Positions 1-64,000 of a stretch of 64,000 bases of DNA are shown in pieces. Position 1 is the stretch's first letter, and each line of letters opens with the position of its first letter. Both the position numbers and the translations under genes were made by a program. Under the pieces are notes generated by a model. That model was not told the DNA's origin, made no database searches, and saw only the letters and a program-made list of their open reading frames with translations. Source of the DNA: Bacteroidales bacterium (GTDB taxonomy: Bacteria; Bacteroidota; Bacteroidia; Bacteroidales; UBA1715); NCBI GenBank assembly GCA_017516865.1, contig JAFXAU010000009.1, forward strand, positions 1-64,000. Direction: 5' to 3'.

Positions 1-1
1 C

Positions 2-457
2 GTGGTGATCCGCAAGTCGGTAGTCCGCAAGGTTGTGACGATGGACACGATAGCCTACCTGTCGTCGAACAACAACACGTACACCGACACGTTGCCGGCG
101 AAGGGCACGCAGGCATACTACGTGGGCATGGTGTTGCCTGAAGAGATAAATCCAATGACGCAGTTCATGAAGGCAGAATCGGGACCGTTCTCGATAGCGT
201 TGTCGAACATAGCGGAGGTTGAGAGCGACGGTCCGGATGCGGTATACGACCTGAGCGGAAGCAATGCGAAGGCGTACGCATGGGGTCATACGATATACGT
301 GAAGGGAGCCAAAGGCGAGGACGTGGCAGTATATGACGTGAAAGGCCGCAAGATAGACGCGGCAGAAGGTCAAGATGAGTACGAATTTAACGTGAGACTT
401 GACGGAGTATACTTCGTGAAAGTAGGAGAGTACACGTTCAAGGTAGTTGTGGAATAA
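2..457 (+). CDS. C-terminal part of a large secreted protein with T9SS sorting domain (5' end outside window)
   Basis: The reading frame is open to the left edge, so only the last ~150 residues are present. The final ~70 residues look like a type IX secretion C-terminal domain: beta-strand segments around 'VAVYDVKGRKI' and 'GVYFVKVGEYTFKV' just before the stop. The segment KAESGPFS-A-SNIAEVES is nearly the same as one close to the C-terminus of the 1931-residue protein at 54277-60072, so the two are paralogues at this end. Base composition is visibly more GC-rich than the neighbours, with many cgc, gcg, acg and gtc codons, which could reflect different expression or origin. It is probably surface-exposed; the function of the missing part cannot be seen. 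Confidence 0.8.
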   Translation: MVIRKSVVRKVVTMDTIAYLSSNNNTYTDTLPAKGTQAYYVGMVLPEEINPMTQFMKAESGPFSIALSNIAEVESDGPDAVYDLSGSNAKAYAWGHTIYVKGAKGEDVAVYDVKGRKIDAAEGQDEYEFNVRLDGVYFVKVGEYTFKVVVE

Positions 458-465
458 TCTGTTTG

Positions 466-487
466 GTAGAGATGTACATGTCTCTAC
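466..487. repeat. Short palindromic repeat, GTAGAGA...TCTCTAC family
   Basis: Seven-base arms gtagaga/tctctac enclose the palindrome tgtaca plus two bases. The same arm sequence recurs at 5570-5596, 43036-43050 (half), 50200-50227 and 54127-54151, and in a GC variant at 54071-54096, always between genes. Confidence 0.6.
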
Positions 488-499
488 ATGAATGGAAGA

Positions 500-534
500 A
501 TAGAAAAGACTGTCGTTATGGCAGTCTTTTCTAT
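500..534. terminator. Bidirectional hairpin terminator
   Basis: A perfect 13-bp stem, atagaaaagactg (500-512) with cagtcttttctat (522-534), and a 9-base loop. A/T tracts on both sides of the G+C core suit it to terminate both the T9SS gene ending at 457 and the leftward operon whose last stop codon begins at 534. Confidence 0.75.
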
Positions 535-785
535 TAAATGTGTAATGATTTCTCTAATTGTTCTACCGCAGATTTCATATCTGTTTCAAATCTCGAATGG
601 TCGCGGAGAAAATCGTTTTGACCACTGGCAAGCAGTTGGTATAACTCTTTAGGCATGGTTGCAACGTATGAATCAATGGCATATTCAATGTCATCTTTTT
701 GCCAATCAAGTGTGGAATGTTCAAATACTTTGAGTTTTTGATGCAGAAAACAATATGCAGTTTCTATGCTTGCTTGGGAAATCAT
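534..785 (-). CDS. Small conserved-looking hypothetical protein (83 aa)
   Basis: I do not recognise the family. The product is short, charged and probably cytoplasmic and helical, without signal peptide or membrane segment. It follows the DUF4250 gene after only 3 bp and ends on the base of a terminator hairpin, so it is the last gene of the yebC-purU-DUF4250 operon. That tight spacing is the main evidence that it is real. Confidence 0.6.
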   Translation of the reverse strand: MISQASIETAYCFLHQKLKVFEHSTLDWQKDDIEYAIDSYVATMPKELYQLLASGQNDFLRDHSRFETDMKSAVEQLEKSLHI

Positions 786-788
786 TTT

Positions 789-989
789 CTACGCGTTATA
801 GCCTACAGGACGAAATTGCTTTTGCTCCGCACTATATACAAAATCGTATTTTGCCAAATAATTCTTGATGTCGTTTGGTTTGCAGTCAAAGCTGTTGCAC
901 AAAGATTCAAGCGAATCAAATTCTTCGTCGCGAAGAAGCATATTTATGCTTGATACCAAAATATGAGGATCTTTGGGTAAATAATCCAT
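789..989 (-). CDS. DUF4250 family protein (66 aa)
   Basis: The pattern 'LPKDPHILVSSINMLLRD', then 'SLESLCNSF' and an aromatic/Gln-rich end matches the small DUF4250 family found in Bacteroidetes and Firmicutes, whose members are about 55-65 residues and have no known function. The middle part has the spacing of a small helix-turn-helix-like fold; this is inference. It lies 20 bp after the purU stop on the same strand and is followed 3 bp later by the 83-residue protein, so it is probably co-transcribed with both. Confidence 0.75.
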   Translation of the reverse strand: MDYLPKDPHILVSSINMLLRDEEFDSLESLCNSFDCKPNDIKNYLAKYDFVYSAEQKQFRPVGYNA

Positions 990-1009
990 TTTTCTTGTTT
1001 TTAAGGATG

Positions 1010-1879
1010 TTATTCAAATACAATGGTCTTGTTGTTGTACACCAACGTTTTGTGTTGTATGTGCGACCAAATTGCCTTCGAAAGCACTATTTTCTCCAAA
1101 TCCAAACCTTTTCGTTTCATATTTTCCACCGTGTCTTTGTGCGAAACTTGCGTAACGCCTTGTGCGATAATTGGCCCAGCGTCAAGTTCAGGAGTTACAT
1201 AGTGACTTGTGGCACCAATCAATTTTACGCCGCGTGCGTATGCCGATTCGTAAGGTTTTGCCCCTGGAAATGCAGGCAAAAAAGAATGGTGAATATTGAT
1301 GATTCTATTTGTGTAATCCTTTATAAATGAATCTGATACAACTTGCATGTATCGGGCAAGGATAATCAAGTCTATATTGTTTTCTTGCAACAGTTTTTTG
1401 ATTTTCGCCTCCTGGTCTAACTTGTTTTCTGGTGTAATTGGCAAGCAATAATAGGGAATATTGAATTCCTCGCCGATGTGACGAAGCTTCTCGTGGTTGC
1501 TTATGATAAGCGGAACTTCAATGTCCCATTCGCCTGAGCGGGCACGCGAAAGAATGTCGTAAATACAGTGGGACAAATTTGATACAAATATTGCCACTCG
1601 TTGTTTTGTGTTCGAGAAATAAATTTCAAACTTCAGTTTCGACGGTTTTGCCACCAATGTAGTGAAGTAATCTCCGATTTTTTCGGCTGGAATGTTGAAT
1701 CCGGCCAAATCCCATTGCACACGCATAAAGAACTCCGATTCTTGGTGGTCAACGTGTTGGTCAAGATACAAGATGTTTCCGTTATTTTTCAATATAAAAT
1801 CGGTAACCGCCATTACAATACCTTTTTGGTCCTTGCAATGCACCAGCATTGTGGCGGTTTGTTGTCCTTGTTGTTCCAT
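1010..1879 (-). CDS. purU: Formyltetrahydrofolate deformylase
   Basis: PurU hydrolyses 10-formyl-THF to formate and THF and so balances one-carbon pools and supplies formate for purine synthesis. Residues ~8-85 form an ACT-type regulatory domain. Residues ~92-285 are a formyltransferase fold with the catalytic Asn195-Ile-His197 of 'NIHHSF' and Asp233 in 'ELDAGPI'. The 289-residue length is normal for the family. The gene starts 1 bp after the yebC stop, so translation is probably coupled. Confidence is high because both the ACT domain, which separates PurU from PurN, and the catalytic triad are present. Confidence 0.95.
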   Translation of the reverse strand: MEQQGQQTATMLVHCKDQKGIVMAVTDFILKNNGNILYLDQHVDHQESEFFMRVQWDLAGFNIPAEKIGDYFTTLVAKPSKLKFEIYFSNTKQRVAIFVSNLSHCIYDILSRARSGEWDIEVPLIISNHEKLRHIGEEFNIPYYCLPITPENKLDQEAKIKKLLQENNIDLIILARYMQVVSDSFIKDYTNRIINIHHSFLPAFPGAKPYESAYARGVKLIGATSHYVTPELDAGPIIAQGVTQVSHKDTVENMKRKGLDLEKIVLSKAIWSHIQHKTLVYNNKTIVFE

Positions 1880-1880
1880 G

Positions 1881-2630
1881 TTATAAGTTATTGGCTAATT
1901 CGTCGGTAATTTCAAGATTGTGATATACGGCGCTCACGTCGTCGAGTTCTTCCAATGCATCAACGAAATTCATCACTTTTTGTGCTTCTTCAAGTGGTAA
2001 CTCTTTCATTGTATTAGGAATACGTTTCAATTCTGCGTTGTCAATTTCAACGTTCAGTTCTTCCAATTTTTTCTGAATGTCGCCGAAGGAATCGTACGGA
2101 CAATATAATGTTACGATTTCATCGTCGTCGGCATCGAGTTCGTCCAAACCAGCGTCAATAAGTTCAAATTCAAATTCGTCCATCGGCATTGAAATGGCAG
2201 TTTTCTTAATTTCAAACACACCTTTGCGGTCGAAAATGAATGCAAGCGAACCATTGTTGCCAAGACTATTGTTATATTTCTTGAAAACCGTACGTACTGC
2301 GGTGAATGAACGATTGTTGTTGTCGCTCAAACATTCTACGAAGACGGCAATTCCACCGTTTGCATACCCTTCGTATGTCAGTAGTTCAAAATCGGACTTG
2401 TCTTGTTTACCCTTGTTGATAGCACGTTCAATAACGTCTTTCGGCATGTTCTGACTTTTGGCATTCTGAATGCACAGACGCAAACGTGGGTTCATATCGG
2501 GGTCGCCGCTTTGTCCTTCTTTTACTGCTATCGTAATTTCTTTAGAAATACGTGAGAAAATCTTACTTCTTTTTGAATCGTTGGCTCCTTTATCTCGTTT
2601 GATTTTAGCCCATTTACTATGTCCTGACAT
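1881..2630 (-). CDS. yebC: YebC/PmpR family protein
   Basis: The N-terminus 'MSGHSKWAKIKRDKGANDSKR' is the family signature, and 249 residues is typical. These proteins have been described as transcription regulators and, more recently, as factors that help ribosomes through proline stretches; the sequence alone does not decide between the two. The gene heads an operon with purU, the DUF4250 gene and an 83-residue protein. A TACTTTTG -7 box sits at 2653-2660 on the same strand, about 25 bp before the start. Confidence 0.93.
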   Translation of the reverse strand: MSGHSKWAKIKRDKGANDSKRSKIFSRISKEITIAVKEGQSGDPDMNPRLRLCIQNAKSQNMPKDVIERAINKGKQDKSDFELLTYEGYANGGIAVFVECLSDNNNRSFTAVRTVFKKYNNSLGNNGSLAFIFDRKGVFEIKKTAISMPMDEFEFELIDAGLDELDADDDEIVTLYCPYDSFGDIQKKLEELNVEIDNAELKRIPNTMKELPLEEAQKVMNFVDALEELDDVSAVYHNLEITDELANNL

Positions 2631-2652
2631 ACAATTCTATTTTTAAGTTAGG

Positions 2653-2660
2653 CAAAAGTA
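2653..2660 (-). promoter_or_regulatory. Promoter -7 box for yebC operon
   Basis: The minus strand reads TACTTTTG, a match to the Bacteroidetes -7 consensus TAnnTTTG, 22 bp upstream of the yebC start. It lies back to back with a plus-strand box at 2745. Confidence 0.6.
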
Positions 2661-2744
2661 CATTTATTTTTTGAAGTATGCGAATGTTCGTTGTGTCAAT
2701 AGTAAAAAACATTGCTTTTTTCTGTATGCAGTATGTAAAAAGTT

Positions 2745-2752
2745 TACATTTG
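2745..2752 (+). promoter_or_regulatory. Promoter -7 box for the YfcE-type phosphodiesterase gene
   Basis: TACATTTG matches TAnnTTTG and ends 16 bp before the ATG at 2769. It overlaps a small inverted repeat gtaaa-aag-tttac (2735-2747). Confidence 0.55.
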
Positions 2753-2768
2753 AATAAAATTTGTGTTG

Positions 2769-3263
2769 ATGAAAAAGATTCTTCTCATTTCCGATACGCA
2801 CGGTTATATTGACAATGTGATTGTGTCGCATGCCGAAAAAGCTGACGAAATTTGGCATGCTGGCGATATTGGTTCGCTTGCCCTGTTGGAGCGGCTTGAG
2901 AGCATAAAACCAGTTCGGGCGGTTTGGGGAAATATCGATGGTCAAGATTTGCGGATTCGTATACCCAAAATAGCTCAGTTCGAATGTGAGGGAATGAAGA
3001 TTATGATGACGCACATAGGTGGTTATCCTGGTAAGTACGAACCATCTGTTGTTTCTCAAATCGTTGATTACAGGCCTAATATATTTATTAGCGGTCATTC
3101 GCATATACTTAAAGTGATGAACGACCCGAAAATGGGTTTGTTGCACATGAATCCTGGGGCGATAGGGAAATCGGGTTTCCATCAGAAACGCACGATGCTT
3201 GAATTTGAAATTGACAATGGGATTCCTAAAAATCTTTCTGTTATTGAATGCGATAAATGGTGA
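2769..3263 (+). CDS. YfcE/MJ0936-type metallophosphodiesterase
   Basis: A 164-residue calcineurin-like phosphoesterase. The metal-binding motifs appear in order: 'SDTHG' near residue 10, 'GDIG' near 35, 'GNIDG' near 57, 'THIGG' near 82 and 'GHSH' near 105. Family members hydrolyse phosphodiesters in vitro with Mn(II); the natural substrate is unclear. I chose the ATG at 2769, which begins MKKILLISDTHG, rather than a GTG six bases earlier. The downstream GNAT gene starts 4 bp after the stop, so the two form an operon. Confidence 0.9.
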   Translation: MKKILLISDTHGYIDNVIVSHAEKADEIWHAGDIGSLALLERLESIKPVRAVWGNIDGQDLRIRIPKIAQFECEGMKIMMTHIGGYPGKYEPSVVSQIVDYRPNIFISGHSHILKVMNDPKMGLLHMNPGAIGKSGFHQKRTMLEFEIDNGIPKNLSVIECDKW

Positions 3264-3267
3264 GAAT

Positions 3268-3744
3268 ATGGAGATAAAAGAATTTCACGAGGTGTTCGCA
3301 GATGTTTTAAAGGTGTTTTCAAATCCTTTATTGTTGCGTTATACAGATTTGGAATTGTGTACTTCGCTGAATGATAAATATTTGCAATCGTGGACAGAAG
3401 ATAACGATAGATTTTCTTTGGCAGGATATGTTGACGGAAGTTTTGTAGGTTTCGTTTCGGCTCATTTGGTGAAAAAACATTTGACGGCTTCTATCACTAT
3501 TGTGATTTTACCTGAATTTCAGCGCCGTGGTTATGCAAAAGTTTTATTACAGAAAATCTTGTCTGTTTTGTTTAACAAAAGTTTTGCCCGCATAGAAGCG
3601 CAGATATGTACGGAAAACCAGGATTCCATACGTTTGTTTGAATCATTGAATTTTGTCTGCGAGGGGCGTTTACGTAAGAATTTTCTAATAGAAGGAAAAC
3701 TTTACGATTCCTATATGTATGCGTTGATCAACCCCGAGATATAA
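3268..3744 (+). CDS. GNAT family N-acetyltransferase
   Basis: A 158-residue protein. The acetyl-CoA binding strand-loop is visible as 'VILPEFQRRGYAKVLL' (the R/Q-x-x-G-x-A motif), followed by 'ENQDSIRLFESLNFVCEGR', a typical GNAT C-terminal segment. The substrate cannot be told from the sequence. The ATG at 3268 lies 4 bp after the preceding stop. The gene converges on pssA with a single base between the stops. Confidence 0.85.
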   Translation: MEIKEFHEVFADVLKVFSNPLLLRYTDLELCTSLNDKYLQSWTEDNDRFSLAGYVDGSFVGFVSAHLVKKHLTASITIVILPEFQRRGYAKVLLQKILSVLFNKSFARIEAQICTENQDSIRLFESLNFVCEGRLRKNFLIEGKLYDSYMYALINPEI

Positions 3745-3745
3745 G

Positions 3746-4474
3746 TTACTCTATTTTCCCGAATTTTTTGTTCGTAATATCGTCTGTAAGCGAAAGTAAG
3801 ATGTAGGCGAGTATGATGAACGAAAATCCTTGTAGTTGGAAGATGGCAAGGAAAACTATTGCTAAAATGAGAAAACAGTAACGTAATTTATTTTCGCTCC
3901 ACGAATATGTTTTGAATTTAAGCGAAAACATAGGAATTTCCGAAACGAGTAGGAGAGAAAAGATTACCACAAGGCTTTCAATAAGCCAAATAGGGAAGTA
4001 GTCTAAATTTGGTAGAAAAGCGAACGAGGCGAAAAATATTGCGTTTGCTGGCGTTGGTAATCCAATGAATGAACATGTTTGTCTTTCGTCGAGATTGAAT
4101 TTAGCCAACCGTATTGCGGAAAATGCAACAATCAGGTATGGTAAGAAAATCAGTACATAGTGCCAAAATCCAATTTGTTCGTTGTCGAGAATTGTTCCGG
4201 CGTACATAAGATGTAGTATAATGGCAGATGTGATTGCGGCAGGAGCAAAGCCAAACGTAATCAGGTCGGCAAGGGAGTCAAGTTCTTTCCCGATAGGCGA
4301 AGCGACTTTTAGCAGACGTGCGGAAAAACCGTCAAAAAAGTCGAAAACGGCACCGCAGAATATTAGTGCGACAGCCCATTCCAACGAAACAAACTGTGTG
4401 GTTGAAATAACTACCGAGAATACACCACAGAGTAAATTGCATATAGTGAGGAAGTTGGGGATATGTCTTTTCAT
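3746..4474 (-). CDS. pssA: CDP-diacylglycerol--serine O-phosphatidyltransferase
   Basis: An integral membrane enzyme that makes phosphatidylserine, the precursor of phosphatidylethanolamine. The CDP-alcohol phosphotransferase signature DG-x2-AR-x8-G-x3-D-x3-D is complete: D48 G49, A52 R53, G62, D66, D70. Several hydrophobic helices follow. Type II (membrane) enzymes are usually 230-260 residues and this one has 242. It lies 47 bp downstream of mrp on the same strand. No decarboxylase (psd) gene is adjacent in the window. Confidence 0.93.
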   Translation of the reverse strand: MKRHIPNFLTICNLLCGVFSVVISTTQFVSLEWAVALIFCGAVFDFFDGFSARLLKVASPIGKELDSLADLITFGFAPAAITSAIILHLMYAGTILDNEQIGFWHYVLIFLPYLIVAFSAIRLAKFNLDERQTCSFIGLPTPANAIFFASFAFLPNLDYFPIWLIESLVVIFSLLLVSEIPMFSLKFKTYSWSENKLRYCFLILAIVFLAIFQLQGFSFIILAYILLSLTDDITNKKFGKIE

Positions 4475-4521
4475 CTTTCTCTATTTTTTATTTTTATGCA
4501 AGGTAATTATTTTTTAGATTG

Positions 4522-5556
4522 TTATGATAATTTTCCGACTAATTTCCCTGCAATTTCGTGGAACTGTTGGGCTATCATTGAGTTATCGTTCAGTGCAGCT
4601 GGTTTCCCTGAATCGCCACCTTCGCGAATGCCCATGACAATTGGCACAGAACCTAAAAACGGCAACCCTTTGGCGTATGCAAGCGATTCTATGCCGCCCT
4701 TGCCAAAGATGTAGTATTTGTTTTCAGGTAGTTCTTTGGGCGTAAACCAGGCCATGTTTTCTATCAGTCCCAAAATAGGCACCTCGATTTTTTCTTTCGA
4801 GAAAAAGTCTATAGCTTTTACTACGTCGATTACGGCAACGTCCTGTGGCGTTCCAACCATAATTGCTCCCGTAATATTGAGAATTTGGCAGAGTGTGAGT
4901 TGAATATCGCTGGTGCCTGGAGGCATGTCTATTACAAGTACGTCAAGTTCGCCCCAGTCGGAGTCTTCCACAAATTGTTTTAATACGTTCCCTGCCATTG
5001 GACCTCTCCATGCCAAGGCATCTTCGGGACGTACAAAAAATCCTATCGACAAGAGTTTGATTCCGTATTGTTCAATCGGCATAATCCATTCTTTGTCGCC
5101 TTCTTTTTTTGATAATGGTTGTGCATGTTCTACGCCAAACATTTTAGGAATCGAAGGGCCGAAAATATCTGCATCAAGCAGACCGACTTTATATCCCATT
5201 TTCGACAAAGAGACAGCCAAATTCGCACTGACAGTAGATTTTCCTACTCCGCCTTTGCCCGAAGCAACGGCAATTACGTTTTTAACCTTTGAAACACCAC
5301 CAGTTGCTTCCGTGTCGTTTGCCTTGATAATGTCAATCAAGACTTCTACGTTTTGCACATTGGCAATAGCACGTTTAACTGCATCTTGAATTGACGAAAC
5401 AAGTGCTCGCTCGTATTTGTCGTATTTTTGCGGCAACCCCATGCGGATAACAACAGAACCGTCTTTTTCTTCAACATTGCGTACAAATTCCACTACTGAA
5501 CCCTTTTCGCCAGGAATAGGAATTTGCATAAGGATTTTTACAATTTGTTCTTTCAT
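4522..5556 (-). CDS. mrp: Mrp/ApbC-type P-loop ATPase, Fe-S cluster carrier
   Basis: Residues ~1-78 form a MIP18/DUF59 domain, and residues ~90-344 a deviant Walker ParA-like ATPase with GKGGVGKST at 100-108. Family members carry Fe-S clusters to target proteins. The C-terminal CxxC that ligates the cluster in many Mrp proteins is absent: after 'GLIENMAWF' the sequence runs through 'TPKELPENKYY' without cysteines. I recall this variant as usual in Bacteroidetes. It lies between metY and pssA, with a palindromic repeat immediately upstream. The SufT-like DUF59 protein at 12220-12543 is a stand-alone relative of its N-terminal domain. Confidence 0.92.
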   Translation of the reverse strand: MKEQIVKILMQIPIPGEKGSVVEFVRNVEEKDGSVVIRMGLPQKYDKYERALVSSIQDAVKRAIANVQNVEVLIDIIKANDTEATGGVSKVKNVIAVASGKGGVGKSTVSANLAVSLSKMGYKVGLLDADIFGPSIPKMFGVEHAQPLSKKEGDKEWIMPIEQYGIKLLSIGFFVRPEDALAWRGPMAGNVLKQFVEDSDWGELDVLVIDMPPGTSDIQLTLCQILNITGAIMVGTPQDVAVIDVVKAIDFFSKEKIEVPILGLIENMAWFTPKELPENKYYIFGKGGIESLAYAKGLPFLGSVPIVMGIREGGDSGKPAALNDNSMIAQQFHEIAGKLVGKLS

Positions 5557-5569
5557 CTTTTTCCTGCTT

Positions 5570-5596
5570 GTAGAGACGCGATTATCGCGTCTCTAC
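5570..5596. repeat. Perfect palindromic repeat, 13-bp arms
   Basis: The arms gtagagacgcgat/atcgcgtctctac are complementary with a single-base loop. This is the best-preserved member of the window's GTAGAGAC repeat family. It sits in the 56-bp gap between metY and mrp, where it would form a strong hairpin in the transcript. Confidence 0.75.
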
Positions 5597-5612
5597 GTAA
5601 ACACAATAATTG

Positions 5613-6887
5613 TTATTTCAATGCTTGTTCCAAATCGGCAATAATGTCGTCGGCATTTTCAATTCCTACCGAGAAGCGGATTAGGTCAGGTTGAACGCCA
5701 GCTTCGAGCAGTTGCTCGTCAGTCATTTGTCGATGTGTGTGACTTGCTGGGTGAAGCACGCACGACCGTGCATCGGCAACGTGTGTCACGATAGCGATGA
5801 ATTTCAAACTATCCATGAACTTAATCGAAGCCTCACGACCACCTTTTATACCAAAGGTTAGCACGCCGCACGTTCCTTTCGGCATATATTTTTGAGCACG
5901 TTCGTAGTATTTGTCACCTTCGAGTCCTGGGTAATTTACCCACGCAACTTTATCGTTGTTTTTCAACCATTTGGCAACTTTATAAGCATTCTCGCAGTGT
6001 TGTTTCATACGTAAATGCAAAGTTTCGAGTCCTAAATTCACGTAGAATGCGTTTTGAGGAGATTGAATTGAACCGAGGTCTCTCATCAATTGTGCTGTTG
6101 CCTTCGTAATGAATGCAGCTTTCCCAAATCGTTCTGTATAGGTGATTCCATGATACGATTCATCGGGTTTGCACAAGCCAGGGAATTTGTCGGGATATTT
6201 AGTCCAGTCAAAATTCCCCGAGTCTACAATCGCTCCGCCAACGGCGACTGCGTGACCGTCCATATATTTCGTAGTTGAATGTGTTACAATATCAACGCCA
6301 AATTCAAACGGACGGCAGTTTATCGGTGTCGGGAATGTATTGTCCACAATGACAGGAATTCCGTTTCTGTGGGCAACTTTTACAAATTTGTCAAAGTCAA
6401 GAACCACGAGTGACGGATTCGAGATTGATTCTGCCAAGATACATTTTGTATTTGGTTTAATAGCCTTTTGCAAATCTTCTTCGGAAATTTCTGGGTCGAC
6501 AACCGTTGTTTCGATACCCATTTTCTTCACAGTCGTCGTCAGTAGGTTGAAAGTTCCTCCGTATACTGCCGAAGAAAGAATCAAATGATCGCCGGCTTCG
6601 CAGATGTTGAATACGGCGAAAAAGTTGGCTGCTTGTCCCGACGAAGTAAGCATTGCAGCAACACCGCCTTCGAGGTCGCAAATTTTTTGTGCTACAAAGT
6701 CGTTCGTAGGATTTTGCAAACGAGTGTAGAAATATCCTGACGCTTCGAGGTCGAAAAGTTTTCCCATTTGATCGGAGGTGTCGTATTTAAAAGTTGTACT
6801 TTGATAAATAGGAAGTACGCGTGGTTCGCCTGTCGTCGGCGTCCATCCTGACTGTACGCAGATTGTTTCTAAGTTATTCTTTTTCAT
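5613..6887 (-). CDS. metY: O-acetylhomoserine sulfhydrylase / aminocarboxypropyltransferase
   Basis: A PLP enzyme of the Cys/Met metabolism family that makes homocysteine from O-acetylhomoserine and sulfide. The PLP lysine is K207 in 'THSTTKY', with upstream 'SSGQAANFF' phosphate-binding and 'VDNTFPTP' motifs. The length of 424 residues fits MetY (about 425-430) rather than MetB/MetC (about 385). I chose the ATG at 6887 because a TTG 27 bp upstream lies inside the -7 promoter box at 6912-6919. Confidence 0.92.
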   Translation of the reverse strand: MKKNNLETICVQSGWTPTTGEPRVLPIYQSTTFKYDTSDQMGKLFDLEASGYFYTRLQNPTNDFVAQKICDLEGGVAAMLTSSGQAANFFAVFNICEAGDHLILSSAVYGGTFNLLTTTVKKMGIETTVVDPEISEEDLQKAIKPNTKCILAESISNPSLVVLDFDKFVKVAHRNGIPVIVDNTFPTPINCRPFEFGVDIVTHSTTKYMDGHAVAVGGAIVDSGNFDWTKYPDKFPGLCKPDESYHGITYTERFGKAAFITKATAQLMRDLGSIQSPQNAFYVNLGLETLHLRMKQHCENAYKVAKWLKNNDKVAWVNYPGLEGDKYYERAQKYMPKGTCGVLTFGIKGGREASIKFMDSLKFIAIVTHVADARSCVLHPASHTHRQMTDEQLLEAGVQPDLIRFSVGIENADDIIADLEQALK

Positions 6888-6911
6888 TGTTTCAATATTC
6901 TTTTGTGTCGT

Positions 6912-6919
6912 CAAAGATA
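6912..6919 (-). promoter_or_regulatory. Promoter -7 box for metY
   Basis: The minus strand reads TATCTTTG, matching TAnnTTTG, 24 bp upstream of the chosen metY ATG. Confidence 0.6.
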
Positions 6920-6942
6920 CATAATTTCTGAAAAGGATATAA

Positions 6943-6967
6943 AAAAAGCCCGCCGAAGCGAGCTTTT
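6943..6967 (-). terminator. Rho-independent terminator after the 373-aa T9SS protein gene
   Basis: On the minus strand, gctcgc-ttcg-gcgggc is flanked by A-rich sequence before it and seven T after it. The TTCG tetraloop and U tract make a classical terminator for the gene ending at 6986. Confidence 0.8.
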
Positions 6968-6985
6968 CATTTTGTATGAAGAAAT

Positions 6986-8107
6986 TTATTTTACAAATTT
7001 AGTAGTTCCTTCAGCTGTTTGAATGAAGTAGAATCCAGCAGGAAGGTCTTTGATGCTCAATTCTTCTTTTCCAGATTTAACCTTATGTCCAAGAACGTCG
7101 AATACTGTGATTGCACCTGCGGAATAAACCACACCGTTAGTGATTTCGACAGCTGAGTTTGCTTCAACAGATTGAATTGCTGTGAACTCGGTAGCATTGT
7201 CTCTTGTAAGCAAGTTACCTACTGTCAAGTCTTTGATGTAGATATCTGAAGACTGCCCTTTTGTTGTTACGTCGCAATTTATGTATATTTCCAAACCAAT
7301 AATTCTTGACGGATCGAGTTTTAATTCAAACGAAGGTGTGTTGCTTCCAAAGTTGATTCCGTTCCACCATGAGTTGTTGTTGCAACCATCGGCTAATTCA
7401 CCCTCGCAAGTTCCGTAAAAGTATGTGTTAAGGAAATATTCTTCAAGTTCTTCGTATGTTTTAGGATCATTTTCGTCGGAATAGATAATTACGAAATCAT
7501 TCCATGCGTTTTCATCATTAAGTTTAAAGTTACTTACGTTCTCAAGTCCATCGGTGCAGATAAGACCTTTAGTAGTTGTTTTTCTACCTTTTATATCCCA
7601 AAGGTCAATACGAAGGCTTATAGAAGCATCGCTTTTGGCTTGGTATTTAAAAGAAACAATACGGTTTGCAGGGTCGCTAAAATCTATACTATATCCTTTT
7701 GCTGTACGGTGGCAGTCTTTTCCAGCGCCCCATGGTTCGCCGTTGATAGGGTTTACCAACTGCCAGTTGTCCTCGCTACAATCGGCTGGATATTCCCATT
7801 TCATCCAGCTCAATTCGAACTTCTCGTAACTTGTTTTTTTGTCGTAGTGAATTTTGAATACATCGCCTTCAGTTGTGAGTGTATATGAATTGTTCCCGCT
7901 TGTTTCCGTTGCTTGTAACCCATTTTTAGGGGTTAAACCTGTAAGAGCTTGGACATTTGTGGTTTGGTCGTCAACTTCCCACCAACTGTCATATAATTCG
8001 TAGTTTTCTGCGAAATCTTTCCAATATGTACTTGGAATGTCTGTTTGCTGAGCAGATACACTCAATGCAAAACCAATTGCCGATGCGAATAATAAAACTT
8101 TCTTCAT
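6986..8107 (-). CDS. Secreted T9SS-sorted protein, possibly carbohydrate-binding
   Basis: The 373-residue product begins with a signal peptide (MKKVLLFASAIGFALSVSAQ), which fixes the start at 8107. The last ~55 residues form a sorting domain that closely resembles the end of the protein at 53000-54064: both have 'VYSAG-I-V', a short beta segment, 'AG-YFI' and 'KFVK' at the very end. The middle is rich in Trp, Asp and Tyr and reads like a beta-sandwich ligand-binding domain; I cannot name the family. It lies 59 bp after the GH44 gene but has its own -7 box, so it may be expressed with or apart from that enzyme. Confidence 0.8.
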   Translation of the reverse strand: MKKVLLFASAIGFALSVSAQQTDIPSTYWKDFAENYELYDSWWEVDDQTTNVQALTGLTPKNGLQATETSGNNSYTLTTEGDVFKIHYDKKTSYEKFELSWMKWEYPADCSEDNWQLVNPINGEPWGAGKDCHRTAKGYSIDFSDPANRIVSFKYQAKSDASISLRIDLWDIKGRKTTTKGLICTDGLENVSNFKLNDENAWNDFVIIYSDENDPKTYEELEEYFLNTYFYGTCEGELADGCNNNSWWNGINFGSNTPSFELKLDPSRIIGLEIYINCDVTTKGQSSDIYIKDLTVGNLLTRDNATEFTAIQSVEANSAVEITNGVVYSAGAITVFDVLGHKVKSGKEELSIKDLPAGFYFIQTAEGTTKFVK

Positions 8108-8132
8108 AATATACATTTTTAGTTTAACTCTA

Positions 8133-8140
8133 CAAATATA
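8133..8140 (-). promoter_or_regulatory. Promoter -7 box for the 373-aa T9SS protein gene
   Basis: The minus strand reads TATATTTG, 25 bp upstream of the ATG at 8107, in the gap after the GH44 gene. Confidence 0.6.
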
Positions 8141-8166
8141 TGAAATTTTATTGTGTATATTGTACA

Positions 8167-11100
8167 CTATCTCACAATTATTTTCTTAACTGCTATTTTC
8201 TCACCGTCATTTGTGATTATTGAATATGTACCTGGCTGGTTAAGAGATATAGTTGTAGAACCTATGAATGAGCCTGATTTTACAGATTGTCCGTTTGCCG
8301 AAATAACAGAAAATGCTATTGTTTTTCCTCCGTCGGAACTTGCGATGACAAAATTCTGATTTACAAATGCAGGAACTGGAGATACCATAATTTCATTCTC
8401 ATTAATTTCGGATACGGCGTCTGGAATTGGAGGCACGTATGTTTGTGAAGATTTGTTATTCACGGTGAATGTTGTGTCTTTCAAACTACCGCCGTCTGCT
8501 GAAAGAAGTTTCGAAGATGATATGGATAACTTAATGACATCGTTTTTGTAAATAGTTGTGTCAAGATTAATGTTCAATACGGAATTCGAGTTGAAAGTAA
8601 TACTTTCAATAGGAATAGAAACGGTGTCATTGCATGTCAATGTAAGTTCATCAATAGTAGGAAGTTCGTCAATTATTGTGCTGAAGAATAGGTTTAGCAG
8701 ATTCCCTTTCGCTGGAATAGAGTTTTTGGTGATATTTACAAATGGGTAGTTCTCTTCGTCTTCGAATCTAAAATAGTTGACGTTGAACCCTGCAGATATA
8801 ATATTGAGAGTTATTTCGTGTTCTCCAGCTGTGAGTGGAATTACACGATATGCGTCAATCCATTTGTTATAGCTTTTCGAAGACGGGATAGTTAAATGAT
8901 ATGCTATGTCGTCAATTATGAAGTTAACTTCGCCAGAGGAAGTTGAAGCATATCGGAAATATACTGTATAATTTTTGTCCTCTGGAACATTTATCTTATA
9001 AGTATAGTTGTCGCCAGAAGAAATATAACCAAGATGTTTGCCTGTTCCGAGTGATGAAGTGTCAGAACATTCCTCCACAACAGGGTCGCCGATTCTTGTC
9101 CAATATTGTATAGCCTGAACAACTCCAGGAATATTTACAATTTTTGCTCCGGTATCCTCAATTTTATTGTCAAGAATCATCTCGAAACTATCAAGAACAC
9201 CATTATGTGTTGTTACAACTTTCCCCTCGTCTTTGTATGAGAAAATATATTCTTTACCTGTCATGAGTGTCTCCTTTGTTGTGATTGTAAGGATATATCT
9301 ATTTTTATTGTAACTTGTGGTGTAAGGAATTGGGTTTTCATTCTCCGAAATGACAAATCCAACATTGTCGTAATCCGTTTCTGGATTCATGTTTGCATTA
9401 AAATACACAAGTATAGTGTAGTTGTCGAATAATATTGCAGAATCAATTTCAGGAGCGTAGTTCGCACCTCCAGTAAGTTGTATCGTGAAATCAGCAAGAC
9501 CGCTACCATCAGCAGCTAGTAAATCAGTATTGTTTATATTTGACAGAATAGTCGGCTGGTAACGGACAATTCTTTCTGCTGGGTAGAGATATAGTTCATA
9601 AGGATTTTCTTTAGAGATTTTTACGGAGTCAAGTGCTATGACTTGCTCGTTTTGCTCTATCGAAATGCCGGCGTTGTTGTTTACCGTTTGTAATTCTTTT
9701 GAAAACGACAATTTGACGTTTGTTCCGATTTCGCTTATATCAGTTCCAAGAAGGTAGATTGGTGCGTTGTCAAGTTCGTTGTATACATAGATTGTGTCGA
9801 AAATTTCGATAGGCAGATCTGATGCTCCGATTACGTTCTCGCCATTATACGAAACTGAAATATTTTTGTCAGTTGCGAGAATGGCATTTGCTAATTTTAT
9901 TATTGCGGTTTTACCCGAAACAGATACTGTATTTATGTCATATTCCGTATTGTTTACCTTTACGGTGAACTCATCTTTTGCTTCATTAGCCGAAAGAAGC
10001 GAAAGTTCGTCTTTGAATGATATTACGATTTCGTCGGCATTCGGTTCCACAATTTGTGCTTTTACAATTTCGGTTTGAGGAATTACGTTCAAAATAATAT
10101 GTATTGCCGAATATGCTGGTACTGTATACGAAAACGATGAATTCTCAATGTTGCCGATAGTTCCTAATTGTGAAATGTTTGACGAAGTTTGTCCGAATCC
10201 GTAAACAACGCCGTCAGAATACAGTCCATTTTTGATATTAAATGTTGTGTTTTGTTCTAAATGGGTTTTATTTACAACAACAATATGCAAATTCTTGTTT
10301 TCGTCAATTGATGCAAACGAAGAAAGGGAAACTGTATCGCTCTGCATTGCGTATACCGAAGTTTTTCCGTATTGACTACCGTTCCCGTCGTAGTTCAAAT
10401 AAAGATTATATGCTGCGATGGAATATTTTTTGAATGTATCCCATTTGCATGCAAGGTACACATCTTCGCGTGCAAATACACCCAATACGTCTACGAGACA
10501 AAGACCTCCCGACCAATGATCTTCGGCGTCGTATTCAAATTCAGTGAATGCGATTTTTGTACCCGGATAATAATTGTTGATTGAGTTCTTAATTTTTGAG
10601 ATAATAGCTTGGCCTCCTTGTGTACATACGTATGATGTTCCACCGTTGTTCCCTAAGTATGTGTATTTAGAATCCCACAATGCTCGTGGTGCTTGGAGAC
10701 GTGCCTCAATCATGTCGCTTGAAATAAGTTCTGCATCGCTCGATTCGTTGTCAAGGTCAACAATACGTTTTTTTGTTAATGGGCCGTAAGATTCCGGATA
10801 CCAATGGAATGCAATGGCATCAATTGGACGTATTCCTGTTTCTTCTTCAACTTTGCGAAGTGTGTCAAGGTAATAGTCGACAAACCATGCGTCGTTTCTA
10901 TTTAGTATGGCTTTGTTTAATTTGGTAAATTGAATCGCACTTAGCCCCCAGTGGTAAGCGTCGGTCCAACCAAAGAACATCGGCCCATAAATATCAGCTC
11001 CTGGCGCTAAGTTTCTAATTACCGTCGAAAGTTCTACAGTTTTTTTTATTAATTCATCAGGACTTGTCTTCTCTGGGTGAAGTCGGGCATGTGTCTGATT

Positions 11101-11691
11101 CCAAAGATAGGGCTCGTTATCAATAGCGTATGCCGATACGCCGCCGTCACCAGCACGACCAAGTTTAACAGACAAATAGTTTATCAATTCATCTATATAT
11201 ACTGTATCGTCCGTTAAATCAGGAGTTAATGTGTATGGATATTTTTCAGTGTCTTTATGGAACGAAATTGCTTTCCAACGGTCGTTTGGTGCAATTTGGT
11301 CGGTTGTTACAGCTCCGTTTTTATCAGCTGCGACATATCCTGCAGCTTGCAGAGAAACAAGATTGTATTGCCCTTTGCTATCGGCTTGTTTGGTGGCATT
11401 TACGATAGGAAAAGCGGGCATGCTGTTACCCGTGTAATCATAGAAATTGTCAGAAATAAAATTGTAGTCGTTTCCACCGTTCGAAGCATTGTTTTCCCAG
11501 TTATAGCTCGTACTGCGGTTACCGCCCCAACGGGTTGCCGTCGCACCGTCGTAACTTTCGTTTGTTCCGTATATGTACGGGCTAATACTATGTACGTCGC
11601 GTTTAACGTCGATTGAAACTGTCTTTTGAGAAAAAGCCCAACATGGGACTAAGCTAAAAGCGATGATAAGTCCTTTTGAAATGTTCTTCAT
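8167..11691 (-). CDS. Secreted GH44 endoglucanase/xyloglucanase with CBM6 and T9SS domain
   Basis: A 1174-residue secreted glycoside hydrolase. Residues 1-21 are a signal peptide. Residues ~25-535 match GH44: 'RWGGNRSTSYNWENNAS' at 54-70, the acid/base Glu193 in 'DNEP', and the nucleophile Glu384 in 'FTEFEYD'. Residues ~545-845 hold SbsA/Big-like beta domains. Residues ~850-990 are a CBM6-type module ('YISSGDNYTYKINVP', 'NVNYFRF'). The end carries a T9SS sorting domain ('IMVSPVPA'...'KKIIVR'). GH44 enzymes cut beta-1,4-glucans such as CMC, lichenan and xyloglucan. No SusC/D pair or other CAZyme lies next to it, so it is not in a standard polysaccharide-utilisation locus. Confidence 0.9.
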   Translation of the reverse strand: MKNISKGLIIAFSLVPCWAFSQKTVSIDVKRDVHSISPYIYGTNESYDGATATRWGGNRSTSYNWENNASNGGNDYNFISDNFYDYTGNSMPAFPIVNATKQADSKGQYNLVSLQAAGYVAADKNGAVTTDQIAPNDRWKAISFHKDTEKYPYTLTPDLTDDTVYIDELINYLSVKLGRAGDGGVSAYAIDNEPYLWNQTHARLHPEKTSPDELIKKTVELSTVIRNLAPGADIYGPMFFGWTDAYHWGLSAIQFTKLNKAILNRNDAWFVDYYLDTLRKVEEETGIRPIDAIAFHWYPESYGPLTKKRIVDLDNESSDAELISSDMIEARLQAPRALWDSKYTYLGNNGGTSYVCTQGGQAIISKIKNSINNYYPGTKIAFTEFEYDAEDHWSGGLCLVDVLGVFAREDVYLACKWDTFKKYSIAAYNLYLNYDGNGSQYGKTSVYAMQSDTVSLSSFASIDENKNLHIVVVNKTHLEQNTTFNIKNGLYSDGVVYGFGQTSSNISQLGTIGNIENSSFSYTVPAYSAIHIILNVIPQTEIVKAQIVEPNADEIVISFKDELSLLSANEAKDEFTVKVNNTEYDINTVSVSGKTAIIKLANAILATDKNISVSYNGENVIGASDLPIEIFDTIYVYNELDNAPIYLLGTDISEIGTNVKLSFSKELQTVNNNAGISIEQNEQVIALDSVKISKENPYELYLYPAERIVRYQPTILSNINNTDLLAADGSGLADFTIQLTGGANYAPEIDSAILFDNYTILVYFNANMNPETDYDNVGFVISENENPIPYTTSYNKNRYILTITTKETLMTGKEYIFSYKDEGKVVTTHNGVLDSFEMILDNKIEDTGAKIVNIPGVVQAIQYWTRIGDPVVEECSDTSSLGTGKHLGYISSGDNYTYKINVPEDKNYTVYFRYASTSSGEVNFIIDDIAYHLTIPSSKSYNKWIDAYRVIPLTAGEHEITLNIISAGFNVNYFRFEDEENYPFVNITKNSIPAKGNLLNLFFSTIIDELPTIDELTLTCNDTVSIPIESITFNSNSVLNINLDTTIYKNDVIKLSISSSKLLSADGGSLKDTTFTVNNKSSQTYVPPIPDAVSEINENEIMVSPVPAFVNQNFVIASSDGGKTIAFSVISANGQSVKSGSFIGSTTISLNQPGTYSIITNDGEKIAVKKIIVR

Positions 11692-11756
11692 ATTCTAAAA
11701 TTTAATGCCTGTTTTATTTTTTAATGACAATTGGGGATTAAAAACCCTACACGTAT

Positions 11757-11776
11757 GTGTGGAAAAATTTCCTCAC
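11757..11776. other. Imperfect inverted repeat upstream of the GH44 gene
   Basis: gtgtggaaa...tttcctcac forms a 9-bp stem with one mismatch and two loop bases, 65 bp upstream of the GH44 start and just after the stop of the 68-residue gene. It could be a weak terminator or an operator. No good TAnnTTTG box is visible for the GH44 gene. Confidence 0.3.
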
Positions 11777-11781
11777 AGAGG

Positions 11782-11988
11782 TTATCCTTTTTCTGTTTTG
11801 AACGGACTGTTAGTGGTAATTGTCCCGTCTGCCAATTCGTAATAAATTTTCCCGTCAACGGAGTATACAAGTGGAATACCTTTTTTTCGGTTCTCTTCCT
11901 GCGCCTTACGTACAGCTTGATTTCCGATGGATTCTATCTCGAATCCTTTAAGATATAAATTTAAGTCTGAAAATTTTTTAACTTCCAT
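11782..11988 (-). CDS. Small conserved protein (68 aa), antitoxin-like
   Basis: The sequence 'LNLYLKGFEIESIGNQAVRKA' followed by 'GIPLVYSVDGKIYYELADG' resembles a small family I recall from Bacteroidetes and cyanobacteria, annotated only as hypothetical. A helical N-terminal half followed by a beta hairpin fits many antitoxins, but no toxin gene is adjacent, so this is a guess. A TATATTTG box lies 90 bp upstream and the 5' leader can form a small hairpin (12026-12052). Confidence 0.65.
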   Translation of the reverse strand: MEVKKFSDLNLYLKGFEIESIGNQAVRKAQEENRKKGIPLVYSVDGKIYYELADGTITTNSPFKTEKG

Positions 11989-12025
11989 ACAGTATTTTCT
12001 TTTATCCTCGAAGTGCTTTAGACTC

Positions 12026-12052
12026 GTAAAATCGTAAAATAGAAGATTTTAC
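12026..12052 (-). other. Hairpin in the leader of the 68-aa gene
   Basis: gtaaaatc (12026-12033) and gattttac (12045-12052) are complementary with an 11-base loop that repeats part of the arm, so two alternative hairpins are possible. It is placed between the -7 box (12079-12086) and the ATG. The rest of the 231-bp gap 11989-12219 shows nothing else recognisable. Confidence 0.35.
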
Positions 12053-12078
12053 ACGTTGTAGTCTTCCGCAAATCATTG

Positions 12079-12086
12079 CAAATATA
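12079..12086 (-). promoter_or_regulatory. Promoter -7 box for the 68-aa gene
   Basis: The minus strand reads TATATTTG, giving a leader of about 85 bases before the ATG at 11988. Confidence 0.55.
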
Positions 12087-12219
12087 TTAAATAACTTTGA
12101 ATAAAAAAATGAAAAATTTATTTCGGTCGCCGACATTTGCATTCTCATTATAGTACCTCTACCTGAAATCCGTTTTGCACCTGATTTTCTCCTGTTGATA
12201 ACTATTTTAGGAATAAATT

Positions 12220-12543
12220 TTAAAGAAGCCCAAGTTTCAATTTCGCCTCTTCCGTCATCATGTCCTGATTCCATTCCGGCTCCATTACAACATTGATAGC
12301 AACATCGTCAACTCCTTGAATCAGTTTTACTTTTGTCTGTATTTCGTATGTTAGCACGTCGGTCATCGGACAGTTGGGCGATGTCAGTCCCATGTCAATT
12401 TCAACAACGGGCAGTTTGTAGTTTATCTTGTATATCAACCCTAACTCATATACGTTGACTGGTATTTCGGGGTCGTAGACGGTTTTTAATGTTTCTACAA
12501 CTTCGTCTTGTATCCGCTTTAATTCTCTTTCTTCTTGATCCAT
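12220..12543 (-). CDS. SufT-like MIP18/DUF59 Fe-S assembly protein
   Basis: A 107-residue stand-alone MIP18-family protein: 'TVYDPEIPVNVYELGLIY', then 'TSPNCPMTD' with the conserved Cys, then 'EPEWNQDMMTEEAKLKLGL'. Relatives (SufT, PaaD-like, CIA2) help deliver Fe-S clusters. It starts 2 bp after sufE, so the two are co-translated. The main SufBCDS genes are not in the window. Confidence 0.88.
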   Translation of the reverse strand: MDQEERELKRIQDEVVETLKTVYDPEIPVNVYELGLIYKINYKLPVVEIDMGLTSPNCPMTDVLTYEIQTKVKLIQGVDDVAINVVMEPEWNQDMMTEEAKLKLGLL

Positions 12544-12545
12544 AA

Positions 12546-12968
12546 TTATTTACTTTGCGTAGTGAATGCAAGTGCGTATATTTTCATTTGTTTTATCATG
12601 GCAAGCAGTCCGTTCGAACGTGTCGGAGAAAGATTTTCTTTGAGTCCGATGCTTTCGATAAAATGTAAGTCACAATCCAGTATGTCTTGCGGCGATTGTC
12701 CCGACAACACACGAATCAACAACGAAATAATGCCTTTGGTGATTATGGCGTCGGAATCGGCGGTAAAGAAAACCTTTCCATCTTTGTATTCCGCAGCCAA
12801 CCACACTTGCGACTGACATCCTTTGATGAGGTTTTCTTCCGTTTTGTATTTTTCGTCAATCACGGGCAAATTTTTGCTCAAATCAATAAGATATTGATAT
12901 TTATCCATCCAGTCGTCGAAAAGACTGAATTCGTCAATGATTTCGTCTTGTATTTCGTTGATTGTCAT
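12546..12968 (-). CDS. sufE: SufE family sulfur acceptor
   Basis: A 140-residue SufE. The active Cys51 lies in 'IKGCQSQVW', the conserved persulfide-accepting site that takes sulfur from the SufS desulfurase and passes it to SufB. It precedes the SufT-like gene by 2 bp and follows the Bax-inhibitor-like gene after 18 bp, so Fe-S repair may be co-expressed with the membrane and repair proteins upstream. Confidence 0.93.
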   Translation of the reverse strand: MTINEIQDEIIDEFSLFDDWMDKYQYLIDLSKNLPVIDEKYKTEENLIKGCQSQVWLAAEYKDGKVFFTADSDAIITKGIISLLIRVLSGQSPQDILDCDLHFIESIGLKENLSPTRSNGLLAMIKQMKIYALAFTTQSK

Positions 12969-12986
12969 GAATGTATATTCAAAATA

Positions 12987-13763
12987 TTAGTCTCTGCTAC
13001 TGAATTTTGCCAATAAACGGAGCATTTCCAAATACAACCATACTAATGTAGTCATCATACCGAATGCACAGTACCATTCCATATATTCTGGTGCTCCGCG
13101 GCTAATGCTGTCTTCCACGTTTTTAAAATCAAGAATGAAGTTGAGCGCAGCCACAGCCACAATTATCAAACTGATTCCGATTCCTACAATTCCGTTGCTA
13201 TGAAGAAATCCGACTGACGAACCGAAGAATCCCATGACAATATCTACCAAATACACAATTGCAATCGCACCGGTAGCGGCAATGATTCCAAGCATGAATT
13301 TTTGTGTCGGTTGAATTATGCGGTTTTTGTATAGATAAAACATCACGAAAAATACGCCAATTGTCAGCATTACAGCGTTGAATACAATACCGTTGCCCAA
13401 TAACGAACCTGATTCGCTCTCTGCTGTCGCAAGTTCGTAGAATGCCGAAATTGCTCCAAGTACAAGTCCCTCGCTGATTGCGTATATTATTGATGTGAAT
13501 TTTGCTTTTTCGGGTTTAAAAATCGTGATAAATGAAAAGATGGTGCCGACAATCAATCCGCCAATCATCAACGGAGTAACGAGCGCATTGCCGGAAAAAG
13601 TCATTTTCCACGTCAATATTGCTGCTGTAAAAATGAGTGCCAATAAAGTCAAACTTTTGTTTATCGTTCCTTTAAGTGTCATTGTGTTACTTACTGCGTA
13701 ACCGTATGACGCATTGTTGAATGCTTCGCTTGTGAAAGCTGGATTTGATGTTTTTTCTAACAT
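12987..13763 (-). CDS. Bax inhibitor-1/YccA family membrane protein
   Basis: 258 residues with about seven hydrophobic helices and a soluble N-terminus of ~35 residues. It has the TMBIM/BI-1 pattern, with a C-terminal segment 'FNFILDFKNVEDSISRGAPEYMEWYCAFGM' type in which an acidic/charged loop precedes the last helix (I cite its key residues ED and EYMEWY). Bacterial members (YetJ, YccA) act in Ca2+ leak or FtsH control. It lies third in a leftward series behind a SpoIIE phosphatase and an AlkD-like protein. Confidence 0.9.
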   Translation of the reverse strand: MLEKTSNPAFTSEAFNNASYGYAVSNTMTLKGTINKSLTLLALIFTAAILTWKMTFSGNALVTPLMIGGLIVGTIFSFITIFKPEKAKFTSIIYAISEGLVLGAISAFYELATAESESGSLLGNGIVFNAVMLTIGVFFVMFYLYKNRIIQPTQKFMLGIIAATGAIAIVYLVDIVMGFFGSSVGFLHSNGIVGIGISLIIVAVAALNFILDFKNVEDSISRGAPEYMEWYCAFGMMTTLVWLYLEMLRLLAKFSSRD

Positions 13764-13783
13764 AGCTGTATGTTTTTAATGTA

Positions 13784-14443
13784 TTAACAATATTTTAAAA
13801 TTTGAATCATTTCACGAATCTGTAACTCAAATTCTGTACCTTTATTTCGTTCGCAAATATAATTTGTTTTTGCAATTATAGCATCTTTTAAATCTTGTCG
13901 ACGAAAAGCAAGTTCTTGAAATGCTTTTGTGACAGACTGATAGAGTAATTTATCGTGAGAAACGAGGTCTGTTTCGTACAGAGAAAAAATTTCGTTCAAG
14001 TCGTCGGCGGTTCCGAATTTCTTTAGAACGGCCAGGCGTGCAATGGTTAAATATCCTGCCATTTTGACATATCGTTCGTCCGAACGAATCCACTGTTTTG
14101 CATATTTGAGTGCTTCGTCAAGATGCGAAAATAGATATAGTGCGGCAATTTCAACCATTTCGATATTCGTACAACCGTGAACGTATGTGTTGATTTGGGT
14201 TTCGGAAAGATGGTTGGGGTCGGCAACCATGAACGTTGTTAGTTTTGCCTCGCGGAAGTTTTCTTTCCAAAGGGCTTCGGCTAATTCTTGATTTCTGCCT
14301 GTTTTTTTTGCATAGTTTGCCAACAACATTGAGGAAACGCCATAGTTCATGTTGTAGCCAAGACCGCTGTTTCGGATTTTCTCGGCAATTTCACCATCTT
14401 GGTGATGACGGATAAAAACTAATGTGTCGGATAATAAAGACAT
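13784..14443 (-). CDS. DNA alkylation repair (AlkD-like) HEAT-repeat protein
   Basis: A 219-residue all-helical protein. 'LWKENFREAKLTTFMVADP' and 'YAKQWIRSDERYVKMAGY' resemble AlkD-type HEAT repeats, where a Trp/Asp pocket holds alkylated bases. It is a little shorter than AlkD (about 235), and I cannot confirm the catalytic Asp, so a protein-binding role remains possible. It begins 5 bp after the phosphatase stop. Confidence 0.75.
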   Translation of the reverse strand: MSLLSDTLVFIRHHQDGEIAEKIRNSGLGYNMNYGVSSMLLANYAKKTGRNQELAEALWKENFREAKLTTFMVADPNHLSETQINTYVHGCTNIEMVEIAALYLFSHLDEALKYAKQWIRSDERYVKMAGYLTIARLAVLKKFGTADDLNEIFSLYETDLVSHDKLLYQSVTKAFQELAFRRQDLKDAIIAKTNYICERNKGTEFELQIREMIQILKYC

Positions 14444-14448
14444 ACTCT

Positions 14449-17064
14449 TTAGAAAGAAATACCTACAATTAAAATATCATCAGTTTGTTTTTCGTCGCCT
14501 TTCCACGAGTCAAGTGCGCGGGAAAGGTGGAGATATTGTTCCGACATGTCCATCGTGTGCATGTCGGCAATCATATTCTCAAATTGTTGAGATGAGAATT
14601 TCTCGTTCTTTCCCGCTCCAAATTGGTCTATAAATCCATCGGTATACATATAGACTGTTGTATTTTCGGCAACTGGAATGATTTCGTTTTTGAATGTCGC
14701 TTGTTTGTCTTGTTTGTGTGTCGTCAGACCGCCGATTGGAAATAGCGACGTACAATATGTCTGTGCTTTCCCGTCAGAAACAACAGTGATTTTTTGACCT
14801 GCTCCGGAGAAACATATTTCGGATTTTTGTCTGTCGTAGCGAATCAGCGAAATCGTCATGCCGTCTTCTTGAGTATCGGTCTCCACGTCCTGTCGCAATG
14901 TTTTTATAATTTCGTCGTCGAGTTGTTTAAGAATTTCAACAGGGTCCGACACCTTCTTTTCGTTGATGATTTGATTCAGAATCATATTTCCCACCATCGA
15001 CATGCACGCGCCGGGAACACCGTGTCCCGTGCAGTCTACCACGGCAATGAATGTTTTTCCGTCGACTTCTGACAGCCAATAAAAATCGCCGCTCACAACG
15101 CCTTTGGGAAGATTAAAAATGAAGTTTTTCGGAAAAATCGTCGAAATATCCTCCTGCGACGGGAAAATGGCTTTTTGTATTCTTTTTGCGTATGTGAGAC
15201 TGTCGTGTATCTGTGTATTTTTTTGTTCTAGCGTTTCGTTTACGGTCTTAATGTCTTCGTAGGCTGCCTCAACTTCAAGTTGTTTCTGATAAAGCATGGC
15301 GAATGCTTTCTTTTTCTGAGCGTACATTCTGTACAAAAGGAGCGAGAATGTTACAATGCCGAGCAAAATTATTGACAAAACAATTATGAAATACTTTGAT
15401 TGAGTCTGTTTTGAAATTTCTTCGTTGAGCTTCAGTTGCTGATTTTCGTTTATGTGTTCCAGAACTTTCATGTCGGATTCAAATTCTAATTCGGCAATTC
15501 GTTCTTTATTTTTTGCAGCTTCAATTTCGTCGTTCAATGCGACATATTTTTCATAGTAATTCAGTGCCTGTTCCGTCTGTCCTTGGCTTTTTTTCAGCAA
15601 ATACAATGAATGTGTAATGTCGCATACCAAAACCTTTTCTTCGCAATTCTGGGCTTTCGCCAAAGCGTTGGAAAGATATTTTTCGGCTTCTGCACTTTTC
15701 TGTTCTGCAAGAAGTTTTCCTTGGTTGAACAATACATAGGCTTGTCCCAATTCATTTTTTGCATACAGACCATAAGCGGAGTTATACAATTTCATTGCCG
15801 ATTGAAAATCGCCGAAATCTTTGTGTAAGTTTCCGAAGAAATTGCTTATGCGGGCGGCATTTACAGAGTCGTTAATGCTCAAATATTCCTGAATGGCACT
15901 ATTGTAATATTTTACCGCAAGTTTATACAGAATCGGGTTTTTGTTTGTCATTGCTGTGTCGCGACAAATCATGCCGAGTCGTTCGTATGAACTTGCAATA
16001 GCTTTTCGACTTCCGACTTTTTCGTTTAGTGCAAGTGCGTCTTCGTAGTTTTTGAGAGCTTTGCCGTATTGTTGCTGATTTTTGTATGTTCCGCCTATTG
16101 CGTTCAAAATCAGAGCCTGTGCTTCTTTGTTATTCGTTTGTTCGCGGAGTTCGAGGGCGTTTCCATAGTATTTGAGCGCTTCTCGGAAATTGCCTAAATC
16201 ACGATGAACGGTTGCAATGTTGAACAGCGAGGCGGCAATGTCGTTTTTGTCTCCCAATGACTGACGGAGTTCGAGCGATTTTGTGTAATACTCTTGTGCT
16301 TTGTCGTAAATTCTCAACCTGAAGTAAAAATTTCCAATGCCGTTTAACGTATATGCCACACCTTTTTTGTCGCCAATTTCGGTCTGTATGTCTACCGCTT
16401 TTGTCAAATACGACAGTGCGTCGGCATAACGATTCATTCCGACGTATGCGGAACTAATGTTGTTGCACAACGATGCTGCCGATTTTTTATCGTCGGAAAG
16501 TTCATATTCCTCCATCGACAATTTGTAATAATCAAGAGCATCCTCGTATTTCGCCATTTGCATATACACGTTGCCAATATTTTTGTAGCAAACGGCAACT
16601 GCATCGCGGTTTCCCAGCACTTGTTGCAGTCTCAATGCCTGATTGTGGAACAGCAGCGAAGAGTCGTAACTGCTCAAATCTTTGTAAATTGTTCCAAGAT
16701 TGTCAAGTATTTCGGCGGTTTGAGCATTTGTCACACTGGTTTTCAATGCCTTGTTCAGATAAATTTTTGCCGAATCAAAATCGCTTGTCTTGAAGTGTAG
16801 TATTCCTAATGTAAAATACGAATCGGAAAGAATTGACGAGTTGTTGGTGAATGTTGCATAATGATATGCTTGGAATGCGGTTTTGAACGCCTTTTGCGAT
16901 GATTCATTCAGATACAGCGTAGAAAGTTTCTGCAATATTTCGATTTTTTCGTTGCCTTTGGCACGTTCCAAAACTGATTCCAGACTATCGATTGCCTTTT
17001 GCTGAGCGGAGACTGTGCTAACTAAAGCGACACACAGTCCGAGTAAAAACGCTTTTAATTTCAT
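14449..17064 (-). CDS. TPR-transmembrane-SpoIIE PP2C phosphatase
   Basis: 871 residues. A signal peptide (cleavage near 'VSAQQ') is followed by about ten tetratricopeptide repeats (residues ~30-510), one membrane helix (~555-578), a coiled coil, and a SpoIIE-type PP2C phosphatase from ~625 ('GDFYWLSEVDGKTFIAVVDCTGHG' region with the metal-binding Asp residues). So a periplasmic TPR sensor probably controls a cytoplasmic serine phosphatase. Such enzymes usually act on anti-sigma-factor antagonists, but none is adjacent. I chose the ATG at 17064 because the TATATTTG box at 17083-17090 overlaps any earlier start. Confidence 0.9.
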   Translation of the reverse strand: MKLKAFLLGLCVALVSTVSAQQKAIDSLESVLERAKGNEKIEILQKLSTLYLNESSQKAFKTAFQAYHYATFTNNSSILSDSYFTLGILHFKTSDFDSAKIYLNKALKTSVTNAQTAEILDNLGTIYKDLSSYDSSLLFHNQALRLQQVLGNRDAVAVCYKNIGNVYMQMAKYEDALDYYKLSMEEYELSDDKKSAASLCNNISSAYVGMNRYADALSYLTKAVDIQTEIGDKKGVAYTLNGIGNFYFRLRIYDKAQEYYTKSLELRQSLGDKNDIAASLFNIATVHRDLGNFREALKYYGNALELREQTNNKEAQALILNAIGGTYKNQQQYGKALKNYEDALALNEKVGSRKAIASSYERLGMICRDTAMTNKNPILYKLAVKYYNSAIQEYLSINDSVNAARISNFFGNLHKDFGDFQSAMKLYNSAYGLYAKNELGQAYVLFNQGKLLAEQKSAEAEKYLSNALAKAQNCEEKVLVCDITHSLYLLKKSQGQTEQALNYYEKYVALNDEIEAAKNKERIAELEFESDMKVLEHINENQQLKLNEEISKQTQSKYFIIVLSIILLGIVTFSLLLYRMYAQKKKAFAMLYQKQLEVEAAYEDIKTVNETLEQKNTQIHDSLTYAKRIQKAIFPSQEDISTIFPKNFIFNLPKGVVSGDFYWLSEVDGKTFIAVVDCTGHGVPGACMSMVGNMILNQIINEKKVSDPVEILKQLDDEIIKTLRQDVETDTQEDGMTISLIRYDRQKSEICFSGAGQKITVVSDGKAQTYCTSLFPIGGLTTHKQDKQATFKNEIIPVAENTTVYMYTDGFIDQFGAGKNEKFSSQQFENMIADMHTMDMSEQYLHLSRALDSWKGDEKQTDDILIVGISF

Positions 17065-17082
17065 ATACGAAAATTTACCTGA

Positions 17083-17090
17083 CAAATATA
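17083..17090 (-). promoter_or_regulatory. Promoter -7 box for the TPR-SpoIIE operon
   Basis: The minus strand reads TATATTTG, 18 bp upstream of the ATG at 17064. It is divergent from the box at 17163. Confidence 0.6.
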
Positions 17091-17162
17091 GATAAAAATG
17101 CAGTCACAATTCATTTTTATTGAAATTGTGGTAAAAAGGTCTATCAAAAGAGTGATTTACTC

Positions 17163-17170
17163 TATTTTTG
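17163..17170 (+). promoter_or_regulatory. Promoter -7 box for the metallophosphoesterase gene
   Basis: TATTTTTG matches TAnnTTTG. The candidate starts at 17182 and 17218 both lie downstream of it; an apparent start at 17098 lies upstream and is excluded. Confidence 0.6.
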
Positions 17171-17217
17171 TCTGTTCAAAAATGAAATTTTCCGTTTTTT
17201 GTCGAAAAAAATACGAT

Positions 17218-18210
17218 ATGACAAAGTTGATGATTTTAGCTTCGTTGGTGCTTGGATTGGTTTTGGCGGTAATTCCGCATGTGTTGTGGGTTATCACGTG
17301 GATTTGTTCAAAGTGTTTCCATTTTTCGGTCAGTTACGCTCCGTTTGGAATCTCTGCACTTGTGTTGGTGGTGCTTTTGTGGCTTATTCTTGCGTATGGG
17401 TTTTTCATCGGTCGCTTTAGGCTTGACGTGAACCATATTGAATACGCCAACAAAGATATTCCTCAATCGTTTGACGGATACAAAATAGTACATATCAGCG
17501 ATTTACATTTATCTACTTTTGACGACAGACCTTCGGAACTGCAAAAGTTTGTTGATAGCATCAATGCACAGAATCCTGATTTAATTTGCTTTACGGGCGA
17601 CTTGGTTACAATCGGCGTGAGCGAGGCTGAACCATATACGTCCATTCTCCGTGGTTTGCGTGCAACCGACGGTGTGGTAAGTGTATTGGGAAATCACGAT
17701 TTTCTGATTTATGCCCGCAATTTCAATTCTGTCACAGAACGAGAGAATGCTGTTATACAACTTGCTGAATATGAGAAAAATGAACTGAATTGGAACTTGT
17801 TGCGAAACGAAAATTACGTAGTTCGACGTGGAGACGACAAAATCACCATTGTCGGTGTTGACAATCAATGTAGTTCAAATCAAGGCTTTCGGACAATTTC
17901 GCGAGGCGATCTACCACGGGCAATGCAGGGAACCGACGGATTCCGTATTTTGCTTACTCACGACCCGAGTCATTGGCGGGGCGAGGTTCTTCCTAAAACC
18001 GACATTCCTCTTACGTTGAGCGGGCACACTCACGCGGCACAAATAAAATTATTCGGGAAAACACCTGCTTCGTTGTCGTTTATCGAAACAGACGGACTGT
18101 ACACCGAAGGCGACCAATCTCTGTACATAAATGTTGGGCTTGGTTGTACGCTCCCCGTGCGGATTGGAGCAAATGCGGAAATTACAGTTGTCACCTTACA
18201 TCAAAAATGA
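17218..18210 (+). CDS. Membrane-anchored metallophosphoesterase
   Basis: About 330 residues. Two N-terminal membrane helices (~5-30 and ~42-62) precede a calcineurin-like domain with its motifs in order: 'HISDLHL', 'FTGDLV', 'LGNHDF', 'LLTHDPSHW', 'LSGHTHAAQ'. This resembles YaeI/LpxH-related phosphodiesterases that act at the membrane surface. The exact substrate is unknown. The start is either 17182 or 17218; I prefer 17218 because the hydrophobic segment begins there and it leaves a leader of about 40 bases. Confidence 0.85.
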   Translation: MTKLMILASLVLGLVLAVIPHVLWVITWICSKCFHFSVSYAPFGISALVLVVLLWLILAYGFFIGRFRLDVNHIEYANKDIPQSFDGYKIVHISDLHLSTFDDRPSELQKFVDSINAQNPDLICFTGDLVTIGVSEAEPYTSILRGLRATDGVVSVLGNHDFLIYARNFNSVTERENAVIQLAEYEKNELNWNLLRNENYVVRRGDDKITIVGVDNQCSSNQGFRTISRGDLPRAMQGTDGFRILLTHDPSHWRGEVLPKTDIPLTLSGHTHAAQIKLFGKTPASLSFIETDGLYTEGDQSLYINVGLGCTLPVRIGANAEITVVTLHQK

Positions 18211-18240
18211 AAAATTAGGTATAACAAATGAAAATATCGC

Positions 18241-18248
18241 TACTTTTG
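18241..18248 (+). promoter_or_regulatory. Promoter -7 box for the COG0523 GTPase
   Basis: TACTTTTG matches TAnnTTTG and lies 24 bp upstream of the ATG at 18273. Confidence 0.6.
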
Positions 18249-18272
18249 CATTCAACTAAAATTGACTGACAA

Positions 18273-19580
18273 ATGCAAAACAAAATTACTCCGGTAGTGC
18301 TTCTTACGGGTTATCTTGGCAGTGGAAAGACAACCTTGGTAAATCATATTTTATCAAATAAAAAAGGAATAAAATTCGCCGTAATCGTCAACGACATTGG
18401 CGAAGTGAACATCGATGCAAATCTGATTCAAAAAGGTGGCGTGGTGGGCAAAAAAGACGAAAGTCTGGTCGCGCTCCAAAATGGTTGTATCTGTTGTACG
18501 CTCAAAATGGATTTGATTGAGCAGCTGAACGACATTATGCGTTTGAATCGTTTCGACTACATTGTGATTGAGGCAAGTGGAATCTGCGAGCCAGAACCGA
18601 TTGCTCGAACAATTTGCTCAATTCCTCAGATGGGTGGAGAATATACTCAATATGGCATTGCTCGTCTCGACTGCATTGTGACAGTGGTTGACGCTCTCCG
18701 TATGCAAAGCGAGTTCTCGTGTGGTGAAAGTTTGACGAAGAAAAATATTGACGACGAGGATATTGAAAATCTTCTCATTCAACAGATTGAGTTCTGTAAT
18801 ATGGTGATTTTGAACAAGGCTGCCGAAGTCACTTCTTCGGAATTGGAGAGAATCAAACAGATAATCAAGGCGTTGCAGCCGACTGCCGAAATCATCGAGG
18901 CAAACTATGCCGATGTTGATTTGGAAAAAATCATCAATACGGATTTGTTCAGTTATAATCAGATAGCCGTTTCGGCAGGTTGGATAAAGGAAATCGAACG
19001 ACAGGCAACCGATGAGGAAGAACGCGAGGCAAAAGCCGACCATCATCACCATCACGAACACGAAGAAGAACATCACCACCACCATCGTCACGACCATGAC
19101 GATGATGATGACCACGACCATGACCACGATCACTGCGACCATAGTGCCGAAGAATGTCACGACCCACATTGCCACCATCACCATCATCACCACGAAGGCG
19201 GCGAAGTGGAGGAATACGGTATAGGTACATTTGTGTACTATCGTCGTAAGGCATTCAATCCGAACAAGTTCGAATCGTACGTAACACAACGTTGGCCAAA
19301 GTCGGTAATTCGTGCAAAAGGCGTATGTTATTTCTCCGACAATCCAGATATGTCGTATCTTTTTGAGCAGGCGGGCGTACAGAAAAAACTCACCGAAGCA
19401 GGTTTGTGGTTTGCCACAGCTCCAAAAGATGAATTTGAAAAATTGGTAGAGCAAGAACCTGGCATTCTCCGTGACTGGGACGAAACTTACGGCGACCGCA
19501 TGGAGAAAATTGTCTTTATCGGACAAAAAATGGATAAAGAACAAATTATTCGTGATTTGGACGATTGCTTGGAAGAGTGA
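18273..19580 (+). CDS. COG0523/CobW-type GTPase with His/Asp-rich metal loop
   Basis: A 435-residue metal-chaperone GTPase. Walker A GYLGSGKTT is at 13-21, and the GCICC metal site has Cys72, Cys74 and Cys75. A very His-, Asp- and Glu-rich insert covers about 253-310. A CobW C-terminal domain follows from ~315. Members include zinc chaperones (ZNG1/YeiR) and cobalamin-related CobW; no cobalamin genes are nearby, so a zinc role is more likely. The insert would bind many divalent ions. No convincing Zur operator is visible upstream. A TACTTTTG box drives it. Confidence 0.92.
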   Translation: MQNKITPVVLLTGYLGSGKTTLVNHILSNKKGIKFAVIVNDIGEVNIDANLIQKGGVVGKKDESLVALQNGCICCTLKMDLIEQLNDIMRLNRFDYIVIEASGICEPEPIARTICSIPQMGGEYTQYGIARLDCIVTVVDALRMQSEFSCGESLTKKNIDDEDIENLLIQQIEFCNMVILNKAAEVTSSELERIKQIIKALQPTAEIIEANYADVDLEKIINTDLFSYNQIAVSAGWIKEIERQATDEEEREAKADHHHHHEHEEEHHHHHRHDHDDDDDHDHDHDHCDHSAEECHDPHCHHHHHHHEGGEVEEYGIGTFVYYRRKAFNPNKFESYVTQRWPKSVIRAKGVCYFSDNPDMSYLFEQAGVQKKLTEAGLWFATAPKDEFEKLVEQEPGILRDWDETYGDRMEKIVFIGQKMDKEQIIRDLDDCLEE

Positions 19581-19641
19581 TTTTGTTGTTTTCCAAACGG
19601 AAGGACTTGGCTTAATAATCAGTAAATTATGCTTGAAAACA

Positions 19642-19672
19642 AAAAAGCAGATGCCGAAAACATCTGCTTTTT
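19642..19672. terminator. Bidirectional terminator between the GTPase gene and tRNA-Cys
   Basis: A 12-bp perfect stem, aaaaagcagatg (19642-19653) with catctgcttttt (19661-19672), and a 7-base loop. It lies directly 3' of tRNA-Cys on the minus strand and 61 bp after the GTPase stop on the plus strand. Confidence 0.8.
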
Positions 19673-19673
19673 G

Positions 19674-19745
19674 AGGTTCCTGGCGGATTCGAACCGCCGT
19701 ACACGGTTTTGCAGACCGCTGACTAAGCCACTCATCCAAGGAACC
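19674..19745 (-). tRNA. tRNA-Cys (GCA)
   Basis: The minus strand folds as a cloverleaf. The acceptor GGTTCCT pairs with AGGAACC, the anticodon loop CTGCAAA gives GCA, the T arm is GGCGGTTCGAATCCGCC, and the discriminator base is U73 as expected for Cys. CCA is not encoded. The gene length is 72 nt. Confidence 0.95.
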
Positions 19746-19797
19746 ATGAGTGGTGCAAAAGTAATATTTTTTTTGATTTACAATACATTTTCCGAAA

Positions 19798-21051
19798 TTA
19801 TTCTTTGTTTTCTTTTTTTGCTCGTAATCGGTAGAATTGTAAAAGAGAAAAAATATCCATGCCAGTTTTGTCGAAAAGTTCTTTAGCAGCAGTGTCGATA
19901 GGAATTTTCTGAAACCCGTTGCCGCACGAAAAATTCAGGAATTTATATACCTGCAATCCGTTGAACCAACGGAAAAACCGCTTACAAAACTGTTTGTGTG
20001 TTTTGGTATTATGTTGTATCTCAATAATTTTTTGCTCAAAATCGGAAGATGGCAAAAACTTTTTTAAGCAAGTATGAAGCGATTCGTATGTGTCCCGAAT
20101 TTCTTGTGGCGAGGCATTTTGCAATGATTTGGCTCGCACAAAGAAATCTTGAAGAATGTCGAAGCATTCTGTGGAATATGTCATCAATTCTTGTCTGCTT
20201 TGTTTGAGTTCGGCAATTGTCGTTCCTGTTCCAAAAGGAACTCTATCTGATTGCCGCGACGATGGATAGACCGTGGTAGTGTTTATTTCGCCAAAACATT
20301 CGGCAGGAAACAGTTTTTGCAGAAAATAAAAATCCTCGCCTGCCTGTCGTTTATTCATTCCCCCTTGGCGGCAATAGGTTTTCGCCCGCACCGAAAAGCA
20401 TGAGCCTATGGTATGAAATGCATACGGAAACCCAATGCGTTTTAGTTGCTCCACATAATATCTTAAATACAATTCGTATTGCGCAATTGCTTGATATTGT
20501 TCTTGTTGCAGGTCGCCAGTTAGAGGGTGTTCAAAATAAATATTAGCAGCTGAACATTGTGGATTATTTCGATAAAACGTTTCTATTTCTATAAAATAAT
20601 TCTTGTCCACAACGGTATCTGCGTCGCATGAGACAATTACACCTTCGGAATTGTCGATTTGGGCAAAACGGTGAACTGCCTCGTCCATTGCGAGTTTACG
20701 GGCATATCCAACACCCGCTTGTTTCTTGGAAATATTGAATGCCGCAAGTGGCAAAAATGAAATTGTTCCCGTCGACTTTGCGGAACTGTATTCACAAAGT
20801 TGTTCGAAAGTTTTTTGATTGAACTGTTTGATGCTGTTATCGGCTGTTTCGCTGTGATTCACCACAATGATGACTTCTATGTGGCAACTCGGCATTGTGC
20901 AGTTTAATAGATAATTAAGCGTTTGTAGAATGTCGGGTTCGTGGTAACAAGGAATTGTGACAATTATGCCAAGATTTCTGTCGACAGGTTTCTGTGATTG
21001 TTGTTCAAATGCTTCAAAACGGGTGAAATATGTCTCAAAAATCGGATTCAT
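19798..21051 (-). CDS. Family 2 glycosyltransferase
   Basis: 417 residues, GT-A fold. The N-terminus has 'IVTIPCYHEPDILQTLNYLL', the nucleotide-sugar/metal DxD site is 'SCDADTVVD', and a later 'AGEDFYFLQKL' resembles the acceptor ED motif. There is no membrane helix, so it probably works at the inner face of the membrane or in the cytosol on a lipid- or protein-linked glycan. The N-terminus overlaps the end of tatD by 17 bp, so the pair is translationally linked. The sugar and acceptor are unknown. Confidence 0.85.
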   Translation of the reverse strand: MNPIFETYFTRFEAFEQQSQKPVDRNLGIIVTIPCYHEPDILQTLNYLLNCTMPSCHIEVIIVVNHSETADNSIKQFNQKTFEQLCEYSSAKSTGTISFLPLAAFNISKKQAGVGYARKLAMDEAVHRFAQIDNSEGVIVSCDADTVVDKNYFIEIETFYRNNPQCSAANIYFEHPLTGDLQQEQYQAIAQYELYLRYYVEQLKRIGFPYAFHTIGSCFSVRAKTYCRQGGMNKRQAGEDFYFLQKLFPAECFGEINTTTVYPSSRQSDRVPFGTGTTIAELKQSRQELMTYSTECFDILQDFFVRAKSLQNASPQEIRDTYESLHTCLKKFLPSSDFEQKIIEIQHNTKTHKQFCKRFFRWFNGLQVYKFLNFSCGNGFQKIPIDTAAKELFDKTGMDIFSLLQFYRLRAKKENKE

Positions 21052-21817
21052 TCAGATTGAAAATTTTAAGAGCATTTTCCGTTGTAAAGTCCGCAACTTC
21101 TTCTGTCCGACAGTTCAGTATTTCCGCCATTTTTTCGGCAACAAGCGTCACGTAGCCTGGTTCGTTTCGTTTGCCACGGTGCGGGACAGGAGTCAAATAT
21201 GGATCGTCGGTTTCCAAGACGATTTTCTCACGGGGAATTGCTTTCACTATTTCGTCAAGATGCGATGTCTTGAATGTAAGTACCCCGCCAATGCCAATGT
21301 GGAAGCCCATGTCAATTACTTTGAAAGCCTCTTCTTTCGAACCCGAAAAACAATGAAAAATCCCCTTGAATTCTTGTGTTGGAACGGTGCGCAACGCTTT
21401 GTACGTCTCGTTGAATGCCTTTCTGACGTGTGTCACAATTGGTAAATTTCTTTCTTGTGCTACAATTACTTGTTGCGTGAAAACTTCAATTTGTTCTTCT
21501 AAAAATATTTTGTCCCAATATAAATCAATGCCGATTTCACCAATGCCGACGATTTTTCTCTGTGGCAGTTCCGCAAAAAAGGTGTCCAATTCTTTTTGAA
21601 ACCCTTCGCCAACCGAAGTCGGGTGAACGCCCAACATAGGGAAACACGTCTGCGGATATTGTTGAGCGACCGAAAACATTCGCTCCCGCGACGTAGAATC
21701 AATGTCGGGAAGAATAAGTTTCGTAACCCCCGAATCAATCGCTCGTTGAATAACCTCGTCGCGGTCGTCGTCGAAAGCTTCATCGTATACGTGACTATGG
21801 GTATTGACTATGTACAT
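21035..21817 (-). CDS. tatD: TatD family metal-dependent hydrolase
   Basis: A 260-residue TIM-barrel DNase-type hydrolase. The metal-binding 'THSHVYDEAF' is at the N-terminus, 'GEIGID' is in the middle, and 'ETDDPYLTPVPHRGKRNEP' is near the end. TatD/YcfH proteins have 3'-5' exonuclease and D-aminoacyl-tRNA-related activities in different hosts. The ATG at 21817 starts the conserved N-terminus; a TATTTTTG box at 21846-21853 lies 28 bp upstream. Confidence 0.92.
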   Translation of the reverse strand: MYIVNTHSHVYDEAFDDDRDEVIQRAIDSGVTKLILPDIDSTSRERMFSVAQQYPQTCFPMLGVHPTSVGEGFQKELDTFFAELPQRKIVGIGEIGIDLYWDKIFLEEQIEVFTQQVIVAQERNLPIVTHVRKAFNETYKALRTVPTQEFKGIFHCFSGSKEEAFKVIDMGFHIGIGGVLTFKTSHLDEIVKAIPREKIVLETDDPYLTPVPHRGKRNEPGYVTLVAEKMAEILNCRTEEVADFTTENALKIFNLNESDF

Positions 21818-21845
21818 TGGGGTATAAATTTTATGTTTACAAGAA

Positions 21846-21853
21846 CAAAAATA
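21846..21853 (-). promoter_or_regulatory. Promoter -7 box for tatD
   Basis: The minus strand reads TATTTTTG, matching TAnnTTTG, 28 bp before the tatD ATG. Confidence 0.55.
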
Positions 21854-21939
21854 CAAAAGCTATCTTGTTTTTCAAGAATTATCTAACTATTTGTTGAACA
21901 AATTTGTAAGGTCGCGCCACGCCACGTTTCTACAGAATT

Positions 21940-21976
21940 ACTGTACCAGATTCGCATTGAAAAAAGTACCACTTTT
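21940..21976. repeat. Island repeat, copy 1 (divergent)
   Basis: actgtaccagattcgc...gtaccactttt matches the copies at 24400 and 25963 with a few changes. It holds two gtacc half-sites about 28 bp apart. It lies at the boundary between the core gene tatD and the accessory genes. A degenerate palindromic half repeat (cgtttctac) lies just before it. The rest of 21818-22041 shows no gene. Confidence 0.7.
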
Positions 21977-22041
21977 GTTACGTGCCTCTGTCATTCCATT
22001 TTCTACGGCAGAAAACAAGATTTACACCTTTCACATGAAAT

Positions 22042-23220
22042 TTATATGAAATAGTCCGCTTCCTCAAACTGTGGTTCGATGACGATTTTGCCTGTCGTGT
22101 CTATGTATCCCCATTTGCGGTGTTCGTAGTCACCAAACATTACGGGAGCCAAACCACTTTCATTAAAATAAGAAGCAGAATCAAATTGCGGGGAAATGCG
22201 TACATGTCCCGTATCGCCCATATACCCCCACTTTTCACCAATTTTTACAGGTGTGAGACCGTTTCCTTCAAAACCTATGTCGTCAAATTGAGGTTCGATA
22301 ATTATTTTTCCTGTTCTATCTATAAAACCCCATTTCCCATCCGATTCCATTTTTATGGGTGCGAGTCCATTTCCCCTAAAACAAACTGCTTCTTCAAACA
22401 AAGGGTTGATTACCATCTTCCCCGACGTGTCAATATAACCGCACTTGTGCCCTTCATCAGCAAGTACCACTCGGGCAAGGCCATAACAATAGTCATCAAC
22501 AGAATAAAATTGCGGTTCAACGACAATTTTTCCCGCAGTGTCAACATATCCCCATTTACCACCTATATTCACGGGAGCAAGACCGTCTTTAACAAAATAT
22601 TCCACATTTTCAAATTGTGGTTCGCACACAAACTTACCCGAAGCATTGATAAAACCCCACTTGTCCTCCACTTCCACACGCGCAATACCATATTGGAAAT
22701 CATCCGCCCATTCAAATTGAGGTTGTATTACGAAATTCCCGGTAGTGTCAATGTAACCCCATTTGTTGTTTCTTCCGTCACCGACATTTACCGCGGCGAG
22801 ACCATTATCGGCAAAACCACGTGCTTCGTTAAAAAGAGGTTTTATAACTATTTTCCCCGAGGTATCAATGTAACCATATTTGCAATCCGAAATACTTCCA
22901 AATCCAACAGGCGCAAGATCAAACGAAAAATCCCATGGCTTATCGTAAACATCGCGAGCGGCTATATACCGAGGTTCTATAATGAATTTTCCAGTACAAT
23001 CAATCCACCCAATTTTCCCGTCATTTTCCACAAGAGCAAGACCACTTTCGTTGAAAGCATAGGCACAATCAAACTGCGGTTGTACAACAATTTTTCCTGT
23101 CGTATCTATATATCCCCATTTCTCTGCTATTTGCACCGCAGCCAACGGTTTTGTTTTCGGAGAAATTGAAAGGCTTTCATTACGGGTAAAACCAAAGATT
23201 TTGTTAATGAGATTATTCAT
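22042..23220 (-). CDS. WG-repeat protein with ten repeats
   Basis: 392 residues. Ten units of about 35-40 residues, each with a core like KWGYIDTTGKIVIEPQF followed by a 'GLAPV' segment, run from residue ~28 to the end. There is no signal peptide or membrane helix, so it is cytoplasmic as encoded. WG/KWG repeats form beta structures thought to bind other proteins; the partner is unknown. The gene starts 21 bp after the Fic stop on the same strand, so it is almost surely co-transcribed with it. One unit (repeat 9) reads GYMGDTG in place of GYIDTTG. Confidence 0.85.
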   Translation of the reverse strand: MNNLINKIFGFTRNESLSISPKTKPLAAVQIAEKWGYIDTTGKIVVQPQFDCAYAFNESGLALVENDGKIGWIDCTGKFIIEPRYIAARDVYDKPWDFSFDLAPVGFGSISDCKYGYIDTSGKIVIKPLFNEARGFADNGLAAVNVGDGRNNKWGYIDTTGNFVIQPQFEWADDFQYGIARVEVEDKWGFINASGKFVCEPQFENVEYFVKDGLAPVNIGGKWGYVDTAGKIVVEPQFYSVDDYCYGLARVVLADEGHKCGYIDTSGKMVINPLFEEAVCFRGNGLAPIKMESDGKWGFIDRTGKIIIEPQFDDIGFEGNGLTPVKIGEKWGYMGDTGHVRISPQFDSASYFNESGLAPVMFGDYEHRKWGYIDTTGKIVIEPQFEEADYFI

Positions 23221-23241
23221 ATATTGTACATTTTAACTATT

Positions 23242-24117
23242 TCATATTTTAAAATATTCCATCACCCTTTTGTATTCATCTTGTGCAGTCAGGCAAGTGT
23301 CGTGCAAATAGCCGTTTATCCGTCCCCAGTTTTGCAGACCACGATAATAGAACATTCGCAGTTCTTCCGTTATAATAAATGGCACGATGCCATTTTGCAG
23401 ACATAGCCAAAAGATGAGAAGCCGTCCCACTCGACCATTTCCGTCCTGAAACGGATGTATGCGTTCAAACTGCACGTGAAAATCAAGAATGTCGTCGAAC
23501 GTGACGTGTTTGTTTGCGTTGTATTCGGCAAGCAATGTTTTCATTCGTTTATGCACGTCGTGCGGCTGTACGGTTTCTTCTCCGCCAACTTCGTTTGCCA
23601 GCCGCTTGTAGTCGCCCACGGCAAACCACGACTTTTGGCTGTCGGATGTGTTGTTTTTCAGGATCGAATGCAGTTGTTTCACGTGTGGTTCCGTTATTTT
23701 TTCGGTAGCGTGAACAATAATGTAATCAATGCAACGGAAATGGTTGACCGTTTCCAAAATATCGTCAATACGAGTATTTTCGGCAGTTATGCCGAGAGTG
23801 TTTGTCTCGAAAATATAGCGTGTCTGTTCTTTCGTAAGACGGCTACCTTCAATATGATTGGAATTATACGTTAAATCTATCTGCGTACGATGATAGATGC
23901 CGCCTTTCAGACCGCTTTCCTTTTCTTGACGCAAACGATTGAGCAAAGGTGATATTTTCAGTTTCGTCTTTTGTGGCAAAACTGCATCGGCGGGAATATT
24001 CCACGTTTTCCCCGTGAGGAACGCACCCTCTATCTTACCAACAGCACAGTAATTACGGGCTGTTCGTTCGCTAACGCCATACTTTTCGGCAAACTGACTG
24101 ACAGAAATAAATTCCAT
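23242..24117 (-). CDS. Fic family protein with N-terminal DNA-binding domain
   Basis: 291 residues. Residues ~1-48 form a winged/MerR-type helix-turn-helix ('SVSQFAEKYGVSERTARNYC'). The class II inhibitory motif S86-NHIE-G91 follows, and the Fic active site HPFQDGNGRVGR is complete at 221-232. So it should transfer AMP, or a related group, from a nucleotide to a target hydroxyl and be held in check by its own Glu90. The intrinsic DNA-binding domain and the repeats at 24120-24180 just upstream suggest autoregulation. The WG-repeat gene follows after 21 bp and could encode a target or partner. Confidence 0.9.
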   Translation of the reverse strand: MEFISVSQFAEKYGVSERTARNYCAVGKIEGAFLTGKTWNIPADAVLPQKTKLKISPLLNRLRQEKESGLKGGIYHRTQIDLTYNSNHIEGSRLTKEQTRYIFETNTLGITAENTRIDDILETVNHFRCIDYIIVHATEKITEPHVKQLHSILKNNTSDSQKSWFAVGDYKRLANEVGGEETVQPHDVHKRMKTLLAEYNANKHVTFDDILDFHVQFERIHPFQDGNGRVGRLLIFWLCLQNGIVPFIITEELRMFYYRGLQNWGRINGYLHDTCLTAQDEYKRVMEYFKI

Positions 24118-24119
24118 AC

Positions 24120-24180
24120 TATCGGCAAGTTTTTATCAAAATTTGCCGTAAAACTAACAAAATTTGCCGTTATCGGCAAG
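24120..24180 (-). promoter_or_regulatory. Operator-like repeat array upstream of the Fic gene
   Basis: aaaatttgccgt occurs at 24138-24149 and 24159-24170, exactly 21 bp apart (two helical turns). tatcggcaag occurs at 24120-24129 and 24171-24180. All share the core TTGCCG or its complement CGGCAA. The array begins 3 bp from the Fic start codon, so a bound protein would block expression. Confidence 0.65.
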
Positions 24181-24324
24181 GAAATCATCAAAATTCCGAA
24201 AAATGTTTGTCAGCATGAAATTTATTCACACACAGAGTTCCAAACTTTTTTTGAGTTTTGCTGAAGAATGCCCGAGCCAAACATTCTGACTACCATAGCG
24301 ACACAAAAGTCTGGTTTGGTAACT

Positions 24325-24396
24325 TTATATTTCCTTCTGCGCAAATGCACTTACGCCCATTACCACGCATACAACTAAAACAAATAGTTTCTTCAT
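24325..24396 (-). pseudogene. Orphan signal-peptide stub (23 aa)
   Basis: The minus strand encodes MKKLFVLVVCVVMGVSAFAQKEI and then a stop. This is a complete Sec signal peptide with an AFAQ cleavage site and no mature protein. It looks like the start of a lost secreted-protein gene, cut after residue 23. Repeat copy 2 lies directly upstream. The other parts of the 373-bp gap 24118-24490 hold the Fic operator and the repeat; 24181-24324 shows nothing I can name. Confidence 0.6.
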
Positions 24397-24399
24397 ACG

Positions 24400-24450
24400 T
24401 ATTCTCATTCAAAACTGTACCAGATTCGCAGTGAAAAGTGTACCACTTTT
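24400..24450. repeat. Island repeat, copy 2
   Basis: tattctcattcaaaactgtaccag...gtgtaccactttt is almost identical to copy 3 (25963-26011) over ~48 bp. A short shared element acggaactgcgt-tatgg lies at 24461-24478 here and at 25863-25880 before copy 3. Confidence 0.8.
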
Positions 24451-24490
24451 TGCAGATATCACGGAACTGCGTCTATGGATTTGTAGGCAA

Positions 24491-25858
24491 TTATTGAATA
24501 ATTTCCCAATGACCGTTTTTGTCAGAACCGACACGTCGTATTTTGTCTAATCTGACCAAAGTTGCCAAGGCTCTTGTAACTGTAGCTCGAGATTTTCCTA
24601 TTTGCACTGCAATTTGTTCTTTTGACAATTTGGGCGATTTTGATATTGTTTCTAATACAAGTTTTACAGTATCATTTACAGGCTCATTTACAGGCTCATT
24701 TACAGGCTCATTTTTCTCCTCATTCTCTATCTCAAACGCAAATGGTATTGTTACACGCAAGAAGAAATCCAAAAATTCAAAAGCGTTTTTCCCGTATCGT
24801 TTTGTTACCAATGGTATTCCAAAACCTGTTTGCTCCATTAAATCTAAACGAATGAAAATCTTTGCAAGTTCTTCGTTAACGGGTTTGGAAACACCTCTGT
24901 AAAAATCTTCTTTTGAAAGATTGTGAGGTAGTCCGCCCGTTGAAATTATCTCCAAACGGTCGGTATAAATATAGATGGCAGGTGGAGTTCCGTCTGCCCA
25001 ATTGTTGTGCAGACAGGCATTGAACCACACTTCGCGAAAAGCAACATTGTCGAAAAGGGGCATATCGTTACGGACACCTTTCGTAAAACTGGTATGCGTT
25101 TCGTTTATCACATCGGAACAATACTCAAATGCCTGTTTCATCGCAACCACAAGACACTTTTCTCCATATTCGTTCCGAATGGCTATTCCATCTGCCTTTT
25201 CACGTCCTTTGAAGCGGACAACTTTGATAGAAACCTCATTCTTGTCTGCCAAAAGTTCTGCCATTTTATTGTATTTGCCGTCGTGGGTGAGCAGATGGAA
25301 GTTCTCGGCAAACGTCTTTTCGTTTATCGTATATCCTTTTTCGGTAAGCAAAAGTTTCAGATATTGGAAAGTTGGATTCTTTATTCCACTTTCTATTTCG
25401 GTAATCTTTACCTGCGAATCAAGATATTTATTGTGGACTTGATTTATTTGGGCTTCGGTCATTGCACGGCTTGTTGACCCTACACGAAGAAAGCATCCCT
25501 GTGCACTTCTGCCATATTTCTTAATGTAATAAAGTCCTTCGCCTTTTTGAATCTTTATTTCTATAATATGTTTCTGCTCAATGAATTTTGTACCGAGTTC
25601 AATGAACGCACGTGGGTCGGGCAGAATTTGGTTCTCAATGATGTCGGCAATTTTTTTGAGTGAATCATCAAGGTTTTCCACACCGCAAACGCTTCCGTCA
25701 TCGTTCACGCCTATGTAAACCGTGCCACCGTCGGTATTAAGGAATGCCACGATTTCTTTAGGTATAGCATCAGTATATCGTTGCTTCAGTTCTGTCCGTT
25801 CGGTTTCTACAAAATTCACTTTGAAATACTTTGTTTTATTTTGGGTAAAGTTAGACAT
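24491..25858 (-). CDS. AlbA_2/Schlafen-like ATPase regulator with C-terminal winged helix
   Basis: 455 residues. The N-terminus (~15-125) is an AlbA_2/Schlafen nucleic-acid-binding domain ('IVAFLNTDGGTVYIGVNDDG'). Residues ~270-385 are a GHKL-type ATPase part ('FREVWFNACLHNNW', 'LEIISTGGLP', 'QTGFGIPLV'). A tandem NEPV spacer (three 12-bp repeats at 24679-24714) follows, and then a helix-turn-helix with 'SKEQIAVQIGKSRATVTRALATL'. Such proteins are called transcriptional regulators or RecG-like; many occur near defence genes. Three GTTCACA iterons lie upstream (25893-25928). Confidence 0.85.
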   Translation of the reverse strand: MSNFTQNKTKYFKVNFVETERTELKQRYTDAIPKEIVAFLNTDGGTVYIGVNDDGSVCGVENLDDSLKKIADIIENQILPDPRAFIELGTKFIEQKHIIEIKIQKGEGLYYIKKYGRSAQGCFLRVGSTSRAMTEAQINQVHNKYLDSQVKITEIESGIKNPTFQYLKLLLTEKGYTINEKTFAENFHLLTHDGKYNKMAELLADKNEVSIKVVRFKGREKADGIAIRNEYGEKCLVVAMKQAFEYCSDVINETHTSFTKGVRNDMPLFDNVAFREVWFNACLHNNWADGTPPAIYIYTDRLEIISTGGLPHNLSKEDFYRGVSKPVNEELAKIFIRLDLMEQTGFGIPLVTKRYGKNAFEFLDFFLRVTIPFAFEIENEEKNEPVNEPVNEPVNDTVKLVLETISKSPKLSKEQIAVQIGKSRATVTRALATLVRLDKIRRVGSDKNGHWEIIQ

Positions 25859-25892
25859 TTTTACGGAACTGCGTTTATGGCACGCTAAATAA

Positions 25893-25928
25893 GTTCACAA
25901 AAAGGTTCACATAAGAGTTCACAAAAGA
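25893..25928 (-). promoter_or_regulatory. Three 12-bp iterons upstream of the AlbA_2 gene
   Basis: GTTCACA begins at 25893, 25905 and 25917, an exact 12-bp period (gttcacaaaaag, gttcacataaga, gttcacaaaaga). They are 35-70 bp upstream of the AlbA_2 start and may be the site of its own winged helix. Confidence 0.55.
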
Positions 25929-25962
25929 TAATTGATTGCACTCAACAAAATCTATCTGTATC

Positions 25963-26011
25963 TATTCTCATTCAAAACTGTACCAGATTCGCAGTGAAAA
26001 GTGTACCACTT
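25963..26011. repeat. Island repeat, copy 3
   Basis: The third copy of the element at 21940 and 24400, in the same orientation. With copy 2 it brackets the AlbA_2 gene as 1.5-kb-spaced direct repeats. No transposase lies next to it. The remaining bases 26012-26102 show no gene. Confidence 0.8.
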
Positions 26012-26102
26012 GGGGACTGTTTTGATGAACTTTATGATTAGTGGAATGTTAGGCAGCCAACCATAGTGGATAAGTCAAGACTCGAGGAAATAATTGTTGG
26101 TT

Positions 26103-29100
26103 TTAGTTATAATAACAGGACTTACACTCAGGTCTATCGAAACATATTCCGTAAGAACTTTTACCACATTGGTGACAATAATTCTCTGAATAATATTCGT
26201 AGCCGCCATACTTATTCCATGTGTAATAACATTTTTTACAATAGGGAATTTGTGGATTATAAGAAATATCCTTTCCACATCGTATGCAATACCCGTCTTG
26301 TTTGCGTATTTTTATTCTCTGAATTGTTTGTGGTGCAGGCTTCTCCTCCTGTTTGACTTCATTGTCTTCTAAATCATCAAAATTGAAGGACTTTTGTGTA
26401 TCAACAATCTTTTTTGAATTAATTATAATTTTTCGTAGTTGTTCATATGATTTCACAAAAGTATTTGAAATCATTAGGAATTGTAACCCTCTCTCATGAC
26501 AGAGTTGCCTTTTTTTTGTGTCGGCGATTTCCCGATTCCGATCTCCAAAATGTTCTCCTCCGTTTATTTCGATGACAATCTTAGGTATCAACTTCCCCAA
26601 CTTCTTTTCATATAATACACAGTCAAATTCACTTTTTTGTTTGCATAAGTCATCATCATCTGAAAATATCTTACTATATGCAACATTTCGTTTTACCTCA
26701 AATGAAGTATGTACGGAACAAAAATGTGATATTGTGGTATAAAATTCATTTTCATATATGCTACCATTTGATTTTCCAATTTCTATTTTGACAGATTCAT
26801 TCATTGGAATAGAAATCTTTCCATTGCTTTTCACATAATTCACCAAATCCAATATATCGGAAGATTTGTTACCAGAACGTATTTTTAAGATGTCTTCGTC
26901 GTAAGCAATGACAAATTTATTTTTAGCCCTTGTCATTGCCACATTTATTAGTTCGGTATTATTTTTTAACCAATCAAATGTTCTTTGACTTGTCCTTTGG
27001 GATAATGCTGTTGAAAGTATTATTGTGGATTTTTCTCCCCCTTGCATTGCATGTACTGTACAACACTCAACATCAGATAGCTTATTTTGTTTTAGCAACG
27101 AATTAATTAACTCTTTTTGGTTCACGAATGGAGTAATAATTGTAGCTTCATGAATGTTATTTCTTTTAAGATAGTTAATTATAGCCAATCCTTCATCTAT
27201 TGCTGAGTTTTTATCAAGAGTATTTGTGTTTTTTACCGGAATAGAGATTAAATCTCCTATTTTCTTTTCAACCTCCGAAAGCTTTAAGCACTTGTAGTAT
27301 TTTTGATTTGAAAAATCAATTATTTTTTTTGCACATCTGTAATGATACCTTAATGTGATTTTGGGTGAAATAGTATCATGCTCTCGCATTATTTCCAGCA
27401 CAGAATGATGTTTGTAATCGTAATCTTTAGGAATTGAAAATTTTTTTCTCAAAGTCTCGTTTATGGAATCCTCTAATACAACGATTGGTTTGAGTTGAAG
27501 TGTGTCTCCAACCATTAATAAAGAATTTGCTTTAGTTATTGGAATTAAAGAGTGTGCAACATTGCATTGTCCTGCTTCATCCATTATTACCAAATCAAAC
27601 ATGTATTGTGGAGAGCCGAGTCGTTGTGCAGAAATGTTAGTTGTAAATATAATTGGAAAGACTTTAACGAATCGCTTCATATTTTCGTCAATTGACAACC
27701 ATTTATTAAATTCTGCTACACGTTCATTTTCATCTTCTAAATAACAGATATTTTTTAAGTCCTGATACGATGGCGTTTGTAATGTTTTTATGTACTTAAT
27801 TGAGGAATAATATAGTAGTTGTTTTAAGTAATAATCCTCACTCAATGGGGTAAATAACTTCCATAGTTCTCTATTATTCACTTCTGGATTCTTCCATATT
27901 TCATTACTTAATACATCAATTGTTTTGCGAATGTTATCAGAAAATTGATTTTTTTCTCCGTTGTTTTTTTTTAAGAGTTTTTGAGCACATTTTAAATCTT
28001 CTTCAAGTTGAAGATGGTATTCTTGCGACTTCAATATTTGCTGTAATCGTTCATTCTTTTCATCGGTCGTTTCCTTAATTTTATTCATTTTTGTTTCATC
28101 AGGACTATTTTCTGTTTGAAATTCAAATAGTTTTCTTAATTCTAAAACAGCCAATTTTACTTGTTCAATATTACCCAATCTGAGAAATGGGAATCTGATT
28201 TTTTCTCCTTTATAATCAATAGAAAGTTTTTCAATAATTCCATTTACAGGTTTATTGTTAGCAGAACATACAAGAATGGTTTTGTTGTTATAGAAACCAT
28301 TCAAAACCACATTCAATATTGTTTGCGTTTTCCCTGTGCCTGGAGGTCCTTGTACAAAAGTCACGGGTTGTTTCATCGCATTGTAAAGAACACGTGTTTG
28401 ATCCACATTTATCTTTTCGTCTGCAATAATTATATGAGGTTCTTTTCTTCTTTTATCGTTGGATGTTATTCTTCCAAATAATGATTTTAAAGGAACATTT
28501 AATTTGTCGGATTGTGCTCGTTCAATAATTTCATTATAGGTTGGTTTTAGATCTATGTTCAAATCTCGTTCCAACAACATTATATTGGGACGAGTATTAA
28601 TGATTTCTCCTTTCCTGAAATTAGATTCCAACATGGCTATACTGTGTTCCTCGTCATCTTGAAATTGTTCTATAAACTCATCAACATTCATTTCTGTGTA
28701 TTGAAATAATGTCGATTTGCAATCCCCAATAAGTTTGTTTTTTTCGTATACTCTGTGTATAAACGATTTATTGAATCGCAATGTATCATCTATGTTCAAT
28801 GTACTTTCAATTGGATTAAATCTAACATTATAAAAGCAAACAATATAATGTTTTTTCCCAATGTCAATAGATAATTTAGATAACGCCAGTTCCTCGTATT
28901 GTTTTCTCTCATTGTCAAAGATTTGCTTGTAACAGATTTTCAGAACATCTTCTTTCTGCTCTTTATTCAATATAATTTTTTTATGTTGCATTAAGTATGA
29001 TACATCTATACCCGCTATCATACCCATGTCACAGTCTTTTTGATAAGGATCATTATCAAAATAATTACAGGTTTCATAATAATCAAGCAAATATTTTACA

Positions 29101-29438
29101 TCAGTATCATAGTCCAACCAAGAATATTTGCTCATATTTTCCGTAATCTTTTTTAACAAAGACTCTGGAACTTCATAATTTGAGAAATCAATTATTTTTG
29201 CGGTTTGTATCTTATGTAAGAAAAGTCCATCTCCGTTTACAAGTGACGCTTCGTCATTTATAGATGGATTGTAAATGAAACACTTTAAACGTGGTTCATG
29301 CTCGTCAAACTTTATATCTTGTATTGCTATCCAATACTTTGTTTCTGCATCTTCGGGTTGCTTCTTGTAGGTTATATAAACCCATTTGGCTTCACGAATT
29401 GCTTGTATTAATGTCTTGCATACTTTATTATCAATCAT
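26103..29438 (-). CDS. SF1 (UPF1-like) helicase fused to a restriction-like nuclease and zinc ribbons
   Basis: 1111 residues. An N-terminal region of ~340 residues has no domain I recognise. An SF1 helicase core follows, with Walker A GPPGTGKT at 364-371, 'VIMDEAGQ', 'MVGDTLQLKPIV', 'HAMQGGEKSTII' and 'NVAMTRAKNKFV'. Then a DUF2726-like PD-(D/E)xK nuclease segment (Asp in 'SEFDCVL', 'IVIEINGGEHF'). The last ~60 residues hold two zinc-ribbon Cys sets (CIRCG, CKKC; CHQCG, CKSC). This layout resembles single-protein anti-phage helicase-nucleases. The start at 29438 is preferred; 29474 is possible. A TATATTTG box at 29442-29449 would leave almost no leader, so the start or the box is uncertain. 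Confidence 0.85.
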   Translation of the reverse strand: MIDNKVCKTLIQAIREAKWVYITYKKQPEDAETKYWIAIQDIKFDEHEPRLKCFIYNPSINDEASLVNGDGLFLHKIQTAKIIDFSNYEVPESLLKKITENMSKYSWLDYDTDVKYLLDYYETCNYFDNDPYQKDCDMGMIAGIDVSYLMQHKKIILNKEQKEDVLKICYKQIFDNERKQYEELALSKLSIDIGKKHYIVCFYNVRFNPIESTLNIDDTLRFNKSFIHRVYEKNKLIGDCKSTLFQYTEMNVDEFIEQFQDDEEHSIAMLESNFRKGEIINTRPNIMLLERDLNIDLKPTYNEIIERAQSDKLNVPLKSLFGRITSNDKRRKEPHIIIADEKINVDQTRVLYNAMKQPVTFVQGPPGTGKTQTILNVVLNGFYNNKTILVCSANNKPVNGIIEKLSIDYKGEKIRFPFLRLGNIEQVKLAVLELRKLFEFQTENSPDETKMNKIKETTDEKNERLQQILKSQEYHLQLEEDLKCAQKLLKKNNGEKNQFSDNIRKTIDVLSNEIWKNPEVNNRELWKLFTPLSEDYYLKQLLYYSSIKYIKTLQTPSYQDLKNICYLEDENERVAEFNKWLSIDENMKRFVKVFPIIFTTNISAQRLGSPQYMFDLVIMDEAGQCNVAHSLIPITKANSLLMVGDTLQLKPIVVLEDSINETLRKKFSIPKDYDYKHHSVLEIMREHDTISPKITLRYHYRCAKKIIDFSNQKYYKCLKLSEVEKKIGDLISIPVKNTNTLDKNSAIDEGLAIINYLKRNNIHEATIITPFVNQKELINSLLKQNKLSDVECCTVHAMQGGEKSTIILSTALSQRTSQRTFDWLKNNTELINVAMTRAKNKFVIAYDEDILKIRSGNKSSDILDLVNYVKSNGKISIPMNESVKIEIGKSNGSIYENEFYTTISHFCSVHTSFEVKRNVAYSKIFSDDDDLCKQKSEFDCVLYEKKLGKLIPKIVIEINGGEHFGDRNREIADTKKRQLCHERGLQFLMISNTFVKSYEQLRKIIINSKKIVDTQKSFNFDDLEDNEVKQEEKPAPQTIQRIKIRKQDGYCIRCGKDISYNPQIPYCKKCYYTWNKYGGYEYYSENYCHQCGKSSYGICFDRPECKSCYYN

Positions 29439-29560
29439 AGACAAATATAAATATTCACAAATATAACGAAACATCTGATATGTTGTCTATGCAAAAAAGT
29501 GCATTTTCAATAAGAAAAAACATTAGAATCTTCTTCTCAAGAAAATCCATTTTAAGATTC

Positions 29561-29610
29561 CCCTAAACTTTCGCCAACCTCTTCCCCCTCCTTAGTTTCC
29601 TGCATTTTCA
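29561..29610. repeat. Left arm of a direct repeat flanking the GNAT/antitoxin pair
   Basis: About 48 bp ending in tttcctgcattttcag is similar (roughly 70-75% by eye) to 30393-30442. On the minus strand both can be read as the end of a protein with LKMQETK and then a stop. It may be the left footprint of a module insertion. Confidence 0.45.
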
Positions 29611-30159
29611 GGATAATTTTGCTATATTCATTAAATCATAATACATTGCTACAGTGTCACCTTTGCTCTTTTCATAACGGATACGTTCTTCATTTCCCAT
29701 AAATTCAAAACCATTTTTTTGATAAAAAGGAACGGCTGACAAATAAGCATCAACCGTTATAAAACGGCAACCTGTTTTGTTGTTTTCCAACATCCAGTGT
29801 TTTATGTAATCAATAACCAACGAACCCCAGTGATTACTTGTATTCTGAAAATCTTTATGTACGGCAAAACGACCTATTTTTACGGCAGGATAATCTTTTC
29901 GGTGCTTTGAATGGGGAAAAATTGATTTGATTTTTCTCCAAAATCCATTAGTGGTTTCTATAGCAGTGATTTTATCGTTCGACAAACTAAAGAATAGAAT
30001 TGTTTTATCCTGTTTTTCAATAAAATACGTTACAGAAAGTAATTGTTTTTGATAATCAAACGAATCTATCAACAAAAAAGAATTTAAATCATCGTCACCA
30101 CAATCAAACTGACGGAAAATATGATTTTCCGTCAATCTTGTAAATATGTCAAAATCCAT
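29608..30159 (-). CDS. GNAT family toxin-like acetyltransferase
   Basis: 183 residues. The N-terminal 'FRQFDCGDDDLNSFL' and the late 'FYQKNGFEF' are typical of TacT/AtaT-type GNAT toxins, which acetylate aminoacyl-tRNA; 'FAVHKDFQNTSNHWGSLV' is in the acetyl-CoA region, although the usual Q/RxxGxG/A is degenerate (QNTSNHWG). It starts on the stop codon of a 54-residue upstream gene (TAATG overlap), the normal order antitoxin then toxin. The weak CoA motif leaves activity open. Confidence 0.8.
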   Translation of the reverse strand: MDFDIFTRLTENHIFRQFDCGDDDLNSFLLIDSFDYQKQLLSVTYFIEKQDKTILFFSLSNDKITAIETTNGFWRKIKSIFPHSKHRKDYPAVKIGRFAVHKDFQNTSNHWGSLVIDYIKHWMLENNKTGCRFITVDAYLSAVPFYQKNGFEFMGNEERIRYEKSKGDTVAMYYDLMNIAKLS

Positions 30160-30323
30160 TAGTGTTGGGAACTTAAAAGAGATTGTAACTTCAAAATGCT
30201 TTTTTCTATGCGACTGCGTTCGGCAATACGTGCATTCAAGTCCTTACATTTTTGGGAATTCTCAATAAAAGCGGAAGCATCCTTTCCGTACAATATTGGG
30301 GTATTTCTAATTGGTTTAGCCAT
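30159..30323 (-). CDS. Small antitoxin-like protein (54 aa)
   Basis: The minus-strand frame begins MAKPIRNTPILYGKDASAF and ends KLQSLLSSQH. It is basic and helical in the second half ('DLNARIAERSRIEKSILKLQ'). Its stop TAA shares one base with the ATG of the GNAT gene. 'RNTPILYGKDASAFI' resembles the N-terminal beta-strand plus helix of small antitoxins paired with GNAT toxins. An inverted repeat and a -7 box lie just upstream. Short length, coupling and operator together make a toxin-antitoxin role likely, though not proven. Confidence 0.75.
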   Translation of the reverse strand: MAKPIRNTPILYGKDASAFIENSQKCKDLNARIAERSRIEKSILKLQSLLSSQH

Positions 30324-30324
30324 A

Positions 30325-30359
30325 AATTGTTATTTTTGTGTTATGCAAAGATAACAATT
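30325..30359 (-). promoter_or_regulatory. Promoter and operator of the GNAT/antitoxin pair
   Basis: A perfect 9-bp inverted repeat, aattgttat (30325-30333) and ataacaatt (30351-30359), encloses a -7 box TATCTTTG (minus strand, 30346-30353). A dimeric antitoxin bound here would cover the transcription start. Confidence 0.65.
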
Positions 30360-30392
30360 TTCCTATAAAGAAGGATTAAAGAGAGAAACTAT

Positions 30393-30500
30393 TTCTAAAC
30401 CCCTCGCCAAAATCCCCCCGTCTTTGTTTCCTGCATTTTCAGTATGGCGAACCATTTCTTGCCCAGGTTCTTGAGCGAGTCCCAACGTGCCGTCGTACGA
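30393..30500 (-). pseudogene. Possible gene remnant and right arm of the repeat flanking the GNAT pair
   Basis: In one minus-strand frame the sequence reads W-D-S-L-K-N-L-G-K-K-W-F-A-I-L-K-M-Q-E-T-K and ends in a stop near 30402. The LKMQETK end also occurs at 29561-29610. I do not recognise the source protein. The 220-bp gap 30324-30543 holds only this and the operator. Confidence 0.35.
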
Positions 30501-30543
30501 TACGCGATCCTTCTTTTTAAAATAAGAATTTCGAGGGGAAATA

Positions 30544-31242
30544 TTATTCTTCCTCTTCATCAAGGTTGATGGTGTCGTCCTTTCCCGCCACAAGAAGTAC
30601 GAACTCGCCTTTGGGCTGTTTTTCCTGAAAATGTTTTATGACGGTAGGAATGCTGCCACGGACAACTTCCTGATATATTTTTGAGATTTCGCGAACGACG
30701 GTCACATTGCGTTCGCCGATAAATTCTTGAATTTGCGTCAAAGTTTTTACGACTCTATGGGGCGATTCGTAGAAAATGATTGTGCGTGTCTCGTCTTTTA
30801 AAGCAAGAAGCCGTGTTTGACGCCCTTTTTTGTGCGGAAGAAAACCTTCGAAGCAGAATCTATCGGTAGTGAAACCGCTCATTACGAGAGCTGGCACGAA
30901 TGCCGTGGCTCCTGGAAGACATTCCACCTCAATGTCGTTTTCAATACAGTTTTTGGTAATCAAATATCCTGGGTCGGAAATTGACGGCGTTCCCGCGTCG
31001 GAAATCAAAGCCGTGAGCGAATTTTCACGGATAATGTCGAGCGTTTTGCCAAGTGTGGCATGCTCGTTAAATTTATGGTGGGCAATCATTTTTGTCTCAA
31101 TGCCGAAATGTTTCAGAAGATTCCCCGAAGTGCGGGTATCTTCGGCAAGAATCAAATCTGCTTGTTTCAGAACTTCGACGGCTCTGAATGTCATATCTTG
31201 CAAATTTCCGACAGGTGTCGGTACGACCACTAACTTTCCCAT
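30544..31242 (-). CDS. rsmI: 16S rRNA (cytidine(1402)-2'-O)-methyltransferase
   Basis: RsmI methylates the ribose of C1402 in 16S rRNA using SAM. The tetrapyrrole-methylase fold is clear: 'VVPTPVGNLQDMTFRAVEVL', 'EDTRTSGNLLKHF', 'SDAGTPSISDPGYL' and 'FEGFLPHK'. I chose the ATG at 31242 (MGKLVVV). The 232-residue length is at the short end, and the C-terminal extra domain of longer RsmI is lacking. It starts 1 bp after the stop of the upstream 203-residue gene. Confidence 0.93.
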   Translation of the reverse strand: MGKLVVVPTPVGNLQDMTFRAVEVLKQADLILAEDTRTSGNLLKHFGIETKMIAHHKFNEHATLGKTLDIIRENSLTALISDAGTPSISDPGYLITKNCIENDIEVECLPGATAFVPALVMSGFTTDRFCFEGFLPHKKGRQTRLLALKDETRTIIFYESPHRVVKTLTQIQEFIGERNVTVVREISKIYQEVVRGSIPTVIKHFQEKQPKGEFVLLVAGKDDTINLDEEEE

Positions 31243-31243
31243 A

Positions 31244-31855
31244 TTACAAATATCTGCGTTCCACAATGGCAAGAAAATCAGTCACGTCGGAGCTTTCGTA
31301 GTCCAAATCGAAAGTGTTTTTCAAATATGAAACAGCTTCTTCGTATGAATTGAGATGATTCAAAAGCGTGACGGTGTTTTCGAACAATTCCTGATTTTTC
31401 GAGAATAAAGCCGCCCGAAAACGGATGCGGTCGTTCGGACCGATTGCACTCATAATGTCTGAAATCGGTTTTTTGCCAAGTATGCTGTTGAGGTCTTGCC
31501 GAGGCTTTGCGGCAAACAAATCTTGCGGAGTTTCTTTGGGCTCTTGCTGAATCGGTGCTGATATGGGTGTTTCTATTCTTACAGCCGTATTTTCGGGCTG
31601 GATTTGAACTTGTGGCTCATCAACTATAGGTTTTTCAACGACCGTTGGCTGTTCCGCAACAGAAATTGTCGGAGTAGGTTGTTTTACCTGTTCACAAGCA
31701 GTATTTGCAGAAAAACAGAGAGAGTCATACGCAGAACGAAGTTTTTGTAAAATTATGTCACGTTCAATGGTTGGAATCTCTTGCAGTGATTGATATTTGC
31801 CGATGAATGAACTAATTTCGTCGAGCAGTTTTTTGATGTCAGAATAGCTTGCCAT
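31244..31855 (-). CDS. Conserved hypothetical protein (203 aa) upstream of rsmI
   Basis: A helical N-terminus, a Pro/Glu/Gln/Val-rich linker (~75-125) and a conserved-looking C-terminal domain with 'LNSILGKKPISDIMSAIGPNDRIRFRAALF'. I have seen similar proteins in Bacteroidetes, without a function. The ATG at 31855 is chosen because a TATTTTTG box lies at 31872-31879. It is translationally linked to rsmI by a 1-bp gap and divergent from mlaE. Confidence 0.75.
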   Translation of the reverse strand: MASYSDIKKLLDEISSFIGKYQSLQEIPTIERDIILQKLRSAYDSLCFSANTACEQVKQPTPTISVAEQPTVVEKPIVDEPQVQIQPENTAVRIETPISAPIQQEPKETPQDLFAAKPRQDLNSILGKKPISDIMSAIGPNDRIRFRAALFSKNQELFENTVTLLNHLNSYEEAVSYLKNTFDLDYESSDVTDFLAIVERRYL

Positions 31856-31871
31856 AGAAAATGAATTTGTA

Positions 31872-31879
31872 CAAAAATA
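31872..31879 (-). promoter_or_regulatory. Promoter -7 box for the 203-aa gene and rsmI
   Basis: The minus strand reads TATTTTTG, 16 bp upstream of the chosen ATG. Confidence 0.55.
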
Positions 31880-31948
31880 ATAACACTTTCTGTTGTAATC
31901 GTCGTAGTTCTTAGAAAAAAATGTATTTTTATGCAAAATTATTTTAGA

Positions 31949-32683
31949 ATGAAATTCTTCTATCATTTAGGACGATATGTGCTGTTGATGAAAAAGGCGA
32001 TTGGCCGTCCCGACGGAAAAAAAATGTTCCTGAGGAACATCGGCAAGGAGATTGTTGCCGTCGGTTACGAGTCGGTCGGCATTGTTGCGTTGATTTCGTT
32101 TTTTATGGGTGGGGTCATGGCAATGCAGTTTGCAATCAACATGGAGAACCCGATTTTGCCTCAATATTTGGTTGGATTGGGTACCCGCGACGTTGTGATT
32201 TTGGAATTTTCATCGTTGGTGATTGCGTTGATTCTGGCGGGAAAAGTCGGTTCAAACATTGCCTCGGAAATAGGTACGATGCGAATTACGCAACAAATTG
32301 ACGCTCTTGATATTATGGGCGTAAATTCTGCCAATTACTTGATTTTGCCAAAAGTTCTCGCCGGTGCGGTATGTTTCCCTGTTCTCTGTTGTTTGAGTAT
32401 CATTACCGGTATTGCCGGCGGTTGGATAATTGGCGATGTGACGGGACTTGTTCCGAGCGGACAGTTCGTACTTGGTCTGACATTCCTGTTTCAGCCGTTT
32501 TATGTAGTTTTTACGAATATTAAAATGTTCCTATTTGGGATTTTAATAACGTCAATTTCAAGTTATTACGGCTACTATGTCAAGGGTGGCTCGCTGCAAG
32601 TCGGACATGCAAGTACGACGGCGGTGGTTGTCAGCAGCGTGGTCGTGTTGTTGTTTGACCTTGTCCTTACCACAATTTTATAA
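31949..32683 (+). CDS. mlaE: MlaE-type ABC transporter permease
   Basis: A 244-residue inner-membrane permease. Core pattern: 'SVGIVALISFFMGGVMAMQF', 'LVIALILAGKVGSNIASEIGTMRITQQIDALDIMG', and later hydrophobic helices. The family moves phospholipids between inner and outer membranes. The ATG at 31949 fits homologues; one at 31931 is possible. mlaF follows after 3 bp. No mlaD gene is adjacent; instead a T9SS protease gene comes next. Confidence 0.92.
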   Translation: MKFFYHLGRYVLLMKKAIGRPDGKKMFLRNIGKEIVAVGYESVGIVALISFFMGGVMAMQFAINMENPILPQYLVGLGTRDVVILEFSSLVIALILAGKVGSNIASEIGTMRITQQIDALDIMGVNSANYLILPKVLAGAVCFPVLCCLSIITGIAGGWIIGDVTGLVPSGQFVLGLTFLFQPFYVVFTNIKMFLFGILITSISSYYGYYVKGGSLQVGHASTTAVVVSSVVVLLFDLVLTTIL

Positions 32684-32686
32684 GAT

Positions 32687-33439
32687 ATGATAGAAGTTCA
32701 AAATGTCTCAAAATCGTTTAACGGTACTCAAATTCTCAAAAACGTGTCGACAGTTTTCGAGGAAGGGAAAGTGAATTGCATCATAGGGAGAAGTGGTTCT
32801 GGTAAAACTGTTCTGATGAAGTCGATAGTCGGTTTGCACGAAGTTGACGAAGGTAAAATTTTGTTTCACGGCAGAAATTATACCGACATGAAGGACAAGC
32901 AGCGCAAGGAAATCCGCAAGGAAATCGGCATGGTGTTCCAAAGCGGCGCGTTGTTCGATTCCGAGACATTGGAAGACAATGTGATGTTCCCGCTTCGTAT
33001 GTTTTCCGACATGAGCGAGGAAGAATGTCGCGAACGGGCGAATTTCTGCTTAAAACGTGTCGAGGTCATCAATAAAAATAAATTGTTTCCTGCCGAAATT
33101 AGCGGTGGTATGCAGAAACGTGTGGCAATTGCCCGTGCCATTGCGCTAAAACCCAAATATTTGCTGTGCGACGAACCAAATTCCGGCTTGGACCCGATTA
33201 CGTCTATTGTGATTGATGAATTACTTCACGGAATTGTAAAAGAGTACAACATCACGGCTATTGTCAACACGCACGACATGAACTCGGTGATGGAAATTGC
33301 CGATAAAATTATTTTTATCTATCAAGGACAGAAATGGTGGGAAGGCTCGAAAGAGGAAATCTGGAGTACTGACAATAAGGAATTGAACGACTTGATTTTT
33401 GCTTCGCCGTTGACTAAAAAAATAAAACAATATATATGA
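32687..33439 (+). CDS. mlaF: MlaF-type ABC transporter ATPase
   Basis: 250 residues. Walker A GRSGSGKT near residue 35, signature ISGGMQKR near 140, Walker B LLCDEPNSGLDP near 160, and the switch His in 'VNTHD'. It energises MlaE. The stop overlaps the start of the subtilisin-like gene by ATGA, so the two are translationally coupled. Confidence 0.93.
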   Translation: MIEVQNVSKSFNGTQILKNVSTVFEEGKVNCIIGRSGSGKTVLMKSIVGLHEVDEGKILFHGRNYTDMKDKQRKEIRKEIGMVFQSGALFDSETLEDNVMFPLRMFSDMSEEECRERANFCLKRVEVINKNKLFPAEISGGMQKRVAIARAIALKPKYLLCDEPNSGLDPITSIVIDELLHGIVKEYNITAIVNTHDMNSVMEIADKIIFIYQGQKWWEGSKEEIWSTDNKELNDLIFASPLTKKIKQYI

Positions 33440-36186
33440 AAAAATTAGTATTGATATTGTTTGCATTGGGCTTGTCGCTGTCGTTGTTTTCGCAAGAAAT
33501 TGTGGAATATAAAGGACATAAAATTGAGGCAAACAAGGTCATTTTTAAATATAGACCTTCGTTGCTGAAACGTGCTTCGCAGTCAAGTGTGGACAATTCG
33601 AGAATGCAGGTTGCAACGTTTTTGAATGCCATCGGAGCTGAGGAACGACAGAAATATCCTGTCGCTAAAATGCCCGAAAACTGTGCTCAATGCGTGGATA
33701 TTCGTCAGATTTACGAATTTCGTTACACTGCCGACGTGCCAATGGAATACGTCCTTGCAAAATTGAATGGCATGCCCTGCATTGAATACGCCGAGCCTTC
33801 GTATGTCGGTGAATTGCTATACACTCCCGACGACCCAGAATATACAAATGGAAATCTTTGGCATCTGAATACCTGTAAAGTGCTCGATGCGTGGGATGTT
33901 GAACAAGGCGACCCTTCGGTAGTTGTGGCGGTGGTCGATGCAGGAATAGACATAATTCATTCCGATTTGATAAACAGGATTGCGTATAATACCGAAGATC
34001 CGATTAACGGCGTAGATGACGACGGCGACGGTTTTGTTGACAATTATCGTGGCTGGGATGTGGCAGGAAACGATAACAATCCGTCGAATAGTTCGCTGGA
34101 ACACGGAACGCACGTGGCGGGCATTTCGAATGCCGAGGTGGGTAACGGTATAGGTACTGCCGGAGTAGGTTACAATACCAAGTTTCTTCCTATAAAGATT
34201 TGTCCCGATGGCGCTTCGAGTGTTACGGCGGGTTACGATGGCATTGTGTATGCAGCCAATCACGATTGTAAGGTGATAAATTGTTCTTGGGGAATGAACG
34301 CGTTTAGCTCCTATGAATACGACATTGTAAAATATGCGACATTCAATTGCGATGCATTGATAGTGGCTGCCGCAGGAAATTCTGCAAATACCGAGGAGTT
34401 GTATCCTGCGTCTTTCCCCGAAGTGTTGAGCGTAGGCGGAACAGTTTCGGGCGACTATGTATGGTATAATTCGGCGACATCGGGTACGAATTACAATCGT
34501 TTCATCGACATTTGTGCCCCGGCAAAAGGCTATCATTCGTTGACGAACAACGACAATGTTTTGTCTATGTCGGGCGGCGGCACGTCGTTTTCTGCTCCGA
34601 TAGTTTCGGGAGTGGCGGCTCTTGTTAGAAGTAAATTCCCCGAAATGACGGCCTTACAGGTAAGCGAACAATTACGAATGACTTCCGATGACATTTATGC
34701 CTTGAATCCTGAAGAAATGTACGTCAATAGGTTGGGAATAGGTAGGGTAAATGCGTATAAAGCACTTACAAATACGTCTGTTCCAGGAATTAGAATAAAA
34801 GAAATGACACAAAAGGTCGTTTCTGACAAACCGCATATTTCTGCTGATGATGAGATTGAAATTACGGTGACGTTTGTGAATTATCTTGCAAATGCGTCGA
34901 ATGTTGAATTGGTTGTCTCAGTGGAATCAAGTTTACTGCAACCTGTTAAAAATGATGAATTTGTGGCTTCGTTCAGAAAGAATGACGAAAAAACAATTAC
35001 ATTTTCGTTCAAAGCTACTGAAGATTTGCCAGCTAAGTACAAGACGTATTTAAAATTCTCTTATTCAGCCGATGACGACTATTCTTCGTATGAGTATGTT
35101 AAGCTTGAGTTGAATACGAATTATTTTGATTTTGAGTTGGGAAATATCAAATCAACGGCGACGCAGGACGGAAGTATTGCAGTGTACGAGATTGACGGTG
35201 CTCAGAATGGATTTCAATATAAGAATTACGGAAATTGTATTTATCAGGCAGGCATTGTTATGGCGGAAAGCCAATCTGCCATTTTTTCAAGAAATTATTG
35301 GAATGCGAATTTTACAACTTCGCAGGCAATGGATATTGTCGATGTTGATTCGTGCGATTTGATGATAACGTCTGCCTTTTCGGCAAATGATTTGTTGATA
35401 CAGGAATACTTGTATGGTTGGAACGACGACGATGCTTTGATGTACGAGTTTCGTATAGAAAATCAGCGCGATGACACGGTGACAAATCTTCGTTTTGGCA
35501 CATTCATCGACTGGGATATGGATTTGTCTTCGTACAACAAAATATGGTATGTCGACAGTCTCCGGTTGTCTGTTGCGTCAAGCGTGCTCCCTGGAGCATA
35601 TTATGTAGGAATAATTCCGCTGGATTCTCTTGTGTCGAATGTCTATGCCTTCGATGTCAATTCCGATGTGATATACTATCCCGATGGGTTCAATAAAAAT
35701 GAGTTGTGGTATATTTTGAATAACTCTCAGAAGTCTGTTGCGGCAAATTCAGCGACAGGTGCGGAGGTGGCAATGTTCCACTATTCGTTGGTTGACACAA
35801 TTTTCCCTCAGGATTCCGCAATAGTCCGAATGGCGTTGATTGCTGCCGATACACCCGAAGAATTGTACTCGCTCGCATCGAAACTAAAACAGAAATATAC
35901 GCCGACTATAATAACGGAAGATACGACAGTAGCTATTGCTTCTGTGGAGAAAAATCTTGTCAGGCTATGCAATAATCACGGAGAATATAAGGTTATATAT
36001 CCTCGGACTGGTGCTCGTGTTGCCATAACCGTGTCGTCATTGGTTGGAGCTGTCGTGGAACAAATTGTCCTTGACGCTGACGAACAAACAGGAAAATTTG
36101 TGTTGAAGCACCTACCGATGGGTGTGTATGTAGTTGTCGTTCAGCAAAATGATGAAACAACGACATTTAAAATGATTGTTGATTGA
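33436..36186 (+). CDS. Secreted subtilisin-like (S8) protease with T9SS domain
   Basis: 916 residues. A signal peptide (1-20), a propeptide-like part (~21-140) and a subtilase domain (~140-455) with catalytic Asp168 ('VVDAGID'), His223 ('HGTHVAG') and Ser384 ('GGTSFSAP'). A CARDB-like beta domain (~470-570), an unassigned middle and a T9SS sorting domain (~840-916, ending 'TTFKMIVD') follow. Coupling to mlaF by a 4-bp overlap and to the next gene by TGATG is unusual for a secreted protease and suggests joint expression with envelope lipid transport. Confidence 0.9.
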   Translation: MKKLVLILFALGLSLSLFSQEIVEYKGHKIEANKVIFKYRPSLLKRASQSSVDNSRMQVATFLNAIGAEERQKYPVAKMPENCAQCVDIRQIYEFRYTADVPMEYVLAKLNGMPCIEYAEPSYVGELLYTPDDPEYTNGNLWHLNTCKVLDAWDVEQGDPSVVVAVVDAGIDIIHSDLINRIAYNTEDPINGVDDDGDGFVDNYRGWDVAGNDNNPSNSSLEHGTHVAGISNAEVGNGIGTAGVGYNTKFLPIKICPDGASSVTAGYDGIVYAANHDCKVINCSWGMNAFSSYEYDIVKYATFNCDALIVAAAGNSANTEELYPASFPEVLSVGGTVSGDYVWYNSATSGTNYNRFIDICAPAKGYHSLTNNDNVLSMSGGGTSFSAPIVSGVAALVRSKFPEMTALQVSEQLRMTSDDIYALNPEEMYVNRLGIGRVNAYKALTNTSVPGIRIKEMTQKVVSDKPHISADDEIEITVTFVNYLANASNVELVVSVESSLLQPVKNDEFVASFRKNDEKTITFSFKATEDLPAKYKTYLKFSYSADDDYSSYEYVKLELNTNYFDFELGNIKSTATQDGSIAVYEIDGAQNGFQYKNYGNCIYQAGIVMAESQSAIFSRNYWNANFTTSQAMDIVDVDSCDLMITSAFSANDLLIQEYLYGWNDDDALMYEFRIENQRDDTVTNLRFGTFIDWDMDLSSYNKIWYVDSLRLSVASSVLPGAYYVGIIPLDSLVSNVYAFDVNSDVIYYPDGFNKNELWYILNNSQKSVAANSATGAEVAMFHYSLVDTIFPQDSAIVRMALIAADTPEELYSLASKLKQKYTPTIITEDTTVAIASVEKNLVRLCNNHGEYKVIYPRTGARVAITVSSLVGAVVEQIVLDADEQTGKFVLKHLPMGVYVVVVQQNDETTTFKMIVD

Positions 36187-37079
36187 TGAGAAGATTTTTG
36201 TTGTCTTTCTTGGTGATTGTCGCATCGTTGAATTGTTTTTCGCAATCCAAGGATTTTAGTATGGCCGAGTACAATCTCATTGCACTTTATTCAAAAATTT
36301 CGCGTTTCGCCAGCGAGGAAGATAATGTTGAAAACAATAAAATCTTCATGCAGATGCTTGATTCTGTGTTGAAAATCCCAGAGTCGTTCCATTATTCGTT
36401 TAACGATTTGAAAATGGGGAAAGTCACCGCTCCCGACGAAACATTCAAGATTTTTACATGGTTCATGGTGCATGTCGACGGTACGTACGAGACGTTCGGA
36501 CTTTTGCAACGATACGATAAATCGACAAATAAGGTAAAAGTCTATAAACTTGTAGATTGTGCGTCGTCGATGAAAGACCCTATGATGGCGAATTGCACGG
36601 ACAAATATTGGTATGGGGCGACGTATTACGAAATTCGTCAGGAAAAGTACGACGGTGTGTCGACATACATTCTGTTAGGTTGGCGGCCGAATACTATTTA
36701 TACACAGAAAAAGGTTATTGAAACATTCCGATTCGACAAAAAAGACAAGCCGACGTTTGGTTATCAAATAATTGAACTGAAGGGCAAAGGATTCAAAAAA
36801 CGTGTTGTTTATGAATATTCGGCAAAGCAAACTATGATGCTACGGTATGAGAAAAAGAAAAAAATGATTGTGCTTGACCATATTGCCGCCTCAGACCCTC
36901 GCTACGAAGGCATTTATGAATTTTATGGTCCCGATTTCTCAATCGACGGATATAAATTTAAACAAGGGAAACTTCGCTATAGCTCTGATATAGATTTACA
37001 TAGTCCACGTCAGAAATTTTCCGAATACGTTCCGGAAAAGTTGAAACGTAAAAAGAAACGTGCCGAATCGGGACTTTAA
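36186..37079 (+). CDS. Conserved secreted or periplasmic protein (297 aa)
   Basis: A signal peptide (cleavage near 'LNCFSQ'), then a soluble protein with many Lys and Tyr residues and a basic tail 'KLKRKKKRAESGL'. I think similar proteins occur in other Bacteroidetes but cannot name a function. The start ATG overlaps the protease stop by one base (TGATG), so it is translated with the protease. recO follows 10 bp after. Confidence 0.75.
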   Translation: MRRFLLSFLVIVASLNCFSQSKDFSMAEYNLIALYSKISRFASEEDNVENNKIFMQMLDSVLKIPESFHYSFNDLKMGKVTAPDETFKIFTWFMVHVDGTYETFGLLQRYDKSTNKVKVYKLVDCASSMKDPMMANCTDKYWYGATYYEIRQEKYDGVSTYILLGWRPNTIYTQKKVIETFRFDKKDKPTFGYQIIELKGKGFKKRVVYEYSAKQTMMLRYEKKKKMIVLDHIAASDPRYEGIYEFYGPDFSIDGYKFKQGKLRYSSDIDLHSPRQKFSEYVPEKLKRKKKRAESGL

Positions 37080-37088
37080 TGGTATGTT

Positions 37089-37805
37089 ATGCTGGTAGAA
37101 ACCGACGCCATAATTCTTCGTACGATAAAGTACTCCGAAACAAGTGTAATTGCACATATTTACACGGAGCAATACGGCAAAGGTTCATATTTGATGAACG
37201 GCGTGCGTAAAAACCATTCAAAAATGGCGATGTTCCAACCTATGTCCATTGTGCATATTACCGCATATCGACAGAAAGATCCTGCCCAAATACATAGAAT
37301 TAAAGATGTTTCGTTCGTCATGGTTCCCACATCAATTGTTTCCAGCGTGGTAAAATCTACGGTTGCCTTGTTTGTTGGAGAAATTACCGACAAGGTTTTT
37401 CGTGAGGAGGAACATTCTTCGGAGATTTTCGATTTCATAAAATCATTTGTTCATGCGTTGGAATTTTCCGAGAACGATTATGCGAACTTACATATATTGT
37501 ATCTGCTGAATTTGACTCGATATCTCGGTGTTTTTCCATTAGATAATTATAACTCTGAAAATCAGGTCTTTTCGATACTTCGTTCTCAATTCGTCCCTCT
37601 TGATTCCGAAGATGGATTGCTAACAATAGAACAAAGTTCTTTGTTCCGAAAAATATTGAATGTCAATGATTTGACTGAAAAAGTCAGTTTAACGCAACAA
37701 GAACGGCAGACGTTGCTGTCGCTGCTTCTGTTGTATTACGATGTGCATATCTGTAAGACCGAAACGGTAAAATCTCTCGAAATTCTTAAGATGGTTTTTG
37801 AATAA
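37089..37805 (+). CDS. recO: DNA repair protein RecO
   Basis: A 238-residue RecO: N-terminal OB-fold ('TDAIILRTIKYSETSVIAHIYTE') and helical C-terminal part. RecO loads RecA on SSB-coated DNA. The four-Cys zinc finger of many RecO proteins is absent; a single Cys occurs near the C-terminus. It is the last gene of the mlaE-mlaF-protease-297 aa run. Confidence 0.92.
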   Translation: MLVETDAIILRTIKYSETSVIAHIYTEQYGKGSYLMNGVRKNHSKMAMFQPMSIVHITAYRQKDPAQIHRIKDVSFVMVPTSIVSSVVKSTVALFVGEITDKVFREEEHSSEIFDFIKSFVHALEFSENDYANLHILYLLNLTRYLGVFPLDNYNSENQVFSILRSQFVPLDSEDGLLTIEQSSLFRKILNVNDLTEKVSLTQQERQTLLSLLLLYYDVHICKTETVKSLEILKMVFE

Positions 37806-37890
37806 TTAGGGACAATCTCCTTGACGGCCTTAACCATCTCCGTCTCTTTGGGAATCTTTTTCTTCTTACCGTTCCTGTTTTTACAAATTT
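37800..37890 (-). pseudogene. Possible coding remnant after recO
   Basis: The minus strand can be read as NGKKKKIPKETEMVKAVKEI, a plausible charged helix, with a stop upstream. It may be the end of a lost gene, such as a transposase or toxin. I could not assign it. The rest of 37806-37980 shows nothing clear. Confidence 0.25.
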
Positions 37891-37980
37891 ATCGTTTTTT
37901 GTCTAGTTAGACATTGTCCGATTTTGGGGAAGGGTACACTCTCGGAAAATAGGAAAGTTATAATTCAATGCCTATAAAGA

Positions 37981-38202
37981 CTAAGGAACAGGGTCGTATC
38001 CGTGTCCGCCCCATGGATGGCAGCGGAGCAGTCGTTTCAGTAATAGCCAGCCGCCTTTGAAAATGCCGTATTTCTGAATAGCCTCAATGCCGTATTGCGA
38101 GCACGTCGGCGTGTATCGGCATGCGTTTGGCAGAAATGGCGAAATGCACACTTGGTAAAGCCGTATGGGTAGAATGAATATTGACTTAAAGAGATTTCGC
38201 AT
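37981..38202 (-). CDS. yidD: Membrane protein insertion efficiency factor
   Basis: 73 residues with the YidD signature: '[20 protein letters not shown]' with its Cys pairs, and '[14 protein letters not shown]' near the end. It assists YidC-dependent insertion. The start overlaps rnpA by 17 bp, the common rnpA-yidD order. Confidence 0.95.
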
Positions 38203-38551
38203 TGCTTAGTATTTTTTGAAATCCGGCATCAATCTGTTTTTCAATAAGATTTTGCGGTGCAATGGACTTGTCGCAATAAACTATTAAAATTTGTATTGCG
38301 AATGACGAAAAATCCTTTTGTGGATAAATGTGTCTGACACCTTCGCGGATTCTTCGTTTGAGCAAGTTGCGGTCGACTGCGTTGTGAAACCGTTTTTTTG
38401 CCACGCCCACTGCAACTTGAAAGGACGGAGTCGCGTCGTTTTTTATGGTGTAAATAAACTTAAGGGGGAAACATACTGTTGTTTTCCCCCCTTGTAAAAG
38501 TGCGTCAAAATCGTTCTTACGCGAAATTTTATGTTCGTGAAGAAATCCCAC
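38186..38551 (-). CDS. rnpA: Ribonuclease P protein component
   Basis: About 121 residues. The RNR motif '[12 protein letters not shown]' is visible after '[11 protein letters not shown]'. It binds the RNase P RNA for tRNA 5'-end processing. A GTG at 38551 is my chosen start because it lies 2 bp after the hemD stop and gives the normal family length; an earlier start would overlap hemD. rpmH, the usual upstream neighbour, is absent. Confidence 0.92.
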
Positions 38552-38553
38552 GA

Positions 38554-39294
38554 TTATTTTAATTTTTTGACAAAATCCTCGAGTGCCGCAGTCATTGATG
38601 TACATTTCACCGTTGGTGCAGGAATGTCGAGACGTAGTCCGGCATCTGTCACAGCCTTCCCTGTAGCAGGACCGAATGCACCGATGTATGTCTCGCCCTG
38701 TACAAAGTCAGGGAAATTCTTTTTGAGCGAGGCTATTCCCGATGGACTGAAGAATACGATAATGTCGTAATCCTTGATGTTTACGTCCGAAAGGTTGCTG
38801 CTGACGGTTTTATAAAATATTGCTTTTGTCCAGTTGAACTTTGCTGCCGTAAGTTTTTCGGGAATTTCCTTTTTGTGGACATCCGAAAGAGGAACTAAAA
38901 TCTTTTCGTTGATGTATTTTTTAGAAATCTCGATGAGCGAGTCGAATTTTCCGTCAGCGAAAATAATTTTCCGCTTGCGGTATTGTACGTATTTCTGAAG
39001 ATAAACAGCCGTAGCTTCCGAAATACAAAGATATTTCATTGTGTCGGGCATTACTACGCGGAGTTCCTTGCACAATGCAAAGAAATGGTCTATTGCCGTA
39101 CGGCTGGTAAATAAAATTGCCGAATGGTCGAGAATGGAAATTTTTTGTTCTCTGAATTCCTTTGCCGAAATACTTTCAACGTGAATGAATGGGCGGAAAA
39201 TCAACTGAATGTTGTATTTTTTCGCAAATTCCAGATACGGAGAGTTTTCTGTGTCGGGTTTCGGTTGCGAAACTAATATTTTCTTTATCTTCAT
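38554..39294 (-). CDS. hemD: Uroporphyrinogen-III synthase
   Basis: 246 residues of a low-conservation family. 'KKILVSQPKPD' at the start, 'ILFTSRTAIDHFF', 'VFFSPSGIASL' and 'GAFGPATGKAV' near the end match the HemD pattern. It closes hydroxymethylbilane to uroporphyrinogen III. It overlaps the DUF4271 gene by ATGA. No other heme genes are near. Confidence 0.88.
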   Translation of the reverse strand: MKIKKILVSQPKPDTENSPYLEFAKKYNIQLIFRPFIHVESISAKEFREQKISILDHSAILFTSRTAIDHFFALCKELRVVMPDTMKYLCISEATAVYLQKYVQYRKRKIIFADGKFDSLIEISKKYINEKILVPLSDVHKKEIPEKLTAAKFNWTKAIFYKTVSSNLSDVNIKDYDIIVFFSPSGIASLKKNFPDFVQGETYIGAFGPATGKAVTDAGLRLDIPAPTVKCTSMTAALEDFVKKLK

Positions 39295-40304
39295 AGACTA
39301 CTAAATTCAACAAATACAATGCTCGTAAGCACTTTTATCAATAACAGTATCGGTAAAATTTCGAGCGTGCAAAAGTACAAAAAAATGTAAAATAACGACA
39401 CTCTGTTTTTCTTGCTAATTTGAAATTCTCGGAATATTCTAAAAATATAGAAGAATCCGATTATGACGTAGCCGATAATTAGTAACGTCTCGGATGAAAT
39501 AACCGTTGGTTTTACGAACGCCAGCGCAATGTTGATAGGGAACAAGCAGATTCCGAGTACGCGGTTTATCAGATAAATGTTGAATGAACATTCTTGGGCA
39601 TACGGTTCTCTGTCGAAAATGATTGCCACAATGCGGTAGAATTGCTTTTTGAAGAAGTAAAGCAGCAGGAAGAATAAGGTGAAACTCAGCGTGAAAAGAA
39701 TTTCTTTTATGGTTGAAAATTCCCAGTTGTAGTTTATTTTTAATGCGAAGAATGCGAACAACCCCATGCAGAAAGCGAAGAGGAAGTTCATGACGAATGT
39801 CACAATCTGTGAGTTTTCGTTTGATTTGTGAAATTCTTTTTCGGCAAAATTATATTGAAGTGCATGCGAGAACACCGATTCCATTCGTTTGGGGAATATG
39901 ATTTTTGTCATGCAGTATGTTACAAAGCAGAGTAGTAATCCCCAAAACATCCAGCCGTTGTCAATGTCGCCGATTTTAGTGTAATTGATGCGGAATACTT
40001 TCTCGTCGAATTCTGTAAACGGTTTTTGCTCTTCAACAGCAGGTGTTTCTGCAACAACAGTGTCGATTTGAGCAGTTTCTTCGGCAACGACAGTTTCAAT
40101 TTTTTGAACTGTTTCGGTGTCGGTGTCGGGAATTTCTACTATGGCAGTTGTGTCTGTCAGAGTTGCGGTTGTGTCAACCTTGGGCTCCATAAAGTCTTCC
40201 GGCACAATTTCCAACGTGTGGAATCCTTTTTTCATTGGAAATTCCACAGGCGTGGTGGTGTCAACAGCATGCAACAACGAAATAGTACCAAAAGTGTTGG
40301 TCAT
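39291..40304 (-). CDS. DUF4271 membrane protein
   Basis: About 337 residues. An N-terminal Thr/Val/Glu-rich soluble part (~1-125) is followed by about seven membrane helices of the DUF4271 family, which is found in Bacteroidetes, often next to hemD. Its function is unknown. The start is uncertain: ATG 40304 or TTG 40358. A TACCTTTG box lies at 40383-40390. It overlaps hemD by 4 bp. Confidence 0.8.
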   Translation of the reverse strand: MTNTFGTISLLHAVDTTTPVEFPMKKGFHTLEIVPEDFMEPKVDTTATLTDTTAIVEIPDTDTETVQKIETVVAEETAQIDTVVAETPAVEEQKPFTEFDEKVFRINYTKIGDIDNGWMFWGLLLCFVTYCMTKIIFPKRMESVFSHALQYNFAEKEFHKSNENSQIVTFVMNFLFAFCMGLFAFFALKINYNWEFSTIKEILFTLSFTLFFLLLYFFKKQFYRIVAIIFDREPYAQECSFNIYLINRVLGICLFPINIALAFVKPTVISSETLLIIGYVIIGFFYIFRIFREFQISKKNRVSLFYIFLYFCTLEILPILLLIKVLTSIVFVEFSSL

Positions 40305-40382
40305 ATCATTCACATTACCATGCGATTGCGCGTTTCCGATATTTGTACCGTTTGGCAAAATTCCTTACATTTTAATTCTTGG

Positions 40383-40390
40383 CAAAGGTA
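40383..40390 (-). promoter_or_regulatory. Promoter -7 box for the DUF4271-hemD-rnpA-yidD operon
   Basis: The minus strand reads TACCTTTG, matching TAnnTTTG. Confidence 0.5.
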
Positions 40391-40492
40391 ATAAATAGCG
40401 TATTTCTTTTGCCGTATCTCGTGTTTCTTTTATCAAATATTTGTAAACAACGTGAGCCCGATAAAAATGTGTTTTTTGAATCAATAATTTTA

Positions 40493-40500
40493 TATCTTTG
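40493..40500 (+). promoter_or_regulatory. Promoter -7 box for lrp-hflX
   Basis: TATCTTTG matches TAnnTTTG and lies 23 bp upstream of the ATG at 40524. Confidence 0.6.
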
Positions 40501-40523
40501 TATTTACTTAAAATGTATTGAAA

Positions 40524-40982
40524 ATGGCAGTGCAAATTGACGAAATTGATAAGAAAATTTTAAATCTCTTGTCGGCTGACGCCCGTACACCTTTTTTGGA
40601 AGTTGCCCGGAAATGTGGAGTTTCGGGAGCGGCTATCCATCAGCGTGTGAGCAAGTTAGAAGCGGCAGGCATGTTCAAAGGTTCATGTTATCTGATGAAC
40701 GAAATTGCTTTGGGATATACGACTTGTGCGTATGTCGGCGTGCATTTCGAAAAAGGTGGCTTGTATCAAAGTGTGTTGGAACAGTTGAAGAAGATTCCCG
40801 AAATTGTTGAATGTCATTATACAACGGGGAATTTAGGTCTTTTGATGAAGATATACGCCCGCGACAATAGTCATTTGATGGAGATTTTGAGCCGTCAGAT
40901 ACAAGAAATTCCGGGCGTGGCGAGCACCGAGACCTTCATTTCTCTTGAACAGCCTATTCAACGTCAAGTAAGCATAAAATAG
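40524..40982 (+). CDS. Lrp/AsnC family transcription regulator
   Basis: 152 residues. An N-terminal helix-turn-helix ('EIDKKILNLLSADARTPFLEVARKCGVSGAAIHQRV') and a C-terminal RAM/AsnC ligand domain ('YTTCAYVGVHFEKGG', 'VECHYTTGNLGLL'). Such proteins form octamers that sense amino acids. hflX starts 4 bp after the stop. The ATG at 40524 is chosen over a TTG six bases earlier. Confidence 0.92.
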   Translation: MAVQIDEIDKKILNLLSADARTPFLEVARKCGVSGAAIHQRVSKLEAAGMFKGSCYLMNEIALGYTTCAYVGVHFEKGGLYQSVLEQLKKIPEIVECHYTTGNLGLLMKIYARDNSHLMEILSRQIQEIPGVASTETFISLEQPIQRQVSIK

Positions 40983-40986
40983 TTAT

Positions 40987-42180
40987 ATGGTAAAACCTTT
41001 TTCTACAGAAATAGAACCCGAGACAGCCATAATCGTCGGGGTGGTTTTGCCGAATCAGACGGAACTTCAGGTAAAGGAATATCTTGATGAACTGGCTTTT
41101 TTGGCCGAGACGGCGGGTATCGTCGTCAAGACTTCTTTTTCGCAAAAGTTGCCGCAAGTTTTGTCAAAGACGTTCATCGGTGCGGGCAAGATTGCAGAAA
41201 TCCGTCAATATCTTGATGAAAATGAAACCGATATGGTCATTTTTGACGACGAACTTGCCCCGACACAGCTTCGAAATCTTGAAAAAGAATTGAATCGTCC
41301 CATTGTTGACAGGACGAAACTGATACTCGATATTTTTGCACAACGAGCACAGACGGCGTACGCAAAGACGCAGGTTGAAATGGCTCGTCTGCAATATATG
41401 TTGCCTCGTCTTTCTCGAATGTGGACGCACTTGGACAGACAGCACGGCGGCGGAACCACGTCGCGTGGTATGGGTGAGTCGCAGATTGAAGTCGACCGAA
41501 GAATCATTCAGTCGAGAATTGCTTTCTTGAAAGACGAACTTGCCAAAATCGACAGACAGATGGTGACGCAGCGGAAAAACCGCCAAAGCCTTATTCGTGT
41601 CGCGTTAGTCGGATATACCAATGTGGGCAAGTCAACTATAATGAACTTGGTAAGTAAGTCGGAAGTCCTTGCCGAAAACAAGCTGTTCGCCACGCTTGAT
41701 ACGACAGTCCGCAAGGTCGTGATAGATAATCTGCCGTTTTTGTTGTCGGATACGGTAGGGTTTATCAGAAAATTGCCGACAACGCTGGTGGAGTCGTTCA
41801 AATCGACGCTCGATGAGGTTCGCGAGGCTGATTTGCTACTTCATGTGGTGGACGTTTCGCATAAGAATTTTCAGGAACAAATTCAAGTTGTCAGTCAAAC
41901 AATTGCCGACATTGGTGCGGGGGATAAGCCGGTCATTCTTGTTTTCAATAAAATTGATTCGTTCAGTTATACCGAAAAAGACGAAGACGATTTGAGCCCG
42001 AAGACCAATGAAAACTACTCGTTAGACGATTTTAAGAATATGTACTTTGCCCGTAAGGAACCTTGCATTTTTATTTCGGCAAAAAACAAAGACAATATCG
42101 AGGAATTTCGTAAAATGTTGTACGACAAGGTGAAGGAAATGCATGCAATCCGTTATCCGTACAATAACTTTTTGTATTGA
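40987..42180 (+). CDS. hflX: Ribosome-associated GTPase HflX
   Basis: 397 residues. The N-terminal HflX domain has 'FIGAGKIAEIRQYL' and 'RTKLILDIFAQRAQT'; then the glycine-rich 'HLDRQHGGGTTSRGMGESQ'; then a GTPase domain with GYTNVGKST, 'DTVGFIRKLP' and 'NKID'. HflX splits stalled ribosomes under stress. Confidence 0.95.
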   Translation: MVKPFSTEIEPETAIIVGVVLPNQTELQVKEYLDELAFLAETAGIVVKTSFSQKLPQVLSKTFIGAGKIAEIRQYLDENETDMVIFDDELAPTQLRNLEKELNRPIVDRTKLILDIFAQRAQTAYAKTQVEMARLQYMLPRLSRMWTHLDRQHGGGTTSRGMGESQIEVDRRIIQSRIAFLKDELAKIDRQMVTQRKNRQSLIRVALVGYTNVGKSTIMNLVSKSEVLAENKLFATLDTTVRKVVIDNLPFLLSDTVGFIRKLPTTLVESFKSTLDEVREADLLLHVVDVSHKNFQEQIQVVSQTIADIGAGDKPVILVFNKIDSFSYTEKDEDDLSPKTNENYSLDDFKNMYFARKEPCIFISAKNKDNIEEFRKMLYDKVKEMHAIRYPYNNFLY

Positions 42181-42209
42181 AATATAATACAAGTCAAGAG
42201 TTTCAAAAA

Positions 42210-42450
42210 AATAGTTGTTGGTTTCCATGCTTTTGAAAAAAAGTATCGATGCTTTTTTTTAAGAAATAAGGAGGGAAAAAAAATTTGATAGAGAGGGAAA
42301 ATTTAAAAAATAGGGAGAGAAAAATTTTTCTCTTTCGAGAGAAAAAATTTTAGGTCTTAATGTTGCCAAAAAGTTATCTCAGAAAAAGAAAATTTCTTAC
42401 GAGAAAAAAATAATTGTTGTTTTGGGTGCTTTTTGAAAAAAGTATCGATG
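42210..42450. repeat. ~42-bp direct repeats bracketing a structured A-rich intergenic segment
   Basis: aata-ttgttg...gcttttgaaaaa-aagtatcgatg occurs at 42210-42251 and again at 42409-42450 with small changes, ~200 bp apart. Between them is purine-rich DNA (gaggg, gaaaa blocks) and the hairpin at 42316-42350. No coding frame is evident in the 338-bp gap 42181-42518. Confidence 0.6.
42316..42350. terminator. Nested hairpin with TTCG tetraloop
   Basis: agagaaaaatttttctct (42316-42333) is a perfect 18-bp palindrome, and it overlaps tttttctct-ttcg-agagaaaaa, a 9-bp stem with a TTCG loop followed by A/T. It can terminate on either strand or form two exclusive structures. It lies 135 bp past the hflX stop. 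Confidence 0.45.
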
Positions 42451-42518
42451 GAATTAAAACGAGATGGGATGGATAGTCCGGCAAATTTGAACAGATTTCT
42501 TCGTAAAAAGAGCTGATT

Positions 42519-43016
42519 TTAGATAGTGGAATCTTTTAACTTTTTGAAATAATTTGTCGTGGAAAATCCGTCGACAAAATCAATAGTTTGCACGGTGCCT
42601 CCGTTTGCGGTAACTTCTTTTGCACCAACGATGTCGTCAATTTTGTAGTCGCCGCCTTTTACCAATACATCGGGCAATAGGGTGGAAATGACTTTTTGCG
42701 GGGTGTCTTCCGAAAACGGAATTACCAAGTCAATGTATTCGAACGAGGCAACCGTCAATGCACGTGATTCTAATTCCTTTACGGGTCGATTTGCGCCTTT
42801 TAGGCGTTTGACGGATTCGTCCGTATTCAGCCCGAGAATCAATTTTGTGCCCAAATCGCGTGCTTTTGCCAAATACGAAACATGTCCTTTGTGAATAATG
42901 TCGAAGCAACCGTTTGTAAACACGATTTTTTCGCCTGCCATTTTCCATTCTGCAACAATTTGCTTGGCTTCGTCAAGCGTTACGATTTTTCGGGTTATTG
43001 ATTCTAAATGCGTCAT
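42519..43016 (-). CDS. rfaE2: D-glycero-beta-D-manno-heptose 1-phosphate adenylyltransferase
   Basis: 165 residues, cytidylyltransferase-like. 'FTNGCFDIIHKGHVSYL' carries the nucleotide-binding HxGH-type motif, and 'GLNTDESVKRLKG' and 'VKGGDYKIDDI' are RfaE domain II marks. It makes ADP-heptose for lipopolysaccharide core. The HldE kinase domain is not fused or adjacent. It closes the panC-panD-flippase operon. Confidence 0.92.
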   Translation of the reverse strand: MTHLESITRKIVTLDEAKQIVAEWKMAGEKIVFTNGCFDIIHKGHVSYLAKARDLGTKLILGLNTDESVKRLKGANRPVKELESRALTVASFEYIDLVIPFSEDTPQKVISTLLPDVLVKGGDYKIDDIVGAKEVTANGGTVQTIDFVDGFSTTNYFKKLKDSTI

Positions 43017-43035
43017 ATTAAATACATTTTATTAT

Positions 43036-43050
43036 AAATCGCGTCTCTAC
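43036..43050. repeat. Half copy of the palindromic repeat
   Basis: aaatcgcgtctctac equals one arm of the element at 5570-5596. It lies between the flippase-like gene and rfaE2. Confidence 0.5.
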
Positions 43051-43054
43051 AGGA

Positions 43055-44044
43055 TTATGATTTTTGTTTACGAAAGACGAAAAACAGCGATGCCACACCC
43101 AAAACAATTTCCACAATCATTTGCGATTCGTGGCTGATTGTTGCATACAGCAATCCTGTCGTGTCGAAGTTGAACCCATATATTGTCAATGCCAATGCCA
43201 CAATGTAGTGAAATGCACCAATTCCGCCTTGAACAGGCACTGCCATGCCGATGCTGCCAACAATCAGTAAGAATAGTCCGTCGATTGCTCCGAGTCCCGA
43301 TGTCTGTGGAATGGCGAAACAGACTGCCCACGTCATTGCCCAATAGCAAATCCACAACAAGACGGTGTACAGTAGGAACATGCCACGTTTTTCAAGTTTA
43401 TAAACCGATTTCAGACCATCGATAAGACCGTTTATAAACGAGGTTGCTTTTTGAGAAATTGCATTTTTCTGTCGTGTCTTGTACAAAATGACGAACAACG
43501 CCACGGTCGCAATAAATAATAATGCAAGAATTACCCATAAGGTGACTGAGGCGAAGCGTTCTACTGTGGGAGCAATAACTTTGTCGAAAATGAATGCTCC
43601 GAAAAAGTCTATTTTTATGCAAAATGTAAGAAAAGCCAGAAGAAGCATGGTTGCCACGTCGATGACGCGTTCCACGATGACGGTTCCAATCAGCCTGTCG
43701 AACGGAAGTTTTTCCATTCGGGCGAGTGCTCCGCAACGGGTGATTTCGCCTATGCGTGGCAAAGCCATATTGGCAAAGTAACCAAACATTTCTGCCCAAA
43801 ATGTATTGAAAAGTTTTGGCATATGGTCGCAAGTTGCTTCAATTAGCAGATTCCAGCGGGCGGCACGGAACACGTATGCTATTATGGAAAATGCGAGTGC
43901 AAGACCAATCCAGCGGAAATCGGCATGAATAATGTCGTCCCACATTGCCGCCAAGTCAACGTCTTTGAATACAAAGACAAGCAAGCCAATCCCTATGACT
44001 GCAAAAGCTATGTACGAAAGAGCTTTGGCAAGGCGGTTGTTCAT
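43055..44044 (-). CDS. Lysylphosphatidylglycerol-synthase-TM/UPF0104 family membrane protein
   Basis: 329 residues with about eight membrane helices. 'WNLLIEATCDHMPKLFNTFWAEMFGYFANMALPRIGEITRC' region residues such as the PRxGE motif are those of the AglD/MprF-like flippase domain. The family is proposed to move lipids or lipid-linked sugars. It starts 1 bp after the panD stop and precedes rfaE2, an LPS gene; an envelope role is plausible. Confidence 0.85.
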   Translation of the reverse strand: MNNRLAKALSYIAFAVIGIGLLVFVFKDVDLAAMWDDIIHADFRWIGLALAFSIIAYVFRAARWNLLIEATCDHMPKLFNTFWAEMFGYFANMALPRIGEITRCGALARMEKLPFDRLIGTVIVERVIDVATMLLLAFLTFCIKIDFFGAFIFDKVIAPTVERFASVTLWVILALLFIATVALFVILYKTRQKNAISQKATSFINGLIDGLKSVYKLEKRGMFLLYTVLLWICYWAMTWAVCFAIPQTSGLGAIDGLFLLIVGSIGMAVPVQGGIGAFHYIVALALTIYGFNFDTTGLLYATISHESQMIVEIVLGVASLFFVFRKQKS

Positions 44045-44045
44045 T

Positions 44046-44396
44046 CTATATCAGTTTATTTGTAGCCGTGTCGGGAAAAATTACCGTAGGCGTGAATGAT
44101 TTTGCTTCTTCAAAATCCATCATTGCGTACGAGATAATGATGACAATATCGCCCACTTTAAATTTATGTGCCGCAGGACCGTTCAGACAAATCACGCCGC
44201 TATCGCGTTCACCCTTAATGACATAGGTTTCGATTCGTTCGCCTGTCGTACGGTTAAGTACCTGAACTTTTTCGTTCGGAATTAAATTTGCAGCCTCCAT
44301 CAAACTTTCATCCACGGTGATACTTCCCACGTAGTCTAAATCTGCTTCGGTCACCGTTACACGATGAATTTTCGATTTCATTATTTCTATCATCAT
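44046..44396 (-). CDS. panD: Aspartate 1-decarboxylase
   Basis: 116 residues. The self-cleavage site Gly24-Ser25 in 'YVGSITVD' yields the pyruvoyl group. '[23 protein letters not shown]' is the conserved C-terminal core. PanD makes beta-alanine for pantothenate. It lies 4 bp after panC. Confidence 0.96.
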
Positions 44397-44400
44397 GGCC

Positions 44401-45255
44401 TTACTTTTTTAAGGTGATATTATCAATTAAACGTACGTCGCCGACGTTTACTGTAATGCAGCCGACAACCCATTCTGCCTCGTTCCACGAAGGAATTGTC
44501 TGAAGAGAATACCCATCAACAATTTCGAAATATTCCACATCGAGCAGTGGCACGGAATTGACCGTAGAAATGACAAATTCTTTCACTTCGTCAACCGATT
44601 TTTCGCCAACTAAGCCAACAGCCTTAAATAATGTCTGTGAAATTTGTACAGCCTGACGGCGTTGCTCTTCGTTGAGACGGGTATTACGCGAACTCAAAGC
44701 AAGTCCGTCGTCTTCGCGGACGATTGGACACGGAATAATTTCTATATTGATATTGCACTGGCGAACCATTTCGCGGATGATGGCAATCTGTTGAAAATCC
44801 TTCATTCCGAAATATGCTCTGTCGGGTTTCACTAAATCAAATAAGCGATGTACCACAATCCCCACGCCGTTGAAATGTCCCGGCCGTGCCGCTCCTTCCA
44901 TCACCTGACCGATAAATCCGAAATCGTACGATTCCGTAACATTGTCAAGTCCTTCGGGGTACATTGTTTCGACCGACGGCACAAACGCAATGTCGGCACC
45001 AGTTTCCTCAAGCAGTTTCACGTCGGCATCCACAGTCCGCGGATAGGTCTGTAGGTCGTGTTTGTTGTTGAACTGCGTCGGATTTACAAAGATACTTACC
45101 GCCGTGCAGTCGTTCTCGCTCATTGATTTTTTCACCAGCGAAAGGTGACCATTGTGCAGGGCACCCATTGTTGGAACGAAGCCCAGTGTCTTGTTTTGAC
45201 GACGTAATTCTGCAACAGCGGCAGAAATTTCGTCTCTTGTTTTACAAATAATCAT
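44401..45255 (-). CDS. panC: Pantoate--beta-alanine ligase
   Basis: 284 residues. '[16 protein letters not shown]' holds the nucleotide-binding HxGH motif; 'YFGMKDFQQ' and 'SSRNTRL' (KMSKS-like) follow. It condenses pantoate and beta-alanine using ATP. It heads panC-panD-flippase-rfaE2. A TACTTTTG box is at 45275-45282. Confidence 0.96.
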
Positions 45256-45274
45256 TTCTACAAAATTTGTCGCA

Positions 45275-45282
45275 CAAAAGTA
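45275..45282 (-). promoter_or_regulatory. Promoter -7 box for the panC operon
   Basis: The minus strand reads TACTTTTG, 19 bp upstream of the panC ATG. Confidence 0.6.
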
Positions 45283-45349
45283 CGGAGAAAATTATACATA
45301 TAGTGTAGAGGTGAAACATTTTTCGCCCGGAACAAATTCCAAAATTCCT

Positions 45350-45949
45350 TTATTCTCTGCTTCGTAGTTCGTCGCGAATGATGGAGGCAAGTTCGTAGTC
45401 TTCGTTATTGATAGCGTCTTCGAGTTTTTTCTCCAGTTCTTCTTTGCTGTCGAAAATAAATTCGAGACGTTTTTCCTCTTCGCGGAGTTCTTCTTCGGTC
45501 ATTGACGATTCTTCTTCTTCGGGTTCGTCGTCGCTTGAAATATCGATGGTGATTCCTGCCCGCGAAATAATGTCTTCGGTAGTGTAGATAGGGCAGTGGA
45601 ACCGTGTGGCAAGCGCCGCTGCGTCGGATGTGCGGGAATCAATTTCGTATAATTCGCCGTTTTGTTGGATTGTCAGGCGGGAATAGAACACTCCGTCTTC
45701 GAATTTATATATGAACACTTCGGTTATTGTAAAGTTGAGTCTGTCGCCGAGCAATTTAATCAAATCGTGGGTGAGCGGACGGGGTGTTTTTAGATTTTCC
45801 ATCTCGATTGCAATTGCCTGAGCCTCGCTGCTACCGATGATTATTGGTATACGACGCTTCCCGTCAATCTCTCCAAGAATGAGGACATACGCATCTTTTT
45901 GAGATTGACTGTACGATAAACCTACTATGTCAAGAGCAACACGATTCAT
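45350..45949 (-). CDS. Bifunctional nuclease (DUF151) with UVR motif
   Basis: 199 residues. The DUF151 core covers ~1-135 ('DAYVLILGEIDGKRRIPIIIG', 'EIDSRTSDAAALATRF') and is followed by an acidic linker and a C-terminal UvrB/UvrC-type motif ('LEKKLEDAINNEDYELASIIRDELR'). The plant relative BBD degrades both DNA and RNA; the bacterial role is not settled. A TATCTTTG box lies at 45957-45964. Confidence 0.9.
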   Translation of the reverse strand: MNRVALDIVGLSYSQSQKDAYVLILGEIDGKRRIPIIIGSSEAQAIAIEMENLKTPRPLTHDLIKLLGDRLNFTITEVFIYKFEDGVFYSRLTIQQNGELYEIDSRTSDAAALATRFHCPIYTTEDIISRAGITIDISSDDEPEEEESSMTEEELREEEKRLEFIFDSKEELEKKLEDAINNEDYELASIIRDELRSRE

Positions 45950-45956
45950 AATATTT

Positions 45957-45964
45957 CAAAGATA
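45957..45964 (-). promoter_or_regulatory. Promoter -7 box for the DUF151 gene
   Basis: The minus strand reads TATCTTTG, 7 bp from the ATG, so the leader is very short. Confidence 0.5.
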
Positions 45965-45997
45965 GGAAATTTTTCTTCGATATGTGTTCTTTTTCCG

Positions 45998-46005
45998 TAC
46001 TTTTG
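45998..46005 (+). promoter_or_regulatory. Promoter -7 box for the thioredoxin lipoprotein gene
   Basis: TACTTTTG, 16 bp upstream of the ATG at 46022. Confidence 0.6.
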
Positions 46006-46021
46006 ACAAAAAAATTGGTGT

Positions 46022-46495
46022 ATGAAAAAGGTTGTCATTATTATAATGTGTGCCGCATCGTTGATTTCGTGTAACAATTCGCAAAAAACGGAGGCAAAAC
46101 AACAAGAGCAAAAGGTTGCGGCAGCGCCGGTTGCAAAGGTTTCCGCTTTGTCGGAGGAGCAGTTCCGTCAACAAGTGTTCGACTTTGTCGAGAATCCTAC
46201 GCAGTGGGTTTTTAAAGGCTCAAAGCCGTGTGTCGTGGATTTCTATGCCGACTGGTGCCGGCCGTGTAAGGCAATTGCTCCGCATTTTGATTCGTTGGCA
46301 AAATTGTATGCCGGAAAAGTGAACTTTTACAAGGTGAATATTGACAATGCCCGCAATTTGTCGAATCTTTTCAGAATACAGTCTATTCCGTATGTGTTGT
46401 TTTGTTGGGACGAGGCGTTTGTCTATTCCAGCGGGGCGTATCCGTTTGATTTCTATAAATCGGGAGTCGATAGTTTGCTGACGCGAGTAAAGTAA
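46022..46495 (+). CDS. Thioredoxin-fold lipoprotein
   Basis: 157 residues. A lipoprotein signal with lipobox 'LISC' (Cys17), a Gln/Lys/Ala spacer, and a thioredoxin domain with active site WCRPC. It should be anchored in an envelope membrane and act on periplasmic disulfides. 'IQSIPYVLF' includes the cis-Pro. A shared terminator follows. Confidence 0.9.
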   Translation: MKKVVIIIMCAASLISCNNSQKTEAKQQEQKVAAAPVAKVSALSEEQFRQQVFDFVENPTQWVFKGSKPCVVDFYADWCRPCKAIAPHFDSLAKLYAGKVNFYKVNIDNARNLSNLFRIQSIPYVLFCWDEAFVYSSGAYPFDFYKSGVDSLLTRVK

Positions 46496-46516
46496 TTCTA
46501 TCGGGAACGGCAACAA

Positions 46517-46544
46517 AAAAGGCGGACAAATTTGCCCGCCTTTT
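46517..46544. terminator. Bidirectional terminator
   Basis: aaaaggcgg-a-caaatttg-c-ccgcctttt gives a 9-bp stem plus an inner stem, with A and T runs outside. It lies between the convergent genes ending at 46495 and 46565. Confidence 0.8.
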
Positions 46545-46564
46545 ATTTTTGTATGAATGACTTA

Positions 46565-47068
46565 TTAGATTACACCCAAAACAAGAAGTAATGCGTAAAT
46601 CATACCTGGCAACCAACCAAGGATAGTCAAAATCAAGTCAATCCAAAATTCAGTTCCAAGACCGTTGTTCAAGAATACTGCTAGCGGTGGAATGAAGATA
46701 GAAAGAAGAACCAATACTACTTGGTCTGCTTCAGTTGCGTTAGCAACAGCAGGATTGTCTGGCAAGTTGTTGATCAATTCTGCACGTTCAGAATCGTTCA
46801 TTTTCTTAACTTCTTTTACGAAGTTTTTAACTGCCTTCTTTTCTTCTTTAGTGAATTTTACTTTCTTAGAAGGTTTGTTTGCAACTGTTTTTTGTGCAGG
46901 AGCTACAACTTCTTCAGCAACAACAGCTTCTGTTGCTACTTGTTCTTCAACTACAACAGCTTTTGCTTGTGATTCCAATGCAAAACCGTGATTGTTTGTT
47001 TTTGGCGCACTTGCGAAACCTAATGTGCAAAGTGCTAAACCAGCGATGAATAAAACTGTTTTTTTCAT
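46565..47068 (-). CDS. YqaE/Pmp3 family protein with signal peptide and Lys-rich domain
   Basis: 167 residues. A signal peptide (cleavage near 'GFASA'), a Val/Glu/Ala-rich stretch, a Lys-rich helix ('KKVKFTKEEKKAVKNFVKEVKKM'-type, key Lys and Glu residues), and a C-terminal YqaE/Pmp3 membrane domain ('LSIFIPPLAVFLNNGLGTEFWIDLILTILGWLPG'-type with conserved IPP and GW-PG). Pmp3 proteins are usually only ~55 residues. This longer form occurs in Bacteroidetes and may work in the envelope under ionic stress. Promoter at 47122-47129. Confidence 0.85.
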   Translation of the reverse strand: MKKTVLFIAGLALCTLGFASAPKTNNHGFALESQAKAVVVEEQVATEAVVAEEVVAPAQKTVANKPSKKVKFTKEEKKAVKNFVKEVKKMNDSERAELINNLPDNPAVANATEADQVVLVLLSIFIPPLAVFLNNGLGTEFWIDLILTILGWLPGMIYALLLVLGVI

Positions 47069-47099
47069 ACTAATTAATTATTAGATTAAAATTACTTGT

Positions 47100-47117
47100 T
47101 GTTATCGTTCGATAACA
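47100..47117. promoter_or_regulatory. Palindrome downstream of the YqaE promoter
   Basis: tgttatcg-tt-cgataaca has perfect 8-bp arms. It lies between the -7 box (47122-47129, minus strand TATTTTTG) and the YqaE start, about at the transcription start, so an operator or leader hairpin is possible. Confidence 0.5.
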
Positions 47118-47121
47118 TTGA

Positions 47122-47129
47122 CAAAAATA
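47122..47129 (-). promoter_or_regulatory. Promoter -7 box for the YqaE gene
   Basis: The minus strand reads TATTTTTG, 53 bp upstream of the ATG. Confidence 0.55.
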
Positions 47130-47218
47130 GAAATTTTTTTTTATTCTGTTAATCAAAAAGTATAGTTTTATTGTGGCATTGAATTTTTTATTACATTAGG
47201 GCGATTTTTTGTTGAACA

Positions 47219-48574
47219 ATGAAAATTATAATTGCAGGAGCAGGAGAAGTCGGGCAGCATTTGGCTCGGATTTTGGCGGACGACCATCACGAAGTGACTG
47301 TCATAGACGTTGATTCTCAAAATCTTAAACAACTTTCGCTCCATCTTGACATATTGACTGTGCAAGGTTCTGCCTTGACGATTTCTGTTTTGAACGAAGC
47401 AGGCGTGGCTGCGTGCGATTTGTATATTGCAGTGACGCATTTCCCTGAAATGAACGTTGCCTCGGCGGTGATTGCAAAGCATCTTGGTGCACCTCACACG
47501 ATTGCTCGTGTCCGTGACCCTGAATTGTTGCAGGGAAAAAACATGAAATTGTTCCAAGAAATGGGAATAGATTCCATTATCTATCCTCAGGCACTTGCTG
47601 CTCAGGAAATTGCCATGTTTGTCGAACGGGCCGCCACTCGCGAATCATTCGACTTCGCCGACGGCTTGCTGTCGTTGTTTGTGCTAAAAGTAGAAGAGAC
47701 TGCGTCGGTCGTGGGAAAATATATGCAGGAAATTATTCCTACGCAGGAAGAATTGCAGAAATATCGTGTGATTGCCATTAAGCGTGGCTTTTCTACTATT
47801 ATCCCGAAAGGCGACGACATCTGTCAGCCGGGTGATATTCTCTATGTGGTGAGCAACCGTCAAGGGACGAAAAAAATGCTCGAAACATTCGAAAAGAAGG
47901 AAATCGCTGTCTCTCAGGTTATGATTCTTGGCGGAAGCCGTACCGGTCGTGCGACGGCAAAAATTCTTCAGAAACAGTTCGATGTCAAGTTGATTGAAAT
48001 TGACCCTGTAAAGGCGAAGAAGCTGTCGGAACAATTGGAAAACACAATTGTGATAAACGGCGATGGTCGAAATATGGACTTGCTTGTGGAAGAAGGCATT
48101 CGTAACACCGATGTGTTCATTGCAACGACCAGCAATGCCGAGACGAATATTCTCTCGTGCTATTTGGCTAAGCGTGTCGGGGTGAAACGTACAATTGCCG
48201 AAGTTGAAAATGTCGATTACATCGGTCTCGCTGCCGATATGGGTATTGATACGTTGATAAACAAGAAAACCATTGCCGCCAATAGCATCCACAAGTATAC
48301 AATGAGCAACTCCGCCGATATTTCCTCTACACGTCATCTGACGCAAAGTGACGCTCAGATTCTGGAAATTATCGTACGCGATGGAATGAAAATAACTCGA
48401 AAATCGTTGATGGATATGCGTGATTTCCCGAAAGATGCAGTTGTTGGTGGAGTGGTTCGTGGTAAAAATGCGTTTATCCCATCAGGTTCTACGCAGATAG
48501 CCGACGGCGACAAAGTTCTTGTGTTTGCTCTGCCTGCTGCGGTGAACGAGGTGAAGAAATTTTTTGAAAAATAA
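47219..48574 (+). CDS. trkA: Trk potassium uptake regulator TrkA
   Basis: 451 residues. Two RCK units: the first NAD-binding loop is 'GAGEVGQHLARIL' near residue 6, the second 'LGGSRTGRATAKIL' near 238, each followed by a TrkA-C domain. TrkA gates TrkH by binding nucleotides. A 58-residue gene and trkH follow. Confidence 0.95.
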   Translation: MKIIIAGAGEVGQHLARILADDHHEVTVIDVDSQNLKQLSLHLDILTVQGSALTISVLNEAGVAACDLYIAVTHFPEMNVASAVIAKHLGAPHTIARVRDPELLQGKNMKLFQEMGIDSIIYPQALAAQEIAMFVERAATRESFDFADGLLSLFVLKVEETASVVGKYMQEIIPTQEELQKYRVIAIKRGFSTIIPKGDDICQPGDILYVVSNRQGTKKMLETFEKKEIAVSQVMILGGSRTGRATAKILQKQFDVKLIEIDPVKAKKLSEQLENTIVINGDGRNMDLLVEEGIRNTDVFIATTSNAETNILSCYLAKRVGVKRTIAEVENVDYIGLAADMGIDTLINKKTIAANSIHKYTMSNSADISSTRHLTQSDAQILEIIVRDGMKITRKSLMDMRDFPKDAVVGGVVRGKNAFIPSGSTQIADGDKVLVFALPAAVNEVKKFFEK

Positions 48575-48576
48575 TT

Positions 48577-48753
48577 ATGAGAACAAAAATCTTACTTTCG
48601 GTCGGAATGGCACTTGGAATTGCCGCATTGGTCCTTATGCTGATTGATGCCGCGGATTCAAAAACTGTGACGACTTTGCTTGTAATAGGATTGGTGTGTG
48701 TTACTATAGAATTTATAGTAGGACGGAAAGATTCTGACAATACCGAACAATGA
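48577..48753 (+). CDS. 58-aa membrane protein between trkA and trkH
   Basis: Begins MRTKILLSVGMALGIAALVL and ends GRKDSDNTEQ. Two hydrophobic helices (~5-23 and ~32-48) make a small hairpin in the membrane. It starts 2 bp after the trkA stop, and its stop overlaps the trkH start by ATGA. This tight packing argues that it is translated. It might be a small accessory subunit of Trk, like KdpF in Kdp, but that is inference. Confidence 0.75.
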   Translation: MRTKILLSVGMALGIAALVLMLIDAADSKTVTTLLVIGLVCVTIEFIVGRKDSDNTEQ

Positions 48754-50195
48754 ATTTCAAAGTAATATCGAGAATAATCGGCATGTTGGTGCTGTTAGAG
48801 GCAGTGTTGATGATGTTGTGTCTTGCAGTGGGCGTATCGTACGGCGAAGATGTGAGTGGTTTTGCCATTTCCGCAGGTGCGACAGTGCTTATTGGATTGC
48901 TGTTTTATGCCCTTTCGTATGGGGCATCGAAAAGTGTCGGCCGTCGCGAGGGTTATTTTGTCGTAGGAAGCGTGTGGCTTGTTTTTTCGTTGATTGGAAC
49001 ATTGCCGTTCATGTTGACGAATAGCACCAATTCGTTTGTCGATGCTTTTTTCGAGTCAATGTCGGGGTTTACTACGACGGGAGCGACGATTTTTGCCGAT
49101 ATTGAAGTGCTTCCGAAACAAATTATTTTGTGGCGTAGCCTGATGCAGTGGATTGGCGGTATGGGAATCATCGTCTTGACCGTCGCCGTAATTCCGATGA
49201 TGGGCATGGGAGGAATGCAGTTGTATACAGCCGAAGCATCGGGTCCGTCGAAGGACAAAGTGCATCCACGAATTAAAGACACAGCCAGCAGACTCTATTT
49301 AATATATGTAGCATGTACGATTTTAGAACTTGTTTTGCTGATGGCAGGTGGAAACAATTTCTTTGAGTCGCTCATACTTACGCTTTCGTGTATTTCGTCG
49401 GGTGGATTTTCGAGTCAGAATGCAAGTGTTGCTGAAATGTCACCGTATACGCACTATGTGGTGATGTTTTTTATGTTCATTTCAGGAGTGAACTTTGTGC
49501 TGATTTATATGGGTTTACGAGGCAAATTCCGTACCGTCGCCCGTGACGAAGAATTGCGAAATTATATTTTTGTAATCGTTTTTGCCACCGTCATAATTTT
49601 ACTTGTCAATCTGTGGAAAATCGGCTCGTTCGACAGCATTGAGGAACAAATTCGAATAGTATTGTTCCAAGTAATTGCATTTCTCACCACGACAGGTTTC
49701 ACAATTACCGACTACTCGCTCATGCCGAACGCTTCGATGATGTTGTTCTTTATTTTGACATTTTTCGGCGCTTGTGCCGGTTCCACGACGGGGTCGATAA
49801 AAATAGTGAGGATTTCCATTTTGTTGAAAAACAGTTACTTGGCATTAAAACAAATTTTACATCCCAATGCAATACTTACGTTACGATATAGCAAAAAACC
49901 AGTCGAAGGAAAGGTCATTTCAAATGTGTATGCCTTTATAGTAATGTATATTTTGATTTTCCTGATAGGAACTTTGGTTCTGTCGTTTTTCGGACACGAT
50001 TTTTACACGGCATTTTCAGCGTCGGCATTGTCAATTTCGAATGTGGGAATTGGTTTCTGTCCGTCGGGCATGATGGTTGAATTCAGTTCGTTCCCCGATA
50101 TGTCTAAAATACTGATGTCGGTGCTTATGCTGATAGGAAGATTGGAAATCTTTACAGTTTTGTTGCTGTTTGTCCCGGCATTTTGGAAAAAATAA
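48750..50195 (+). CDS. trkH: Trk/Ktr potassium transporter TrkH
   Basis: 481 residues, polytopic. Pore-loop elements with 'ESMSGFTTTGATIF', 'SCISSGGFSSQNAS', 'IAFLTTTGFTITDY' and 'ISNVGIGF' match the four selectivity-filter repeats of TrkH. It moves K+ with TrkA. A degenerate palindromic repeat lies after the stop. Confidence 0.95.
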   Translation: MNFKVISRIIGMLVLLEAVLMMLCLAVGVSYGEDVSGFAISAGATVLIGLLFYALSYGASKSVGRREGYFVVGSVWLVFSLIGTLPFMLTNSTNSFVDAFFESMSGFTTTGATIFADIEVLPKQIILWRSLMQWIGGMGIIVLTVAVIPMMGMGGMQLYTAEASGPSKDKVHPRIKDTASRLYLIYVACTILELVLLMAGGNNFFESLILTLSCISSGGFSSQNASVAEMSPYTHYVVMFFMFISGVNFVLIYMGLRGKFRTVARDEELRNYIFVIVFATVIILLVNLWKIGSFDSIEEQIRIVLFQVIAFLTTTGFTITDYSLMPNASMMLFFILTFFGACAGSTTGSIKIVRISILLKNSYLALKQILHPNAILTLRYSKKPVEGKVISNVYAFIVMYILIFLIGTLVLSFFGHDFYTAFSASALSISNVGIGFCPSGMMVEFSSFPDMSKILMSVLMLIGRLEIFTVLLLFVPAFWKK

Positions 50196-50199
50196 CCCT

Positions 50200-50227
50200 G
50201 TAGAAACCTGTCATGGCACGTCTCTAC
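50200..50227. repeat. Degenerate palindromic repeat
   Basis: gtagaaac...gtctctac are complementary save one base; the centre contains ctgtcatggcac. It belongs to the GTAGAGAC family and lies between trkH and the aro genes. Confidence 0.55.
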
Positions 50228-50292
50228 AAAGAATGTCTATTTTATTTGTAAAATGCACAGCTTTTTTGTTTCTTCGTTGCAAAAATAAAATA

Positions 50293-51606
50293 ATGTCAAC
50301 ACAGGTTTTTGCGGTTACCGGCAATCCGATTTTACATAGCAAAAGTCCGAATATGTTCAATACCATGTTTCGGCACTGCGGGCTTGATGCGTCGTATTTA
50401 TATTATGCGGCAGCGTCGGCGGAAGAGGCAATGTTTTTGTTCCGTCAGTTGGGAACAAAGGGAATGAATGTGACGTCTCCATTTAAAGAAACAATCGGCG
50501 AATATCTTGATGTGATTCACGACGAGGCGGATATTCTCGGCAGTGTGAATACGGTTGTTTCCGTTGATGGCGTACTACATGGATATAATACTGATTTTTA
50601 TGGTGTTACGCAGAGTTTCTTCGATGCGGGAATTACGCTGAAAGGCAGAAAATGTCTTGTCGTTGGTGCTGGCGGAGCAGGAAAGGCTGCTGCCTATGGT
50701 CTGTACTCTGTTGGGGCGGAGGTGACGATGGTGAACCGCACGGGCGAAAAAGCCCGTAAAGCGGCAGAACTTATTGGTTGTAAGTGTGGAGAGTTTTCCG
50801 ATTTGGAACGTTTGGTTTCGCAAAACGAAATCATTCTTTCGGCTTTGCAACAAAATGTAAATCCTGTTGATGCTCAGTGGCTTACAAAGCAACATATTAT
50901 TTTTGATGCAAATTACAAAGGTTCGTTGCTTGTTGACGAGGCAAAAAAACGAGGCTGCACGATAGTTTCTGCCGAGGATTGGCTTTTGAATCAGGCTGTT
51001 GCTTCGTACAAATTATTTTTAGGTTCCGAACCCGACAAGGAGGTCATGCGGTCGGGATTGCGGTTGCCAACACTGTCGCAGAAGAATCATGTGCTTGCGA
51101 CGATAGGAATTATGGGAGCGGGAAAGACTTCGCACGGTAAGGTGCTGGCGGAAAAATTAAACTATCAGTTTAAGGATATTGACAAGGAAATTGTTCTTCG
51201 CGAAGGTATGCCGATTACGCAGATTTTTTCAGAGAAAGGAGAGCCGTATTTCCGTGAATTAGAACGTGATACGTTGCAAAAAACATTCTCTCCCGACACG
51301 CAAAATATACTTTCTTGTGGCGGTGGAATTGTGGTGAACGAACCCAATCGTACATTATTAAAGGAAAACGCCCTTGTATTGTGGCTCTATGCAACCCCTG
51401 AAGCAATCATAAAACGGGTGAACATATCGAAACGGCCGTTGTTGCAATGCGAGAATCCACAGGAAAAACTTCGTCAGTTGTTGGTGGAACGGAAAGATAT
51501 GTACGTTAATACTGCTCATGTGGTTTTTAGTACGGAGAAACGTACAAAATATGAATCAACAGATATTTTGAAAAACGAAATAGAAAAAATATGGGGACAC
51601 AAATAA
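50293..51606 (+). CDS. aroE/aroK: Fused shikimate dehydrogenase-shikimate kinase
   Basis: 437 residues. AroE part (~1-245): 'GNPILHSKSPNMFN' substrate site, 'NVTSPFKE' with catalytic Lys, 'NTDFYG' and NADP loop 'GAGGAGKAAAYG'. AroK part (~265-437): Walker A GIMGAGKTS near 271-279, 'DKEIVLREGMPITQIFSEKGEPYFRELE'-type shikimate site (Asp, Arg), and 'CGGGIV'. It would do two successive steps: dehydroshikimate to shikimate to shikimate 3-phosphate. aroA overlaps the end by 16 bp, giving the next step. The start is the ATG at 50293. Confidence 0.92.
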   Translation: MSTQVFAVTGNPILHSKSPNMFNTMFRHCGLDASYLYYAAASAEEAMFLFRQLGTKGMNVTSPFKETIGEYLDVIHDEADILGSVNTVVSVDGVLHGYNTDFYGVTQSFFDAGITLKGRKCLVVGAGGAGKAAAYGLYSVGAEVTMVNRTGEKARKAAELIGCKCGEFSDLERLVSQNEIILSALQQNVNPVDAQWLTKQHIIFDANYKGSLLVDEAKKRGCTIVSAEDWLLNQAVASYKLFLGSEPDKEVMRSGLRLPTLSQKNHVLATIGIMGAGKTSHGKVLAEKLNYQFKDIDKEIVLREGMPITQIFSEKGEPYFRELERDTLQKTFSPDTQNILSCGGGIVVNEPNRTLLKENALVLWLYATPEAIIKRVNISKRPLLQCENPQEKLRQLLVERKDMYVNTAHVVFSTEKRTKYESTDILKNEIEKIWGHK

Positions 51607-52835
51607 TATATCCGTCGGCCGTTTCGGGAACCATTGTTCCTCCAGCGTCAAAGAGCGTCATGCAACGTGCAATAGCAATAAGTATGCTGGCAAACGGAAC
51701 TTCGCACCTTTACGGCTATTCATCGAGCAACGACAGCGATGCAGCGCTTAAAATTGCCGAAAATCTTGGGGCAGAAGTCGTTGTAGAAGGCGAAAATGTT
51801 ACGATAACAGGAGGAATGAATCCGAAAACAACGAACTTGTCGTGTGGCGAAGCAGGATTGGGAATACGTATGTTTACGCCTATTGCGTCGCTGTGGCACG
51901 AACCTGTTACGTTGCAGGGTGAAGGTTCGTTGAAAACCCGTCCAGTCGATGTGTTGGAACATCCACTCAGGCAGTTGGGTGTTACTATTTCGACAAATAA
52001 TGGATTTGTTCCCGTCACTGTTTGTGGCCCGATGCTTGGCGGTTTTGCCGAAGTTGACGGTTCTTTGAGCTCGCAGATTCTTACTGGTTTGCTCATTGCG
52101 TCGCCGTATGCGAAAAAGGATGTGAATCTTTTAGTGAAAGACCTGAAAAGCAAACCGTATATTGATATTACTGTCGACATGATGCGCAAATTTGGCGTGG
52201 TGGTTGGCACAAAAGGCTACGAAGCCTATTGTATTCCTGCCGGACAAACATATAAGGCACAGGATTTTGTCGTTGAAGGCGATTGGAGCGGAGCGGCATT
52301 TTTGTTGGTCGCAGGAGCGATTAACGGCAATGTTCTGGTAAAAAATATTTCTATGGAATCTCATCAGGCCGACAAGGTTATAGTTGAGGTTCTACAAAGT
52401 GTCGGGGCAAATGTGGAAATTTGCGAAGACGGCATACGGACCTCTTGTTCTAATCTTCGTCCGTTTAATTTTGATGCGACCGAGTGTCCTGATTTGTTTC
52501 CGCCGTTAGTCTCATTGGCTGCACATTGCGAGGGCGATAGTACAATTCAAGGAGTTTCCCGTTTGGCACACAAGGAAAGTAATCGGGCGTTGGTTCTTCA
52601 GACTGAGTTTGCCAAATTGGGCGTTGTGATTGATTTAGATGGCGATGTCATGACTGTTCATGGGGGAATTGTGAAAGGTGGAAAAATGCATGCAAACAAC
52701 GACCACCGTATAGCTATGGCTGGCGCCGTTGCCGCGTTGAAGGCTGAATCTGCTGTTGAAATAGAAAATCCCGAATGCGTGGCAAAATCATACCCGGGAT
52801 TTTGGAACGATTTGGAAATGTTAATGCGTTCGTAA
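51591..52835 (+). CDS. aroA: 3-phosphoshikimate 1-carboxyvinyltransferase (EPSP synthase)
   Basis: 414 residues. 'VPPASKSVMQRAIAISMLA' holds the S3P-binding Lys-Ser, 'DGSLSSQILTGLLIA' the central loop, and 'NDHRIAMAGAVAAL' the C-terminal site. The N-terminal PEP-binding loop 'SCGEAGLGIRMF' has GEAGLGIR in place of the usual GNAGTxxR, so the protein belongs to the divergent Bacteroidetes type. It overlaps aroE/aroK by 16 bp. Confidence 0.93.
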   Translation: MGTQIIYPSAVSGTIVPPASKSVMQRAIAISMLANGTSHLYGYSSSNDSDAALKIAENLGAEVVVEGENVTITGGMNPKTTNLSCGEAGLGIRMFTPIASLWHEPVTLQGEGSLKTRPVDVLEHPLRQLGVTISTNNGFVPVTVCGPMLGGFAEVDGSLSSQILTGLLIASPYAKKDVNLLVKDLKSKPYIDITVDMMRKFGVVVGTKGYEAYCIPAGQTYKAQDFVVEGDWSGAAFLLVAGAINGNVLVKNISMESHQADKVIVEVLQSVGANVEICEDGIRTSCSNLRPFNFDATECPDLFPPLVSLAAHCEGDSTIQGVSRLAHKESNRALVLQTEFAKLGVVIDLDGDVMTVHGGIVKGGKMHANNDHRIAMAGAVAALKAESAVEIENPECVAKSYPGFWNDLEMLMRS

Positions 52836-52844
52836 TTTATTGAG

Positions 52845-52864
52845 AACCATAAAATGGGTTTTTT
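52845..52864 (+). terminator. Short terminator after aroA
   Basis: aaccat-aaa-atgggtt with one bulged G, followed by a run of T. It is a modest stem placed 10 bp past the stop. Confidence 0.45.
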
Positions 52865-52951
52865 ATATTTCCGTTGTGTGGAAATATACTTTTGTATTTC
52901 GTATAGAAAACATTATTTACTCAACTGAAACAGTTTTTCTACAAAAAATCG

Positions 52952-52959
52952 TATATTTG
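52952..52959 (+). promoter_or_regulatory. Promoter -7 box for the 354-aa secreted protein gene
   Basis: TATATTTG, 40 bp upstream of the ATG at 53000. Confidence 0.6.
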
Positions 52960-52999
52960 GGGAGAAGTAAGAATGAAGTATAATTAAAATTCTAAAATT

Positions 53000-54064
53000 A
53001 TGAGAAAATTATTTTTGTTTTGGGGCGTTGTTTTGCTCGCTTTATGCGTTAATGCAGAAACAATGACGGATTATGCTTCGGCCGAGGTGTATTCGAAATC
53101 AACAGAAGGTTTGGGTGAAAATGAAGATGGATTGTATGTGTGGAAAAGCGTGGGTGCGAGAACCATGCCATTTGAAGCAACCGATGCGATTCGTTTTACA
53201 TTTACTGGTGTGACACCGAGGACGTCTCAGGCATACGCTATTCAAATACAAACTACAAATGGAAATATTCAGATGAATACAAATTCTTTCATTTCTGATG
53301 GTTATATTTTCGAAATAGAGTTGGCGGAAGTATATGCCGAAGAAGTCGCTCTGAAAGAAATTGGCATAATGAATACAAAAGTAATAGAAGGCGACGGTAC
53401 GCCTTTCACTGTAAAAGCAGAATTGATTTCTGGCAGGTCGGCATCCGATCCGTCTTTTACGTTGGCGTATAATGAAATAGCCCAAAATTATCAAGCTGAA
53501 GTAGGAGCAAAGCTTACCGAAGTTCCCCTGTGCGGAAGCAGTGTTAAGTGGACGATAGAAGGATATGCAGACGAAGCAGTTAACGATATTCAGGTGTTAT
53601 TGGTTAGTAAGGCAAAAAAAGACGATTGGTGGAAAGAAATGTCTGCGGAAAGTACAGAAGAAATTTTATCTACTTCTGGCGATGGCAATCTAATTGAAAA
53701 AACAACGCTTACGTTGAAAGTGAAAGACGATGTGAGTGTTTCTTCCGAGACAAAGGCTTCGGATTTGTTTTTTATAGTTTATTCTGGAACGGCAACAGAC
53801 GTTATACGAATCTATTATACGACTTTTGAAGTGGAAGTTGAAGGCGGACATCCATGTCCCGAAGAACAAGATGCTGTAAAAACTGTCTCGGCTGACAAAT
53901 TCGCTGTGGTTGACGGCATGGTTTATTCTGCTGGCGAAATCGTGGTTTACAATGTTGTTGGTAAGGCAATTGCCACAGTTTCGCAATCATTCGATGTAAA
54001 TTCTTTGGAAGCAGGTGTTTATTTCATCACTGCACAAGAAGGAACGATTAAATTTGTGAAATAA
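53000..54064 (+). CDS. Secreted T9SS-sorted protein (354 aa)
   Basis: A signal peptide (cleavage near 'LCVNAE'), then two beta-rich parts: ~22-145, and ~150-280 with 'LAYNEIAQNYQAEVGAKLTEV' and 'WTIEGYADEAVNDIQVLLV'. The C-terminal ~55 residues closely match the sorting domain of the protein at 6986-8107. I cannot name the middle domains; they may bind a glycan or protein. It ends with 'GTIKFVK'. A palindromic repeat follows 7 bp past the stop. Confidence 0.8.
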   Translation: MRKLFLFWGVVLLALCVNAETMTDYASAEVYSKSTEGLGENEDGLYVWKSVGARTMPFEATDAIRFTFTGVTPRTSQAYAIQIQTTNGNIQMNTNSFISDGYIFEIELAEVYAEEVALKEIGIMNTKVIEGDGTPFTVKAELISGRSASDPSFTLAYNEIAQNYQAEVGAKLTEVPLCGSSVKWTIEGYADEAVNDIQVLLVSKAKKDDWWKEMSAESTEEILSTSGDGNLIEKTTLTLKVKDDVSVSSETKASDLFFIVYSGTATDVIRIYYTTFEVEVEGGHPCPEEQDAVKTVSADKFAVVDGMVYSAGEIVVYNVVGKAIATVSQSFDVNSLEAGVYFITAQEGTIKFVK

Positions 54065-54070
54065 TATCCT

Positions 54071-54096
54071 TAGAGCCGCGATTAATCGCGGCTCTA
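54071..54096. repeat. Perfect palindromic repeat, GC variant
   Basis: tagagccgcgat-ta-atcgcggctcta has 12-bp perfect arms. It is a variant of the GTAGAGACGCGAT element at 5570-5596. A second, weaker relative lies at 54127-54151. Confidence 0.7.
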
Positions 54097-54126
54097 CAAT
54101 AAAAAATACAAGGTAAATAATGTTTG

Positions 54127-54151
54127 TAGAGATGTAGTATGCTACTCTCTA
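54127..54151. repeat. Degenerate palindromic repeat
   Basis: tagaga...tctcta outer arms with gtag...ctac inside. It lies 30 bp after the perfect copy, in the 212-bp gap 54065-54276 before the giant surface protein gene. A -7 box is not clear there. Confidence 0.45.
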
Positions 54152-54276
54152 TTTTTGGTACATATCAGTTTGGTTTTGGTATAGTTAAGCAAAAATTTCG
54201 TACAACTTTCAAAAAAAAATTTTATCTTGCTTCGCAAAGTGTAAAAAGTACACTTTTTTATTTAATAATTTGTATT

Positions 54277-57200
54277 ATGAGAAAATTTACTTTAGCGGTA
54301 TTGACCGTTTTGTTCTCTACTGGTTTGTTTTCGCAACAAACAATTACGATGAATAAGCAATCGTATAATGGCGAATATTATTATCAGGGCGAGTATCAGT
54401 TGACGAGTTATAAAGATGACCCGGAAAATGGATTTTTGCCAGAAGTAGGAATGGTTACGAAGTTTGTGTACTCAAACTTTTCGTCGTCGGTTTCGTTGGA
54501 GGAGTTTGTGATAAATATTGTCGATCGTTCCGATGTGGCGAATCATTGGACAGAATTGAGCAACGAATATGCTTTGTTTGCAGAAAACGTAGTGGCAAAC
54601 GAAGTTACTGAAAGTGGAGTTGTTCGTATCCCTGTTGAGAAAACCGCTGCAAATCCAGAATATGGAGATTATACATTGGTGATTCAAGGACGCATCTCTA
54701 TTGACAACATAGAGTCGGTGGTGCTTTCGTTCAGCGATTTTTCTGTGGTGAAGGACGAAGAACCTGCAATATATTTTGTGGAATGTCCTGCTATGATGAA
54801 GACAATTCAAGCAGGTTCGACTATGAATTTGGCTCCTCGTTTAAAAAGAAGTAATGTTGATTTTGATGGTACTCAGCAATGGAGCTCGTCTGACGAATCG
54901 GTTGCTACTGTCGATGAAAACGGTGTTGTGACTGCGGTTTCTGAAGGAACTGTTACAATTACGGTGCAAGAAACTGATGTTTTGAAGGTTATTTATACCA
55001 CGGAGGAAAATGGAGAATCTGTTACTTACGAAATTGGTTCGAAACACGATTTCAAAACGTCGTTTGTTATGTATGTGACGCCAGCTCCGATTGTTCCTGA
55101 TTTGGTCATCCCGTGGAATCAATATGGCGAAGATGTTCAAGGCATTGGCGTTGATGGCATGAGCGATTATTGGCAAAAAGGAGATTCAAAGATAATTACA
55201 GATGCGTTGGAAGCATATCAGGAAGGTCTTTCGACGACGTATTCGCCAACGTTGAAAGACATTTTTATGTTACATATCGCAGGAACGGTTAACTGTTCTG
55301 GACAGTTTGACTTTGGTCTTGCCGATGAACGCGAACAGGTTTCGTATTGGGGAGATATGTCTGTTTTCCAGAAAGGGTATAAAGTCGTTGCTGATGAGTC
55401 ATTTGATTTTACGATTGCTTTGCCGATAAGCGCGGTTGTACAACATACAGAATATGGTGATGTCCCGCTTGCAGAACCACATCTTATGTTTGCATTCATG
55501 CCAGAAGCAGGTAGTTTGTTGGGTATCGAAAAAAATATTGAATGCTATTTCGATAAATATACAATGGAATTTATTCCTGCTGGAACGGTAGATGTGTCGT
55601 TATCTCAAAAAGAATATTCACTTGATGTTGCTGGCGAATCGTCGGTTACTTTGTCGTTGAATTTAAAAACTCTTTCGGGTAACGGCGAGTGGAAGTCATT
55701 GAACGAAGATGTCGCAACTGTTGCAAACGGTGTTGTAACTGGTGTTGCACAAGGTGTTGCGGAAATTGTGTATGTTGAAAAATACTATGGCGCTGATTTT
55801 TCCGATACATGTAAAATTACCGTGCTAAATAGCACGCGCTCACCTTTGCCTGAAACAGAAACGAATATTTCATATTGTATGGGCGACAAGACTGTTCCGT
55901 TGACGGCAAAAACCGTTGATGGAGGTACATTGACTTGGTACGATGCTACACTTGCCGTGTTGGAGTCGGCTCCGACTCCAAGTGCCGATGACGCGGGAGA
56001 GTTAGTATATTATGTTTCGCAAACAATTGGCGACAAAGAAGAAAGCGAAAAAACGTTGGTGACTGTGAAAGTCGCTCCTATTCCTACTTTGAATGTCACA
56101 GCACCGCAGGCGGTGTATGTCAATTCATCGTTTATGGTTTCGGCGGTTGCGTCGGAAAAAGGTGCATTTGCTTGGTTGCATGAATCATATACCGATGAAG
56201 GACAGACGGAAAGCTCGTTGCCTTTGACGTATGCAGAGACGGGAAATAAAATAGTTACGGTTGGTTTTAAAGACGTATATGGTTGCGAGACTTCTGCAAC
56301 TGCAACGGTAAAAGTAAAAGCGATGCCTTCTATTTCGTTCGAAAAAGAGGAATACGAAGTGTTGGAAGGAAAAACAATCGTGGTTACTCCAGTGTTTGCC
56401 AATATGCCGGAAACCGTCGGTTCATGGAGTTTCGAAGGAAATACCGTCTTGGCAGAAGTGACTACTGGCGTCAGTGCTACGTACAAAGGTCTTTCGGAAG
56501 GAACAGGAATAGTCTCGTGTTCGGTGAATTATTCCGATAACGAAACGGGTTATTCCGATGATCTTAAAGCATCGTGCAAAATTTCTGTCATTCCATTTAC
56601 TGAATCGTTGGTTTGCGATGTTGACGAAATTGAGATATATGTAGGAGAATCAGCCGTTATCAATGCGGTGGTTCATGCTCTTGGAGCCGAAACATACAGC
56701 CTTGTGCTTTCTGATTCTTCGAAAGTTGAGGTGACCGATAGAATGTTGACGGCTTTGTCTGCTGGCGAATTGGAGGTATATGCCGTATGCGATGGTAATT
56801 CAGAACTTCGCGATACAGTCAAGGTGACAGTTAAAGAATTTATTTCGGCAAAAGAACTTTCGTTGCCGAAACAAGTTACGATAAAAGAGGGAAGCGACAC
56901 TACGTTGGTTGCGTCTATCATCCCTTCGAATGCAACGTATACCGAAGTGTTCTTCTTGGAAAAAGAAGATGAGGTTGTGAAAGTGACCGCCGATGGTAAA
57001 GTTGTCGGAAAATCTGCCGGTACGTCGGTAGTGACGGCTTCGACTAAAGAAGGTTTGCAGGCTCAGACGCTGGTATATGTGACTTCGAGCGAGGAGGAAA
57101 TTGTGAAAATTCGTCTGAATGAAGGTTCCGAAAATGTGTATTTAAAAGTTGGCGAATCAAAGACAATTGCTTGTCAGGTTTCGCCTACGACAATCAAAGC

Positions 57201-60072
57201 AAACGATTTGGTATGGGCTTCGGGCAATACCGAAATTGCCGAAGTTTCGCCAAGCGGCGTGCTGACAGCGAAAAAGGTCGGCGAAATGTTCTTGTACATT
57301 TCGTATAAGACGGTGATAGACGAAAAAATAAAGGTTTTCGTTACAAATTCTGTCGCTCCAACTATTTCGTATATTCCGTCGGTGACTATGCAGCAACCAG
57401 GTGGGGCTGTCACAATTGATTTGGCAAATTATGTGAAAGACGACGCAACTGCGTTGGAAAACTTGCAGTTCTCGTTTGCAGAGAATGAAAATATTGCTAC
57501 TTCAATTTCGGGAACGGTTGTAACGCTGAATTTGAAAAATGCTGAATTTATCGGAAAAACTTCAATTTCCGTGTCTGCTCAAGATGAGGAAGCACTTGTC
57601 TCTTCTCGTGATATAGAAATTGACGTTGTTCAAAAAGAAAACGAAGCTCCGCAGATTCTTACGGAGACAATTTATATTCCTGAAGGCAAATATGCTCAGA
57701 TTGTTGTTGCCGATATGGCAATCGACGATTATACGCCGTCGGACGAATTGACTTTTGAATTTGAGGAAAGTGACAATCTGCTTGCCCGTTTGGTAAAAAA
57801 TAACACGACACTTCGTGTCTATGCCATCGAAGATGAGTGGTCGGGTGACGAAATTTTGAAGGTGACGTTTACGGATGTCGATGGTCTGAGTACGACAAAA
57901 GACATTCATGTACTTGCGCAGGAAATTGAAAATCAGGCACCTGTATTGCTAGCAATTCCTACTCAACACGAAAACGACACCGTTTTGTTCCCTACGATTG
58001 ACTTGTCAAAATATGTAACGGACGATTTTACTTCGTCTTCGGAAATACAATGGACTGCGTCGACTTCGGAAAATGTGAGCGTTGTCATTTCTGGAAATTA
58101 TGCTGAAATTGCCGATTTGAATAAATATTGGCGTGGTGCCGAAGTGGTTACGTTTACTGCTATGGATCAAGGCGGTCTAACAAGTTCCATGGATGTGACA
58201 TTCTATAGAGAAGTGGCTACAAGCGAAGTGGAAAAAGAATTTGGTTGGTATGGAAAACCGACGGTGAACATCATTGCTTCGCGTTACTATGGAACTCCGG
58301 GCGATGAATTTACGTTGATTGGTACATTCTACGGCTCCGACTGCTCTGGGAAATGGGAAGTTGAAGGTCTTGAATTGGAAGATCCGAATGCGTTGATTCA
58401 AAATCTTACATTCGATACATTGGGTAATTATAATGTGACATTTACCGTGATGTACGGCGAAGGCGATGTGACAAATGTCGGTGAGGTTCTTGGTGTTGTA
58501 GGTATCGCTGAACGTAACCCTGGAATTTGTATAGGTGATATTCAGGTTTTGACTGCAACCGAAGGAATGGATTCATATTTGTGGAGTACTGGTGAAACGT
58601 CGCAGTCAATTCAAGTCAATCCAAATGTGACTACGGATTATACGTTGCAAATGACAAAAGGGTTGACGACATTTAATGATGAAGTCAATTTACGAGTTTC
58701 CGTTCCAGTACAATTGATACAAGATTCAGTAATGTGCGAGGGAACGACGTATGAACTTGTTGCTCAAGGTGAATACGAAACGTATGCATGGAATACGGGA
58801 GCACAGACAAAATCTATCGAAATTCCTGCCGCAGTTGCTGATTATAAGGTTACGACGACAGATGACCTCGGTTGCGAAAGTTCTGCGATGTTCTCGGTAA
58901 CAAAGGTTAATCCGCTTCCAACGTTGAATTTAGGCGAGGACAAAACTCTCTGTGATAAGGAAAAACTTGCATTGGATGCAGGCGAGGGTTATGTATATGA
59001 CTGGAACATAACGAAATATGACGGCAGTCTTGTATCGTCCGACAATCAGTCTATTGTACTTGACTCTTCTGCGTATGTAACGGTTCAAATTACCGACAAT
59101 AACATGTGTGAAAGTTTCGATACAATCAACGTGACGTTCACGTATCCGTATAAAGAAGAAATTGGCGTTGTAACTTTCAGTCAATCAAGTAAAAACATAA
59201 TAATTGCGTGGGAGCGTACCGCTGATGTAAATACGAAGAATTATCAAGTAGAGCGTCAGTTGACCAACAATGAATGGGAAACAGTTGGCGACCCAGTTAT
59301 GTTCGGCGAATTTGGTATAGTAGTCGATGAAGTTGCAAACTATGAAAAGAAAGCATACAAGTATCGTTTGGTTACAACCGACGAGTGTGGCAACCAAGCT
59401 GTGAGCGGTGAATATCGTTCTTCGTTCTTGCAACAGACAAGAACTGTTGATGGAAAACTTGCTTTGAATTGGTGGACGTACCAATCGCCACGCGAGGGCA
59501 ATGTTGTTGCAAGTTATTTGTGGCGTATGCCTGCCGAACAACCTACTTCGGGCGATGGCGAAATAGAACAGAATGGATTCGAAACAGTTGAGTCGTTCAG
59601 TGCTACGGAGGATTTTGTCGGCTTTACCGATGATGAGAATGTTTTCCAAAAAGGAGATTTGGTTCGTGTTGCATTTGAACTTGATGAAACGGTTTATGAA
59701 AATGCTATAAAAGATGAAAGTGGCGAAGTTATAGAATATCAGAACAAGGCCGAGTCAGGTCCATTCTCGCTTGCGGTAAGTAATATTGCCGAAGTTGAAA
59801 GTACAAGCGACGTGGTAGATTTATTCCCTGCCGATGTTGCTGTGTATCCGACAGTTGTGAAGAATGTGATACATGTGGCTCTTGCTTCGCAGGCATACAA
59901 TAATTATAATGTAGAAGTAATTTCTGCCGATGGTCAAGTTGTTGCACATACGCAGACTGGCGATGTAACAAAAGCATTGGTCGACATTCCAGCCGAAGGC
60001 TTAACGCAAGGAATTTATACAGTGAAGATTTCTGTAGGCGAAATGACAAAAACAATTAAAGTTTTGAAGTGA
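54277..60072 (+). CDS. Giant surface protein with Big_2/Ig repeats and T9SS domain (1931 aa)
   Basis: A signal peptide (MRKFTLAVLTVLFSTGLFSQ) sets the start at 54277. Several Big_2-type beta domains follow ('SSDESVATVDENGVVTAVSEG', 'SLNEDVATVANGVVTGVAQG', 'ASGNTEIAEVSPSGVLTAK'). Then come cadherin/VCBS-like repeats (~1090-1370, with 'NQAPVL', 'VTDDFTSSSEI'), gliding-protein-like 'YLWSTGETSQSI' and 'YAWNTGAQTKSI' repeats, a fibronectin-like part, and a T9SS domain. It is probably a cell-surface adhesin or scaffold. Its segment KAESGPFSLAVSNIAEVES matches the partial gene at the left edge. Confidence 0.88.
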   Translation: MRKFTLAVLTVLFSTGLFSQQTITMNKQSYNGEYYYQGEYQLTSYKDDPENGFLPEVGMVTKFVYSNFSSSVSLEEFVINIVDRSDVANHWTELSNEYALFAENVVANEVTESGVVRIPVEKTAANPEYGDYTLVIQGRISIDNIESVVLSFSDFSVVKDEEPAIYFVECPAMMKTIQAGSTMNLAPRLKRSNVDFDGTQQWSSSDESVATVDENGVVTAVSEGTVTITVQETDVLKVIYTTEENGESVTYEIGSKHDFKTSFVMYVTPAPIVPDLVIPWNQYGEDVQGIGVDGMSDYWQKGDSKIITDALEAYQEGLSTTYSPTLKDIFMLHIAGTVNCSGQFDFGLADEREQVSYWGDMSVFQKGYKVVADESFDFTIALPISAVVQHTEYGDVPLAEPHLMFAFMPEAGSLLGIEKNIECYFDKYTMEFIPAGTVDVSLSQKEYSLDVAGESSVTLSLNLKTLSGNGEWKSLNEDVATVANGVVTGVAQGVAEIVYVEKYYGADFSDTCKITVLNSTRSPLPETETNISYCMGDKTVPLTAKTVDGGTLTWYDATLAVLESAPTPSADDAGELVYYVSQTIGDKEESEKTLVTVKVAPIPTLNVTAPQAVYVNSSFMVSAVASEKGAFAWLHESYTDEGQTESSLPLTYAETGNKIVTVGFKDVYGCETSATATVKVKAMPSISFEKEEYEVLEGKTIVVTPVFANMPETVGSWSFEGNTVLAEVTTGVSATYKGLSEGTGIVSCSVNYSDNETGYSDDLKASCKISVIPFTESLVCDVDEIEIYVGESAVINAVVHALGAETYSLVLSDSSKVEVTDRMLTALSAGELEVYAVCDGNSELRDTVKVTVKEFISAKELSLPKQVTIKEGSDTTLVASIIPSNATYTEVFFLEKEDEVVKVTADGKVVGKSAGTSVVTASTKEGLQAQTLVYVTSSEEEIVKIRLNEGSENVYLKVGESKTIACQVSPTTIKANDLVWASGNTEIAEVSPSGVLTAKKVGEMFLYISYKTVIDEKIKVFVTNSVAPTISYIPSVTMQQPGGAVTIDLANYVKDDATALENLQFSFAENENIATSISGTVVTLNLKNAEFIGKTSISVSAQDEEALVSSRDIEIDVVQKENEAPQILTETIYIPEGKYAQIVVADMAIDDYTPSDELTFEFEESDNLLARLVKNNTTLRVYAIEDEWSGDEILKVTFTDVDGLSTTKDIHVLAQEIENQAPVLLAIPTQHENDTVLFPTIDLSKYVTDDFTSSSEIQWTASTSENVSVVISGNYAEIADLNKYWRGAEVVTFTAMDQGGLTSSMDVTFYREVATSEVEKEFGWYGKPTVNIIASRYYGTPGDEFTLIGTFYGSDCSGKWEVEGLELEDPNALIQNLTFDTLGNYNVTFTVMYGEGDVTNVGEVLGVVGIAERNPGICIGDIQVLTATEGMDSYLWSTGETSQSIQVNPNVTTDYTLQMTKGLTTFNDEVNLRVSVPVQLIQDSVMCEGTTYELVAQGEYETYAWNTGAQTKSIEIPAAVADYKVTTTDDLGCESSAMFSVTKVNPLPTLNLGEDKTLCDKEKLALDAGEGYVYDWNITKYDGSLVSSDNQSIVLDSSAYVTVQITDNNMCESFDTINVTFTYPYKEEIGVVTFSQSSKNIIIAWERTADVNTKNYQVERQLTNNEWETVGDPVMFGEFGIVVDEVANYEKKAYKYRLVTTDECGNQAVSGEYRSSFLQQTRTVDGKLALNWWTYQSPREGNVVASYLWRMPAEQPTSGDGEIEQNGFETVESFSATEDFVGFTDDENVFQKGDLVRVAFELDETVYENAIKDESGEVIEYQNKAESGPFSLAVSNIAEVESTSDVVDLFPADVAVYPTVVKNVIHVALASQAYNNYNVEVISADGQVVAHTQTGDVTKALVDIPAEGLTQGIYTVKISVGEMTKTIKVLK

Positions 60073-60090
60073 TACATTATTATAATGTAT
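60072..60090. other. Small inverted repeat after the giant gene
   Basis: atacatta-tta-taatgtat has perfect 8-bp arms. It begins on the last base of the stop codon and is A/T only, so it is weak as a terminator. Confidence 0.35.
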
Positions 60091-60108
60091 AACACATAAT
60101 CCTGTATG

Positions 60109-60137
60109 GGGGCGAATATTTATTCGCCCCTTTTTTT
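60109..60137 (+). terminator. Strong rho-independent terminator
   Basis: ggggcgaata-tt-tattcgcccc followed by seven T. A textbook terminator for the 1931-residue protein gene. Confidence 0.9.
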
Positions 60138-60222
60138 GTTCATAACTTTTTCTATACGAACTGTCATTTTTTGTCGCCTAACTGATTTTTATTTGAGAAA
60201 AAATTGTATTATTGTGCTCTAT

Positions 60223-60240
60223 TTTGCCCTAATGGGCAAA
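60223..60240. promoter_or_regulatory. Inverted repeat upstream of the last gene
   Basis: tttgccc-taat-gggcaaa has perfect 7-bp arms and lies 43 bp before the ATG at 60283. It may be an operator or a leader hairpin. No exact TAnnTTTG box is seen here. Confidence 0.4.
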
Positions 60241-60282
60241 GTGTGTTTTGTAAATAGATAAGTAACTAAAAATTATATGCTT

Positions 60283-63200
60283 ATGAGAAAGTTTTTATGT
60301 AGTTTGTTATTAGTGCTTTCGGTATTGTTTTCGATGGCACAGAATTACACTTCCAATGGTGGCACATTAGAATTTGTTTCTGGTGGTAGTGGCAACATGG
60401 GATTGGTGGGGTGTGTGGGCAGTGATTTTTCGATCACTATTATTGACAATGATTCGGAAATTGCGACTATTACCGCTGATGACACAGGTAATCCAACGTT
60501 GACGTATGCGAACGGTCAGTTGTCTGGAAATCTGACGGGAACCGTGTCTGGTACACAATACCTATATACGGTAAAGGACAGTGATGGAGATGAACTGGGG
60601 AAATTTGTGCTGGTGGTTATGGATGCTCCAGAAACTCCTACTATTACTTCTACGCATACAACATTCTTGGCTGGCGAACAATATGTGTTCATGGCAAGTT
60701 CAAATACTTCGGGCGTTACCTATAAATGGACTCTTGCAGGTGATGGGGCTTCGATTGTTGGCGACAACAATATGGAAAGCGTTACGGTGGCGTTTAACAG
60801 TACGTTAGATCAGGGTACATTCCAACTCATTTGTGAGGTAAGCAACAACGGGTGTACGGTTGTTGGCAGCAAGAATATCGAAGTGTCAAGCGGAGCAACT
60901 CAGCAGGACATTACCTATACTGCTCTTGATGCAACGCTTTGTAGAGGCGATAATATGGCATACACCGTTACGGCTTCGGAATCGATACCGTCAACAACTA
61001 CGCTAAAGATGACTGTAGGTTTGGAATCATTTACAGGTTACTCGAAGGGCGATTCTTACACATTCGACTTGTCGGGAATGACACCGACTTCTGGCACATT
61101 TAACGCCGAAATTGTTGATATATCAAACGGCACGACGATTGCCACGCCGACAATTACGGTAAATGCTTCTCCGAATGTTGTGATTTCATCTACGGAACAA
61201 TCTTTCTCAACAGGAACAAGTTATGAGTTCACTGCAACTTCTGATGCGTCGAATGGCACGTATATGTGGAGTATGGGTACATATCCTGACGGTGGCACGT
61301 ATGAATTTGTTAATGGATATTCTTCTCAAAGTACAACAATAAAATTCAACACTGCAGGTCAATATGAATTGTTGTGTGCTATAACTGATGCAAATGGTTG
61401 CTCTTCTAATAACTTTACGTATGTTACGGTTGAAGGCGGCTCATCTTCTCAAACCGCTTTCGAAACCATTCCTGAGAATGTGACATATTGTATTAACGGT
61501 TCTAATTGGGATTTCCGTATAAAGGCAACTTCGCAACTTTCGTCTAACGACAAGTTCTATATGGAAGACCTTGATAATTCGCATAGTATTATGGGTGCGG
61601 TGAGCGGCAACGAGGTTGTATTTGACATTTCAGAATTTGCTTGGACTGAGGGAACGTATTCTGTGAAAATTACCGACAGTCAAAGTAACCTAATTGGCAA
61701 TTCAAACATTGCAATTACTTCTGATGGTCCGTATATTCGTGTTGCAATGAGTGGTCAAGCAGCTCTGAACACTGCGATAACATTTTATGACGAAGGTGGC
61801 AACGCCGGCGGAAACAATCAGTGGTCGGTTATTGGCGACAACGAAAACTACATGATTGATGGCGACGGAGCAACTGTATATATAACATTCTTCGAAGCGG
61901 GAATCTACACTGTAAAGTGCGAAGGTTTCTACGGTTTTTCTGAATGTTCAAACTACGATACATACGAAGTCCATATAGAGGATGGAACTAATCCGACAAA
62001 TATTACCTATACTGCACAACCACAGGTATTCTGCTTCTATGAAGGAGCAACGTACGATACTGATTTTAAGGTAGAGGTAAGTGGAGGTGAAGTTCCAGAG
62101 GGTTCAACATTCCATCTTACAATTGGTAACAGCGACATTTTTACCGATAGAGCATCTAGTACAATATATTTTGAATTGCCTGATACTATTTCTGCAGGTA
62201 CATATGATGTAACTGTATGGAATGCCGATAAGACAAAACAACTTTGTACTTCATCATTGACTGTTTTCAGCCAAGGTCTTGAGATTATTGGCTCTAACGA
62301 AGGAGTGGCAAATACTCCATTAGAGTTTTCTGTTCAAAATCCAGGTACTTCTGATGATGTTACGTACAAATGGAGAGTTCTCTATTATGGTAGCGAAGAC
62401 CCTGCTGAATCTTCCGATTATACGTTCAGCAATGGTAACGAAGGTTCTACTATTAATGTTACTTTCCTAAACACAGGTGATTATTATATCGCTTGCCAAA
62501 GAGAAGGACAATGTGCTTCGGGTGAGAGTACACATTATGTAGAAGTAACTGAAGCTACTCAATCCGCTGTCTGCTCAATTAACGGTAAAAATTATACAAC
62601 ATTGGCAGCTGCGTTGGAAGCTGCTCAGTCGGGCGATGAAATTATTGTTTTAAATGATATAGACGAGGAAGAAGGGAATGTTGATGTTAATAAATCCTTT
62701 ACGCTCAATACAAACAACCATACGGTTACTTTCGGTATAATTCATGGTATGGCAAGCCGCACCATAACAGGCGGTGGTGTTCTTAACACTGCATTGGAAA
62801 ACTCTAATACTAATGGCTCTAATACGCTTACTATTGATAATGCCACTTTGAATTTAAATGGTTCACAATGGATGGCTAAAGGTCTGATTTCTCTTGTCAA
62901 CGGTGCCTCTGTAACATTGACAAGCGAAATATTCTTGGGCGGCGGCGACGAAGACGGCTTCAATCTAAGCATTGATGGAACATCAAGTTTCAATATAAAT
63001 GGACAAAATATCGGTGGCTACAATTGTGCACGTATTGCAGACCAAATGAGTCCGTACATACCAGACAATTATACGGTATCAGCAGATGGAGAAACTCTTG
63101 TATTTTCACCTGATGCAAATGTTATTTTGGGGGCTCAACCACAACAAATCGAACGTACATATTATGTATTTGGCAAAGCAGTTGCTTGTAACGGCGAAAC

Positions 63201-64000
63201 TACTACGGTACAAATTGCCGCTCCGCAAGGATTTGCTAATGCGGCAAATTTGTCAATTACCAATGCAGATGAGTTGACATTTGAATCTAGTGTTGTCGAT
63301 ACGTTGCTTACTGTAGAGCTTCCTGCTGGTACATATTATTTATATGACAATAGTGACGATCCAGTATTGGAATTCTCTGTTGAGACAGTAACAATGTCAG
63401 ATTTGGAAATAAATGGTTCGGACAATGTTGCAATTGTTGGGGAAATGGAACAAACCAATATGGGTTGGTCTTATTCTGTTCCATATACTGACGGTAATAC
63501 GTATGACTGGACTTGTAGCGGTGATGTATCTGTTACTTCTGAAAGAATGGGTTCATCTCATTGGGCTACGGTACGTTTTACCACTCCTGGCAGCTATGTA
63601 TTGAGTTGCACGGAAACAAATACTAATGGTTGCTCGCAAACTGTTACGAAAAATGTAACTGTTGAACAATATACATATACGATTCCTCAGGATAACGTGG
63701 TTCTTTGTTCGGGAGACGGAGCGTCTGTAACGGTAATAATTACTTGTAATACTGTAGAAGGTTTTAATGGACAATTTGCAGTTGCCAAGGATTATACTAC
63801 TGATAAACTCGCTTCTTATACTATTGAAGAAGGCGATGGAATGGCGAAAGCACACGTTACGATTACCGAACCTGGTACGTATAACTTATATTATGGTGGC
63901 GATGAAGTTGATGACGTTTACTATCGCAACCAAATAAATTCTCTTTCATTTACAGTTACCGAAGAAACAATCACTGCTACAATCACTGGTCCTACCACGG
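60283..64000 (+). CDS. Giant secreted surface protein, 3' end outside window (>=1239 aa)
   Basis: The frame is open from the ATG at 60283 (or 60277) to the window end. It starts with a signal peptide (MRKFLCSLLLVLSVLFSMAQ). Several PKD/Ig-like units follow, each with 'YKWTLAG', 'YMWSMG', 'NQWSVIG', 'YKWRVLYYG' or 'YDWTCSG', and a repeated 'G-Y-LLC-', 'TDANGCS' type ending. Around residues 765-940 lies a beta-helix-like segment ('INGKNYTTLAAALEAAQSGDEIIVL'), as in pectate-lyase-fold proteins. It is likely a T9SS cargo, though the C-terminus is not seen. Confidence 0.85.
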   Translation, partial: MRKFLCSLLLVLSVLFSMAQNYTSNGGTLEFVSGGSGNMGLVGCVGSDFSITIIDNDSEIATITADDTGNPTLTYANGQLSGNLTGTVSGTQYLYTVKDSDGDELGKFVLVVMDAPETPTITSTHTTFLAGEQYVFMASSNTSGVTYKWTLAGDGASIVGDNNMESVTVAFNSTLDQGTFQLICEVSNNGCTVVGSKNIEVSSGATQQDITYTALDATLCRGDNMAYTVTASESIPSTTTLKMTVGLESFTGYSKGDSYTFDLSGMTPTSGTFNAEIVDISNGTTIATPTITVNASPNVVISSTEQSFSTGTSYEFTATSDASNGTYMWSMGTYPDGGTYEFVNGYSSQSTTIKFNTAGQYELLCAITDANGCSSNNFTYVTVEGGSSSQTAFETIPENVTYCINGSNWDFRIKATSQLSSNDKFYMEDLDNSHSIMGAVSGNEVVFDISEFAWTEGTYSVKITDSQSNLIGNSNIAITSDGPYIRVAMSGQAALNTAITFYDEGGNAGGNNQWSVIGDNENYMIDGDGATVYITFFEAGIYTVKCEGFYGFSECSNYDTYEVHIEDGTNPTNITYTAQPQVFCFYEGATYDTDFKVEVSGGEVPEGSTFHLTIGNSDIFTDRASSTIYFELPDTISAGTYDVTVWNADKTKQLCTSSLTVFSQGLEIIGSNEGVANTPLEFSVQNPGTSDDVTYKWRVLYYGSEDPAESSDYTFSNGNEGSTINVTFLNTGDYYIACQREGQCASGESTHYVEVTEATQSAVCSINGKNYTTLAAALEAAQSGDEIIVLNDIDEEEGNVDVNKSFTLNTNNHTVTFGIIHGMASRTITGGGVLNTALENSNTNGSNTLTIDNATLNLNGSQWMAKGLISLVNGASVTLTSEIFLGGGDEDGFNLSIDGTSSFNINGQNIGGYNCARIADQMSPYIPDNYTVSADGETLVFSPDANVILGAQPQQIERTYYVFGKAVACNGETTTVQIAAPQGFANAANLSITNADELTFESSVVDTLLTVELPAGTYYLYDNSDDPVLEFSVETVTMSDLEINGSDNVAIVGEMEQTNMGWSYSVPYTDGNTYDWTCSGDVSVTSERMGSSHWATVRFTTPGSYVLSCTETNTNGCSQTVTKNVTVEQYTYTIPQDNVVLCSGDGASVTVIITCNTVEGFNGQFAVAKDYTTDKLASYTIEEGDGMAKAHVTITEPGTYNLYYGGDEVDDVYYRNQINSLSFTVTEETITATITGPTT

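Follow-up and report, generated by a model that had tools for sequence, protein, structure and literature searches.

The window considered here, the whole 64,000-nucleotide stretch of Bacteroidales DNA, carries at 26103..29474, on the minus strand, an uninterrupted open reading frame of 1123 codons plus a stop codon that encodes a helicase-nuclease protein. A sequence-only reading, which left the strand unstated, had ended the gene at 29438; that position is Met13 of the longer frame, and it is the likelier translation start because homologues begin 'MIDK...' there. Residues are numbered here along the long frame, and are thus 12 higher than in that reading (its Lys370 is Lys382). In a comparison with a 67% homologue (L003), pN lies far below pS in each domain, and the frame is therefore no chance ORF; all of its domains are under purifying selection. 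The gene is real, intact and horizontally acquired.

It lies within an insertion of about 8.7 kb (21857..30543) between rsmI (30547-31272) and tatD (21038-21856), which are directly adjacent in all six of the other congeners. GC content is 0.30-0.33 across the gene versus 0.40-0.44 outside the insert. Also on the minus strand, the insertion holds a protein with SLFN_AlbA_2, HATPase_c_4 and HTH domains by Pfam (24491..25858), a Fic protein matching the PADLOC candidate family PDC-S04 at E=1e-106 (23242..24117), a WG-repeat protein (22042..23220) and a GNAT acetyltransferase (29608..30159); the scan of its genes showed neither an integrase nor a transposase. The acetyltransferase gene follows a small ORF of like orientation (ATG near 30323), and 29608-30330 is arranged like a GNAT toxin-antitoxin pair.

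The protein was originally described as a one-gene fusion of SF1 helicase, nuclease and zinc ribbons, and that description holds: Pfam AAA_11 and AAA_12, a DUF2726 match of the nuclease segment, cysteine ribbons and the low pN relative to pS all agree with it. Residues 346-890 (26805..28439, minus strand) form a UPF1/Sen1/IGHMBP2-type SF1 helicase, as judged by Pfam (AAA_11 at 355-666, E=1e-34; AAA_12 at 698-857, E=2e-18), motifs and fold search. The Walker A sequence GPPGTGKT (376-383), DEAGQ (632-636) and TRAK (848-851) are invariant or nearly so in five homologues, as are the GD..QL, YHYR and QG motifs, and with motifs I, II, III and VI intact the domain belongs among the UPF1-like SF1 helicases. 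A mostly helical insertion (~436-605) separates Walker A from Walker B. The top solved relatives by sequence are IGHMBP2, UPF1/NAM7, Sen1 and DNA2, and the fold search with the full model returned SETX, Sen1, IGHMBP2, UPF1 and DNA2 (E 1e-11 to 1e-6).

The helicase is followed by a predicted DUF2726/Vsr-like PD-(D/E)xK nuclease (residues 900-1022; 26409..26777, minus strand), recognized by a profile match and conserved acids. DUF2726 scores 26.6 bits for the isolated segment against a cut-off of 24.7, and 22.3, slightly below it, in the whole protein; the homologue L006 scores 33.3 bits and adds a weak MTES_1575 match. Six homologues retain E908, D951, E969-x-[N/D]-G-x-E-H975, D985 and K988. 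With the segment above its profile cut-off and the acidic core kept, the domain appears to belong to the DUF2726/Vsr-like nucleases, and the weak full-length AlphaFold model (pLDDT 50.8) places its helix and strands only in a plausible order. In the PDB, the nuclease profile matches 3r3p best (E=0.004), a Vsr-like DNA homing endonuclease described as a 'mobile intron protein'.

The protein ends in a double zinc ribbon (residues 1061-1120; 26115..26294, minus strand), whose cysteines, read from the sequence, are C1063/C1066/C1079/C1082 and C1100/C1103/C1117/C1120. With the last 71 residues as query, the ribbon turned up at the end of other proteins in the window's own and related genomes, PLD-type nucleases among them: one (L019) is a PLDc_2 protein by Pfam, and another has matches to PLD-type PADLOC profiles. 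Within the helicase family the ribbon is present in the window protein (P0001), L003 and L005 and missing in L004, L006, L007 and L008. Since PLD proteins carry it and four homologous loci do without it, we regard the ribbon as an exchangeable add-on rather than a family-defining feature, so that the two terminal ribbons noted at the outset are present here but are not family-wide. The other proteins that end in it include small stand-alone ones of Bacteroidales genomes (L019 553-1713, L020 1372-2250, L015 1483-2196), PLD-like at least in the case of L019, so the ribbon looks like a module that nucleases have in common. A search of plasmids with the ribbon segment found none.

The N-terminal ~340 residues had been left unassigned, a verdict that a fold search and a profile-profile test overturn for residues ~14-105 (29160..29435, minus strand), which form a WYL-like domain of an alpha helix and a five-stranded barrel in the AlphaFold model. 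The model of residues 1-345, built on six sequences, has a pLDDT of 66, with most of the barrel at 72-84. Its best 22 PDB fold matches in Foldseek are all to the WYL proteins CapW, PafBC, BrxR and DriD; the matches are modest, with E values of 0.003-0.06, probability mostly 1.00 and a query model of pLDDT 66. The fold search with the full-length model (pLDDT 50.8) also returned CapW and BrxR. In the alignment, residues ~14-99 resemble a WYL domain, with the helix 'LIQAIREAKWVYITY' followed by strands. When the N-terminal alignment was compared by hhalign with a WYL alignment made from E. coli YfjR and its relatives, the score was 27.1 at a probability of 17%; none of 200 column-shuffled controls attained that score (best 20.4), a reversed control gave 10.7, and the N-terminal part was the top-scoring of all windows of the protein. 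The register of this match sets the N-terminal helix on the helix preceding the WYL-annotated C-terminal half of YfjR. There was no Pfam WYL match in the N-terminus, where N-terminal pieces at E<=10 gave noise only, a sequence search of the N-terminal profile against PDB found no match, and conservation does not extend to the W-Y-L tripeptide. Because the hhalign probability is low and the tripeptide unconserved, we term the N-terminus WYL-like rather than a member of the WYL family. The domain is a probable DNA-stress sensor. Residues 106-345 (28440..29159, minus strand) are a linker that the model shows as helices plus a beta meander; they probably correspond to the 1B/stalk region that UPF1-like helicases have.

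WYL domains are best known as switches that sense ssDNA or nucleotides and control transcription factors, both in phage defence and in the DNA damage response. In PafBC, for example, ssDNA acts on the WYL domains to activate the protein (PMC11804915). The regulators CapW, BrxR, DriD and PafBC share the fold of residues ~14-105, but they are transcription factors. Some thermophile SF1 Pif1 helicases also bear a WYL domain (PMC9964779), although it is C-terminal there, unaccompanied by a nuclease, whereas here it is N-terminal. The only literature found to combine WYL, UPF1 and nuclease was the CoCoNuT paper, where WYL occurs in the reference list only (PMC11090510).

Among known defence systems, the PADLOC profiles that come nearest belong to the Mokosh, PDC-S37 and Hhe helicases. 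The top match is MkoC of Mokosh type II (E=8e-47), which joins a related helicase to a PLD nuclease (PMC11672841) and is likewise a single gene with the helicase N-terminal to the nuclease. We consider it very improbable that the window protein is a divergent MkoC: the match covers the helicase part of the profile only (508-973 of 1136), and while a COG1112-type helicase is present, the PLD domain is absent from Pfam and PADLOC scans, its place being taken by the Vsr/DUF2726 nuclease. Of the published architectures found, that of CoCoNuT type III-B comes closest (PMC11090510): its UPF1-like helicase has a Sul7s-like domain at the N-terminus, is joined to a Vsr-like nuclease and is encoded alongside McrBC-type genes. 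Its CnuH-Vsr shares with the window protein the UPF1-like helicase, the helical insertion after Walker A and the direct fusion to a Vsr-like PD-(D/E)xK domain. In contrast, the gene described here stands alone, with no CnuB/McrB, CnuC/McrC or CnuA, and its product has a WYL-like N-terminus and a double ribbon; neither McrB/CnuB nor McrC/CnuC was found among the nine flanking genes scanned or, by inspection, in the listed flanks of homologues, and the Sul7s-like wHTH is missing, so we do not assign it to CoCoNuT III-B despite the helicase-Vsr fusion. Hhe, which likewise unites a helicase and a Vsr-like nuclease in one anti-phage protein, is about 1900 aa long with DUF4011; that architecture is not found here, and helicase stretches alone match (44 bits). 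The original view that the protein matches no named system therefore stands, as Mokosh, CoCoNuT III-B and Hhe each fail a tested defining feature, and the protein is most likely close to known helicase-nuclease types yet distinct from them.

The gene is rare and patchily distributed. At the genus level 2 of 7 genomes have a full-length homologue, and at the family level 3 of 14; samples of wider groups gave 3 of 393 genomes for the order (the window's own and two others) and the window's own only among 395 for the phylum, as did a search of 295 genomes of the class with the N-terminal profile. Where it does occur, the surroundings differ. In G008 it lies in an insertion of ~5 kb whose flanking genes are ~13 bp apart in G010, and in G013 it lies between carB and guaA, a pair ~7 bp apart in G012, so that with the rsmI-tatD site an empty counterpart was found at all three testable loci. 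The rluA-side site that the helicase insert fills in G008 is itself variable, as G007 has PIN-domain and weak UDG-like genes there (L049 10807-15585). The copy in G272 holds one in-frame TGA, and its next gene is a Schlafen-group-3 helicase matching the candidate PDC-S41 at E=1e-285; the other homologues have no defence-type neighbours and stand alone among housekeeping genes. Defence-gene neighbourhoods, which the sequence-only reading had proposed to look for, are thus found for two copies only, that of the window (Fic, Schlafen-AlbA) and that of G272 (PDC-S41). That reading had also taken a location mainly beside housekeeping genes as an argument against defence, and to the letter this is where the homologues lie; but the three testable copies are insertions, and since the flanking pair is adjacent in relatives in all three cases, the gene is an inserted one rather than a member of a housekeeping operon. 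Taken together, its rarity, horizontal insertion, AT-richness and lack of an accompanying mobility gene are in keeping with cargo that serves defence.

The same observations bear on whether the protein is instead an accessory DNA-repair or recombination enzyme, a bacterial DNA2-like helicase-nuclease with no phage role. DNA2 has the same kinds of activity, DNA-damage responses are regulated by WYL domains, and copies of the gene adjoin housekeeping genes. Nevertheless, the gene is missing in five of seven congeners and nearly the whole order, occupies varied sites and is AT-rich, unlike core repair genes, and we regard a repair enzyme as unlikely.

Searches of viral sequence gave distant helicase matches only for IMG/VR viral contigs, against the family alignment, and fragments only for phage records, the best being the faecal 'phage' scaffold MT835661.1 (L056 6123-9401). 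This scaffold has a tyrosine recombinase beside a partial AAA_12-DUF2726 ORF, and genes related to the helicase-DUF2726 fusion may accordingly travel on integrative elements.

Two kinds of repeat border the genes of the insert. A 49-bp direct repeat (25963..26011, minus strand) lies 92 bp past the gene, with an identical copy at 24400-24448 across the Schlafen gene and a diverged copy at 21926-21974 at the insert edge, and a 31-bp repeat (29584..29614, minus strand; second copy 30415-30445) bounds the gene unit on its 5' side. The latter is the exact breakpoint of the homologue on a sheep-rumen Bacteroidales contig (L005): from the 31-bp repeat to the stop codon at 26103 the two are 99.1% identical in DNA, and outside that unit they have nothing in common except repeat copies, part of the 49-bp repeat being found also past the next ORF in L005. 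Beyond the insert, only one close repeat copy was found in the genome, and two congeners have a single copy apiece. With so few copies there and in the genus, an integron-like attC array is unsupported, and the repeats rather resemble scars of recombination or remnants of IS elements. Both kinds sit in gaps between accessory genes, and we suggest that units are swapped through the repeats without a recombinase gene. One could also imagine a selfish, element-borne protein whose Vsr-like nuclease helps to spread the gene unit, much as a homing endonuclease would, given that the best PDB match of the nuclease profile is the mobile-intron protein 3r3p, that the unit shared by L005 consists precisely of the gene and the 31-bp repeat, and that the insert holds no other mobility gene. 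However, the gene occupies three different sites with no target gene interrupted, and it encodes a large protein with a motor and a sensor-like domain alongside other cargo genes; we think selfish spread quite improbable.

We favour, at roughly even odds (a probability of about 0.5), a candidate single-gene defence effector gained as cargo, in which the WYL-like sensor, helicase and nuclease would act together. Because most copies are without defence neighbours, what speaks for defence is the set of enzymatic domains and a distribution like that of cargo genes; these fit the earlier proposal of an anti-phage protein, to which the neighbourhoods lend only partial support. In such a system, the WYL-like domain would sense ssDNA or another phage replication product. 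The SF1 helicase would load on the exposed strand and move along it, and this movement would release or feed the Vsr-like nuclease, which would cut phage, and perhaps also host, nucleic acid. The ribbon may add substrate affinity while being dispensable for the family. In Hachiman, a sensor helicase restrains a nuclease until damaged DNA is met (PMC12278908), a works-like analogy only, as HamAB comprises two proteins and the HamA nuclease is DUF1837. More tentatively, the N-terminal WYL-type ssDNA sensor might directly gate the UPF1-like helicase and Vsr-like nuclease, giving a hitherto undescribed one-protein immunity that unites sensing, translocation and cutting in a single polypeptide without transcriptional control. 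If true, a WYL-type sensor could act straight on an effector enzyme, and not only on transcription factors, and the helicase-nuclease gene offers a clear one-gene system for testing damage sensing via ssDNA.

The main rival to the favoured cargo-effector reading concerns the substrate, which may be RNA: a UPF1-like motor would track RNA, the Vsr-like domain would cleave it, and phage (and host) translation would stop, as has been proposed for type II/III CoCoNuTs. The best solved relatives of the helicase are indeed RNA helicases (SETX-ssRNA, Sen1, IGHMBP2 and UPF1), and CoCoNuT III-B has the same fusion, in a family predicted to target RNA (PMC11090510). On the other hand, a helicase-nuclease that acts on DNA, DNA2, is among the well-scoring relatives too, ssDNA is what characterised WYL domains bind, and the nearest PDB relative of the nuclease is 3r3p, a Vsr-like DNA homing endonuclease, so that an RNA-directed defence strikes us as rather unlikely.

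The domain order with terminal ribbons had been put forward as matching no named system, and here the claim has to be narrowed, since the pairing of helicase with DUF2726/Vsr is already present in CoCoNuT III-B and in an E. coli family (WP_236479692.1, 'AAA domain-containing protein'), and the ribbon is exchangeable. The E. coli family occurs in 646 of 5426 complete genomes (12%), and its 893-aa protein likewise has an SF1 helicase and then DUF2726 (48.6 bits), with 25% identity over 757 aligned positions spanning both domains; it differs in being without a ribbon and in having a shorter N-terminus with no detectable similarity. Helicase-DUF2726 fusions are thus already widespread, and the window protein is a further variant of this kind with a WYL-like front end. 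It helps to sort the SF1 helicase-nuclease fusions (Mokosh, CoCoNuT III-B, Hhe and the E. coli DUF2726 family) according to the sensors, nucleases and ribbons that they can exchange. In the two genomes inspected, the E. coli gene (L055 7551-10232) is chromosomal, lies in IS-rich accessory regions and is followed by PAPS reductase and IbrB-like genes.

Follow-up and report, generated by a model that had tools for sequence, protein, structure and literature searches.

A two-helix small membrane protein encoded between trkA and trkH in one Bacteroidales genus, a candidate accessory subunit of the potassium channel TrkH

Among bacterial systems for K+ uptake, Trk is very widespread; it has been described as the channel subunit TrkH together with TrkA, with SapD giving ATP dependence in E. 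coli. A locus from a Bacteroidales bacterium, analysed here as a stretch of 64,000 nucleotides (hereafter the window), raises the question of whether a further protein belongs to this system in some lineages, as a small open frame lies between its trkA and trkH genes. In the window, trkA (47219..48574, + strand), encoding the cytosolic RCK protein that regulates the Trk K+ channel (451 aa), ends in a TAA stop at 48572-48574 and is followed by a 2-bp spacer (tt, 48575..48576, +) and then by the small ORF (48577..48753, +), which opens with an ATG at 48577, closes with a TGA at 48751-48753 and specifies a protein of 58 aa. Its end overlaps the start of trkH (48750..50195, +; ATG at 48750; 481 aa) in the tetranucleotide ATGA (48750..48753, +). 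The initial annotation had reported the 58-codon frame, the 2-bp gap behind trkA and the ATGA overlap, and each of these was recovered exactly in coordinates, strand and length. Both neighbours are recognizable Trk components: TrkA carries RCK domains (Pfam TrkA_N, 3.2e-47; TrkA_C, 1.9e-21) and scores 485.5 bits on NCBIfam NF007038 (cut-off 374), while the channel subunit TrkH matches PF02386 (7e-63), aligns over its length with the Vibrio TrkH of known structure (VpTrkH; 3.4e-84) and possesses four pore-loop motifs together with the D4 arginine (GRLEIF).

The same annotation placed the frame in the only gap of the trk operon, which is accurate for the trkA-trkH interval, but the gene run extends into a shikimate dehydrogenase-kinase gene in five of the seven genomes of the genus. 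In the window, this gene (50170-51606, +) is a single ORF fusing shikimate dehydrogenase and shikimate kinase domains (Pfam PF08501, PF01488, PF18317 and PF01202). It lies between trkH and aroA in the window and in the loci L079, L081, L082 and L084, and no copy of it was found after trkH in L080 and L083. A scan of 47000-50400 returned 10 promoter-like and 7 terminator-like elements versus 8.0 and 3.3 in shuffled sequences, respectively, numbers that are near those of the shuffles.

Whether the frame is a gene at all has to be settled before its role can be considered. A single window is weak evidence, because a frame of at least 56 codons that opens within the first 12 bases also turned up in 306 of 20,000 simulated gaps of matching dinucleotide composition, which speaks for a spurious ORF. 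The comparison with relatives is more informative. A TrkA search of 60 relatives matched 49, of which 30 loci were fetched and read, and the small frame occupies an invariant slot between trkA and trkH in all seven genomes of the window's genus. In the other six, the spacer behind trkA measures 1-10 bp and the proteins start with MR[TSG]K, and the junction with trkH is ATGA in four of the seven genomes, TAATG in two and an abutting TAA-ATG in one. The frame contains no in-frame stop in any of them and differs in length only by multiples of three, while the other two forward frames over the gene hold 6-13 and 2-5 stops. Pairwise differences over the seven genomes fall on the three codon positions as 373/167/669, and Nei-Gojobori dN/dS ranges from 0.015 to 0.387 in the 17 of 21 pairs for which it was computable, synonymous change being saturated in the remaining four and synonymous sites overall being near saturation. 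The seven proteins agree at 18 positions, among them G14, G38, C41 and E45. Identity to the window copy within the genus is 50-66% for the small protein, 87-92% for TrkA and 73-75% for TrkH. Pooled pN/pS amounts to 0.337 for the small gene, 0.087 for trkA and 0.212 for trkH, so that constraint is weakest on the small protein but still present. Codon-position bias and saturated synonymous change accompany the frame in seven diverged genomes. A chance frame is ruled out by this conservation across genomes, for which length alone would be insufficient, and the spurious-ORF reading retains a negligible probability. This seven-genome comparison is strong evidence that the small frame is a genuine protein-coding gene under purifying selection.

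The encoded protein is predicted to be a two-helix membrane protein, a claim of the initial annotation that both hydropathy and structure modelling support. The Kyte-Doolittle profile peaks twice, with a mean of 2.75 over residues 5-23 and of 2.36 over residues 31-49, and AlphaFold2 models a helical hairpin with helices at residues 2-22 and 28-56 (mean pLDDT 73.6, from a thin alignment with n=7). Helix 1 of the model (48580..48642, +) holds the invariant residues S8, V9, G14, I15, A16, V19 and L20, and helix 2 (48658..48744, +) holds the invariant T32, L35, G38, L39, C41 and E45, with a charged, variable tail at its end. Because basic residues occur at both ends and the loop is acidic, the positive-inside rule suggests that both termini are cytoplasmic. 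No credible match to the protein was found in Pfam, NCBIfam or PDB. The best Pfam E-value for the window protein (0.012) belongs to DUF6358 (PF19885), at 16.2 bits and thus below the gathering cut-off of 28.4, and four of the seven genus members match this family at E <=1 (best E 0.012). Like the small ORF product, DUF6358 proteins are hydrophobic and about 60 aa long, but apart from the score under the cut-off they differ in genomic context, since TrkA and TrkH are both absent from the fetched locus in the DUF6358 carriers (5 of 148 phylum genomes). No paper on DUF6358 was found in the open-access literature. Matches to SLATT, Multi_Drug_Res and other Pfam families were weak throughout and scattered across genus members; the best PDB sequence match (E 0.011) covered a 39-residue stretch of a large transporter and was taken as hydrophobic noise; and the single match in a plasmid collection (E 2) was disregarded. 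A fold search with the hairpin model gave 28 matches, none at <=0.001, a two-helix model being uninformative for such a search.

A possible source of such a hairpin lies in the adjacent gene, as the N-terminal hairpin of TrkH (D0, residues 1-60) has the same topology and size and a similar basic start, which would be expected if the small gene were a duplicated or split-off D0. However, profile-profile comparison by hhalign detected no similarity to residues 1-60 (probability 0.41%, no better than for other TrkH segments, of which the D4 end scored highest at 4.1%), and TrkH retains its own D0, making this origin very improbable.

Is the protein, then, a general component of Trk that has been missed? 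Among the other 23 of the 30 loci read, 17 have TrkH right behind TrkA with no such frame in between, and six lack a TrkH within ~1.5 kb. In a broader spacer survey, TrkA and TrkH matches were paired by coordinates in 139 Bacteroidales genomes, leaving out of the count TrkH matches with no trkA nearby on their contig. This yielded 108 trkA places in 103 genomes, 80 of them followed immediately by TrkH (median spacer 25.5 bp); the 28 places that lack an adjacent downstream TrkH on their own contig and strand are uninformative either way. The small gene is absent from all 79 adjacent trkA-trkH pairs outside the genus in this sample, 74 of which have spacers of <=91 bp and five of >=149 bp (G128, G145, G022, G088 and G039). 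None of these five long gaps holds a two-helix ORF, the 2.5-kb gap of G039 having been judged by eye on forward ORFs only. In the sister genera g2, g3 and g4, the members read (for g4, G009 and G013 out of three genomes) show spacers of ~12-116 bp without the small gene. When a profile of the seven proteins was run against 393 Bacteroidales genomes, the three genus members among them were alone in giving strong matches (E <1e-31). A pattern scan of 84,980 named species genomes, by a method that reaches close relatives only, returned six loci, which are the genus genomes G001-G006, all of them MAGs labelled Bacteroidales bacterium (UBA3754, UBA1715, two from horse faeces, one from yak reticulum and one from water buffalo rumen). 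Conservation and purifying selection, whose absence would have told against the initial annotation, hold within the genus (7/7 genomes), but the gene is not a general Bacteroidales feature (0/79 pairs). Presence wherever the transporter is found, a trait of some accessory subunits only, is likewise lacking (0/79 pairs). Since the other Bacteroidales pairs examined are without the gene, the small protein is not a missed general Trk component, and since the sister-genus members read also lack it, the sequence comparison is most simply read as a single gain on the genus stem, before the known members of this Bacteroidales genus of the rumen and hindgut diverged.

A lineage-specific gain leaves room for a small membrane protein that serves an independent purpose, such as membrane stress or general membrane homeostasis, and that happened to be inserted in the trk operon and has been kept there by linkage. 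This is the chief rival to a role in Trk. Weakly similar stand-alone two-helix ORFs of ~60 aa adjoin unrelated genes in other Bacteroidales families, and the best per-genome E-value of the genus profile beyond the genus, over the 393 genomes, is 2.9e-4. Such ORFs occur after an ileS-like gene (L052/L104), before a MoxR-like gene (L054/L055/L105) and between rpsP- and aspS-like genes (L107), these neighbour names having been read off the sequence without a search. Adding two of the stand-alone ORFs to the profile caused those two and L107 to score well, a result that is partly circular. Judged by sequence, the stand-alone ORFs may be distant kin or look-alikes of the small protein, and possibly make up a loose family of small hairpin proteins. 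Their identity to it, however, is only 26-27% over hydrophobic sequence, and the gene itself always sits in the trk slot (7/7), with no second copy found in the window's own genome (one match in total). Taken together, an independent function seems a real but rather doubtful prospect. An exchange within the genus also bears on linkage: in G002 versus G004 (L082 versus L084), identity is 85-98% from the small gene onward, across trkH and past it, compared with 79-86% over most of trkA, and the stretch upstream of trkA matches poorly. An apparent recombination breakpoint lies near the 3' end of trkA, from ~3791 onward, with the gene that follows trkH on the more similar side. Because identity is high from the small gene onward, the small gene and trkH were inherited together in this exchange, a pattern for which plain linkage would account as well as function.

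The tight junction with trkH also admits a reading in which the frame acts mainly in cis, its translation coupling the synthesis of TrkH to that of TrkA while the peptide itself matters little. A stop/start overlap or abutment with trkH is present in 7/7 genomes, compared with the median spacer of 25.5 bp in the sampled pairs. On the other hand, purifying selection acts on the amino acids, both helices are kept with their invariant residues, and other genera manage without such a coupler, so that this reading is unlikely.

It is in the branch history of TrkH and TrkA that the analysis adds something new. Branch lengths of the two proteins were compared on one fixed topology of 22 genomes, with G022 omitted (its TrkH is cut short) and alignment columns holding more than two gaps removed. 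The trees cover 23 or 22 genomes, a subset of those found, to which the separate-tree set adds three second TrkH copies; genus g4 is absent from them. On the genus stem, TrkH has a length of 0.831, the longest branch of its tree, versus 0.170 for TrkA. The resulting ratio of 4.9 is the highest among branches with a TrkA length of at least 0.05, the others there ranging from 0.00 to 2.1. Where the TrkA branch is shorter, as it is for several branches within the genus, ratios are unstable and at times higher. Separate trees agree on the genus stem (0.753 for TrkH versus 0.208 for TrkA). The stem of family f1 shows the reverse, with a long TrkA (0.584) versus TrkH (0.148); because its ratio is 0.25, branch rates vary in both directions. 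Type-II sites, at which at least 75% of outgroups agree but the seven genus members all share another residue, account for 24 of 239 conserved sites in TrkH versus 2 of 164 in TrkA (Fisher p=2.7e-4, a statistic that ignores relatedness and the choice of branch). In five control clades, the counts for the two proteins were close to each other (0-8 for TrkH and 0-9 for TrkA). On these branch comparisons, the acceleration of TrkH coincides with the arrival of the small gene on the same branch, where TrkA is not accelerated.

Many of the genus-specific sites in TrkH fall in pore loops and core besides possible docking surfaces. The D4 pore loop has shifted from NVGPGIG.VGP to NVGIGFC.SG in the genus (NVGIGFTQSG in one member), with the filter-region glycines and the D4 arginine kept. 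A weak cluster of genus-specific changes is seen at TrkH 365-377 (E365A, R368Q, L369I, I376L and P377T), and within residues 353-392, 5 of 18 conserved sites have changed (p=0.023, uncorrected over seven regions whose borders are the author's estimate). In VpTrkH, the dimer interface is made up of helices D3M2b and D4M1, and the protein has two long intracellular loops, of which the D3-D4 loop is one (PMC6987127). On two NCBIfam models, the window's TrkH scores lower, at 282.5 versus 295.2-346.6 for five outgroup TrkH proteins, and 333.9 versus 361.1-418.6.

Among known systems, the nearest in kind is KdpF, a protein of ~29 aa that resembles the small protein in being very small, hydrophobic and encoded in a K+ uptake operon. 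KdpF is a single helix and stabilises Kdp, whose channel subunit KdpA shares a superfamily with TrkH (PMC8385062). In contrast to KdpF, which has one helix and is part of Kdp, the protein described here has 58 aa and, by hydropathy and model, two helices; with KdpA found in none of the seven genus genomes, it does not belong to the KdpF family. AcrZ, CydX and similar small membrane proteins bind large membrane complexes and tune or stabilise them (PMC7267776, PMC4325964, PMC6005532), a role that the small protein would share. The auxiliary factor on which Trk activity in E. coli depends, SapD/TrkE (PMC9898762), differs in being an ABC protein conferring ATP dependence, as a reference title in the same paper puts it, rather than a small membrane protein. 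No small Trk subunit was found to be reported in the open-access literature searched, a scope outside which most subscription papers lie.

On balance, we lean slightly towards the view that the small protein is a lineage-specific two-helix accessory subunit that stabilises or tunes TrkH. Under this proposal, the small gene would be co-transcribed with trkA and trkH as an operon, translational coupling to trkH would lead to the small protein being made together with TrkH, and the protein would insert into the membrane as a hairpin, pack against TrkH there and stabilise the channel or tune its gating, roughly as KdpF does for the Kdp pump. The gene would have been gained on the branch where TrkH changed fast in and around its pore and D3-D4 region. 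The place that the gene always occupies, its start/stop coupling to trkH and the rapid change that TrkH underwent on that branch all accord with an accessory role like that of KdpF. The locus has what is expected of the transporter accessory class, namely a conserved small membrane protein in a transporter operon (7/7 genomes, two helices, purifying selection), and the lack of a paralogue together with the stem and type-II excesses in TrkH also counts in favour of a subunit. Against it, tight spacing or overlap is common for any operon neighbours, the small protein varies faster than TrkA or TrkH, every other sampled Bacteroidales Trk system works without it, and the acceleration of TrkH could be unrelated to the small gene. 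The swing of branch ratios in both directions and the many genus-specific TrkH sites in pore loops and core also weigh against a subunit.

The accessory-subunit proposal gains from the apparent simplicity of potassium uptake in these organisms. Each of the seven genus genomes has a single TrkH match, and searches for the KdpA and Kup families found nothing in any of them, although both were positive in a Bacteroides control genome. Based on these searches for TrkH, KdpA and Kup, Trk may be the only recognised K+ uptake route of the genus. A second TrkH-like match, lacking in the window's genus, is present in the sister genera g2 and g3 (G007, G008 and G011; L046-L048). A stronger version of the proposal, which we put forward tentatively as the less probable form, is that the small protein became a third, obligate Trk subunit, having joined while the D4 pore loop and the D3-D4/dimer region of TrkH were being remodelled, so that a three-component Trk would serve as the genus's only recognised route for K+. 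If true, this lineage would provide a natural test of how small membrane proteins enter a channel.
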